Shown: in pieces, positions 1-38,642 of the stretch
How positions within the stretch are numbered: the stretch's first letter is position 1
Layout of the letters: every line of letters begins with the position of its first letter
DNA from: a virus
Length of the DNA stretch: 38,642 nucleotides
Strand: one strand, 5' to 3'
IMG/VR virus record: IMGVR_UViG_3300027730_000063
Coordinates: 1-38,642 of that record
Translations under genes and position numbers: made by a program
The notes under the pieces: generated by a model
What the model saw: only the letters and a program-made list of their open reading frames with translations
Database searches by the model: none
Told to the model about the DNA's origin: nothing

Positions 1-46
1 CGGGTGTAACACCGCCTCCGATTAAATAGTTAGGTAATGTAGCCAT
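1..46 (-). CDS. gp20-like ejection protein, 5' fragment (duplicate of 38508-38553)
   Basis: The start codon is at 46-44 and about 15 codons are present before the window ends. It is the overlap copy of the gene annotated at 37063-38553, not a separate or broken gene. Confidence 0.9.
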   Translation of the reverse strand, partial: MATLPNYLIGGGVTP

Positions 47-126
47 AATTAAAATTTAAACCCCATAAAGTCCATTTGACCGCCACCACCAAGATAACTA
101 AACGGATTAAACCCGCCACCACCGCC
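1..126. repeat. Terminal direct repeat, left copy
   Basis: These bases are identical to 38508-38633 at the other end of the window. The gp20-like gene that begins at 46 runs off this end and is whole at the other end, while the gp7-like gene is whole here and cut there. That is what a circular genome opened at an arbitrary point looks like, with an assembly overlap of about one k-mer. P22-like phages package by headful and have permuted ends, which fits. A genuine short terminal repeat is less likely because it would lie inside two coding regions. Confidence 0.95.
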
Positions 127-825
127 CATAGTGTTGTATAACCCTATACCTTGACCTAAAGCCTGTGGAAACGCATTGGCTTGTTGTTGCTGTCCTGCAG
201 CTTGTCCTAGTATGCCTGTTGCTTGCGCTTCGCCTTGCTGCCCCATAAGGTTTCCCACATTGACGCCCATAGCTTGTCCGGTTGTACCTACGCCTGCCGC
301 TGATTTTTGGCCTAAACTGGTTAGACCGCCTAAGCGTTCATACTGTTGATTGATAAGCTGGTTTAGCAACTGTGGCCTAAATTGTGCTAGTGCGCCTTGA
401 ATATTACCACCGCGCAAGCCGCCAGTTGCTGAAGCATTTTGTAACATGGCATTTTCGCCTTGTTGCAGCATGGCTTGCATAGCCGGTGATTGTTCAATAC
501 CTTGTATGGCTTTTTGCTGCGCCGGTGCACCGCCTAACCCTAAGAAGGCTTGTTGCTGCTGTAATGCCGGTGCGCCTGCTTCCGTATACGGTTGTAAAAG
601 CTTTTGCGTTAAATCAAACTGCCGCCGCTGTTCGTCTATTCCAGATTGTGCCGCTTGGGATTGTGCTGCACTTGCTTGCTGTGCTGCCTGTGACTGCGCT
701 TGTCCTGATTCTCTCGCCCCGCCTGCTGCCAATCCTGCAACACCTCCGGCCAATGCGCCCAATGGATTGCCACCACTGCCAAGAAAGCCAGTTGCAGCGC
801 CTACAATTGCATCTAGGAATCCCAT
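49..825 (-). CDS. gp7-like DNA ejection (injection) protein
   Basis: 258 residues, low complexity, rich in Ala, Gly and Gln. A Gly/Ala-rich, weakly hydrophobic N-terminus (residues 1-36) is followed by a Gln/Ala/Ser helical stretch (about 40-75) and Gly-rich segments near the C-terminus (MGGGGGF and LGGGG). It lies immediately before the gp20-like and gp16-like genes, the order of P22 genes 7-20-16, whose products sit inside the capsid and leave with the DNA to cross the cell envelope. P22 gp7 is of similar length. Assignment rests on position and composition. The start follows AGGGGC. Its TAA at 51-49 is two bases from the ATG of the next gene across the circle junction. Confidence 0.7.
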   Translation of the reverse strand: MGFLDAIVGAATGFLGSGGNPLGALAGGVAGLAAGGARESGQAQSQAAQQASAAQSQAAQSGIDEQRRQFDLTQKLLQPYTEAGAPALQQQQAFLGLGGAPAQQKAIQGIEQSPAMQAMLQQGENAMLQNASATGGLRGGNIQGALAQFRPQLLNQLINQQYERLGGLTSLGQKSAAGVGTTGQAMGVNVGNLMGQQGEAQATGILGQAAGQQQQANAFPQALGQGIGLYNTMGGGGGFNPFSYLGGGGQMDFMGFKF

Positions 826-835
826 AATCTGCCCC

Positions 836-1171
836 TTATGTTATTTCACGACCACTAACCCGCATTGTTAGTGAAGTGGCCGAACTTGCTATGGTGCTGA
901 TAAATGATGCAGATTCCAACACCTGCCCCACTAGCTCTGGGAATGTATAGGTTTCATCCGGTACAATTGACCTGCTATCTACAATTAAATTGCTTACACC
1001 TGCCGTGCCACCGCTAGTAACAAGGTTAACGCTAACCGTGATGTTGCTTGTATTGGTGTTTGTAACTGTGCATTTATCAATAATGGCCCTGCAATTGGTT
1101 GCCGTGTATTGCGTTGTTTGCGTAGCTTCTAGCTGCTTTGGTGATACTAAAACCTTGACTGTGATGGTCAT
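836..1171 (-). CDS. Small virion-type protein at the gp14 position
   Basis: 111 residues, Thr/Val/Ser-rich, predicted mostly beta: alternating strands such as TVTNTNTSNITVSVNLV look like a beta-sandwich. No transmembrane segment or signal peptide. The start overlaps the stop of the needle-like gene in ATGA, with AAGGC upstream, so the two are translationally coupled. In P22 the gene between the needle (26) and gene 7 is gene 14, a head/DNA-stabilisation factor; this one occupies that slot, but I see no motif proving homology. It could instead be a small decoration or fibre-adaptor protein. Confidence 0.6.
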   Translation of the reverse strand: MTITVKVLVSPKQLEATQTTQYTATNCRAIIDKCTVTNTNTSNITVSVNLVTSGGTAGVSNLIVDSRSIVPDETYTFPELVGQVLESASFISTIASSATSLTMRVSGREIT

Positions 1172-2028
1172 ATCATGCCTTCAATGTTATTTGATATTGT
1201 AACAATAATGCCGGGTATAGATGGAGAAAATGCAGTAGCAGGGAATGATGTAATTTGTGTAGCTGTGTCTGTTACTGCAAACATTATCTCAATGTAATCA
1301 TTGTATTTCATATTTAAAAAATAGTTAACTGTTGCCAACACTTCTGAATTGTTACCTTGGATGCGAACTTGACTGCATGAATCAGGTATATCCACGCCAT
1401 TTTGCCTAAACCATACAAAAAATTCATCAGTACCGCCAGTTGTTTTATCAAGTTGAATAGAAAACTGCAAGTTATAAATGCCATTCGTATCTACGTAAAT
1501 GCGTGATGCTGGTGTACCCAGATAAATACCTTTTGATAAATTGGTATTGTTAAATGTAATAGGTGTTGCTGTGTTTATAGCTGGAGCTGTTTGCGTAGTG
1601 GTATCGTAAAACGCGCCATAGCGTGAGCGTTTGAATTCCCTCGGTGCTGGCGCCAATGCTAACCATTCAACCATTGGAGTGAGTTTATCTACCGCGTCTA
1701 AGGCTTGCTGTGCTTTGGTTTGTGCAATGGCATTGTTTATCTCAATGCTTTGCGCCAGTTGTTCAATCTTAATTAACGCTTCATTGGCTTTTTGATCTGC
1801 CGCTCCGGTGTTTAACGCCAATGCCTGCGAGATTGTACTAATTAAATCCAATGCAGTGTTAGCCGTAGCTTGCGCTTGTTCTGCATTGATTTGTATGCCC
1901 TGCGTATCGGTTAATGGTGATATTTCATCTACAACCTGAAACAAACGCTCAAACTGTTTGATCTGCTCATGATTTTTTAAAAACGTAGCAAGCTGGTCAC
2001 GGGTTAAGTTTAGCTTTTGTGTAGCCAT
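1168..2028 (-). CDS. Tail-needle-like protein, coiled-coil stem plus beta knob
   Basis: 286 residues in two parts. Residues about 1-115 are helical, with repeated Ala/Gln heptads (NAEQAQATANTAL, NNAIAQTKAQQALDAV), as expected for a trimeric coiled coil. Residues about 130-286 are beta-rich and read like a C1q/TNF-type jelly roll (YVDTNGIYNLQFSIQL, FFVWFRQNGVDI, YNDYIEIMFAV). The gene follows the gp10 homologue exactly where P22 gene 26 (tail needle, which plugs the portal channel and probes the membrane) lies. Some needles, such as that of Sf6, carry a TNF-like knob. The needle role is inferred from architecture and position; a side-fibre is the alternative. Only 1 bp separates it from the gp10 stop and it has little Shine-Dalgarno sequence, so coupling is likely. 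Confidence 0.65.
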   Translation of the reverse strand: MATQKLNLTRDQLATFLKNHEQIKQFERLFQVVDEISPLTDTQGIQINAEQAQATANTALDLISTISQALALNTGAADQKANEALIKIEQLAQSIEINNAIAQTKAQQALDAVDKLTPMVEWLALAPAPREFKRSRYGAFYDTTTQTAPAINTATPITFNNTNLSKGIYLGTPASRIYVDTNGIYNLQFSIQLDKTTGGTDEFFVWFRQNGVDIPDSCSQVRIQGNNSEVLATVNYFLNMKYNDYIEIMFAVTDTATQITSFPATAFSPSIPGIIVTISNNIEGMI

Positions 2029-2029
2029 A

Positions 2030-3427
2030 TTAATACGCTAACGGCTCCAATTGCGCTTCTAACCTTGCCATTGTTATATGCGCCTGGCTATCGCCTTTAA
2101 AACGCTGTATACGCCAGTTACGCATGTTGCCTTGCTGTAACCATACTAAACGCTTCAAGGTGTTTCCAAGGCTTCCTACACGTATGCTACGATCTTGGCT
2201 CCATGTTTGACCATCCAGACTGTAGCTGGTGCTAATAGCAGGATTAAGACCTAATGCAACACGACCAGTTAATGCGACCAATTCAAGCCGGTTAAATAGT
2301 GCGCCGTTGGTGTCGTTATACACAATCAAAGTGCCAAACTCCCAACGTACCATTAACCCCCAATGGCTACTAATATTTTCAACAAAGTAGCCTATCTGGT
2401 TTGATAGTGTATCTCCAACTAGCCACTTGTCGTAGGCATAAACAAAGTTACGCGCCCGATATTGTGCAAATCCAACTATTGCACTTGTCAATGTGTACCA
2501 TACCTGCTCTTGCATAGCTGCACTTGCCATAGCGTCATAAACAATGGTTCTATCTGGCAAATGAACATATAAATGCTCATGGTTTTTATCGTTACGTGCT
2601 TCTATCTTTACGGTTGCTAATTGCGCCTCTGTGTAACCTTGCAACACAATATCAATCTCTTGTGTGCTTAGTTTTTGAGCTGTGGCATTAGCGCCCATGT
2701 ATATACCTGGTGCTTCATTGCGACCACTGCCTAAAAAGGCTACAGCATCGGCAAATACACAGCATCCATGCGTACCTATAACGCCTTTTTGAATTTGTGC
2801 ACCTTCAACCCGTTGAAATGGAAACAACTCACCGCCTACGTTGTCAAACACCTCAATAGTGTTACGGTTGAGCGCATAAACCTCATTGCGTAGCTTTAAT
2901 AACGCCACCACTGGGTCAGGGTCAATCTCTGAGCTGCCATACTTTAACGGGTTAACTTGTGTAGGATCATTTAACTCTGTGACAATTAAAAACTCACCGT
3001 CCGTTGTCATAAAATAACCATCAACCCAACAAAAATCCAATACAGTTCCTAAGTCAGGGTCTGTAACTTGTGTAAGAGTACCATCCCAATAATAAAAACG
3101 ACCGCCGCTCTGTATAGCCAGCCTATCGAATGAATAATCAAATGTAACCAAGCCACCATTTCCTACATCTCCTAAAGTTGTTACTGTTCCATTGCTTGCT
3201 ACGGTTACAAGTTTAGTACCCATAACACGATAGCAAATACCATTCCAGTTGATGCCGCCACGATCAATGCCTGTACCTGTGCCATTGGCTACAATGCCAT
3301 CCCCTGGCCTTAAATAGCCATTGCTAATGCCTGATTTCTTAGGCACTGGTACAAGGTTTACCGGATAACTTGTCCTAATACTAGGCGCGTTATCCGTATA
3401 GATGCCGTTAATAATTGGGATTTGCAT
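2030..3427 (-). CDS. P22 gp10-like tail hub / packaged-DNA stabilisation protein
   Basis: 465 residues, close to P22 gp10 (about 470). The N-terminus (VNLVPVPKKSGISNGYLRPGDGI) follows the gp10 pattern of an early proline-rich segment and SxGYLRxxPGI. Further on are repeated WDG/YYWDG blades (FYYWDGTLTQV, FCWVDGYFM), the VQKG-like IQKGVIGTHGCC stretch and a C-terminus resembling gp10. In P22 a hexamer of gp10 extends the portal tube below gp4 and helps hold packaged DNA. The start lies inside the last codons of the S74 chaperone gene (20-bp overlap) with no good Shine-Dalgarno sequence, suggesting translation by coupling. Confidence 0.85.
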   Translation of the reverse strand: MQIPIINGIYTDNAPSIRTSYPVNLVPVPKKSGISNGYLRPGDGIVANGTGTGIDRGGINWNGICYRVMGTKLVTVASNGTVTTLGDVGNGGLVTFDYSFDRLAIQSGGRFYYWDGTLTQVTDPDLGTVLDFCWVDGYFMTTDGEFLIVTELNDPTQVNPLKYGSSEIDPDPVVALLKLRNEVYALNRNTIEVFDNVGGELFPFQRVEGAQIQKGVIGTHGCCVFADAVAFLGSGRNEAPGIYMGANATAQKLSTQEIDIVLQGYTEAQLATVKIEARNDKNHEHLYVHLPDRTIVYDAMASAAMQEQVWYTLTSAIVGFAQYRARNFVYAYDKWLVGDTLSNQIGYFVENISSHWGLMVRWEFGTLIVYNDTNGALFNRLELVALTGRVALGLNPAISTSYSLDGQTWSQDRSIRVGSLGNTLKRLVWLQQGNMRNWRIQRFKGDSQAHITMARLEAQLEPLAY

Positions 3428-3935
3428 TTTTTAACCGCTCAACTTCGGCTGATAATTCCTGTATTGCTTTAACCAATATAGGAATAAGATTGCTCTCATT
3501 GTAATAGAGTTTTTCAGGGTTAGTAGTATCAACAATAACCGCCTCTGGCTCAATGGCAGCAATGTCCTGAGCTTTAAAGCCATATCTAACTCCGCCATTG
3601 GTTTTTTCAGATGTGCGCGACTCACGGAATTGATATGCTGTAGGCTTTAACTGCTTTACAAACTCTAAGCCATGCGGGATAGCTGCAAAATTTGTTTTGT
3701 CTCGCGCATCGGATACCACTGTCCAAGCAACTTTAATGTATGCATTGGTAACTGCAGTGTTGCCCATAACAACACGATTGCTTTCAGTCACTACATTAAA
3801 TATGGGCGAAGCCAAAACGAACCTATCCTCCGCATACCTTCTGCGAAAAGTTGCGTCCGTTGATTCGGATGCGTTCAGCACCGTAGGTAGCCAACGAGCG
3901 TTTTGTGCAACGGTAACAAGGTCTTTGAGTAGCAT
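3408..3935 (-). CDS. Stand-alone endosialidase-type intramolecular chaperone domain (peptidase S74)
   Basis: 175 residues from the ATG at 3935. About 75 residues of beta-rich sequence lead into VVSDARDKTN, the S74 cleavage/catalytic region with Ser followed by Lys, then LEFVKQLKPTAYQFRE, GVRYGFKAQDI and the helical C-terminus NLIPILVKAIQELSAEVERLK. S74 domains sit at the C-termini of phage fibres and spikes, drive trimer folding and cut themselves off. Here the domain has only a short N-terminal partner. It follows the 263-residue fibre-like gene by a TGATG overlap, so it may serve that protein. A GTG three bases upstream (3938) is an alternative start. Confidence 0.85.
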   Translation of the reverse strand: MLLKDLVTVAQNARWLPTVLNASESTDATFRRRYAEDRFVLASPIFNVVTESNRVVMGNTAVTNAYIKVAWTVVSDARDKTNFAAIPHGLEFVKQLKPTAYQFRESRTSEKTNGGVRYGFKAQDIAAIEPEAVIVDTTNPEKLYYNESNLIPILVKAIQELSAEVERLKNANPNY

Positions 3936-4726
3936 CACATACCCAATCGGTAAGCCACGTTGACACGCCAGATTACGCCATTAACAACGGGGCAAACTAC
4001 GGTAGTTGCCACACCCGCAGATGAAGTTGCCATACCCGAAGCACCAAAATCCAACGATACTGTTTTGTCCACACCAACCGCCGCAGCATCAGAGCCAAAT
4101 GTAAGCACAGGTAAACCGGGGATATTGGTTGTTGTTACCAATACAGGGTTAGCAGCAGCAGTCAGCGCAGCGGTAGCAGAACGGGTAACGTCTAAGCGGT
4201 CAATGTAATGGCGCAGACCCGCTACAGCAGGTAAAGTAGCCGTTACAGCAGTAGCAGCAACGCCCGTAGCAGTTACCATCAATGTAGCAGCTTTCAGGTC
4301 GTTGGCATAAGGGTTAATGGCTTCGCAGCTATCGGTGTTGATAGTTACCGCTATACCGCCCGATGTGTACGCAGAAACACGCACTCTGATTTTTTTGAGT
4401 TGACCTGTTGAGGTGCTGAGTACGCGCCGCAAATTTGTCGCGCTCACTACTTCCGCTATAAGCGGTTGTCCCGCCATAGGTATAGTGCCGCCTACAGATG
4501 CTGTACCATAAGGGAAGCACAACAATGGAAAGTAACTCGTACCGTCAGCAGAACCATCTACGGCGTATGTCAAATTGCAAGCACCAGCTCCTATGTCAAT
4601 AACCGCTGCATCATCGCCGCTAATGTCATGCACTAACTCTGCGTTAAGTGCGCCAAGCGTTCCTGTAGAAGTTCTAGCCTCAAAGTGAGGCATAAAGTTA
4701 CCTAGTAGATTGCGTAGTAACGACAT
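3935..4726 (-). CDS. Putative fibre or decoration virion protein
   Basis: 263 residues, not recognised as a named family. It is Ala/Thr/Val-rich and predicted to be all beta after a short helical start (SLLRNLLGNFMPHF). There are two halves of strand-rich sequence around RVLSTSTGQLKKIRVRVSAY and LRHYIDRLDVTRSATAAL. It belongs to a run of beta-rich genes inserted between gp4 and gp10 homologues and is coupled (TGATG) to the S74 chaperone. A receptor-contacting or head-decorating role is likely. The start follows GGAG. Its phrase STGQLKKIRVxxxSxG resembles STGQLKTFRVIAISSG in the coat protein, probably by chance. Confidence 0.5.
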   Translation of the reverse strand: MSLLRNLLGNFMPHFEARTSTGTLGALNAELVHDISGDDAAVIDIGAGACNLTYAVDGSADGTSYFPLLCFPYGTASVGGTIPMAGQPLIAEVVSATNLRRVLSTSTGQLKKIRVRVSAYTSGGIAVTINTDSCEAINPYANDLKAATLMVTATGVAATAVTATLPAVAGLRHYIDRLDVTRSATAALTAAANPVLVTTTNIPGLPVLTFGSDAAAVGVDKTVSLDFGASGMATSSAGVATTVVCPVVNGVIWRVNVAYRLGM

Positions 4727-4728
4727 GG

Positions 4729-5163
4729 TTAGCTCCAGAAATAGTAAATGTCAAAGTTGCCAATCAAGGGCGCAATGCCCGATAAGCAGCAGTCAATAGA
4801 CCCCGTTTTAGGCACTGCCGTGACGGAGTAACCCACTAGGTCGTCAGCATCCCAATCGTTATTAGGTGCAAGCCAGCAGCTAACCCTTGATGCGGTAGTA
4901 ACGCTTGCAGCAACCACGTTGACGGTTGCGTGTGCATAGTTGGCAACGGGAAAATTAATGGTTGTAGCTTGTATTGCCAGCGCAGTACCACCGCCGCCTG
5001 TGCTGCCAGCAGTCCACTTAGCGCCATCCCAAAACATAGGCTTGGATAACGTATCGCTCCAAGCCCATGCGCCTTTACCCGCCGCGCCAAGGTCAGGCGT
5101 AGTAGCCCCCTCGGTCAGCGGCAATGCTGGTAATGACTTAAAGGTTAGTTGTTGGGTTGCCAT
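4729..5163 (-). CDS. Small fibre-type virion protein
   Basis: 144 residues. The N-terminus contains AWSDTLSKPMFWDGAKW, a short Trp-rich segment of the kind found in phage fibre modules that label a displayed value. The C-terminal half is beta-rich with a paired Cys (SIDCCLSGI) and ends IYYFWS. It sits 2 bp downstream of the 325-residue fibre gene, with AAGGGT ahead of the ATG. Function is inferred from context only. Confidence 0.5.
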   Translation of the reverse strand: MATQQLTFKSLPALPLTEGATTPDLGAAGKGAWAWSDTLSKPMFWDGAKWTAGSTGGGGTALAIQATTINFPVANYAHATVNVVAASVTTASRVSCWLAPNNDWDADDLVGYSVTAVPKTGSIDCCLSGIAPLIGNFDIYYFWS

Positions 5164-5165
5164 GC

Positions 5166-6143
5166 TTACCCTTGGATGCTCACACGGATGGAGTTAGCTG
5201 CTGGCGCAACGGCAAAGCCAAGCGTGACAGTAGTTGCGTTGGTACGCACAACATCACACTCAACCAACTCATTTGTAGATACGAGGTATGCCTGCACTTG
5301 CACATCGGTAGTATTCAATGCGTGTGTTACGGCAATGCTGGTTGCCCCGCCAACGGTAGCTGCAAACTTGCGTACCACCACGCCAGTGTCAATAGCAACT
5401 ACGTTGCCTGTAATGGCTATGCCTGTGCCTTGGGTATAGGTTGTGCCAGCGCCAATTTGTGCAAAAATTAATGCAGTAGTGCCAAGGGTAATAGCGCCAT
5501 CGGTAGTAAGCCGCCATTGACTATCTGCATTGGTAGTACCTTCTTCCACCATTACCGACAAGCCAGCGGTTACTTCTGCGTTTGCATCTGCGTCCGTAGT
5601 ACGAGTCCAAGCGCCGGATGCAGCGGCGTAAAGGCCGTTCTCAGTAGCGGTAGTCTGGTTTTTAACCAGTACGCGCTCACCCGCTGCAACGCTGATACCG
5701 TCAACGGTTTGCAAGCCAGACAAGGTAATGTTTGCGGTAGTCGCAGCGCGTACCGATTGCTTCCAATCCGTTCCATTCACCGCTGCATCTACATAATTTT
5801 TAGTAGCAGCGTCTTGTGCGCTTACTGGATCAGCTACGCCCGTTAAACGCTGGTTATTCATCGCCACAGCAGCGGTAGGTGCAGCGTGTTGGTCTAAGCG
5901 GATTGCCTGAACCGAAGCAGAAAAATCGCTAATAGTTGAAGCGGTTTGTGTGCCTGTATGGTTGGCTCTGGCAGTGGGGTCGATGTTCGCAGCAGCGCCA
6001 CGCCACATCATTTTGCCCGTAGTGGTGTTGTACCAAATCTGGGCTGCAACTGGTGAACTGGGGTCAGAGGCTAAGTTTTGAACTTTAGCGTTCTGGATTT
6101 CATTTTGAGAAAAGTCATAAGAGACTAGGATTTTCTTGGTCAT
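5166..6143 (-). CDS. Phage fibre-like protein
   Basis: 325 residues. It opens with MTKKILVSYDFSQNEIQNAK and QIWYNTTTGKMMWRG, typical of phage proteins that build a fibre from repeated small beta modules. The middle holds QRLTGVADPVSAQDAATKNYVD, a stretch common in fibres of many podoviruses and siphoviruses, then GTTYTQGTGIAITGNVVAID. The last 70 residues (from about 256) form a beta module, VTHALNTTDVQVQAYL, that resembles the end of the neighbouring 208-residue protein. Probably a host-contacting appendage. GGAG precedes the ATG. Confidence 0.65.
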   Translation of the reverse strand: MTKKILVSYDFSQNEIQNAKVQNLASDPSSPVAAQIWYNTTTGKMMWRGAAANIDPTARANHTGTQTASTISDFSASVQAIRLDQHAAPTAAVAMNNQRLTGVADPVSAQDAATKNYVDAAVNGTDWKQSVRAATTANITLSGLQTVDGISVAAGERVLVKNQTTATENGLYAAASGAWTRTTDADANAEVTAGLSVMVEEGTTNADSQWRLTTDGAITLGTTALIFAQIGAGTTYTQGTGIAITGNVVAIDTGVVVRKFAATVGGATSIAVTHALNTTDVQVQAYLVSTNELVECDVVRTNATTVTLGFAVAPAANSIRVSIQG

Positions 6144-6157
6144 GTTGACGCTCCGGT

Positions 6158-6784
6158 TTAGTTAAAAAATGCCTTTCCAGCAAACGGAGCTGAGAATTTA
6201 ATTGTTAAAGTGTTAAGCCCTGTATATTGAACTTCCCCCTCAACTCCTTCTCCCGTGCTGTCTGTTACCATAACAGCGGGATATTTATTCATGCTATGCG
6301 TAACTGTCCATGTTGCCGCCGCTATGTTTTGATTGTGCGTATAGTGTTTATCCGCAACAATTCCAGAATTTAAGTCAATAGGCAAATTGGCAATTGGCAC
6401 TTTGCCATTAGCATCTAATGGTGCTTTTTTGTCTAACTCTGCTTGTACTGCTGCACTAATACCAATAGTTGCAACTGGTGTTGTTGTAGTTGGAGGTGGC
6501 GCGGTTGGGTCTGGTGCTGGTGGCAAAGCAACTGGTGTCGGGTCAACAACGTTATATTCCACATCATCGGTGCTTGCCAAAATGCGAATAATAATGTCAT
6601 TGGTATACGGCCCGACTTTTGTAGGCTGCATAAACTTAGCCAATACAACCAACTTAGGCACTGAGAATGCGTTATCTACGCGGTAGACGGTAGTCCATCC
6701 GCTACTTGTCAGAGGTGCTACATCTACATAAAAAGTAGTTGTAAGTGCAAACTGTGCTTGCTGTTTTTTAGCTAAGAATGTCAT
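6158..6784 (-). CDS. Fibre-like protein with Pro/Thr linker
   Basis: 208 residues in three parts: an N-terminal beta domain (1-80), a Pro/Thr/Ala-rich flexible linker (about 82-105, PPAPDPTAPPPTTTTP), and a C-terminal module beginning after ELDKKAPLDANGKVPIANLP. The last 62 residues (ATWTVTHSMNKYPAVMVTDS to the end) look like a receptor-proximal beta-sandwich seen at the ends of phage fibres and match the pattern of the end of the 325-residue protein. AGG lies ahead of the ATG. The division into domains is visible; the binding role is inferred. Confidence 0.6.
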   Translation of the reverse strand: MTFLAKKQQAQFALTTTFYVDVAPLTSSGWTTVYRVDNAFSVPKLVVLAKFMQPTKVGPYTNDIIIRILASTDDVEYNVVDPTPVALPPAPDPTAPPPTTTTPVATIGISAAVQAELDKKAPLDANGKVPIANLPIDLNSGIVADKHYTHNQNIAAATWTVTHSMNKYPAVMVTDSTGEGVEGEVQYTGLNTLTIKFSAPFAGKAFFN

Positions 6785-6787
6785 GAT

Positions 6788-7240
6788 TTAACCTATTCTG
6801 TACCATGAGTTTGTAGCTTGTACATAACGCATTTTAAAAAATTGATTAGCTGTTAGTGCAGTAGGTGCACCATACAGATTAGCAGCTCCATTAATCGCCA
6901 ATGTAAAGGCTGTAATTATCTGTGTAGTGGTAATCAATACCTCTGTACCGCTAGGCGTTTGAGTGTTTAATGGCAATGTAACCGTACCACTTGCTAACGT
7001 TCCTGCAGGCTGTATTAGCATCCATTGGGGTGCTGTCGGTGTTGGTACTGTAATATTAAAGCCAGTGCCAGGCGTATAGATATTGGTTGCAATATCAGGA
7101 CTTGCAAAGGTTTGTTCAAAGTATGTAAGTAACTGGCTAATAGGCAAACGCCGTGCATCGCCATTGTTAGGGCTGTAAACTGGTATCTGATCTCCAGCGT
7201 TTACCTGTGCCAATAATGGCAATTGATTGATTGTAGGCAT
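6788..7240 (-). CDS. Small beta-rich virion protein near tail accessory gp4
   Basis: 150 residues. It starts MPTINQLPLLAQVNAGDQIPVYSPNNGDARRLPISQLLTY; the QLPxxxxxxxGDxIPVxxPxxGdxRrxp pattern is widespread at the N-terminus of small phage structural proteins. The rest is beta-rich and ends YVQATNSWYRIG. It directly follows the gp4 homologue, 9 bp from its stop, with AAGGAT before the ATG. It may be an adaptor that anchors fibres to the tail machine, but no family function is known to me. Confidence 0.55.
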   Translation of the reverse strand: MPTINQLPLLAQVNAGDQIPVYSPNNGDARRLPISQLLTYFEQTFASPDIATNIYTPGTGFNITVPTPTAPQWMLIQPAGTLASGTVTLPLNTQTPSGTEVLITTTQIITAFTLAINGAANLYGAPTALTANQFFKMRYVQATNSWYRIG

Positions 7241-7249
7241 GGCTTATCC

Positions 7250-7729
7250 TTAATAAACTATTGGGCCATCTTGACCGGCTAATACTGGGTCAATTGGCCT
7301 GCGCAAAAATGGCTCATCATACACGCGCCAAGGCTTATTACCTGCACCGCTAGGCATAGAACCCGGCAATTGCATTTCAAGCGGCATGGTTGCGCGTGAT
7401 AACAACGTCTGATATGCGCTTTTAGCTGCAATTTGTGTTTGTGGCATTACTTGTTTGCCATAACTAGGCGCAATGCGTATCGCCAGATTGCAAATAATAG
7501 ATTCGAATGCTGAATCTGGTACTTCAGATTGTGCATCTAAATCGCTGTATTGTGGACTGCTAGGCAATGGATAACCCAGTCTGATACCTTTACCATTCCA
7601 GTCGGCCATCATTGCATCTAAGCGTTTTAAAGCTGCCTCGAACTGTTCTGGCTGTAAATCAAAGGCGTAACTAGCTAAACCAATCTCATCAAAGGCTGCT
7701 GATATAAATTGACGCTTAGAATATCCCAT
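7250..7729 (-). CDS. P22 gp4-like tail accessory / head completion protein
   Basis: 159 residues, near P22 gp4 (166). The opening SKRQFISAAFDEIGLASYAFDLQPEQFEAALKRLDAMMADWNGKGI is the helical core characteristic of this family, followed by GYPLPSSPQYSDLD. In P22, twelve gp4 copies bind under the portal and provide the platform for gp10 and the tailspikes; gp4 also has a peptidoglycan-hydrolase activity reported for the P22 protein, which cannot be judged here. Spacing to the upstream gene is 2 bp and AAGGTG precedes the ATG. Confidence 0.9.
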   Translation of the reverse strand: MGYSKRQFISAAFDEIGLASYAFDLQPEQFEAALKRLDAMMADWNGKGIRLGYPLPSSPQYSDLDAQSEVPDSAFESIICNLAIRIAPSYGKQVMPQTQIAAKSAYQTLLSRATMPLEMQLPGSMPSGAGNKPWRVYDEPFLRRPIDPVLAGQDGPIVY

Positions 7730-7731
7730 AA

Positions 7732-8115
7732 TTACACCTTTTCAGCTATAACAGATGCCAAACGATTATCACTCCAACGGCCATCATACTTGATCCCCAG
7801 CTCTGTAGCTTTCTGCTCTAGCTCTTTACGTGTTGGAGGTGCATTATCAAGCCTTACAGCCTCTTTTTTAGGCTTTGCTATAACTAATGGCTTGGATGGC
7901 TTTTTTTTCGTTGTAAGAGGTTTAACGGGCTTCTTAGAAACGCGAAAAGCATTTTTACCAGCCTTTGCTATGGCTTCAGCTTTTGTTAAGCTGTAAGTCT
8001 CAAGTAAAAAGCCTAAATGATCCTCATCAAGTGCCACGGTTATTCCATAGCATGCTTGTGTTTTGTGCTCAATGTAGACGCCTGGACTAATGTAAACCAA
8101 TGCAGGGAAAATCAT
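7732..8115 (-). CDS. Lys-rich protein with C-terminal SAP/HeH-like helical motif
   Basis: 127 residues. Residues 1-45 form a short beta-rich domain ([16 protein letters not shown]). A basic linker, residues about 60-85, is full of KKP/KPL repeats. The last about 35 residues ([29 protein letters not shown]) have the pattern of HeH/SAP-type helix-extension-helix motifs, which bind nucleic acid. Such proteins are frequent near head-completion genes of phages. The start overlaps the stop of the 45-residue gene upstream in ATGA. Function unknown; DNA or RNA contact at the portal is a guess. Confidence 0.55.
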
Positions 8116-8249
8116 TTCTTTTTCGCTTTAGCTTTTTTAGCAACGCTCAATGCAATAGCAACGGCTTGCTTTTGTGGCTTGCCTGATTTTATCTCTTTAG
8201 AGATATTCTTGCTAATGGTTTTTTGTGAGTAACCTTGTTTTAACGGCAT
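8112..8249 (-). CDS. 45-residue basic phage protein (DUF6496-like)
   Basis: The protein is very Lys-rich and ends in a run of AKKAKAKKK. The core [17 protein letters not shown] matches the KQAxAIALSxAxK pattern of small phage proteins grouped as DUF6496-like. TGGAGC lies at good distance upstream of the ATG, and the TGA overlaps the next ATG (ATGA). It lies directly after the strong terminator hairpin behind the coat gene, so it is the first gene of the tail section. Unknown role; the charge suggests nucleic-acid binding. Confidence 0.7.
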
Positions 8250-8264
8250 GATAAGCTCCATTAA

Positions 8265-8292
8265 AAATAGAGAGGCCGAAGCCCCTCTATTT
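8265..8292 (-). terminator. Rho-independent terminator behind the coat gene (UUCG tetraloop)
   Basis: On the minus-strand transcript the arms AAATAGAGGGGC and GCCTCTCTATTT pair over 12 bp with one G-U, closed by TTCG in a C(UUCG)G context, an especially stable tetraloop. The 3' arm runs into TTTTT. It begins 14 bases after the coat stop. Because the next gene starts only 16 bases beyond, read-through must supply the tail genes, so termination is probably partial and sets the coat-to-tail ratio. Confidence 0.85.
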
Positions 8293-8306
8293 ATTTACTT
8301 ACAATT

Positions 8307-9587
8307 TTACTGATTGAATAACAAAATTCCGGTCATTTCAGGCTGTTTGTTAACTACTCCGTACAGCGTATCCAAACGGTATTTAGTGGTCATGCTGTCG
8401 ATGTCGTAGAACTTCTGCATAACCAACTCGATACCTTGGTCAGTAGATGCACGCATTACAGCGGCGCCAGCATCCGAAGGTACTGAGTAACGACCTGGCA
8501 GAATCTCGATGGCATCTTTAGACCAGAATGGGTTGATGTTAGATGCGCCGGTGTTAAGCCAGTTCAAAGGTGCGGCAGATGCGCCGGTAACAATCTTGCA
8601 GTTTTGATATTGCAATGCGCTATCGGCTGGTGCGGTAGTAGCAGAGATAATGGGTGGGCTAATAACCATTGTAGTGCCGGACGAAATAGCGATAACACGG
8701 AAGGTCTTCAGTTGTCCGGTGCTTTGCTTTGTGATGTGGTGAACTGCTTCCACGCCATCAATAGTAAATGCATCGCCTACAGCAACGCCTACGGTGTTTG
8801 ACACTGTAACGGTTTGGAAACGGTTGTCAACGTTAATTTGACCGCCCACGCTGATGCTAATGGCTTCAGGTGTGTACTCTTGCGAACCGTTGGATGTGTT
8901 AATGGTAGTTGCACCGCCTGCGGCTACTGCAATACGATTAGCATAGTCCAGTTTGGAAGTCTCGAAACCTGCAACCATACCAACGTATGAACGCTCATAT
9001 GCTTTATCAGATTTAGAATTAGAATTTCCAAAACTGCGAGTCGCTGCAGCCAAATTGCTAGCCAAACCGTTGTAATCACGGCTAGACAAAGCCAAATAAC
9101 GCTGCATTGGGTCAATGCCTTGTTCATTCATGATGGAATCGCACAATGCAATATCATCATAATCACCGGCTGCACCAGTTACGGGCACTACAAGGGTAGA
9201 TTGCGAGGCTGCAATGTTCATTACTGCCAAGTTAATGTCGGAGGCTAGCTTTTGCTTAGCTGAATCACCTAAACGACCTTCTTGCAAGGCATCGCGCAAT
9301 TCAAGGCTGTTCAAAGTCCATGCGGCTGTACGGCTAAAACCGATATTAGCAGGAACTGCCAACTGGGTGAAATTAGAATAGCTTGATGCAATGCTTACAC
9401 CTGGGGTGCTTGCAAAGGACTGGGAAATATAAGGCTGTGGACGCCAGATAGTGTTGTTGGTACGTTCCATCATTGTTTGATCTGTGTTGTAGATCGAAAC
9501 ATTGCGGGAAATAGTCAGTGCGTCTTGAAAACCTTCAAGGATATTTTCAAACGCAACGCGTTCTTCTTTGTTAAATGCATTAGCCAT
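8307..9587 (-). CDS. Major capsid (coat) protein, P22 family
   Basis: 426 residues from the ATG at 9587, close to P22 coat (430). GGAG lies 9 bases upstream of this ATG; an in-frame extension to 9653 lacks a ribosome site. Matches to the P22 pattern include ERTNNTIWRPQPY near residue 45, the insertion-domain segment GGQINVDNRFQTVTVSNTVGV (P22: [21 protein letters not shown], given here as shorter cores VNVDNRF and TVTLS), FRVIAISSGTTMVISP and WSKDAIEILPG. It forms the HK97-fold icosahedral shell. It is bracketed by hairpins at 9687-9710 and 8265-8292, probably giving it its own transcript level. Confidence 0.93.
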   Translation of the reverse strand: MANAFNKEERVAFENILEGFQDALTISRNVSIYNTDQTMMERTNNTIWRPQPYISQSFASTPGVSIASSYSNFTQLAVPANIGFSRTAAWTLNSLELRDALQEGRLGDSAKQKLASDINLAVMNIAASQSTLVVPVTGAAGDYDDIALCDSIMNEQGIDPMQRYLALSSRDYNGLASNLAAATRSFGNSNSKSDKAYERSYVGMVAGFETSKLDYANRIAVAAGGATTINTSNGSQEYTPEAISISVGGQINVDNRFQTVTVSNTVGVAVGDAFTIDGVEAVHHITKQSTGQLKTFRVIAISSGTTMVISPPIISATTAPADSALQYQNCKIVTGASAAPLNWLNTGASNINPFWSKDAIEILPGRYSVPSDAGAAVMRASTDQGIELVMQKFYDIDSMTTKYRLDTLYGVVNKQPEMTGILLFNQ

Positions 9588-9686
9588 AATAAACTCCGAT
9601 AAGTTGAGAAAAAAGTGTGTCTTAATCTCATCCATAACGCAGGATGGCCGCATAACAACTGCTTATAAAGGTAGCGAACCTGTGAA

Positions 9687-9710
9687 AATAGCGGTATTGC
9701 TACCGCTATT
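9687..9710 (-). terminator. Hairpin between scaffold and coat genes, possible partial terminator
   Basis: A perfect 10-bp stem (AATAGCGGTA / TACCGCTATT) encloses a 4-base loop that reads GCAA, a GNRA tetraloop, on the minus transcript. It is followed by TTTTC, a short U-run. It lies 13 bases after the scaffold stop and about 100 bases before the coat ATG. It may terminate a fraction of transcripts or protect an RNA 3' end. The remaining spacer to 9588 shows no convincing promoter. Confidence 0.6.
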
Positions 9711-9722
9711 GCATATATTACA

Positions 9723-10544
9723 TCATTTTTTCGCCTTATTACGTTTATATTGCATTACTTTTGTGTAATTACCTGATTTTTCAGCGTCAGCACGTAGACG
9801 GTCAAGGGTGGAATCTACCGCCCCCGATACTCTGGCTGTGCCGGTTATCGTTTTCTCTGGTGGTGGTGCTGATTTTTTGTTAGTCACTTTTAAATCCTTT
9901 TCGAGTTTAGCTACGGCAAAGGCAAACTTAACGGGGTCTTTAATCTCCGAGAGTTCTTTGGCCTTCTTTGGGTTTTTGCCAAGCGCATAAATAACAAGTG
10001 CAGGATTATCCGCACCTTGCACGACTATGCCCTGCTGGGTCACATTGAATAGCTCTTGTGCTAGGCTTTCAGCGTCATCATAATCCTTAACCTTTAAATC
10101 GGCTTTGGCTTTTGTGTAGGCTTCCATCTTAGACTGCCAAGCATCACGCTGTGCCTGCTCTGCCTGTTTACCCTTTTTAACCTCGGCATCATGTTGTTTC
10201 TTTTGGTCATACCAAGCCTCTAGCGCCACTTCGTATTTATCAGAATCATAATCATGATCTTCCAGCTTAGGCTTCTTGCCTAGCTGTACCGGCTTTGCTA
10301 CTTCGCCAGTGGTTGCAATTTTAGCTTCAAGTTCACGAATACGCTTTTCCTTTTCACGGTTTTGCTTTCGTAGATCTTTGATCCAATCCGGTGCATGTGT
10401 AGGTTCTTCAGGCTCAGGCTCTACATCGCCAATCTGAACCGTTACTTCTTCGGATTCTTCCTCTGGGGTTTCTACCTGCTCAACTTCAACCTCTGGGGTT
10501 TCTAATTGCTCAGGCTCTACCGCTTCGATTACTTCTTCTTCCAT
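9723..10544 (-). CDS. Scaffolding protein
   Basis: 273 residues between portal and coat genes, the standard place for scaffold. The first about 50 residues are extremely acidic (runs of E, with EEESEEV and EPEPEE). A helical, charged centre (RKQNREKEKRIRELEAKI, then YDQKKQHDAEVKKGKQAEQAQRD) follows, and the C-terminus is basic (YTKVMQYKRNKAKK). In P22 the basic C-terminal helix-turn-helix of scaffold binds coat subunits, and the pattern is the same here. It guides procapsid assembly and then leaves. AGAGG precedes the ATG. Confidence 0.85.
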   Translation of the reverse strand: MEEEVIEAVEPEQLETPEVEVEQVETPEEESEEVTVQIGDVEPEPEEPTHAPDWIKDLRKQNREKEKRIRELEAKIATTGEVAKPVQLGKKPKLEDHDYDSDKYEVALEAWYDQKKQHDAEVKKGKQAEQAQRDAWQSKMEAYTKAKADLKVKDYDDAESLAQELFNVTQQGIVVQGADNPALVIYALGKNPKKAKELSEIKDPVKFAFAVAKLEKDLKVTNKKSAPPPEKTITGTARVSGAVDSTLDRLRADAEKSGNYTKVMQYKRNKAKK

Positions 10545-10567
10545 GTTTAACCTCTAAAACTCACCCA

Positions 10568-12619
10568 TTAAACCGGCTGGGTGGTTGCCGGTGGCTGCAT
10601 ATCTTGTGCTATGCCGCCCATATCCTTCAACATGTTAAATGCCTGCTGCTGCTCTTGCATATCAACGTTAGCCAATGTCTCCATTGTCTTAGCTTTGGCA
10701 AGGTCTGAATCTGCCAGTGTCTTGATTACCGTAGATCTTGCTTGCGCTGCTTTGGCCTGTGCTTCTTCAGCGGCTGCTGCTAAGAATTGCGTGTTAGGGT
10801 CAGGCTGCTGATTAGCTGCTTCAGCTTGCATGGCTTCCATCTCTTTGTCGCTTGGCTTAACTGCGCCCATTCTAATCATCTTTTGACGGAAGTAATCGCG
10901 TATATCGCTAATGCCTTCGCCTTCCATGTTCATCATAGCCATAGAGGTTAACACTTGCATGGTTTCAGGGTCTTGTACCATTTGCATCATGCCAGTGATA
11001 GCGCGTACAGTGGCCGAACGTTTGCTGCTGCTCGATGGCCCAACTTCTACGTTAACATCAAACTGCGCCTCACTCAAATCGTTTTCCATCTTTAACTCAC
11101 CGCCCTCGGTCATCATGGGCTTCATGAGTTCTACTGGTTCTACTTGACCGCCTTCATTAATGGCCTTCATTTTACGCTTTTCAGCGTAGACTTCTTTTGC
11201 CATTGATAACCAAATCTCGCCGCAGCGTTTCATGCCCTTGCTAAAGTTTGACATGTAGATAAAGGTCTGCATATCAAGGCGTTGCTGAATCATCTCCACG
11301 GCTTTACCGCTGATATTGCTAACCACTTTATCGGCATTTTGCGGGTTGCCTAATATCTCCTGCATATCCATCTCTGTTACTTGCAAGAGTGCCGCCATAG
11401 CTGGTGGTACGTTTGGAGGCTTGGTGTAAGCAACTGGCCCACTAATAGCTTGTTGTCCGTTGGCATCAGTTATCGGGTTGATAAGCAGGTATGGATAATC
11501 TTTCAGGTTATCTTCAGCCCACATCATCTGGTGGCCTGCTACTTGCTCAGGTATGAGAATGGGCTTTTCAATGCTAGACAATGCGCTAATCTCGCCCAGC
11601 TTGGAGAGCTGCATATTCTTTAAACGCTGCGCATCTTTAGCCAATCGAACATGGCCCATGCATCGTTCTACATTGTCAACAAACCAACGTTTGCCATACA
11701 CTGGCACGATAGGTATGCACTTACCGGCAATGTATCCGCAATCTTCTAAGATACGGCCACCGGACATGATGTACTTACGAACACGTTTAGACTTAATTTT
11801 TTTGCGCCGTACTTCTTTTGATCCTGTGGCTTCAAGGGTAGATTCTAGGGTTTCGTCATTCTCAAAGTCTTGTTCTGTGTAGCGTTCTTCTTCGCCCACT
11901 AAGTCTTTGTAAATGCGGATAGTCTCGCTCTTTTCCTCGACCTTGTAATATTCGGCAACGTAAACCACATCAGGTGTGCACCAATCAAACTCTAATTGAT
12001 GTATGGTCTTAGGCCATGAGGACGGATCATCACCATAGGTTTCTTCGTATGCTTCACGGGTCATGGCCGTAATGACAAAACATTTACGCGCATCGCTTTT
12101 GTCTTGTCGCCTGGCTTCAAGGTCAAAGAATACAGAACTATCAGCGTCAAATATAGGCTCAATACGAATACGTTGGCGATCATCTTCTTCGTCTTCCTCA
12201 TCTTCGTAGCAAGTACGTAGACGCCAGGCTCCAAAGCCACCGCCTACGGCTTCCTCGAATGCGTTGTCGTATGCTTCATTAGCTACGCTGTCCTGCTCAT
12301 CGGCTCGGTATAGGCCATCACATGTTTCGGCTAGCTTGTCGTATTCTTCGCCTTCTTTGCTTACAAAGTCAACGGTTATCCGGTTATTGCGGTATTCATT
12401 GATAATACGAATAACTGCCAGGTGAACTTTGTTAACTTCAAACTTTGGTTTGTTTTCGTAGATGTCTTGTAATGGCCCTTCCCATTGCGCACCGGCTATC
12501 GAGTAAAAACGCCGGTCTTGCAAGCATTGCAAGCGTTCATCCTTTAGCGCCGATTGAATGTTATCAAACTCCGCTAAGGCGGTAGCGTGTAAATCGTTTA
12601 GCTTTTGCGAAGTTCTCAT
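10568..12619 (-). CDS. Portal protein, P22 type
   Basis: 683 residues (P22 gp1 has 725). Shared features include GGGFGAWRLRTCYEDE (P22: AGVGAWRLVTDYED), KSDARKCFVI, VAEYYKVEEKSE, CIPIVPVYGKRWF and VRLAKDAQRLKNMQ, in the same order. A Gln/Ala-rich C-terminal helix (about 610-670) corresponds to the barrel region of P22. The dodecameric ring is the DNA entry and exit channel and docks terminase, then gp4. The ATG lies four bases from the TerL stop, so translation is coupled. Confidence 0.92.
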   Translation of the reverse strand: MRTSQKLNDLHATALAEFDNIQSALKDERLQCLQDRRFYSIAGAQWEGPLQDIYENKPKFEVNKVHLAVIRIINEYRNNRITVDFVSKEGEEYDKLAETCDGLYRADEQDSVANEAYDNAFEEAVGGGFGAWRLRTCYEDEEDEEDDRQRIRIEPIFDADSSVFFDLEARRQDKSDARKCFVITAMTREAYEETYGDDPSSWPKTIHQLEFDWCTPDVVYVAEYYKVEEKSETIRIYKDLVGEEERYTEQDFENDETLESTLEATGSKEVRRKKIKSKRVRKYIMSGGRILEDCGYIAGKCIPIVPVYGKRWFVDNVERCMGHVRLAKDAQRLKNMQLSKLGEISALSSIEKPILIPEQVAGHQMMWAEDNLKDYPYLLINPITDANGQQAISGPVAYTKPPNVPPAMAALLQVTEMDMQEILGNPQNADKVVSNISGKAVEMIQQRLDMQTFIYMSNFSKGMKRCGEIWLSMAKEVYAEKRKMKAINEGGQVEPVELMKPMMTEGGELKMENDLSEAQFDVNVEVGPSSSSKRSATVRAITGMMQMVQDPETMQVLTSMAMMNMEGEGISDIRDYFRQKMIRMGAVKPSDKEMEAMQAEAANQQPDPNTQFLAAAAEEAQAKAAQARSTVIKTLADSDLAKAKTMETLANVDMQEQQQAFNMLKDMGGIAQDMQPPATTQPV

Positions 12620-12623
12620 TTTG

Positions 12624-13850
12624 TTACCATTTGCGAAGGTTAGCTACTGGCTTAAAGTTTTGCACCTTGGCAGTGTTAGCCGCCCGTCTTACGCCTTCAC
12701 ATGCATAGCGAAGTGCATCTATAACGTGGTTTTGTTTATCTTCAAGTATTGGCAATATTTTACCTGTTAATGAATCAGTCTTATAACTGTAAAGTGTAAG
12801 CTCGTCAATAGTATGGGTACACCGTGGATGCACAATAATATCAAACGATTTTAACCATTCTACGCCTTCCTCTACTGATTTTGCACCTTTTACGGCTGTC
12901 ATAATCTTAGGAAAACCATTGCGCCGCATGTGCGAGATAGTCTCAGGCCGTGCGCTATCTGCAATAATTGGCCACTTCTCTGCCTCTGGCACGGTCATGA
13001 ATAGGTCAGGCGTGTTTGTAATCTCGCATCCGACCATGTATGCCTCATAGTCCACGTACAAAGTACGCCCTATGATGTGGCAACGCACTAAGGTTGTCGG
13101 GTCAACGGCAAACCCCCAGTCAGCGCCTAACCTATGAATGGCATCTTTGGGTGCTTCAAACTCCTCAATCTTCCAGTTCTTAAAGACGCGGGTTTCAGAG
13201 TTACGCACGTACTCGCCACGCCAAACGTGCATGTATTTGTCTGGATCACGCCGCTTATCATATTCCATCTCATCTTTAAGCACATCAGGAAACCACGGGT
13301 TATTGTCGTAGTTCACCGGCAAGATGATGGCATCTTTGGGTGGAGTTGCACCACGTAAGAGGACATCAACTGGGTCAGTGTTTTGGCTAGGGTTCCAAGT
13401 AAACCATAACTCGGAGCTGGGTTTACGGATAGTAGGCCGTAACAGGTCAAGGCTTCGCTGTGAAAGGCTCTGTGCTTCCTCAACCCAAGCCCTATCGTAT
13501 CCTTCAAGAGACTTGATAGAGTCAGCGGTGTGATTCTGCATACCTTGAAAGATAATCAAGCCTTGCCCGTTCTTAGCCTTGATCTGGGCTTCCTGAACCT
13601 CGAAGTAAGCGCCAGCATTAAGCTCTTGAATCTTTAACTCCAGCAAACGTTTTACTGACTGACCTAAAGACTTTTGCACTTCACGAACACACACCGACCG
13701 GCTTTGAGGGTCAATGATGTGCGCCTCAATCATCAACTCAGCGAACATGTGCGACTTGCCAGAACCACGGCCACCATAGGCGCCCTTATAGCGTGCAGGC
13801 TCCAGCAATGGCACTGCCCATGCTGGTGTTTTAATCTGTAGGGTTGTCAT
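12624..13850 (-). CDS. Terminase large subunit (DNA packaging ATPase-nuclease)
   Basis: 408 residues from the ATG at 13850; a TTG four codons upstream (13862) is possible but poorly placed. Walker A GGRGSGKS lies at about 26-33 and Walker B AWVEEAQS at about 121-128. FTWNPSQNTDPV follows. The RNase H-fold nuclease has GADWGFAVDPT (Asp about 244), IIADSARPETI (Asp about 298) and HVIDALRYA (Asp about 378). These are hallmarks of the PBSX/Sf6-type large terminase. It pumps DNA through the portal and cuts the concatemer. It is separated from TerS by three small genes. Confidence 0.95.
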   Translation of the reverse strand: MTTLQIKTPAWAVPLLEPARYKGAYGGRGSGKSHMFAELMIEAHIIDPQSRSVCVREVQKSLGQSVKRLLELKIQELNAGAYFEVQEAQIKAKNGQGLIIFQGMQNHTADSIKSLEGYDRAWVEEAQSLSQRSLDLLRPTIRKPSSELWFTWNPSQNTDPVDVLLRGATPPKDAIILPVNYDNNPWFPDVLKDEMEYDKRRDPDKYMHVWRGEYVRNSETRVFKNWKIEEFEAPKDAIHRLGADWGFAVDPTTLVRCHIIGRTLYVDYEAYMVGCEITNTPDLFMTVPEAEKWPIIADSARPETISHMRRNGFPKIMTAVKGAKSVEEGVEWLKSFDIIVHPRCTHTIDELTLYSYKTDSLTGKILPILEDKQNHVIDALRYACEGVRRAANTAKVQNFKPVANLRKW

Positions 13851-13851
13851 A

Positions 13852-13989
13852 TCAGTACCCAATCCGAAGCGATATACTTACCGACAAAACCAATAATATA
13901 ATCTCTCTGTGCCCAATAAACCCAAAAGCAAAACAAGGCCATCGCGGTTCACATTTAAGGGTTAGCGTTATTCGGTTTCCTATCTTCAT
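13852..13989 (-). CDS. 45-residue hydrophobic protein between small gene and TerL
   Basis: The ATG at 13989 overlaps the upstream stop (ATGA) and AGGAG sits at ideal distance. The TGA is one base from the TerL ATG, so the chain of coupling is unbroken. The product has a basic start (MKIGNRITLTLKCEPRW) and a hydrophobic stretch at about 17-42 containing PCFAFGFIG and IILLVLSVSISL. It is probably a small membrane protein. No family recognised. Confidence 0.7.
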   Translation of the reverse strand: MKIGNRITLTLKCEPRWPCFAFGFIGHREIILLVLSVSISLRIGY

Positions 13990-14225
13990 GTGGTACTCCT
14001 GTTTCTAATTGCAGCGGCGCATTCATCCCATTGCCACAATGCATCAGTTGGGCTTTGGCGGTTCAATTCTGCAAGCTCGTTGCATACTTTTGCGCACGCT
14101 TCACGCTCAGCTTTAACACCCGCCAGCCAGCCTTCCCATGCCCAATACGCGGGGGTATCTTCTGCATGCAGGTTATCTTTTGACATCTCGTCGCCGTTCC
14201 ACCAACCATTAAATGCTTTGCTCAT
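13986..14225 (-). CDS. Conserved small phage protein (AEREACAKVC type)
   Basis: 79 residues. WAWEGWLAGVKAEREACAKVCNEL followed by WDECAAAIRNRS near the end is a pattern seen in many phage small proteins of unknown function; helical, with three Cys. AAAGGAAA lies ahead of the ATG, and a GC-rich hairpin precedes the ribosome site (14244-14259). The stop overlaps the next gene in ATGA. No function is known. Confidence 0.75.
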   Translation of the reverse strand: MSKAFNGWWNGDEMSKDNLHAEDTPAYWAWEGWLAGVKAEREACAKVCNELAELNRQSPTDALWQWDECAAAIRNRSTT

Positions 14226-14259
14226 GTGTTTCCTTTCATTGTTAGCCCCTCTCGGGGCT
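14222..14259 (-). promoter_or_regulatory. Hairpin plus leader module ahead of a small gene
   Basis: On the minus strand this reads AGCCCC-GAGA-GGGGCT (14259-14244), then AACAATGAAAGGAAAC just before the start codon. Upstream of the hairpin is A-rich (AAACAAACAA), so the opposite (plus) strand has GGGGCTTTGTTTGTTT and would form an intrinsic terminator there. The same layout, with a 16-base identical leader, is found at 20870-20919 ahead of the helicase-methyltransferase. Read forwards it could be a processing or stability hairpin; read backwards it would stop antisense transcription. Confidence 0.6.
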
Positions 14260-14267
14260 TTGTTTGT

Positions 14268-14450
14268 TTAAACGTACCAAGTATCACACCAAGCATCAAA
14301 CGATTCTTCGCCCATACGCTCACATACAACGTCAAATGTCATGGAATATGCGTTTTTACTGTCTGTATCATTACGATGATACAAAGCAATCAATGAGGCT
14401 TGCAATTGCTCAGTCGTGAACTTTTCGCATTTTTTTGAGAATGTTGTCAT
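14268..14450 (-). CDS. 60-residue hypothetical protein
   Basis: The start is set at the ATG at 14450 because AAGGAAAG lies just upstream; the open frame continues to 14513 without a ribosome site. Sequence MTTFSKKCEKFTTEQLQASL, a helical middle and an acidic C-terminus containing CERMGEESFDAWCDTW. Not recognised. It lies between TerS and the 79-residue protein in the same minus-strand series. Confidence 0.6.
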   Translation of the reverse strand: MTTFSKKCEKFTTEQLQASLIALYHRNDTDSKNAYSMTFDVVCERMGEESFDAWCDTWYV

Positions 14451-14529
14451 TTTGCTTTCCTTCGTTGTTGATGGCTCAATTGTATCACTAAAAAACACAA
14501 TTGCAAGCAACAACGAAAGAAAGTTAAAA

Positions 14530-14964
14530 TTATTTTACGATCACGCGCTCAATGCGCTGAATTGCAATCGGGTTCGCAGCATCGCCGGACACCTCCAGCT
14601 TGTCGCCGTACTTCTTCGGCGCCAGCTTAGACAATAACCATTTACGGGTATCAACCTGGAGCTTATGCTTTTGAATTGCTGCCCAGTCTTTCTTACCATC
14701 GGGGGATATTTCAACATCCTTATCACTTAACTCCATAACCTCATTAGCCATGCGCTCTATTAAGTCTTCACGCGCATGCGCATAATTGTTGGCTAGTTCA
14801 GCATCATCTCTCACCCACATTAAAAAAGTACTGTGAGGAACGTTTGCAGCTTGGCACGCTTTAAACGCGCTCAGACCGCATTGCATGCCAGTTAGTACCA
14901 ACTCTGCTATCTCTTGCTTTTCATCGTTTGTACGCGGTTTTGATGGCTTTGTAGAGGCTTTCAT
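14530..14964 (-). CDS. Terminase small subunit
   Basis: 144 residues. The N-terminal half carries a helix-turn-helix (GMQCGLSAFKACQAANVPHSTFLMWV, here split as GLSAFKACQAANVPHSTF) that would recognise the pac site. The middle is helical (YAHAREDLIERMANEVMEL), and the segment DTRKWLLSKLAPKKYGDK is characteristic of this small-terminase family. It is upstream of TerL but not adjacent to it. It starts in ATGA overlap with DUF3310, GGAGAT upstream. Confidence 0.88.
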   Translation of the reverse strand: MKASTKPSKPRTNDEKQEIAELVLTGMQCGLSAFKACQAANVPHSTFLMWVRDDAELANNYAHAREDLIERMANEVMELSDKDVEISPDGKKDWAAIQKHKLQVDTRKWLLSKLAPKKYGDKLEVSGDAANPIAIQRIERVIVK

Positions 14965-15185
14965 TTACTAATCTCCAATTCAATCAGCTTATCCAAGTAA
15001 TGTCGTGCTTTTCTTAGGTCTTCAATGCCGCCTTTGTCGTTACAACGCGCCAAGTATTTTATTGCATTGCCGCGCAAAAATCCCTTGAACTCATCATGTG
15101 ACATCCATGCTTGCATAGCATCCCAAGGTTGCACCGTCTTGCTAGTGTAATGACTACCGCCAATTTGTGTGTTATTTGTTTTCAT
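14961..15185 (-). CDS. DUF3310 family protein
   Basis: 74 residues. GGSHYTSKTVQPWDAMQAWM and then FLRGNAIKYLARCNDKGGIEDLRKARHYLDKLIE show the family signature (HY...GNAIKYL.R...KGG.EDL.KA..YLDK), here quoted in parts. The family is common in phages and is sometimes annotated as nucleotide-kinase related, without firm proof. It is linked by ATGA overlaps on both sides, to the winged-helix gene and to TerS. Confidence 0.85.
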   Translation of the reverse strand: MKTNNTQIGGSHYTSKTVQPWDAMQAWMSHDEFKGFLRGNAIKYLARCNDKGGIEDLRKARHYLDKLIELEISK

Positions 15186-15748
15186 TTTACAATTTTCCCA
15201 TGAATGGTTTTGATGCGATAAGCAGGACTCGGATTGTCAGATCGCCACATTTTGTATTCCCGATGCTCTTGCGTATCTTTAATGTGTTTTATCTGAATAG
15301 CGTGACTAAAACAATATTTTCCATGATCTAAGTCGCACTCAGCACAACCTTCGCCAACATCGCCAATCTTTGAAAGCAAAGTTCCAAACAATCTTTCTTC
15401 TTCATTCATCCAAGCATCACATTCTGAATTTGATTTTTCAATTTCAAAATATTCTGTTAATTCATTAGCATTACGAATTTTATAAGTTGCTTGCATTCTA
15501 CCTATTGCAACATCATCAATAGCTATTGCTTTTTTTAATACTAAAGACGCAATCGCTTTAGAAATACTAACCTTTGATAAACTCAACTCATCAGCTAATT
15601 CATTATAGCTTGCAGATAGTTTACTAGTTTTGTAATTTGCGGTAGAAGCCATAAACATCATCACCCTAGCCTCTGCGCCATTGAGTTCTGAATACATTGA
15701 ATGCCATTTCATCACTTCCACAATGTCTTTGTAATCCATGTCTTTCAT
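15182..15748 (-). CDS. Winged-helix DNA-binding protein, possible replication or transcription factor
   Basis: 188 residues. Residues about 20-100 read as a winged helix: LNGAEARVMMFM, then SYNELADELSLSKVSISKAIASLVLKKAI (recognition helix SKVSISKAIASL) and a wing with MQATYKIR. The C-terminal part has several Cys (GEGCAECDLDHGKYC) that may bind zinc. It follows the repeat-rich non-coding region 15749-16014, which it may bind. Such proteins occur as plasmid/phage replication initiators and as regulators; I cannot choose. AAAGG precedes the ATG. Confidence 0.65.
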   Translation of the reverse strand: MKDMDYKDIVEVMKWHSMYSELNGAEARVMMFMASTANYKTSKLSASYNELADELSLSKVSISKAIASLVLKKAIAIDDVAIGRMQATYKIRNANELTEYFEIEKSNSECDAWMNEEERLFGTLLSKIGDVGEGCAECDLDHGKYCFSHAIQIKHIKDTQEHREYKMWRSDNPSPAYRIKTIHGKIVK

Positions 15749-15784
15749 TTGCCTTTCTTCGGTTGTTTGGATGTTCGGAATACG

Positions 15785-15813
15785 TGTAGCAAGCCCGTAA
15801 GGGCGCTGCTACA
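15785..15813. promoter_or_regulatory. Hairpin in the leader of the winged-helix gene
   Basis: TGTAGCA (15785-15791) pairs with TGCTACA (15807-15813); inside it GCCC pairs with GGGC around a GTAA loop, with a small internal bulge. It is about 37 bases upstream of the winged-helix ATG. Its right arm overlaps the left arm of the inverted repeat at 15810-15852, so the two structures exclude each other in RNA. There is no U-run, so it is not a simple terminator. Confidence 0.6.
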
Positions 15814-15852
15814 AAGTATTACGTTACACTTACGTTACACTTATACTTTGTA
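15810..15852. repeat. Inverted repeat enclosing two tandem 11-mers
   Basis: TACAAAGTAT (15810-15819) and its reverse complement ATACTTTGTA (15843-15852) flank two perfect tandem copies of TACGTTACACT (15820-15830, 15831-15841). The nesting is exact, leaving one spare base. Tandem iterons beside an AT-rich stretch are usual in origins and operators. The neighbouring genes are the winged-helix protein and the primase-helicase. Confidence 0.8.
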
Positions 15853-15855
15853 AGA

Positions 15856-16007
15856 GTACTAGTTTTTAACTACTCTACAGCGATTATATAGCACTCTACT
15901 TCAAAAAGCTAGTACTCTACTGCAAAAAACTAGTACATACTATGAAGTTTTATTGTACTCTGTGTTCACTTTTTTTTGCTCTTGTACTAGTTTTTGTGCA
16001 TAGAGTG
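15856..16007. repeat. AT-rich region with GTACTAGTTTTT and ACTCTAC repeats (candidate origin or operator array)
   Basis: GTACTAGTTTTT occurs at 15856-15867 and 15984-15995, and reversed at 15925-15936; a variant AAAAAGCTAGTAC begins at 15903. The copies at 15921-15936 and 15984-16000 extend to an inverted pair with TGCA ends. ACTCTAC recurs at 15872-15878, 15893-15899 and 15914-15920, with a near copy reversed at 16001-16007. No coding region is visible on either strand in 15749-16014. Such an array between primase and a DNA-binding protein fits an origin or a regulator-binding region; this is inference. Confidence 0.65.
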
Positions 16008-16014
16008 CTACTTT

Positions 16015-18048
16015 TTAACATTTCCCTCTAATCATCATGGCTGAACTGATGTCTAGGTCTGAGACAATCCAACCATGTAAATGCGTTTGAAAAATTCCTG
16101 CATTTAGTAGTGGCGCAACCATACCAGTTGGCTTTGTTGGGTCTATTTTATTGGTTGCTGATGACTCAGAAACACCTTCTCCAATCAAAAAATCACGCAA
16201 TCCAGACCTGCTTAAATAAGGTGAATTATTCTGTATTTCTGCTCCACAAAAAAACCAAGCGCGTTCAATAGTTCTGATGGTTTCATTATGTTTTGATGGT
16301 TTCTTATTTAATATTTCTGTAGTTGGTGCCTCTGCCTTTGATAATATAGCACTGGTTACCTGTTGGCCATCTTCATCTATCCAGTCGATAATCTCTACAG
16401 TTTCAAGGTTTGCATATATTAAATCTGCAATTTCTGCATCTTTAGACTTACGCTGTACTATCTCCATTGGTTTATCGTCCTTACTTGGTACGATGCTAAT
16501 TTCAATATCAAGTGCCCCACGCCACGCACTAGAACCACGCGCACGGTGTTGCGCTTCATCCGATACGCCGGTATGGTGTACAAGTATCACGGTGCAATTA
16601 AATTCACGTATAAGGCCAGCACATGCATCCAGCATGGTCTTAGCATCCTGCGAGCTGTTCTCATCGCCCAATAAAAATCTATGCAATGTGTCAACCGTTA
16701 TGATATCTGGAACGTTAGGCAATGCCCTGATATTTGTTACAACCCGTAAATATCCCTCTGGTGTGTTTAAATCGCATCCGTCCTTGCTTAGCCACATGTT
16801 TAGCTTTTTAACGTTGTGCGCCTGCTTCCATGCCGCTACACGACCGCGTAGACCGTGATGGCCTTCCCCTGCTAGGTACACAATACCGCCGGCCTTTACT
16901 TTATGTTTATCCATCCATAGACCGCCGCCACTTGCAATGCGTAAACACCAATCCAATACGGCAAACGTTTTGCCGCCACCTGATGAACCATGCACCATAA
17001 CAAGAGCCTGCGCCTGTATCCAATTCTTAACTAACCAACTAATCGGTGCAGGTTGTGCGCAAAAATCATCGGCTTGAATTAGCCAATCGCTTGCTGGTGG
17101 ATTAAGCAAAGCCGCTAAATCATGACCTGCTACTAAGTAATCATTAGCATCCATACCTACAATTGGTGGCATTACAACCCGTGCCCCATACTTTGCACTG
17201 GCCTGATCTGCATACTTTTGGCCTACGCCGTGACTATCGTTATCAGCCACAATCACGATCTCTTGTGTGACCCCTAGCTTCTCGCGCCATGCTTGCACGA
17301 CTGATGGCAAATTGCTTGCCATATACGCAACAACACATGGCCGACCCGTTACCTCATGGATAGTGGCCGCTGTTGCGAAACCTTCGCCAACGTATAACGT
17401 GCCAGGTTCATCTAGTGTCCCAACCATCCAAAATTTACCGCCAGTTTGACCGCCTGAATGAAAGTGCTTTGCTTTCTCTACATCTTGCAAAGCTGAAATA
17501 TATTGCAAACTAGACAATTCTCCGTCTTTATCATACAAAGGCACAATCAATCGTCCATCGCCTGTTATTCTAGAGCCGTGTGTTTGTATTCCTTTACGCT
17601 TTAAATATGGATGTTCTGAACTAGCAGCATGTGCATTTTCCCAGATAGTGTGTGCCGTATTTTCCGCAACTTGCCTAATTAACTTTTGTTCTGCTTCACG
17701 TAATGCCTTGGCTTCGGCCTGCCGCCGTGTATTTGTTAACTGCTCTGCCATGCTTAAATCACGGCCAATGTCAGCCCTGAAGTTGATAGCCTCTCCAGTG
17801 CGCCAATCTCCAAATTGTCCAGATGGTATGCCATCGCCATAGATAACGTACCATCCAGACTTGTCGTGACCGCCTTCGCCCTTGGTTCCACTGCGGAAAC
17901 GATGCAGCTTTCCATCTATAGATAAGTCTGTTGGTGGTGTAATGCCACGGTTTAGCATTGCATCACGTAACTGATCTTCAGTGCTTTTGACTATCTTTGG
18001 AGCCTGTGGCGTCCATGAGCCGCCTAAGATGTGGGATATGTCAGCCAT
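16015..18048 (-). CDS. Primase-helicase (TraC-like Toprim plus RepA-like AAA helicase)
   Basis: 677 residues. The N-terminal DNA-binding/primase part (about 1-200) contains WYVIYGDGIPSGQFGDWRTG. The Toprim segment has YVGEGFATAATIHEVTG (Glu about 222) and VIVADNDSHG (Asp about 269, 271). Next is a RecA-fold ATPase: Walker A GSSGGGKT (354-361), YLAGEGHHGLRGRV, Walker B IITVDTLHRF (Asp about 453) and VILVHHTG (about 487-494). The last 90 residues look like a winged-helix end. It lays primers and unwinds the fork for phage replication. AGGACG precedes the ATG, two bases after the Cro-like gene's stop. Confidence 0.9.
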   Translation of the reverse strand: MADISHILGGSWTPQAPKIVKSTEDQLRDAMLNRGITPPTDLSIDGKLHRFRSGTKGEGGHDKSGWYVIYGDGIPSGQFGDWRTGEAINFRADIGRDLSMAEQLTNTRRQAEAKALREAEQKLIRQVAENTAHTIWENAHAASSEHPYLKRKGIQTHGSRITGDGRLIVPLYDKDGELSSLQYISALQDVEKAKHFHSGGQTGGKFWMVGTLDEPGTLYVGEGFATAATIHEVTGRPCVVAYMASNLPSVVQAWREKLGVTQEIVIVADNDSHGVGQKYADQASAKYGARVVMPPIVGMDANDYLVAGHDLAALLNPPASDWLIQADDFCAQPAPISWLVKNWIQAQALVMVHGSSGGGKTFAVLDWCLRIASGGGLWMDKHKVKAGGIVYLAGEGHHGLRGRVAAWKQAHNVKKLNMWLSKDGCDLNTPEGYLRVVTNIRALPNVPDIITVDTLHRFLLGDENSSQDAKTMLDACAGLIREFNCTVILVHHTGVSDEAQHRARGSSAWRGALDIEISIVPSKDDKPMEIVQRKSKDAEIADLIYANLETVEIIDWIDEDGQQVTSAILSKAEAPTTEILNKKPSKHNETIRTIERAWFFCGAEIQNNSPYLSRSGLRDFLIGEGVSESSATNKIDPTKPTGMVAPLLNAGIFQTHLHGWIVSDLDISSAMMIRGKC

Positions 18049-18050
18049 GC

Positions 18051-18215
18051 TTACGTCCTAGCTAAATAGGTTGCCAATAATTGCAAAGTTGCAAAGTGTG
18101 GCGTAACTTCGCCTTTTACCAATCTATACAGTGTATGCGGGCTAAGTCTAGTGGCAAGTGCGACAGACTTCAGGTTTCGGTCTTTTAGTGTGTGCTTGAT
18201 CTCGTTCAGTGTCAT
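18051..18215 (-). CDS. Cro-like helix-turn-helix regulator
   Basis: 54 residues. The helix-turn-helix NLKSVALATRLSPHTLYRLV, followed by GEVTPHFATLQLLATYL, is that of the XRE/Cro family in its minimal single-domain form. It lies first in the leftward array and faces the rightward early genes across a 111-bp gap with a near-palindrome (18242-18275) that it may bind. GAGG is upstream of the ATG. No CI-like partner is found. It probably sets the timing of the two arrays. Confidence 0.85.
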   Translation of the reverse strand: MTLNEIKHTLKDRNLKSVALATRLSPHTLYRLVKGEVTPHFATLQLLATYLART

Positions 18216-18241
18216 GATGTCCTCTTAAAAAAGTTAAAAAT

Positions 18242-18275
18242 AATTTGCATATGCGCTTTATTGTATGCTACAATT
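18242..18275 (+). promoter_or_regulatory. Early rightward promoter with overlapping candidate operator
   Basis: TTGCAT (18245-18250) and TACAAT (18269-18274), 18 bases apart, match a sigma-70 promoter directed at the plus-strand array. The same bases form an imperfect palindrome, AATTTGCATA ... TATGCTACAATT, so a dimeric Cro-like protein from the divergent gene could cover the promoter. A leftward promoter must also lie in 18216-18275, where TTGTAG on the minus strand is one possible -35 box, but no convincing -10 is seen. Confidence 0.55.
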
Positions 18276-18326
18276 CATCCATGCAACGAACTGATCTACA
18301 GAAGGTTGTTAAAAAAGGAAAGTAAT

Positions 18327-18515
18327 ATGTTAGTAACCGAACTATCGAGTACAGCGTTTGACACTGCAATGTCTTATGCTCCATATCTTATTAGTGATAT
18401 GCAAGCCTTCGCTAATTGCGAAGATCAAGAAGAAGAATTTGCAGAATTGTGCATGCAAAACGATGTGGATTTTCGCCCAACTGGTGAGCCAGTACGTTTA
18501 CATTGGATTGATTAA
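18327..18515 (+). CDS. First early gene, 62-residue acidic protein
   Basis: The start at 18327 has AAGGAAAG upstream; the frame is open back to 18192 but that part covers the promoter. The product is acidic, helical (FDTAMSYAPYLISDMQAF, then CEDQEEEFAELCMQNDVDF) and ends VRLHWID. Not recognised. As the first gene behind the early promoter it might be a host-takeover or anti-defence factor, but nothing in the sequence shows this. Confidence 0.7.
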   Translation: MLVTELSSTAFDTAMSYAPYLISDMQAFANCEDQEEEFAELCMQNDVDFRPTGEPVRLHWID

Positions 18516-18517
18516 TC

Positions 18518-19189
18518 ATGGCAATCAAACTTAAAACCACAAGCGGCCTTAGCGCCAATGGCGTTAAATTACTTGTATACGGCCAAGCCGGTGCAGGTAA
18601 GACTTCGCTAATTCCTACACTGCCTAGCCCCATTGTTATCAGTGCTGAAGGTGGCCTGCTTAGCATTCAAGATGCTGATCTTCCTTACATCGAGGTTAAT
18701 AGCATGGCTAGCCTTAAAGAGGCTTATGAGTATGTATCCAGTGCAGAGGCTAACCATTTTGCTTCGGTGGCCTTGGATAGTGTCAGCGAAATAGCTGAGG
18801 TTGTTCTTAACCATGAGAAAAAGGTAAACAAAGACCCACGCGCTGCCTATGGCGCAATGCAAGAACAGATGGCCGATATTATCCGCGCTTTCCGTGACCT
18901 GCCTAAGCATGTTTACATGTCTGCAAAGTTGGAAAAAAGCACGGATGAAGTTGGCAAGATGTTTTATGCACCATCTATGCCAGGTAACAAAACCGGTCAG
19001 AGCCTGCCTTATTTTTTTGATGAGGTGCTAGCTTTGCGAGTGGAGAAGGATGCTGAAGGTAACACCCAGCGAGCCTTAATGTGTGACTCTGATGGCTTAT
19101 GGCTTGCCAAAGACCGTAGCGGCAAGTTATCGCAATGGGAAGCGCCTGATTTGGGTGTGATTATTTCTAAAATTGGAGGTGTAGCATGA
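18518..19189 (+). CDS. Sak4-type RecA-fold annealase/recombinase (AAA_24, phage nucleotide-binding protein)
   Basis: 223 residues. Walker A YGQAGAGKTS (21-30), then ISAEGGLLSI, Walker B FASVALDSVSE (Asp about 87), a sensor-like YMSAKLEK (about 133-140) and MPGNKTGQSLPYFFDEV. This layout is that of the AAA_24 family that includes Sak4, a short RecA-core protein promoting single-strand annealing with a partner SSB. A DUF669 SSB-like gene lies in the same array (20363-20860), which supports the role. Start ATG two bases after the previous stop. Confidence 0.8.
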   Translation: MAIKLKTTSGLSANGVKLLVYGQAGAGKTSLIPTLPSPIVISAEGGLLSIQDADLPYIEVNSMASLKEAYEYVSSAEANHFASVALDSVSEIAEVVLNHEKKVNKDPRAAYGAMQEQMADIIRAFRDLPKHVYMSAKLEKSTDEVGKMFYAPSMPGNKTGQSLPYFFDEVLALRVEKDAEGNTQRALMCDSDGLWLAKDRSGKLSQWEAPDLGVIISKIGGVA

Positions 19190-19512
19190 GCCAAATTACA
19201 CCTGCACCGTGGACTGCACGTTTGACATATAGCAGGTCAGAGCATGCGTCTGTTGTTGGTGCTAAAACAAAAGAAGGGTTTATACCTTTTGTTTGTCATA
19301 TTCAGACAGCAGATATTGACGTTGCAAATACAAATGCACGTTTAATAGCTCAAGCACCTGAGATGTTAGATGAGTTATGCTGGATTCGTCAGTTTTTTAT
19401 AAAGCCAGAAAGCGGCAATGGTGTAGTAATACAAAACGCTGATGGTGTGGAAATATCAAAATGGATAGATCGTGTTGATTTAATTAAGATGAGAATTGGA
19501 GGTGCTAAATGA
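19186..19512 (+). CDS. Conserved phage hypothetical protein (NARLIAQAPEML type)
   Basis: 108 residues. TPAPWTARL at the start and IDVANTNARLIAQAPEMLDEL in the middle are the marks of a very common phage protein of unknown function. The start overlaps the Sak4 stop (ATGA) and its ribosome site GGAGG is written within the last codons of Sak4. Helical C-terminal half. No function known. Confidence 0.75.
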   Translation: MSQITPAPWTARLTYSRSEHASVVGAKTKEGFIPFVCHIQTADIDVANTNARLIAQAPEMLDELCWIRQFFIKPESGNGVVIQNADGVEISKWIDRVDLIKMRIGGAK

Positions 19513-19955
19513 GTAACTTTGAACGTACAGCCGACTGGCTTGCAGCTTGCGGTAAAGATCAAAATGAAGAAAACGTAAGTGTACAAATTGGTTGCCAGCT
19601 TGAGGAAATTTGCGAGTTTATGGCATGCTTGCGTACTGACAAAGACGGTTATGCACGTTTGTTAGAGCGAAGCATTACTGATCTGGTGTGGTTTGCAAAC
19701 AAACTTAAAAACCGTGAAAACTTTGTGTATATCCCTAGCCATTTACGTGTTGAGGCATTAGATGCGTTGTGTGACATTGAAGTAACCGGTAACGGGATTG
19801 CTTACTTTGCAGGCTTTAACAAAGAAGATGCTGATGACGCTGTACTCAATAGCAACGATGCAAAGCTAATAGATGGTAAGCCTGTGATTTTGCGAGGTGG
19901 CAAGATTGGCAAGCCGGACGGATGGACTGCCCCTGATTTAACTGATTTTGTTTAA
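19509..19955 (+). CDS. MazG-like NTP pyrophosphohydrolase
   Basis: 148 residues. QLEEICEFMACL and SITDLVWFANKL (about 30-67) look like the first helices of the all-alpha MazG/PRA-PH fold, with ALDALCDIEVTGNGIAYFAGF (about 84-104) as the metal-binding DxxxD-type helix. The end, DGKPVILRGGKIGKPDGWTAPDLTDFV (quoted in part: GKIGKPDGWTAPDL), is usual in phage members. These enzymes hydrolyse NTPs or alarmones; the phage use may be nucleotide-pool cleaning or blunting (p)ppGpp signalling. Start in ATGA overlap with GGAGGT upstream. Confidence 0.7.
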   Translation: MSNFERTADWLAACGKDQNEENVSVQIGCQLEEICEFMACLRTDKDGYARLLERSITDLVWFANKLKNRENFVYIPSHLRVEALDALCDIEVTGNGIAYFAGFNKEDADDAVLNSNDAKLIDGKPVILRGGKIGKPDGWTAPDLTDFV

Positions 19956-19964
19956 GGAATTGAT

Positions 19965-20357
19965 ATGCCTGATTTTGCTGAATTAAACCTAATGGCCGAC
20001 GCTTGGATGGCGTACAAACAAACTGAAGTCCATGCAGTACAAGCCCGCCGCGAGGTGGAAGATCAAATGTTACAAGCTCTACAAATTGAAGTACTGGAGG
20101 GAACTGAAACCATTAAGCACGATGGCTTTATTATCAAGATGGTGGGACGGATTGACAAAAAAGTAGACGCTGCCAAGTTGCAAGAGTTGGCCGCTGAAGC
20201 TGGTTTGTCGGATCATCTTGGTTCACTTTTCCGTTGGAAACCGGAAATAAACGCATCAGCTTGGAAACAAGCTGATAACTCAATCACTAACCCGTTGCTT
20301 GGTGCTATCACTTCGACACCTGGCCGCACATCTTTTTCAATTACTTTTAAGGAATAA
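19965..20357 (+). CDS. Phage recombination-cluster hypothetical protein
   Basis: 130 residues. The start AELNLMADAWMAYKQTEVHAVQARREVEDQML is a long helix, then EGTETIKHDGFIIKMVGRIDKKVDAAKLQEL and a C-terminus rich in Thr and Ser. The plan of helix, small beta hairpin and then RxDxKVDxxKLxEL is seen in phage proteins (DUF7173-like) commonly next to recombinase genes. Function unknown. AAGGAA precedes the ATG. Confidence 0.6.
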   Translation: MPDFAELNLMADAWMAYKQTEVHAVQARREVEDQMLQALQIEVLEGTETIKHDGFIIKMVGRIDKKVDAAKLQELAAEAGLSDHLGSLFRWKPEINASAWKQADNSITNPLLGAITSTPGRTSFSITFKE

Positions 20358-20362
20358 TTATC

Positions 20363-20860
20363 ATGGCTTTTTTAGATCAAGAATTTAACGTATCCGATAT
20401 GCCCGTATCAACTAGCAGCTTTGCCCCGCTGCCCGAAGGATGGTACAACGTAACGATTGCCGGTGCTGAGTTGAAATCAACCAAAGCAGGCAACGGACAA
20501 TACATTGCAGTAAAGTATCAAGTAACCGGCCCGACAATGCAAGGGCGTATGGTATTCGGAAACCTGAACATTAAAAACCAGAATCTGAAAGCCGAGGAAA
20601 TAGGCCGCGAACATTTAGGCCAGATTATGCGAGCTACTGGTTTAGCCAAAGTAACTGATACGGATATGCTTATCGGTGGTCAACTGGCTATCAAACTGAG
20701 CATACGCCGAGATGAACAATACGGCGATAGCAACGACGTCAAAGGCTTTAAGGCATTAGCTGGTGCTGTACCTGCTGCCATGCCTACTACGCCATTTGGT
20801 GCTACGCCAGCGCCAGCCGCTGCACCTGCTAAAGCCGCCCCACCTTGGGCTAAGAAGTAA
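20363..20860 (+). CDS. DUF669 SSB-like protein
   Basis: 165 residues. The N-terminal core PLPEGWYNVTIAGAELKSTKAGNGQYIAVKYQV and VFGNLNIKN show the DUF669 signature (LPxGxYxVxIxxaExKxTxxGxGxYixvxfxv), and EIGREHLGQIMRATGL follows. The last about 35 residues are Pro/Ala-rich, a flexible tail as in SSB proteins, although the tip ends WAKK rather than being acidic. DUF669 proteins behave as phage single-strand binding proteins and pair with Sak4-type annealases. AAGGAA lies upstream. Confidence 0.75.
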   Translation: MAFLDQEFNVSDMPVSTSSFAPLPEGWYNVTIAGAELKSTKAGNGQYIAVKYQVTGPTMQGRMVFGNLNIKNQNLKAEEIGREHLGQIMRATGLAKVTDTDMLIGGQLAIKLSIRRDEQYGDSNDVKGFKALAGAVPAAMPTTPFGATPAPAAAPAKAAPPWAKK

Positions 20861-20869
20861 GCAAAAAAA

Positions 20870-20919
20870 AGCCCCAGTGTTAAAGCTGGGGCTAATGGAA
20901 ACAATGAAAGGAAACCAAT
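20870..20919 (+). promoter_or_regulatory. Hairpin plus leader module ahead of the helicase-methyltransferase
   Basis: An 8-bp perfect stem AGCCCCAG / CTGGGGCT (20870-20877, 20886-20893) with an 8-base loop is preceded by eight A residues and followed by AACAATGAAAGGAAAC before the ATG at 20920. On the sense strand there is no U-run. On the antisense strand the hairpin is followed by eight U, a textbook intrinsic terminator. The leader is identical over 16 bases to that at 14222-14259. Confidence 0.7.
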
Positions 20920-23415
20920 ATGGATTATACAGACTTTATTAAGCAGAAAATCAAAATGGCGCATTTTGGTGGATTTGATGTTGAAAAGGACGAATTAAAT
21001 CCTATTCTTAAACCTCATCAAAAAGACATTGTGCAATGGGCAATACAAGGTGGAAACCGCGCAATCTTTGCAAGTTTTGGCCTTGGCAAATCGGTAATGC
21101 AGATCGAATGGATGGGGCAAACTATCCGTTTAGCAGGTGGTAAAGGCTTGATTATTGCACCGCTTGGAGTACGACAAGAGTTGATGCGTGATGCTTGTAT
21201 GTTGGGTTATGAACTGCGTTTTATCAGGCTAGAATCTGAGATTACTGATGACCATCATTTGTATATTACAAACTACGAAACCGTGCGAGACGGTAAGTTG
21301 CCTACTAGCTGTTTTACCGCAATTAGTCTTGATGAAGCGAGCGTGTTGCGTAGTTACGGTAGCAAGACATATCAAGAGTTTTTACCCATGTTTGCCGGTA
21401 TTAAATACAAACTGGTAAACACTGCTACGCCATCGCCGAATCGTTTTAAAGAGCTTATCCACTACGCTGGGTTTTTAGGTGCAATGGACACCGGCCAAGC
21501 CTTAACGCGCTTTTTCCAGCGCGATAGTACCCAAGCTAACAACTTGACGCTGTACCCGCATAAAGAACAAGAGTTTTGGTTATGGGTGTCTAGCTGGGCT
21601 ATTTTTGCGCAAAAACCATCGGATTTAGGCCATAGTGATGAAGGCTACGACTTGCCAGAGATTGAGGTTAACTACCATGAAATAGAAAGCGACTACGACA
21701 AAGCAGGGTTTGAACCTAACGGGCAAAATCTATTATTTCACAATCCCGCGCTTGGTTTATCAGCAGCATGCCGCGAAAAGCGCGATAGCTTAGTTGATCG
21801 AGTGCAAAAAGTTAAAGAGATTATTGATGCTGCGCCTGATGATCATTTTGTGATATGGCACGATTTAGAAGCCGAGCGACAAGCTATACAAAAAGCCATA
21901 CCTGATGCCATTAGCGTATGGGGAACTCAAGACCTAGACCAGCGTGAGGAGCGCATTGTAGGCTTTGGTGATGGTACTTTTCGCATACTTTCAACCAAAC
22001 CGATTATTGCCGGCTCAGGTTGTAACTTTCAGAAACATTGCCACCGTGAAATCTTTGCAGGTATTGGCTTTAAGTTTAATGACTTTATACAAGCCATTCA
22101 TCGGGTACAACGTTTTGGACAAACCAAAAAGGTAATTATTGACGTGATTCATAGCGAAGCAGAACGCGAAGTTTTGCGAGTTCTTTTGGAAAAATGGCAA
22201 CAACATAAAAAACTGGTAAATAACATGCAAGAAATTATCAAACAATTCGGCCTTAATCAATTGGCCATGAAAGACAAGTTAACACGTAGCATTGGTTTAA
22301 AACGTATTGCTGTAACAAGTGACCGTTTTTGTGTAGCAAACAATGATTGCGTAGAAGAAGCCAAAGTACGTGAAACCGATAGCGTTGGCTTAATTGTTAC
22401 AAGCATTCCGTTTGCTAATCATTACGAATACAGCCCAAGTTATAACGACTTTGGCCACACTGAAAGCAATGATCAATTCTGGGGTCAAATGGATTACTTA
22501 ACCCCCGAACTGTTGCGCATGTTGCAGCCTGGTCGCATTTACGCTTGCCACGTTAAAGATCGAATCTTATTCGGAAACGTTACCGGAGCTGGTGCACCAA
22601 CGGTAAGTCCGTTTCATTGCGAAACCATTATGCACGGCATTAAGCATGGGTTTGATTACATGGGTTTGATTACAGTTATCACCGATGTAGTGCGCGAAAA
22701 CAATCAAACCTATCGTTTAGGATGGTCTGAAAATGCCAAAGACGGAACTAAGATGGGTGTTGGTTCACCTGAATATATTGTGTTATTTCGTAAACCTCAA
22801 ACCGACCGTTCTAAAGGTTATGCTGATGTACCTGTTGCAAAGTCAAAGGATAAATACACCCGCGCCCATTGGCAAGTTGACGCGCATTCATTTTGGCGTA
22901 GTAGTGGCAATCGTCAATTGACCGCTGAAGACTTAGCAGGCCTTGGCCCAGATAAATTAGCCAGCATGTTTACTAAATTTTCTTTGCAAAATATTTACGA
23001 TTACGAATTCCACGTAAAACTAGGTATGGAATTAGCAGAACGCGGCGCATTGCCATCTACGTTTATGAGCCTTGCACCCGGTAGCCACCATCCTGACGTT
23101 TGGCATGATGTTGTGCGCATGATTACGCTAAACAGTGACCAAAGCAAACGCGCTGTCGAAAAGCACGTATGCCCGCTACAGTTTGACATTGTAGACCGAT
23201 TGATTGATAGATATAGCAACCTTAACGAATTGGTGTATGACCCGTTCTGTGGCCTTGGAACTGTACCTTATCGCGCTATTTTGAAAGGCCGTACAGGTGG
23301 AGGTTCTGAGTTAAATCCAGCCTACTTTACAGATCAAGTGCACTATTTAAGAGCTGCGGAAAAAGAGTTTTCTATGCCCTCTCTTTTTGATGCTTTGGAA
23401 GAAGAAACAATTTAA
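20920..23415 (+). CDS. SNF2-type helicase fused to N4/N6-type DNA methyltransferase
   Basis: 831 residues. Helicase part: PHQKDIVQWAIQGG (about 32-45), Walker A variant FGLGKS (53-58), DEAH-box position LDEAS (137-141), TATPSPN (168-174) and motif VI QAIHRVQRFGQ (391-401), the SNF2 pattern. From about 465, the methyltransferase part has motif IV first, TSIPFA (494-499; the usual form is (D/N/S)PP(Y/F)), and motif I last, DPFCGLGT (774-781), then GGGSELNPAYF (793-803), a permuted amino-methyltransferase. Ile replaces the first Pro of SPPY. The single chain could move along DNA and methylate it. It may protect phage DNA or compete with host restriction. Target base and site cannot be read from sequence. 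Confidence 0.85.
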   Translation: MDYTDFIKQKIKMAHFGGFDVEKDELNPILKPHQKDIVQWAIQGGNRAIFASFGLGKSVMQIEWMGQTIRLAGGKGLIIAPLGVRQELMRDACMLGYELRFIRLESEITDDHHLYITNYETVRDGKLPTSCFTAISLDEASVLRSYGSKTYQEFLPMFAGIKYKLVNTATPSPNRFKELIHYAGFLGAMDTGQALTRFFQRDSTQANNLTLYPHKEQEFWLWVSSWAIFAQKPSDLGHSDEGYDLPEIEVNYHEIESDYDKAGFEPNGQNLLFHNPALGLSAACREKRDSLVDRVQKVKEIIDAAPDDHFVIWHDLEAERQAIQKAIPDAISVWGTQDLDQREERIVGFGDGTFRILSTKPIIAGSGCNFQKHCHREIFAGIGFKFNDFIQAIHRVQRFGQTKKVIIDVIHSEAEREVLRVLLEKWQQHKKLVNNMQEIIKQFGLNQLAMKDKLTRSIGLKRIAVTSDRFCVANNDCVEEAKVRETDSVGLIVTSIPFANHYEYSPSYNDFGHTESNDQFWGQMDYLTPELLRMLQPGRIYACHVKDRILFGNVTGAGAPTVSPFHCETIMHGIKHGFDYMGLITVITDVVRENNQTYRLGWSENAKDGTKMGVGSPEYIVLFRKPQTDRSKGYADVPVAKSKDKYTRAHWQVDAHSFWRSSGNRQLTAEDLAGLGPDKLASMFTKFSLQNIYDYEFHVKLGMELAERGALPSTFMSLAPGSHHPDVWHDVVRMITLNSDQSKRAVEKHVCPLQFDIVDRLIDRYSNLNELVYDPFCGLGTVPYRAILKGRTGGGSELNPAYFTDQVHYLRAAEKEFSMPSLFDALEEETI

Positions 23416-23448
23416 AAGGATTAGCGCGGCGAACTTGTAAGCCGCGCT
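23416..23448 (+). promoter_or_regulatory. Ribosome-site bypass hairpin ahead of the nuclease gene
   Basis: AAGGA (23416-23420) lies 37 bases from the ATG at 23458, too far to work directly. Between them is a perfect 8-bp stem, AGCGCGGC / GCCGCGCT (23423-23430, 23441-23448), with a 10-base loop. Folding it leaves about 11 bases from AAGGA to the start. No other start codon precedes it in frame before the TAG at 23422. This resembles the T4 gene 25 arrangement. Confidence 0.55.
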
Positions 23449-23457
23449 TACAACATC

Positions 23458-24405
23458 ATGCAAATACCTGAATCTACAAACTCAATTACTAACCTTATTG
23501 ACAATTATCATGCTTCCATTACTGAAGCCCCACGCGCTCACCTTGGCGCCTCTACATTAGGCCATGCTTGTGAGCGTTGGTTGTGGCTATCGTTTCGCTG
23601 GGCTGTGTTAGAACAGCATCCAGGACGGATTAAGCGTTTGTTTCGTCGCGGCCAAAATGAAGAAGCCACCATTGTTAGTGACCTGAAGGCTATCGGTGTT
23701 AATGTGCATAGTGAACAGTTTAGACTGAATTTTGGTTCTCATGTTAGCGGGTCAATAGATGGCATTGCATCTAATGTGCCAGGTGCGCCAAAGACTGAAC
23801 ACGTTGTAGAGTTTAAGACACATAGCAAAAAGTCTTTTGATGATCTGGACAAAAACGCGGTCAAAAAATCTAAACCAATGCACTACACCCAGATGCAAGT
23901 TTACATGCACGGCCTAAAGCTAGACCGCGCCTTATATGTGGCAGTGTGCAAGGATGATGATCGTCTTTATACCGAACGTGTGCATTACGATGCAGAACAT
24001 GCAGAAAAGGCTATAAACAAAGGACATCGAATTGCTTTATCTGATTACATACCAGCGCCCATAAGCAATGACCCGACATGGTACGAATGCAAGATGTGTG
24101 CCGGCCATGATTTTTGCCACGGTTCAAAGACCACTAAACAAGTCAATTGCCGAACTTGTGCACACATTACGCCGTTAAGCGATAACACCATGCATTGTGC
24201 AAAATGGGATGCAATTGTCCCAACTGAGGCTCAAGTTGCAGGATGTGATAGCCATGTTATGCACCCTGATATGGTGCCTTGGAAGCGTCTGCAAAGCCCG
24301 AACGACATGATAGCTGTGTATCTTATCAATGGTGCTGAATATGCCAATGGAGAACCTGTAGAAGGCGTTTATTCAAGCAAGCAACTCTTGGAGTTATCAA
24401 AATGA
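23458..24405 (+). CDS. Cas4/RecB-like PD-(D/E)XK nuclease with Cys clusters
   Basis: 315 residues. LGASTLGHACERWLWLSFR (about 29-47) carries the first Cys (38). The nuclease core has GSIDGIA (Asp 101), VVEFKTHS (Glu 118, Lys 120) and QMQVYMHG (about 145-152). CKMCAGHDFC (Cys 211, 214, 220) with Cys 38 could hold an iron-sulphur cluster, as in Cas4 and AddB. A second set, CRTC (231, 234), HC (247) and C263, looks like an additional zinc site. It is likely the processing exonuclease supplying ends to the Sak4/SSB pair. Confidence 0.8.
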   Translation: MQIPESTNSITNLIDNYHASITEAPRAHLGASTLGHACERWLWLSFRWAVLEQHPGRIKRLFRRGQNEEATIVSDLKAIGVNVHSEQFRLNFGSHVSGSIDGIASNVPGAPKTEHVVEFKTHSKKSFDDLDKNAVKKSKPMHYTQMQVYMHGLKLDRALYVAVCKDDDRLYTERVHYDAEHAEKAINKGHRIALSDYIPAPISNDPTWYECKMCAGHDFCHGSKTTKQVNCRTCAHITPLSDNTMHCAKWDAIVPTEAQVAGCDSHVMHPDMVPWKRLQSPNDMIAVYLINGAEYANGEPVEGVYSSKQLLELSK

Positions 24406-24503
24406 TTATTTTATATCGTCTTTATCGCATGTATCGTAAATTTGGCTGTGACCGCCGCACTGCTTTACGCCGTGCCATTAAACAAGTTAAATATCATGCT
24501 TAG
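24402..24503 (+). CDS. 33-residue basic micro-protein
   Basis: The ATG overlaps the nuclease stop in ATGA, and the TAG overlaps the next gene's start (ATGCTTAG). The product is Arg/Lys/Tyr-rich: YRLYRMYRKFGCDRRTALRRA. It has no transmembrane segment. It may act mainly by carrying ribosomes to the next start, which lacks its own ribosome site. Similar tiny basic ORFs occur beside phage methylase-like genes. Confidence 0.6.
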   Translation: MIILYRLYRMYRKFGCDRRTALRRAIKQVKYHA

Positions 24504-25083
24504 AGTACTTGTTGCATGTGAATATAGCGGCAGGGTTCGTGACGCATTTGCAAAGATTGGTCATTTTGCAATGAGTTGCGATCTTTTGCCTACCGATGCG
24601 CCTGGTAATCATTATCAAGGTGATGTGTTTGACATCATAAATGATGGATGGGATTTAATGATTGCTCACCCACCTTGTACAGATTTAGCGGTTAGCGGTG
24701 CAGCATGGTTTAAAAAAAAGATTGCAAACGGCAGACAACAACGGGCGTTAGATTTTGTACAGAAACTTATGGATGCACCTATTAAACACATCGCAATTGA
24801 AAATCCAATCAGTGTCATTAGCTCAAAGATTCGCAAACCTGATCAAATTATTCAACCTTGGATGTTTGGTCACATGGAACAAAAAGCAACTTGCCTTTGG
24901 CTTGATGGACTTCCTTTGTTACAACCAACAAACATTGTCAAAGATGAAATGATGCAATTGCCAAAGAAAGAGAGAGAACGGTTGCATTACTTACCACCTA
25001 GTGCCAACCGTTGGAAACTACGTAGCACTACCTATCAAGGAATCGCCGATGCTATGGCTAATCAATGGGGTGCTGTATGTTAA
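24496..25083 (+). CDS. Dcm-fold-like phage protein with HPPC motif
   Basis: 195 residues from the ATG at 24496. VACEYSGRVRDAF (7-19) resembles motif I of cytosine-5 methyltransferases, CDLLP (28-32) the acidic strand, LMIAHPPCTDLAVSG (54-68) the catalytic PC loop, and IENP (101-104) motif VI ENV. The C-terminal target-recognition part is short and ends with a region WFGH-like (MFGHMEQKATCLWL). The family is widespread in phages and often annotated as DNA methylase, without proven activity. It is shorter than active Dcm-type enzymes. Translation probably depends on the upstream micro-gene. Confidence 0.75.
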   Translation: MLRVLVACEYSGRVRDAFAKIGHFAMSCDLLPTDAPGNHYQGDVFDIINDGWDLMIAHPPCTDLAVSGAAWFKKKIANGRQQRALDFVQKLMDAPIKHIAIENPISVISSKIRKPDQIIQPWMFGHMEQKATCLWLDGLPLLQPTNIVKDEMMQLPKKERERLHYLPPSANRWKLRSTTYQGIADAMANQWGAVC

Positions 25084-26663
25084 GAGAATACCAACAACGT
25101 GCTATTGACCAGCTATACGCATGGTTTGCAGCGGGTAACGATGGCAACCCATGTCTAGTACTGCCCACTGGTGCCGGTAAGAGCCACATTGTCGCCGCAT
25201 TGTGCAAGGGTATCTTGCAAGAGTATCCAGACCAGCGCATTTTGATGTTAACGCATGTGAAAGAGCTGATACAGCAAAATGCTGAAAAGATGCGCCAACA
25301 TTGGCCTAACGCACCGATGGGCATTTATAGCTCTGGCCTGCGCTGTAAAGAGTTGGGCGAACCAATAACCTTTGCCGGCATACAGTCTGTTGCTAAACGC
25401 GCATCTGAAATAGGCCATGTGGACATTGTAATCATTGACGAATGCCATCTTGTTAGCCATAAAGACGAAGGCGGGTATAGGATGCTTTTAACGGCCTTGC
25501 AAGCCATTAACCCAGCATTGCGGGTAGTTGGCTTAACTGCCACGCCGTACCGCTTAGGCCACGGTTTAATCACTGATGCGCCAGCATTGTTTAGCGCATT
25601 AATTGAGCCGGTAAGCATAGAGGAATTAATCTTTAAAGGCTATTTGTCCAAACTGCGAAGCAAGATAACAAAAACCAAACTATCAACTGAGGGTGTGCAT
25701 AAGAGAGGCGGTGAATACATCGAATCAGAGTTGCAAGCTGCCGTCGATACAAACGACAAGAATCAATCTATTGTTAGCGAAGTAATCCGGCTTGCCGGTG
25801 ATTGTAAATCATGGTTGTTTTTCTGCTCTGGTGTTGACCATGCGCGACATGTGCAAGAGGTTTTAAACGCTCATGGCATTACATCGGCATGTGTAGTTGG
25901 AGATACGCCAGACGCCGAACGTGCACGAATCCTTGCAGATTTTAAGGCAGGTAAGATTAAAGCCTTGACTAATGCCAATGTACTTACTACCGGATTTGAC
26001 CATCCTAGCATTGACCTGATTGCTATGATGCGCCCCACAATGTCTCCAGGTCTATACGTGCAAATGGCAGGCCGAGGTTTACGCATTGCAGACGGTAAAA
26101 CAGATTGCATGGTACTAGACTTTGCCGGTGTTGTTGACCAGCATGGCCCAATTACAGCCGTCAAGCCTCCGCCAAAGAAAGGAGACAAGATAGGCGAGGC
26201 GCCAGTTAAAGTATGCGAACAGTGTCAAGAAATAGTTCATATTAGCTGTAAGATATGCCCCGCATGTGGCGCGGAATTCCCAGAGATTGAAAAGCCAGCA
26301 TTAAAACTGCATAACTTGGACATCATGGGAATAGAAGGTGTTGATCTTGACGTTACAGCCTGGCAATGGCGCAAGCATATCAGCCGTGCAAGCGGTAAAG
26401 AGATGTTGGCTTTAACCTATTACGGCGCATTGTCTGATACGCCTGTAACAGAGTATCTAACGGTTATGCACGATGGTTACGCCGGTGAAAAGGCAAGGCG
26501 CTTGCTAGCTGTGTTAGCAGATCAATCCGGCGCTACGCTTGATTACTCAATAGCTGACATTCAGCAACATGCCAATGTTTTAAACCTAGCCAAAGCCCCC
26601 GCCGCTATTGAATATAAAAGCGAAGGTAAATTTTTTACAGTAATGAAAAGGACTTTTCAATGA
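25077..26663 (+). CDS. DEAD/DEAH-box helicase with zinc ribbon
   Basis: 528 residues from the ATG at 25077. REYQQRAIDQL (Q-motif region), Walker A LPTGAGKS (29-36), VIIDECHLVSH (118-128), GLTATPYR (152-159), VLTTGFDHPSID (302-313) and QMAGRGLRIADGK (329-341) are the superfamily 2 motifs. C-terminal to these, CEQC ... CKICPAC (380-397) forms a zinc ribbon, followed by a beta-rich tail of about 120 residues. It may unwind recombination intermediates or act in replication initiation. The start overlaps the preceding stop (ATGTTAA). Confidence 0.9.
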   Translation: MLREYQQRAIDQLYAWFAAGNDGNPCLVLPTGAGKSHIVAALCKGILQEYPDQRILMLTHVKELIQQNAEKMRQHWPNAPMGIYSSGLRCKELGEPITFAGIQSVAKRASEIGHVDIVIIDECHLVSHKDEGGYRMLLTALQAINPALRVVGLTATPYRLGHGLITDAPALFSALIEPVSIEELIFKGYLSKLRSKITKTKLSTEGVHKRGGEYIESELQAAVDTNDKNQSIVSEVIRLAGDCKSWLFFCSGVDHARHVQEVLNAHGITSACVVGDTPDAERARILADFKAGKIKALTNANVLTTGFDHPSIDLIAMMRPTMSPGLYVQMAGRGLRIADGKTDCMVLDFAGVVDQHGPITAVKPPPKKGDKIGEAPVKVCEQCQEIVHISCKICPACGAEFPEIEKPALKLHNLDIMGIEGVDLDVTAWQWRKHISRASGKEMLALTYYGALSDTPVTEYLTVMHDGYAGEKARRLLAVLADQSGATLDYSIADIQQHANVLNLAKAPAAIEYKSEGKFFTVMKRTFQ

Positions 26664-26851
26664 GAATTAAAGAACCAGAGATAGTAACGTTGTATCGTCA
26701 ACAAGTACGCCAAAGCCCACCTAAAGTGTGCCATACCTGCGACAACTATGCTGAGGATGGCATGTGCTTGGAGTTTAGCCAAGAGCCGCCAGAGTTGTTT
26801 ACTCGCACTGTAGGCGTATGTGACCTGTGGACTGAAGAGGTGCCATTTTGA
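26660..26851 (+). CDS. Small Cys-rich protein
   Basis: 63 residues. CHTCDNYAEDGMCLEF and VGVCDLWTEEVPF give four Cys in a CxxC...C...C pattern with a conserved-looking PF end, typical of small phage proteins presumed to bind zinc. It starts in ATGA overlap with the helicase, AAGGA upstream. Unknown function. Confidence 0.7.
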   Translation: MRIKEPEIVTLYRQQVRQSPPKVCHTCDNYAEDGMCLEFSQEPPELFTRTVGVCDLWTEEVPF

Positions 26852-27144
26852 ACAAACGCAATCAAAAAATGTTTGCAATTTGCGAAACATTGCAAACCGT
26901 ACAACCTGCTAAATATCAAACTGTTTCAAAGGCTTATGGATTAATTTGCGATAGGCATATGCATGTGTATCTTATGCGAGCTGTGGGTTATGGCCTTATT
27001 CATAAGGATGCAAACTTACTGTATACACTGGCCGACAATTGGCAAGAACGTATTGATTTACCCAAGGCACTTAATGAAGTGTATATACAGCCGCCGCCAA
27101 AGTTTAAGCGTGTGTCTAGCGTATGGGACTTAGCCAATGCTTGA
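26848..27144 (+). CDS. 98-residue hypothetical protein with TTG start
   Basis: The TTG at 26848 overlaps the TGA of the previous gene (TTGA) and has GAGG seven bases upstream, so it is preferred over the ATG eight codons in. Helical first two thirds (MFAICETLQTVQPAKYQTVSKAYG, in part) with a possible winged-helix feel (YLMRAVGYGLIHKD), and a Pro-rich end. Not recognised. Confidence 0.6.
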   Translation: MNKRNQKMFAICETLQTVQPAKYQTVSKAYGLICDRHMHVYLMRAVGYGLIHKDANLLYTLADNWQERIDLPKALNEVYIQPPPKFKRVSSVWDLANA

Positions 27145-27496
27145 TAAAGTACCCAGCGAACACTACGAACAAGCTATGTTTGTGCAATGGTTTAGACGAA
27201 CTTATCCAGATGTGCTTATCTTTGCCATTCCCAACGGTGGCGCACGTAGCATCACTACAGCCGCCGCGCTAAAGGTTGAAGGTGTAACCAAAGGCATCCC
27301 CGATTTATTCATTCCAGCCTGGCGTTTGTGGGTTGAAATGAAGCGTATCAAAGGTGGAGTAGTAAGCCCTGAACAAAAAAACATTAAAAAGTATCTTGAA
27401 AGTGTTTTAATGTGTGTTATAGTTTGCAAAGGTGCTGAGGATGCTAAGTTGCAGATTCAGAATTTTTTACAAACCAAAAAGGAACGCAGTGATTAA
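27137..27496 (+). CDS. VRR-NUC nuclease
   Basis: 119 residues. The core reads FAIPNGGARSITTAAALK, EGVTKGIPDLFIP (Asp about 56), LWVEMKR (Glu about 67, Lys about 69) and SPEQ (about 77-80), the order and spacing of the VRR-NUC type of PD-(D/E)XK fold. Phage members are stand-alone and often cut branched DNA such as Holliday junctions. It may clear recombination intermediates before packaging. It starts in an 8-bp overlap with the previous gene. Confidence 0.88.
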   Translation: MLDKVPSEHYEQAMFVQWFRRTYPDVLIFAIPNGGARSITTAAALKVEGVTKGIPDLFIPAWRLWVEMKRIKGGVVSPEQKNIKKYLESVLMCVIVCKGAEDAKLQIQNFLQTKKERSD

Positions 27497-27626
27497 AGAC
27501 AAGTTTTTTAGTATGCGCATGACAAGCGATATGCTAGATGCGTTAAAAGTAGAGGCCGCCAAAAACAACCGTACCGTAGCAGGTCAAATCCTGCATTACA
27601 TCAAGCAAGGATTAGAAACGGCATGA
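27489..27626 (+). CDS. Arc-like ribbon-helix-helix regulator
   Basis: 45 residues from the GTG at 27489, with AAGGA six bases upstream. FFSMRMTSDMLDALKVEAAKNNRTVAGQILHYI (quoted in part: FSMRMTSDMLDALK) has the strand, helix (DMLDALKVEAAKNN), turn (NRTV) and second helix of Arc/MetJ-type dimers, and resembles P22 Arc in layout. It could regulate early transcription or be a nuclease-linked repressor. The operator is unknown. Confidence 0.8.
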   Translation: MIKDKFFSMRMTSDMLDALKVEAAKNNRTVAGQILHYIKQGLETA

Positions 27627-27766
27627 TTGGCAATAGGCCTTTAAAACTTTGCCACAATTGCGAAGAAAAAAGAATCCCAGAAAATGGGGTGTTTATAACT
27701 CAAACGCGCTGGATATGCGCTAAATGTTGGAAATTAAAAAATGACAAGAAACCGAAGGCCAAGTAG
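27623..27766 (+). CDS. 47-residue zinc-ribbon protein
   Basis: CHNCEEKRIPENG and ICAKCWKLKN make a CxxC...CxxC pair with 22 residues between, a typical zinc ribbon. The C-terminus is Lys-rich. ATG overlaps the RHH stop (ATGA); the next gene begins 26 bases before its end. Unknown role, likely nucleic-acid or protein binding. Confidence 0.7.
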   Translation: MIGNRPLKLCHNCEEKRIPENGVFITQTRWICAKCWKLKNDKKPKAK

Positions 27767-28220
27767 TGTTTACAGTTTGATGGACGAAATGACCGCCAGC
27801 CCTAGTAAGCCAATGCCACAAGCTATGCGCAATGCACAGCTAACCCAAATGCTCACGGGTTTAAATGGTTTAGAAACATCATTAGAGCCAACTCATAGAG
27901 ATTGGCAAGTTGTAAGTGATGCTATTAACCTCATGGAAACATTGGTCAAAATGAAGGTATGCGAGGATGAAAGTGGATTATTAACCGATGCTATCACGGC
28001 AATGGCTAAAGCAGGCCAACGGCACTTAGCAGGTAAGAATCTACGTTTAGATGCTTTAGGCATACAAGCTGTACGCGCCGTCATTGAAGACTATGCAAGC
28101 ATGTTAAATACAGTATCACATCGAGACATGGTGCGCTGCCATCGGCAAACTGAAAAACGTATTTTAGAAATATTGAAAGGAAAATGTTTACCGCATGATG
28201 TAAAGGTCATTGCAATATGA
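27741..28220 (+). CDS. 159-residue helical phage protein of unknown function
   Basis: A basic N-terminus (MTRNRRPSSVYSLMDEM) is followed by an all-helical body: SDAINLMETLVKMKVCEDESGLLTDAI (in part: DAINLMETLVKMK), AGQRHLAGKNLRLDALG and VRAVIEDYASMLNTVSHRDM. It resembles conserved hypotheticals near the end of early arrays in other phages. It overlaps the zinc-ribbon gene by 26 bp with only a weak ribosome site. Confidence 0.6.
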   Translation: MTRNRRPSSVYSLMDEMTASPSKPMPQAMRNAQLTQMLTGLNGLETSLEPTHRDWQVVSDAINLMETLVKMKVCEDESGLLTDAITAMAKAGQRHLAGKNLRLDALGIQAVRAVIEDYASMLNTVSHRDMVRCHRQTEKRILEILKGKCLPHDVKVIAI

Positions 28221-28327
28221 ACGATGAACAATATGAACAAACTACATTTACCGATTGGCTTTTTAGTATCTGTGTAATTGTAGGTGCGTTTTCAACATTT
28301 TTTATGGCACTGGTATATTCACTATGA
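28217..28327 (+). CDS. 36-residue single-span membrane micro-protein
   Basis: An acidic start (MNDEQYEQTTFTDW) is followed by a membrane span, LFSICVIVGAFSTFFMALVY. ATGA overlaps at both ends with the flanking genes show it is part of the coupled array. Role unknown; small early membrane proteins sometimes change host envelope state. Confidence 0.65.
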   Translation: MNDEQYEQTTFTDWLFSICVIVGAFSTFFMALVYSL

Positions 28328-28500
28328 ACAATAGACCATTACATGTAATTGAATATGAAAACGATGTAGCGTTATTGGGTTTAATTAAACGCTTAAAAGA
28401 GTATGCAAGTAACCCAGATAATGCCGAGATGCATTGTGATCTATTGATTGCAGCATCAATTATTAACTATGTAATCCGTAACGGAGATGATTATAAATGA
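28324..28500 (+). CDS. 58-residue hypothetical protein
   Basis: Helical and acidic: VIEYENDVALLGLIKRLKEY then MHCDLLIAASIINYVIRNGDD. It starts and ends in ATGA overlaps. No family recognised. Confidence 0.6.
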   Translation: MNNRPLHVIEYENDVALLGLIKRLKEYASNPDNAEMHCDLLIAASIINYVIRNGDDYK

Positions 28501-28730
28501 AAGTTATAGACTATTTTAAACAGTTGTGTTCTGCACCTAGTCCAGAAACAATAGCTTTGCGTGAGTTGGAAGCATGTAAACGTGAGCTGTTAAACGCCCA
28601 TTCTAGCCGTGAATATGCAGAATCCATATGTGGCTACTATCAAACTAAAATAACGCGCCTAAACGCTTATTTACATAAAGCAACTGGGAATGGGAGCAAG
28701 CCTGCGGAGCAACCTCTATGCCGCCCGTAA
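28497..28730 (+). CDS. 77-residue helical protein, last gene of the early array
   Basis: ETIALRELEACKRELLNAHSSREYAES is a long heptad-like helix, followed by YYQTKITRLNAYL and a disordered tail rich in Gly/Ser/Pro. ATGA overlap with the gene before. After its stop the two arrays converge within 45 bases with no evident terminator. Function unknown. Confidence 0.65.
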   Translation: MKVIDYFKQLCSAPSPETIALRELEACKRELLNAHSSREYAESICGYYQTKITRLNAYLHKATGNGSKPAEQPLCRP

Positions 28731-28775
28731 TGATTAAAAACTTTATAGAAGCAAACACATAAAGGAGAAATTTAT

Positions 28776-29240
28776 TTACGCAATTAACCCAGTAAGATAG
28801 ATAGTCTTACCATCTTTCTTGATAGCGGTTAAAGCCTGATTTTTTAGGCTTTTAGGGTCATACGACACATGCACCCAGCCGCTATGTGGGTTTCCCATTG
28901 TGTAAAATTCTAAAATGACTTGAGTAAATTTGAGATTGTTTAAAATCCAATTAGCTAGGTCATAATTAGAAATCCCTGGCACTTCAATATCTGCCGCAAA
29001 GCCTTGCATATGATCCGAAGTTTTAGAGCCACCAACGGCTTTATTAACTGCAGGACTACGATAACCACTGCTAATCTTTACCGGCTTTTCGTAGTTTTTA
29101 CGTATTGGTTGCAATACGTTTTCTACTAAATCACGCAAATTCTGCAGTACACCTTGTGTGGGTGTATTGTCTAAATTGTTTCTTAATGCCGAATCGCTTT
29201 TAATTAATTCAAGCAATGTAAAATTTTCGCTAAGTTTCAT
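28776..29240 (-). CDS. Endolysin, M15 family peptidase
   Basis: 154 residues. MKLSENFTLLELIKSDSA, then SSGYRSPAVNKAVGGS and DHMQGFAADIE (His about 77, Asp about 84) and GWVHVSYD (His about 124) provide the zinc ligands and fold of the M15_3 D-Ala-D-Ala peptidases that serve as phage endolysins, cutting peptide links in peptidoglycan. No signal peptide, so it needs the holin next door. Start in ATGA overlap with the holin. Confidence 0.9.
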   Translation of the reverse strand: MKLSENFTLLELIKSDSALRNNLDNTPTQGVLQNLRDLVENVLQPIRKNYEKPVKISSGYRSPAVNKAVGGSKTSDHMQGFAADIEVPGISNYDLANWILNNLKFTQVILEFYTMGNPHSGWVHVSYDPKSLKNQALTAIKKDGKTIYLTGLIA

Positions 29241-29647
29241 TTTTTAGTTCTCATATCGGCCAATTTTTCTACAGTTCTACCGCCAAAGTAAGCTAAGAAT
29301 ATGATTTGCCCCCATTGGCCTAACAACTGCACATATGATTCTTGCGCGTTGTAACCGTATGCAGACATAAAGGTAAACAGAAAATAGGCCACAAAGATGG
29401 CTATAAGAGCCATAGGACGGATATTTTTAGATAGCCAGCTATCGCTAGACATATCAGCCTTCCAACGGTCTGATATGGCTGTATGCTCAATCTCAAATAG
29501 TTTGGTATCGTTAGCCATCTTTGCTAACTCGCCATCGTTTGCCATTACAGCAAGCTCCATTTGCGCTTTAGCTTTGGCCGCAGGATCAGGGATTAACTTA
29601 TCAATAAGTTTTCCGCCAACTGTTAAAAGTGCATCTAAACCAAACAT
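29237..29647 (-). CDS. Holin (3TM holin family)
   Basis: 136 residues. A helical cytosolic front (DPAAKAKAQMELAVMANDGELAKM, in part AKAKAQMELAVM) precedes two clear membrane spans, about 79-98 (MALIAIFVAYFLFTFMSAYG) and 106-122 (VQLLGQWGQIIFLAYFG). This fits the GTA/3TM-type holin family. It makes the membrane lesion that releases the endolysin. GAAAGGAT lies before the ATG. Confidence 0.85.
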   Translation of the reverse strand: MFGLDALLTVGGKLIDKLIPDPAAKAKAQMELAVMANDGELAKMANDTKLFEIEHTAISDRWKADMSSDSWLSKNIRPMALIAIFVAYFLFTFMSAYGYNAQESYVQLLGQWGQIIFLAYFGGRTVEKLADMRTKK

Positions 29648-29657
29648 ATCAATCCTT

Positions 29658-30416
29658 TCAAGGCGAAGCCTTTAAATTGTAAAGTCGTAATGTGTCTAAT
29701 ACCTCGCCGCGCAATTGCATGCGCCGCAATGCATCTACCATGCGCCCGTATAAGTCCTTATACTTGCTTTTTTTGCTTACTCCGAATCCGTAGGTAATCT
29801 GCTTGATCTCGCCGGCTTCTTTTGGGCCAATGATTGAATGCTTCTTTAACAACGCAGCGCCCACTTCGCGATTGACAATCACCGCTCCATTAGCGCCATA
29901 CTTGCCAGTAATGAGGTGTTGATAACTGGAAACAATGCTAGGTTCAATGATTAAATTAAATCCATCAAAACCCATAGCAATACGCTTTGCTGCTACTTCT
30001 TCCGCTACGATAGATGTACCGCTTGGGCCATAAGCCCCCACAGTCATGCCGGTAAGCGTAGATACGCCGCCATACTTCCACGGATTGCGCGAGGTTACAA
30101 AGAAGCTATAGCTGGTATTGACAATGCTTGGAGACAAGTAAAACAGCTCCGCACGTTCAGGCACTTCCAGCAGAATAGAAAAAACCACATCAGCATCTCC
30201 GTCTACCGCCTGTTTGTAAGTGTCTTTCCACGCCTGCAAGTCAAACGTGCATTGCAGTTTTGCTTCCCTGCATATTGACTTCATAATGGTGTACATCGGG
30301 CCTTGTATCACGCCATTGTGCAAAGTCTGGAACGGAGGAAAGTCCTCTGTAACAATGCGCACAGTTTGCCCGTATGCTGGTAATACAAATAGTAAAGGTA
30401 ATAGGTACTTAATCAT
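29658..30416 (-). CDS. Exported family-3 solute-binding protein
   Basis: 252 residues from the ATG at 30416, GAGG upstream. A signal peptide (MIKYLLPLLFVLPAYGQT, cut probably after G16 or nearby) is followed by RIVTEDFPPFQTLHNGVIQGPMY (in part TEDFPPFQ), DLQAWKDTYKQAVDGDADVVFS, RAELFYLSPSIVNTSYSFFV and GMTVGAYGPSG, the canonical segments of bacterial SBP_bac_3 proteins. No lipobox Cys and no transglycosylase domain. It overlaps the gene before by 8 bp. Such a protein is unusual in a phage lysis cassette; a host-derived acquisition is likely. Possible roles: ligand scavenging, sensing, or lysis control. Confidence 0.85.
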   Translation of the reverse strand: MIKYLLPLLFVLPAYGQTVRIVTEDFPPFQTLHNGVIQGPMYTIMKSICREAKLQCTFDLQAWKDTYKQAVDGDADVVFSILLEVPERAELFYLSPSIVNTSYSFFVTSRNPWKYGGVSTLTGMTVGAYGPSGTSIVAEEVAAKRIAMGFDGFNLIIEPSIVSSYQHLITGKYGANGAVIVNREVGAALLKKHSIIGPKEAGEIKQITYGFGVSKKSKYKDLYGRMVDALRRMQLRGEVLDTLRLYNLKASP

Positions 30417-30849
30417 GCTCTGGAACCTCAAAACACAAGTCTGGTAACTTTGCACTATGCTGCTTTAAAGATAGCATAGGACGCCAATAAACGACCGCCT
30501 TGCTGCACCATGCGCCGCTCATGTGAGGTGGTAGTATGCTAGATCGCAATACAACATAATCCCCTAATTGATTGACTACAACGCCGCCCTCAATGGCTAC
30601 GCTATGATCCCCGTTGGCTTGTCGATGCAATGATCTATAAATGGTTAATTCTGATATATCACTGCCATTAAAACCTCGGCTTTCAACCAATAGATTATTG
30701 CCATCTTTTTGCGTAATCATAGTTACACTGTCCGAGGTGGAAAAAGGTGGTTTAGCGTCAAAGGTAATATAAATAATTCCGCCAAAAAATAACGTGCATA
30801 TAAAACTAAACCAACCTCCAACGCGAATAATAAGTTGAGAGTGGTTCAT
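30409..30849 (-). CDS. Membrane-anchored periplasmic protein, unknown
   Basis: 146 residues. One N-terminal span (about 12-28, WFSFICTLFFGGIIYIT) and a beta-rich C-terminal domain with two Cys (AWCSKAV, LCFEV) that could form a disulphide in the periplasm. Not a coiled coil, so not a usual i-spanin. Start overlaps the stop of the next upstream gene (ATGA). It is within the lysis region and is coupled to the solute-binding protein gene. Confidence 0.65.
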   Translation of the reverse strand: MNHSQLIIRVGGWFSFICTLFFGGIIYITFDAKPPFSTSDSVTMITQKDGNNLLVESRGFNGSDISELTIYRSLHRQANGDHSVAIEGGVVVNQLGDYVVLRSSILPPHMSGAWCSKAVVYWRPMLSLKQHSAKLPDLCFEVPEHD

Positions 30850-31229
30850 TTTTTAACCTCTGCGGTACTTGGTGCATCAAATACTAATTCTTTTAACTTC
30901 AATTGACTGCCTAATGCGAAAACGCCAGCCATAACGATAATAGCTGCCGTCAGTGCTTTTTTTAAGATGTCATCCCAAAAACCACGCCAGAACTTTTTAC
31001 GTGCTTCAATCACATCTTCTCTCTTGGATAAAATTTGATGTATATCATGATGCTCTTTGATATTACCATCTGGCATTGACTTGATCAAAGTTTCATGCAA
31101 TACATCTACCTTTTCAGATAACTTATCAATTTTATTTGATTGTTCTGTTAATGCAGTGCGTACCCATAGACTAGCAGCGCGGTTTTCACCACGCCTGTCT
31201 AATTCAGATGGTAAATTTGTATCATCCAT
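30846..31229 (-). CDS. Tail-anchored coiled-coil membrane protein
   Basis: 127 residues. ALTEQSNKIDKLSEKVDVLHETLIK (in part) forms a coiled coil (about 25-52), a His/Glu-rich middle follows, then a membrane span at about 92-108 (LTAAIIVMAGVFALG). The layout recalls XhlA-like or accessory holin proteins, but the family is not certain. Weak ribosome site. Confidence 0.65.
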   Translation of the reverse strand: MDDTNLPSELDRRGENRAASLWVRTALTEQSNKIDKLSEKVDVLHETLIKSMPDGNIKEHHDIHQILSKREDVIEARKKFWRGFWDDILKKALTAAIIVMAGVFALGSQLKLKELVFDAPSTAEVKK

Positions 31230-31234
31230 AAAAC

Positions 31235-31645
31235 TTATCTGTAGTTATAGCCAAATAATAATTTAGAAAAAATAACAAAACGTGACATTTTTTTACCATG
31301 CACATGTGCAGTTTTATTAAAAAAATAATCTGCATTCATTTTGTTTTTAGTCCAGTTATCAAACCAATTGCCATGATAACAAGCTACGCAATGATTGATA
31401 GCGTTAGAGCCATTAGATTTTACGCCATGAAGCTCATATTCGCCAGTGATAAGAACACGCCAAAGAAAATGCAACAAACTTTTTTCAGACATAAGCCAAA
31501 ACACGGTTAATGCAAAGTCCTCACAGTCTCCGTACATTTTGCCATCTTGCTCACGCATAACAAACCAAACATCGGTTAACAATGCTTTGTCTAATTGGTA
31601 AACAAAACGATCTGAGACATGCTCTAAAGCATCATCCAGCATCAT
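31235..31645 (-). CDS. Transglutaminase-like cysteine peptidase (BTLCP/C93-type)
   Basis: 136 residues. YGDCEDFALTVFWLM (Cys about 41) and NHCVACYHGNWFDNW (His about 85, Asp about 96) are the Cys-His-Asp triad in the C93-like pattern GDCEDxAL ... HxVxxY...DN. There is no signal peptide. Phage relatives occur but their targets are unknown; a peptide-bond or isopeptide role in the virion or cell wall is possible. ATGA overlap with the previous gene; a second ATG one codon in. Confidence 0.75.
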   Translation of the reverse strand: MMLDDALEHVSDRFVYQLDKALLTDVWFVMREQDGKMYGDCEDFALTVFWLMSEKSLLHFLWRVLITGEYELHGVKSNGSNAINHCVACYHGNWFDNWTKNKMNADYFFNKTAHVHGKKMSRFVIFSKLLFGYNYR

Positions 31646-31995
31646 AGCCCTTGCCCCTGCACAATGTACACGGTAGCCGCTGAACCAGCTAAACCGCTAA
31701 AGTAACTAGCAGGGTTAAAGCGTAATACTTCTACCGCGCCTGGCACTAACACAATGGCGCCAGATGGTGTACCTGCAACGGGTGCTACGGCATTAGCCTG
31801 AGCTTCGCTTGCACTTGCACCAATGCCCAAAAACACCGTTACAGCGCCGCTATTAATGATGCGGTATTGGCCGGTAGCCTGTGCTTCAAACTTAGCCAAA
31901 GTAAGCGCCTGCACGCCTGTTGGTGCTGTAGCTGCCGCTGCAATTACAACGGTATTGCCTTGCGGGGTAAATGCAATTTGTGAGTTTGTAGACAT
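31642..31995 (-). CDS. 117-residue beta-rich virion-type protein
   Basis: Start at the ATG at 31995 with AAGGAC nine bases upstream; the frame is open to 32064 but unsupported. Alanine/valine-rich beta strands (NTVVIAAAATAPTGVQAL, YRIINSGAVTVFLGIG, VEVLRFNPASYF) look like a small barrel or decoration protein of the kind that follows phage tailspike genes. Not assigned to a family. Its stop overlaps the peptidase start. Confidence 0.6.
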   Translation of the reverse strand: MSTNSQIAFTPQGNTVVIAAAATAPTGVQALTLAKFEAQATGQYRIINSGAVTVFLGIGASASEAQANAVAPVAGTPSGAIVLVPGAVEVLRFNPASYFSGLAGSAATVYIVQGQGL

Positions 31996-31997
31996 GA

Positions 31998-32243
31998 TTA
32001 AAGTCCTTGTAAAAAAGCTGCTTGATACGCTGCTACTACAGCCGGTGTATGTGTAACTTGGCAAATAGATTTTACTCTTGCGTCCTCGGTGCTGTAATCA
32101 GCGCCTGGAACAACAACATGGCGGTGAAACGTGCCACTGATCTGTTTGCCATCTTCCATAATGGCGGTCTTGGTGCGTACTTGCACGCAGCCGTGTTCGA
32201 CCACTTCGATCAAATCAACAACTTCAATTTTTTCTAGAGCCAT
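31998..32243 (-). CDS. Conserved small tail-region protein
   Basis: 81 residues. MALEKIEVVDLIEVVEHGCVQVRTKTAI, then RHVVVPGADYS and EDARVKSICQVTHTPAVVAAYQAA, is a pattern found widely in phages just after tail-fibre genes. The function is not established. CAAAGGAAA lies upstream of the ATG. Confidence 0.75.
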   Translation of the reverse strand: MALEKIEVVDLIEVVEHGCVQVRTKTAIMEDGKQISGTFHRHVVVPGADYSTEDARVKSICQVTHTPAVVAAYQAAFLQGL

Positions 32244-32260
32244 GATATTTCCTTTGATAA

Positions 32261-33775
32261 TTAAGTTAAGTTAATAACATTTGCCTGAGACAAGATTGTT
32301 CCTGTTCCAGTATCTGTTACGCTATTTACAAATGTACCCCTAAAGTCATTTGGGCAAGCCACGCAATTTGTGACATTAGCGCCACCAATAATAAGTGGGT
32401 ATGTTGGTGTAGTTGTGGATGTTCTGACTGTGTTGCCCATCACCTTAATGTTAGTTGGGGTGTTGGCCAATGAATACGACACTCTAATTGACGCGCCACT
32501 TAAATTAGTTGTTACATAGCCAGCCAAATTATTATTGATGATGGTGTTATTTAAAAATTGCGTGTAGTTGTCATTCAATGAAATCATCCCAACTTGCTGT
32601 GTTTCTGAAATAATATTTGTTGAAATAATACAATTAATATTGCTTTCAGAAACAATTCCTGTAATTAATGTGTTGTCAATCACATTTGTACTTAATATAC
32701 AGTTTGTGCTTTGGAATAGATAAATTCCGTCGAAGTTTGAAGTTCTAACACTGTTATTAGATATAACCGTGCGAACGCATGAGTTAACAACAATTCCTGA
32801 TAAAAACCCAATGCTTTGCGATGTTGTCGCGGTAGCAGATTCACCAGTAATGTCGTTATTTTGAACCACAGTTTCTCTATTTATATCAGAATAAATGCCG
32901 CCTCGTCTATTCAATCCACTAATAGAATTGTTTGTAACAGACGCTTTAAATGTTTCGCTTAATTCTAAAGATGCTTTTAATGTTGAACTAACTGATAAAC
33001 CACCAATACAATTATTTAAAAAAGTATTGTTGTCAATTAAAATGTTGCGCACTTGTTCTGCGCCAAGCCCACCAGCGCCATACACCGACAATCCACAACC
33101 ATAATTATTTAAAAAATTACAACCAGATATAGATACGTTAGATACAACTTGTATACCATCTGGTTCAATATCTATACCGCTTTGAATTGTTATATGATCT
33201 GGATTGTAAGTGTCTTGAAAAATGCTGTTTGTAATTCTGATGTTGTCGCCAGCAGTAATGGCAAGTCCATTGCGCCTTGCGCCAGTTACTGTAATGTTGT
33301 TTATCCAAATATTTTTGGGCGCTGTTGCTGATGTACCAATATAAATGCAGTCTGCCATTGCGTTTACAAAATTGATGTTGTCAATTTTAATGTTTTCGCA
33401 ATCCTCACTGATAGTCAAAATATAACCATTCTCGGTGGCATCATTTACTACATAACCCTGTAATGTTCCACCGCCATATAAACTCCAATTTGTTACACCA
33501 ATGCAGGGAAACATATTGTATTGAACAGATGTGGTTACATTGGTAATGGTTGCGCTAGGCGTGACAAACCATGCTGAATTTGATGCTGGTTCAACGGTAT
33601 TGTTGTTTATTATGTATGTTCCAGCAGGCCAAACAAGAACTTTTCCAGCGGATGCGGCAACGGCAAGTAATACAGCAGTTGTGTCATTTGTTGCTCCATT
33701 TCCGATAGCGCCAAAATCTTTCACGTTAATGAAAGGGCCGTCTATCATAGAAAAGGTTACTTTAGTAAGTGCCAT
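32261..33775 (-). CDS. Parallel beta-helix tailspike
   Basis: 504 residues. MALTKVTFSMIDGPFINVKDFGAIGNGATNDTTAV (in part VKDFGAIGNGATNDT) is the pectate-lyase-3 opening of phage spikes. It is followed by many repeats of about 22 residues such as ISISGCNFLNNYGCGLSVYG, NILIDNNTFLNN and CILSTNVIDNTLITGI, the rungs of a right-handed beta helix. It probably binds or cuts host polysaccharide. It lacks a P22-type head-binding domain, which is in a separate gene upstream (34603-35094). AAGGA precedes the ATG. Confidence 0.88.
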   Translation of the reverse strand: MALTKVTFSMIDGPFINVKDFGAIGNGATNDTTAVLLAVAASAGKVLVWPAGTYIINNNTVEPASNSAWFVTPSATITNVTTSVQYNMFPCIGVTNWSLYGGGTLQGYVVNDATENGYILTISEDCENIKIDNINFVNAMADCIYIGTSATAPKNIWINNITVTGARRNGLAITAGDNIRITNSIFQDTYNPDHITIQSGIDIEPDGIQVVSNVSISGCNFLNNYGCGLSVYGAGGLGAEQVRNILIDNNTFLNNCIGGLSVSSTLKASLELSETFKASVTNNSISGLNRRGGIYSDINRETVVQNNDITGESATATTSQSIGFLSGIVVNSCVRTVISNNSVRTSNFDGIYLFQSTNCILSTNVIDNTLITGIVSESNINCIISTNIISETQQVGMISLNDNYTQFLNNTIINNNLAGYVTTNLSGASIRVSYSLANTPTNIKVMGNTVRTSTTTPTYPLIIGGANVTNCVACPNDFRGTFVNSVTDTGTGTILSQANVINLT

Positions 33776-33809
33776 ATCTTTTCCTTGTTTAATTGTGCAA
33801 CGTTGTCAA

Positions 33810-34595
33810 TTAGACAAAATAAGTAATTGAAAAACCTACGCCGCCAGCACTAACAAATGCAGCAGTAACATACATCTGACCAGTTGTAGATGCGTTATAT
33901 AAAGCAAGAACGCTTGTTACCATTGTATTGCTAATTGCGCCACAGGCAGAAACAACACCACTACCACCAATACCTAAAAAGGGTATACCAGAAATTATTC
34001 CTGCTCCACCCGTACAGGTAAATGTACCGCCCGATTGTTCATAGGTAAGAGTAACTTGTCGCCCTACTTTTACATATCTTGCCGTTCCTGTTGGAGATCC
34101 GGTAATATCAGTAAATACGGGTGTCCAAGTCCCTTCCTCATAGTCATCTAGCAACTCGTTTGTCATGCCTGCGGGGTTTGGATCTTGTGTAAAGTCAATA
34201 CCTTTTCCTGCGGTTCCGATAACAAGGTTCCCAGTGGCAAGTGTCTGATCGCCTGTAAAACTGTTAGCAGCATCTATTCTTGCTACAGTAGCGGACGTTG
34301 TGGGAAACGTCATGGTTGTAGCATCTGTACCTGCAAGAGTTAGACTATTGTTTGCTGTTAAAGTTTTACCATCCGCAATGGTAAGCGTTGCACCAGTAGC
34401 CGGTGCCGTAATTGCTACTTTGTTAACGCTGGTTGCTGAAGCTACTCCTAAAATTGGAGTAACAAGAGTTGGAGATGTTGATAAGACTGTGCTACCTGTT
34501 CCAGTGGATGTGGTAACACCTGTACCGCCATTAGCAACTGGCAATACTCCAGTTATTTGACTAGCGTTAATAACGGCTGTGGTTGTTTTTAACAT
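33810..34595 (-). CDS. Tail fibre protein
   Basis: 261 residues. QITGVLPVANGGTGVTTSTGTGSTVLST is the well-known phage fibre opening, repeated Gly/Thr/Ala-rich beta segments follow, and DNPxx TNELLDDYEEGTWTPVF near residue 145 marks the common C-terminal fibre domain. It sits between the head-binding domain gene and the beta-helix gene. Likely a host-contacting part. Confidence 0.75.
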   Translation of the reverse strand: MLKTTTAVINASQITGVLPVANGGTGVTTSTGTGSTVLSTSPTLVTPILGVASATSVNKVAITAPATGATLTIADGKTLTANNSLTLAGTDATTMTFPTTSATVARIDAANSFTGDQTLATGNLVIGTAGKGIDFTQDPNPAGMTNELLDDYEEGTWTPVFTDITGSPTGTARYVKVGRQVTLTYEQSGGTFTCTGGAGIISGIPFLGIGGSGVVSACGAISNTMVTSVLALYNASTTGQMYVTAAFVSAGGVGFSITYFV

Positions 34596-34602
34596 AAAAA
34601 CC

Positions 34603-35094
34603 TTAAATCAAAAATTCTATGGTTGAAGTAAGTGGAGGTGCTTCGGAGAATGTAACGTTGCCGCCAGCTATTGTATAGCTACTTTGATTTTGATACACGC
34701 CATTGATGTAAATCAGGCTAGGCACGAATAAAACAGGAAAAACAGTTTGCACGCCATTGCCGGTAGCGTTTACAAAAAGGTTGCCTGCTGAGTTAGGAAA
34801 TGCATTACCACTTAACGATGTATAAATGGTACTGCCATTCTTGTTCATAACCCTAATGCTGTAATCTGAATTAGCATAAAACCGAGCCGGAGTTCCGCTA
34901 TTCATAGGATAGCCGCCTAACGTCCTAATTGGCTGCACTGCCAATTGTGTCAATGCACCATCCCAATATATCGCTATTGGGTTTGTTTGCGGGTCAAGGT
35001 TTACAGCGCCAATCCAGATATAGCCATTCTCCAACGGTTGCCCGTCAATATCTGGGAATATTAAATATGTTGGCTGTATGTTGAGTGCGCTCAT
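34603..35094 (-). CDS. Tailspike head-binding domain, stand-alone
   Basis: 163 residues. QPTYLIFPDIDGQPLENGYIWIG and YWDGALTQLAVQPIRTLGGYPMNSG, then RFYANSDYSIRVMNKNG, follow the P22 gp9 N-terminal domain pattern (FxxxxGxPLxxGxIyIG...qPixtxxGy). In P22 this domain fixes the spike to the tail machine. Here the gene stops at the end of an added about 60-residue beta part (GNLFVNATGNGVQTVFPVL), so it may bridge tail and separate fibre proteins. Weak ribosome site. Confidence 0.8.
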   Translation of the reverse strand: MSALNIQPTYLIFPDIDGQPLENGYIWIGAVNLDPQTNPIAIYWDGALTQLAVQPIRTLGGYPMNSGTPARFYANSDYSIRVMNKNGSTIYTSLSGNAFPNSAGNLFVNATGNGVQTVFPVLFVPSLIYINGVYQNQSSYTIAGGNVTFSEAPPLTSTIEFLI

Positions 35095-35137
35095 GTTTGT
35101 AACCCCGAGTTGGTTGATTATATGCTTTTATAGGCGT

Positions 35138-37063
35138 TTATTCTTTTTTAGGCATGTAGTTTAATGCCTGAGTGATTTTGTTTCTAATTTTGCGATCTGC
35201 AATTTCTTTGCGTAACATTTGAGCGCCTTGTAAAATTGGCAATGGTACTCCAGTTACCGCGCCTTGCAATGCAGATTCTCCCATCAAAGCCATGATAGTA
35301 CGCGCTGTGCCTGAATTATTGATTGATGTCAACGGAGGAGTTGATTGTATGTATTTTAAAACTTGATTTAAGTTGCGCACTTGTTCGGCTGCTTCTTTTC
35401 CTAGTACCATATCCAGTTTACCGCTACGGTATAAGTTTTTCAAAGCTGCATCAAGTTTAGCGCCTGATATAACTGGCAAGTTATCTGATCCGATACCTGA
35501 TTCTGCTTGTTGCATTAAATGGCGTATGGTTGATCCTTGCAGCTCTTTCCACGCTTGTTTGCCCTCTCCATCTCCAATTGTATTAAGTACGCGTTTAATG
35601 CGTAATATTTCAGATGGTTGAGAGTTAAGTATGGTTTTTTGAAATACCAATTCAGGCGGAGTTTGTGGGTCATCCATGCCGCGCTTTTCAAGCAATAACC
35701 TTGAAACAATGGCGCGGTTTTCGTATTTTGTCGCTTGTTTTCTTCTTTGCGCCCTCATGGCGTCAACCATAGGGCCTGCTATAGGTTCTCCAATAGCATC
35801 TATGTTTTGTTTTAATAACAATGCAACACGTTTATCATTTGGCAGGGTGCCGCTATTTGCATTTACAGATTTTCTAAATTCTTCCAGATTGCCTAAAGTT
35901 GTATTTAATGGTTTTAATTGTCCATCAACGTCAGGCGCTGCAATACCCAATGCAATAGCATTTTGCCTTGCCACATCGGATACACCCGTCATGCCTGATA
36001 CTTGTTTTGGTTGCGTGTTTAAAAAATCAATTAAAGGCGTAGGATTTACTACTGTTTGAGCCTCTGGTGAATTTTTAAATGCATCATACATTGCACTGGT
36101 TTTTTTCTTTTCGTCTTTCCATCCTTGCATTAAAGTGTCTACCACTTTAACGCCGGTGTTTGAAAAGTCATTGCCTGAGCCTGGTTCAATTGCTCCGGTA
36201 TCGTCTAGTAACGTTTCAAATTTTCCCAGTGCAGCTTTATTATTCTCAAGTTGCCGTGCTACAAACGGTTCTTGAAAATCAGGCGTTCTTGCTTTTTCAG
36301 CTTCAAAGGCCATTAATTCTTGACTGCGTTTTACTTCGCCTTCGCTAAGTCTTAAACCTGCTTGCTGAGCTTCGGCAATACGTTGTGTTTCTAAAGGCGT
36401 AACCGCTGCACCTACTGATCCAGCGGTAGGCTTTGCGGCAGTTGGTGAAGGTGCCATTCCTATGGCTTCACGCGCTGCCTGCGTTGCCCGTCCTGTAGCC
36501 TGCGCTCCACGCTGCGCTATTTGTCCTGCACGTTGCGCGGTTGCTTGTGCGGTTGCCTGCACCAATGGAGCTGTTGCCTGCGCTGAACGTGCCATTGCGC
36601 CTACCGGCCCTACTACTGGTATAAACGCTGGTAAACCTTGCAATGCACCGCCTATGGCTTGTATATTTTCCTGCCCTGCTTGACCGCGAGGTGCATATGT
36701 AAGATTGCTAGCTGCTTGTTCTGCGGCCTGTGATACTCGCTGCTGTGCTTGCTGTGTGCCAAACTCTCCACTAAGTATTTCACGCGCCAATTGGCCGCCT
36801 GCGCCTGTAATCATGCCTACAGTGCCACCAATGGCACCTGTGCCTAATGTTAAAGCGGTTTCACCAATGCCCTGCAATGTATCCATTACACCGCCACCTT
36901 GGGGCTGTGTTGGTTGTATTGGTGCTAGCTGCGCCTGAGTAGCCGCCATGTTTTCCTCTGATTTTGCCTCTTGGTAAGCTTGCGCTACAGTGTCAAAATC
37001 AGGCGTTCCACGTTTAGCCGCATTTTGCACAATCCATGCCGCATAGTCGTCTGCTGTAGCCAT
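35138..37063 (-). CDS. gp16-like DNA ejection protein
   Basis: 641 residues (P22 gp16 is about 609). N-terminus MATADDYAAWIVQNAAKRGTPDFDTVAQAYQ is common at the start of this class. Gly/Ala-rich, weakly hydrophobic stretches (about 62-95, LTLGTGAIGGTVGMITGAGG) and Ala/Gln repeats around 160-195 follow, then a long helical C-terminal part. Third of the gp7-gp20-gp16 trio, carried in the head and released into the envelope. TAGGAGGTG gives a strong ribosome site; ATG overlaps the previous stop (TAATG). Confidence 0.75.
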   Translation of the reverse strand: MATADDYAAWIVQNAAKRGTPDFDTVAQAYQEAKSEENMAATQAQLAPIQPTQPQGGGVMDTLQGIGETALTLGTGAIGGTVGMITGAGGQLAREILSGEFGTQQAQQRVSQAAEQAASNLTYAPRGQAGQENIQAIGGALQGLPAFIPVVGPVGAMARSAQATAPLVQATAQATAQRAGQIAQRGAQATGRATQAAREAIGMAPSPTAAKPTAGSVGAAVTPLETQRIAEAQQAGLRLSEGEVKRSQELMAFEAEKARTPDFQEPFVARQLENNKAALGKFETLLDDTGAIEPGSGNDFSNTGVKVVDTLMQGWKDEKKKTSAMYDAFKNSPEAQTVVNPTPLIDFLNTQPKQVSGMTGVSDVARQNAIALGIAAPDVDGQLKPLNTTLGNLEEFRKSVNANSGTLPNDKRVALLLKQNIDAIGEPIAGPMVDAMRAQRRKQATKYENRAIVSRLLLEKRGMDDPQTPPELVFQKTILNSQPSEILRIKRVLNTIGDGEGKQAWKELQGSTIRHLMQQAESGIGSDNLPVISGAKLDAALKNLYRSGKLDMVLGKEAAEQVRNLNQVLKYIQSTPPLTSINNSGTARTIMALMGESALQGAVTGVPLPILQGAQMLRKEIADRKIRNKITQALNYMPKKE

Positions 37064-38553
37064 TATCGTGCACCTCCTAAAATAGCATCTGCCGCTGCTC
37101 TAACGTTAGGTTTGGCCGCTGCTGGTGCTCCGCCTGTAGTAGGTATTTGAGCCACTGAGCGTTGCCGTTGCTCTTCCGCTAATTGTTCAGGACTTCTAAA
37201 TTGTTTAGCTGTATCTGTAGCAATACGATTAGAAAAATCAGAGAATGATTCTCCAGTTTTAGCTGTGTAATCGCCTACAACCATGGTTGATTTTGGTTTA
37301 GTAAGCAACCCTTTATTTTGCGCTAACCAATCTACTTTGGCATTGGAAACATTGGCCTCAATGATTTGTAATTTAGCCATGCCACGTAAAAAACTTGCCA
37401 ATGTTTTAGCATTAGCTGTTTCAGGCAAAAAGCCAGCCGCTGCCAATTCAATATCTTTATCAGTTGCTACCCCAGGTGGCAATGCTTTAATTACACCTTG
37501 ATTTTTTAACCTTACATATTCTTTGCGTAATTCAGTTAATGCGCCTTGTGTACCAGTGTTTTTGCTAAGCCATTCTGATGCTCCAGATAAAACACCATAA
37601 CCACCGCCTGCTGCTTCTAATTGCTGCGCTAAACTCATGCTTTGTGATGCTAATTGTTTAGATGCAGAAGCATTAATAGCTGCTTCATTTACTGCTTTTT
37701 GTGCAAACTCTGGTATTTCACCGGCTTTAGCTGTAGCTTCAGCAATGGCTTTATTAGCGTCTAAATTTAAACGTTGTTGGTCAAGATTGCGTTGCGCCAC
37801 ACGATCTGAAATTTGACTTTTAAGGTTTTTAACATTCCAATTTTTTTCTGCTAAATTTGCATCAATAACTTTTTGCTCATTGGTTGCTTGCACTTCTGCT
37901 TGTGTAGCTTCAGCCGTTAGTTTGCGAGTTTCTACGCCTGTCTTTTCAGCGCCTAAAATGCTGCTTAATGCATCTTGCCCTGGCTTTCCAAAAGTTGCTA
38001 ATATTGGTGCAATGGTAGTAAATACATCTTTAGGATTTGTATTTAAAGTTTCAAGCATGTTTTTATAACGTGCTGATTCTTGTGGGTCTGTTTCTTTGTT
38101 AGCTTCTATTTGCTCTGTAATCAATGATCTTGCAGCATCAATATTGCCAGAACGTACAGCCGATGTAATACCTCCAAGAGTTTTAACTTGCTGTAATTGC
38201 CCTTCCTCTGGCAATTTGGCAAATAATTCTTTCATTGAATTTTGTGTATCTTTATCAAACGTAGATGCTAAATTAATTACATCAAGAGTATTAAAGTCTT
38301 TAGGTTTGTAAGCCGAATATTTTGTTCTAATATCTGCTATGCGCTGCCGCTCTGCATCTTGTGCGGCTAGTGCTTGTTGCTGCTGCTGCAGCTTCAATTC
38401 TCTATCTTGCTGCGCTTGTTGCCTTTGCAATTGTGCTGCTTGAAAGTCTTGCATAGTTGCACCAAAGCGCATGCCTTCGGTTAATCCAGTTTGAAATGGG
38501 TTTGCTGCGGGTGTAACACCGCCTCCGATTAAATAGTTAGGTAATGTAGCCAT
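37063..38553 (-). CDS. gp20-like DNA ejection protein
   Basis: 496 residues (P22 gp20 is about 471). Very helical and Gln/Ala-rich: AAQLQRQQAQQDRELKLQQQQQALAAQD (in part QQAQQDRELKLQQQQ), then long coiled-coil-like regions (EQKVIDANLAEKNWNVKNLKSQ) and a Pro/Ala-rich C-terminus. Middle member of the ejection trio, probably forming a tube in the periplasm. Its start lies in the terminal repeat, so it is cut at window position 1-46 and whole here. Confidence 0.75.
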   Translation of the reverse strand: MATLPNYLIGGGVTPAANPFQTGLTEGMRFGATMQDFQAAQLQRQQAQQDRELKLQQQQQALAAQDAERQRIADIRTKYSAYKPKDFNTLDVINLASTFDKDTQNSMKELFAKLPEEGQLQQVKTLGGITSAVRSGNIDAARSLITEQIEANKETDPQESARYKNMLETLNTNPKDVFTTIAPILATFGKPGQDALSSILGAEKTGVETRKLTAEATQAEVQATNEQKVIDANLAEKNWNVKNLKSQISDRVAQRNLDQQRLNLDANKAIAEATAKAGEIPEFAQKAVNEAAINASASKQLASQSMSLAQQLEAAGGGYGVLSGASEWLSKNTGTQGALTELRKEYVRLKNQGVIKALPPGVATDKDIELAAAGFLPETANAKTLASFLRGMAKLQIIEANVSNAKVDWLAQNKGLLTKPKSTMVVGDYTAKTGESFSDFSNRIATDTAKQFRSPEQLAEEQRQRSVAQIPTTGGAPAAAKPNVRAAADAILGGAR

Positions 38554-38633
38554 AATTAAAATTTAAACCCCATAAAGTCCATTTGACCGCCACCACCAAG
38601 ATAACTAAACGGATTAAACCCGCCACCACCGCC
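38508..38633. repeat. Terminal direct repeat, right copy
   Basis: Identical to 1-126. Beyond 38633 the window continues ACCACCACC where the left copy reads CATAGTGTT, so the last nine bases extend a Gly-coding triplet run rather than the gene. This could be a strain variant or an assembly error in the tri-nucleotide tract. Confidence 0.95.
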
Positions 38634-38642
38634 ACCACCACC
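38556..38642 (-). CDS. gp7-like protein, 3' fragment (duplicate of 49-825)
   Basis: Overlap copy of the C-terminal end of the gp7-like gene; the stop is at 38558-38556. It reads at least eight Gly before FNPF, compared with MGGGGGF in the full copy. It is an end artefact, not a second gene. Confidence 0.85.
   Translation of the reverse strand, partial: GGGGGGGGFNPFSYLGGGGQMDFMGFKF

Follow-up and report, generated by a model that had tools for sequence, protein, structure and literature searches.

Phage lysis decisions known to answer outside signals are few, the classic example being the lysis inhibition of phage T4 by superinfection. In T4, RI regulates lysis from the periplasm as a soluble protein whose signal peptide is processed, and has a cytoplasmic partner in RIII (PMC8385771), and in MltF of Pseudomonas aeruginosa a regulatory domain is joined to a murein enzyme (PMC10746161). 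Periplasmic antiholins are already known, as are phage-borne solute-binding proteins (SBPs), such as cyanophage PstS and the HisJ of phage Cygsa01. An SBP within a lysis cassette, or one with obligate membrane partners beside a holin, is a combination for which we found no description in open-licence papers. Here we describe a three-gene unit, present across unrelated phages, in which an exported SBP is encoded together with two membrane proteins, TM1 and TM2, next to the lysis genes.

The window, a stretch of 38,642 nucleotides from an IMG/VR virus record, carries P22-like genes (phrog_156 portal, phrog_283 major head protein, DNA ejection, and Hc3 head-closure) and encodes a Sak4-like protein. 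A tyrosine integrase was not found in it; the phage is probably lytic and its record possibly incomplete. Elsewhere in the window, after an 831-aa ORF (20920–23415, plus strand) with helicase and DNA methyltransferase profile matches come, at 24442–26663 on the plus strand, a Cas4-type exonuclease, a methyltransferase, and another helicase ORF.

The SBP gene (29658–30416, minus strand) runs from an ATG at its 30416 end to a stop codon at 29658–29660 and encodes a periplasmic family-3 SBP of 252 aa. A Shine-Dalgarno-like GAGG (30426–30429, minus strand) lies 9 nt upstream of the start, within the TM1 gene. The product matches the Pfam profile SBP_bac_3 (PF00497) with 44.1 bits (E=2.1e-11), well above the cut-off of 26.4 bits, and the same match was obtained for 12 of the 12 phage homologues in alignment A1. 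Its first 16 residues (MIKYLLPLLFVLPAYG, followed by Q; 30369–30416, minus strand) form a predicted signal peptide of the SPase I type, and the A-x-A/G cleavage site before Q is retained in most relatives in the alignment. There is no lipobox in this signal peptide, as is normal for periplasmic SBPs when the host is Gram-negative, and hence not odd in itself. Over the 252 residues, Pfam matched only SBP_bac_3, with no transglycosylase domain found, including the C-terminal lytic one of the MltF type. The original prediction of a full-length SBP_bac_3 protein with a signal peptide is thus upheld by length, profile score, and complete predicted fold; sequence and Pfam likewise agree with its claim that lipobox and transglycosylase domain are both missing.

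Homologues of the SBP are present on 13 further contigs, with identities of 63–96%, comprising 12 IMG/VR contigs and a contig of an Oxalobacteraceae metagenome-assembled genome (MAG). Three IMG/VR scans with the SBP or its profiles agree on the 12 contigs (identities of 64–96%), these being seed-based searches from which distant relatives may escape. The MAG copy (73% identity) resides on a 63-kb contig with tail genes, a terminase, and an integrase, and this contig is the sole hint at a host. The phage SBPs form one clade (support 98/91), the nearest cellular relatives of which are stand-alone SBPs of Pseudomonadaceae with approximately 30% identity. Among the other carriers, the portal of the window phage recurs only in G003–G006, and integrases are carried by G007, which is circular by virtue of a 601-bp end repeat, by G010, and by the MAG contig. 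Given these unlike portals and the integrases of some carriers, the genes sit in several phage types, spanning lytic and temperate phages with unrelated portals. Internal stops are absent from every SBP copy examined, and dN/dS, about 0.04–0.14 in the comparisons that fall short of saturation, is 0.067 between the window and L001, 0.042 between L002 and L003, and 0.135 between L007 and L011. The SBP is under strong purifying selection. A chance ORF or host contamination was ruled out on the basis of the phage clade, the surrounding phage genes, and dN/dS. Collectively, the conserved clade, the cassette, and the selection favour a real, phage-adapted gene.

The model of the SBP is a complete two-lobe type-II SBP (pLDDT 92.6), which matches solved type-II SBPs with Z scores of 21.7–24.6, the top match extending over 224 residues. 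The top solved structure is 3h7m, an SBP-type histidine-kinase sensor domain (Z 24.6), with octopine, glutathione, glutamine, and LAO binding proteins close behind, transport SBPs thus lying within about 1–2 Z of it. In GlnBP and LAO, an Arg holds the alpha-carboxylate of the ligand, and an Asp together with a Thr or Ser holds its alpha-amino group. In the sequence alignment with 4zv1, R88 of the phage protein aligns with the carboxylate Arg, N182 with the Asp, and L83 with the Thr. R88 is invariant across 30 alignment rows and belongs to a set of residues that do not vary in the phage copies (E24, F26, W63, R88, the GPSGTS loop, and N182); the aromatic lid positions are kept, and a Cys pair, at what we take to be the position of the LAO disulfide, is conserved. 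The canonical alpha-amino contacts therefore appear, as far as the alignment can tell, to be replaced by L83 and N182. With R88 kept and these residues at the alpha-amino positions, the putative ligand may be a carboxylate-bearing compound, perhaps other than a plain alpha-amino acid.

TM1 (30409–30849, minus strand) has an N-terminal transmembrane helix and a predicted periplasmic Ig-like beta-sandwich with invariant C115 and C139, and TM2 (30846–31229, minus strand) combines an N-terminal coiled-coil-like region with one C-terminal transmembrane segment. The end of TM1 overlaps the start of the SBP gene by 8 bp (30409–30416, minus strand), an overlap shared by most relatives and reduced to 4 bp in L012, and TM2 overlaps TM1 by 4 bp in nearly all carriers. 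The order TM2-TM1-SBP is constant in 13 of the 13 carriers whose sequence reaches upstream. When used as separate queries in IMG/VR scans, SBP, TM1, and TM2 retrieved the same contigs (12, 11, and 12, respectively): TM1 is missing from one SBP contig, L010, as the contig ends there, and one additional TM2 contig stops just past TM2. Within the MAG's family, 1 of 294 genomes contained TM1, located beside the SBP on the same contig. TM2, TM1, and SBP constitute an obligate, translationally coupled module. Beyond these contigs, tblastn with TM1 and SBP gave no match in INPHARED, and BFVD contains one TM1-like protein (60% identity) from an uncultured phage. TM1 returned nothing credible from the PDB; its model (pLDDT 79) reaches Z of about 11 with GH2 accessory domains, a likeness that is uninformative on function. 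TM2 weakly matches XhlA/hemolysin phrog_937 (E=0.007, 2 of 8 members), and its coiled coil would be cytoplasmic, judging from charge and hydropathy.

On the minus strand, the module stands in the order tail spike, two small genes, a GDCEDF-motif protein, TM2, TM1, SBP, holin, and endolysin. Successive genes in this series are spaced apart or overlap by anything from a few bases to about 20 bp, and given this tight spacing, the genes from tail spike to endolysin likely belong to one late operon. The holin gene (GTA_holin_3TM/phrog_3427; 29237–29647, minus strand; 36.1 bits vs a cut-off of 24.8) follows the SBP gene after 10 bp (29648–29657) and overlaps by 4 bp the endolysin gene (28776–29240, minus strand), assigned to Peptidase_M15_3/phrog_894 by profile matches. 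The SBP gene does lie, as had been proposed, between holin/endolysin and two membrane proteins, with an 8-bp overlap with its neighbour. The GDCEDFAL-motif protein (31235–31645, minus strand), which has no Pfam match, is a variable companion that precedes TM2 in the window, L001–L005, and L011, and by eye resembles transglutaminase or BTLCP-like proteins. A simple lipobox scan of the window's late region gave no credible candidate for an o-spanin lipoprotein. The absence of an accompanying permease held up as well: PF00528 was not detected in 13 carrier records, the window among them, several of which are fragmentary, and was positive in 14 of 14 control genomes. For the ATPase (PF00005), the carriers yielded only sub-threshold matches, that of the window being within the Sak4-like gene.

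Across the carriers, the genes downstream of the module change, and a holin-class protein is found within about 2.2 kb wherever the sequence covers the region. Holin and then M15 endolysin follow the module in the window, L001–L005, L010, and L011, with a methylase-like gene and a small ORF intervening in L011. In L006/L157, L008, and L009, a GH108 endolysin is followed by a phrog_1544 holin-like protein; in L007, a hydrolase gene comes before this pair; and in L025, the GH108 endolysin is followed by a mosaic holin. In L012, the neighbours of the module include a tail protein along with a holin-like protein and a lipase, and an endolysin is not nearby. In L006/L157, L009, and L025, the SBP gene and the start of the GH108 endolysin gene share 4 bp, which makes co-translation with the lysis genes likely. 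The holin-class neighbour is of the phrog_1544 type in L006–L009 and L012, and of the phrog_3427 type elsewhere, except for the mosaic of L025 (7961–8482), the N-terminal part of which is phrog_1544-like and the C-terminal part phrog_3427-like (hhalign, 99.9% and 99.7%). This mosaic suggests that phrog_1544, a family with no annotated function, is a holin family. The endolysin class (M15, GH108, or none, in L012) requires 3 changes on the SBP tree. The holin class is the steady neighbour of the module, and the endolysin class varies. Thus, the proposed check for a phage clade that stays in lysis cassettes turned out positive: the 13 further contigs form one phage clade, the module stays upstream of a holin-class gene, and this position is kept although endolysins and portals change. 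Nor is the gene confined to a single genome or decayed in relatives, the signal peptide, Cys pair, and pocket positions being conserved. The lysis regions of relatives (L006, L007, L008, L009, L012, and L025) contain alpha/beta hydrolases or lipases, as well as patatin-like and secreted SNase-like proteins, the latter two kinds recognised by eye.

Among 83 loci with the same holin family, the module is present in only 1 (L025). Being common without the module, the holin does not need it, and the module is optional. In other phages, the slot before the same holin is filled by many different genes. Some encode membrane-anchored proteins, e.g., a 203-aa protein of the phrog_31287 family (L067, 5393–6004) and a 151-aa protein with a TM-like segment and a beta domain (L094, 1229–1684), which are perhaps other lysis-input proteins. 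Profile comparison of TM1 with the Ig-like or 203-aa proteins of this slot did not support kinship.

The gene, its export signal, the predicted complete SBP fold, the obligate linkage, the overlaps, the holin-side position, and the purifying selection are established features of the module, from which we infer contact between SBP and TM1, ligand binding, and an effect on the holin. Possibly, the SBP is expressed late, senses a ligand in the periplasm, and influences holin timing by way of TM1 and TM2. Within this phage-specific late module, the SBP would be the soluble component that binds the ligand in the periplasm; TM1, a bitopic inner-membrane protein, would expose its Ig-like domain to the periplasm and read the ligand-driven opening and closing of the SBP; and TM2, with its coiled coil placed in the cytoplasm, would relay this signal to delay or trigger the holin encoded just downstream, such that lysis timing would follow a small-molecule signal in the periplasm. 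We favour this reading because it explains the export, the fixed partners, the coupling to lysis genes, the conserved pocket, and the steady holin neighbour, and of the three functions originally suggested, a ligand-sensing lysis timer fits best, its mechanism being our extrapolation. The precedents of T4 RI and MltF are analogies. The best structural match, 3h7m, is a sensor domain, albeit with transport SBPs nearly as close. Against the lysis sensor stand the frequency of the same holin family in phages devoid of the module, the L012 module with no endolysin nearby, the moderate confidence of the TM1 fold (pLDDT 79), the weak similarity of TM2 to XhlA, and the fact that the slot between tail fibre and lysis genes is a usual site of accessory genes. 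A more specific picture, that of a metabolite- or wall-fragment-gated lysis clock running from a secreted SBP-fold sensor through two membrane partners to the holin, on a cassette spread among freshwater phages, is possible but more doubtful.

An alternative is late superinfection exclusion or envelope protection, in which TM1 and the SBP, situated at the face of the inner membrane and in the periplasm, would block the entry of a second phage's DNA or a host import protein used by phages. Membrane-associated exclusion proteins such as SieA of P22 are known, the module adjoins tail-fibre and lysis genes, a usual accessory site, and is common to different phages, and in G007 an integrase lies downstream of the lysis genes; however, coupling to endolysin and holin implies expression at a late stage, when exclusion helps little, a late-coupled module should be off in lysogens, and a plug would not require a well-conserved ligand pocket, all of which renders this function somewhat unlikely. 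The variety of genes that occupy the slot before the same holin, together with the spread of the module among different phages, could also indicate a passenger (moron) module with a lysis-unrelated function in a permissive late-gene slot, but this is unlikely for a unit whose order, overlaps, and holin-side position are constant in 14 carriers of several phage types.

Another candidate function is an MltF-like regulator of murein hydrolysis, whereby the SBP would sense peptidoglycan fragments and control a wall enzyme of host or phage, with TM1 as docking partner. The module lies beside endolysins of either class and shares bases with the start of the GH108 gene, and in MltF itself a regulatory domain at the N-terminus is coupled to one that cleaves murein (PMC10746161). 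Yet neither the SBP nor its partners have a transglycosylase domain, and the endolysin class changes, or is missing near L012, when a direct partner should be kept; we consider this quite unlikely. Nutrient scavenging, with the SBP as an auxiliary metabolic gene product that captures an amino acid or another carboxylate for delivery to an ABC permease of the host, is consistent with the PF00497 fold, with the retained carboxylate Arg R88 and aromatic lid positions, and with the existence of phage-borne SBPs such as cyanophage PstS. Nevertheless, no carrier record contains a permease or ATPase, the SBP is located in a late lysis operon, and docking to a host permease is doubtful at approximately 30% identity to the nearest cellular relative, itself stand-alone. 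Moreover, transport leaves the two obligate, non-transporter membrane partners unexplained, and L83 and N182 take the alignment positions of the alpha-amino Thr/Ser and Asp of GlnBP/LAO. The last two points, obligate TM1/TM2 and apparent loss of the alpha-amino signature, weaken the suggested role as an amino-acid scavenger for a permease of the host, which is improbable.

Whatever its function, the module comprises a phage-specific clade of SBPs that is undescribed and comes with obligate membrane partners, encountered here in metagenomic contigs only and absent from the cultured phage records searched by tblastn with SBP and TM1 (INPHARED). If the lysis-sensor reading is true, a portable, conserved SBP module beside the holin would be an instance, directly open to testing, of lysis time being set by a small molecule. 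Among other phage SBPs, most ArgT/HisJ matches in INPHARED look like host-derived stretches or short unannotated records, a query with a Bug-type SBP matched one unannotated record, and Phipami28, which encodes a whole ABC operon, was rejected as comparable. The HisJ-like SBP_bac_3 of Pseudomonas phage Cygsa01, encoded three genes downstream of the endolysin, shares the lysis-side location, but belongs to another SBP subfamily and lacks TM1/TM2; no relatives of it were found in the IMG/VR scan. In that phage (L162), the HisJ-like gene comes shortly after the endolysin and is followed by a DoeB-like deacetylase gene.

The stand-alone SBP_bac_3 proteins of Stutzerimonas and Pseudomonas (L026–L056) share with the phage SBP the VTEDFPPF motif, a C-x6-C pair, PW, the R of the PxR motif, YGPSGTS, and N-x-DV, as well as a gene cluster without a permease, but are cellular, only about 26–32% identical, and devoid of TM1/TM2; in two loci that we read, they are flanked by MutY and a BCCT-transporter gene. 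With LAO, HisJ, and GlnBP (1lst, 1wdn, and 4zv1), the phage SBP has in common the fold (Z about 22) and the carboxylate Arg, whereas the alpha-amino contacts are apparently replaced (L83 and N182) and there is no cognate permease. The sensor domain 3h7m likewise uses the SBP fold for sensing, but is covalently part of a kinase, whereas the phage SBP has separate transmembrane partners. Similarly, MltF places a PBP-like regulatory N-terminal domain over a murein enzyme, in contrast to the phage SBP, which has no SLT domain and is partnered by small membrane proteins. Compared with the RI/RIII antiholins of T4, finally, the phage SBP shows no sequence link; RI differs in fold, has the holin T as its target, and is believed to recognise phage DNA.
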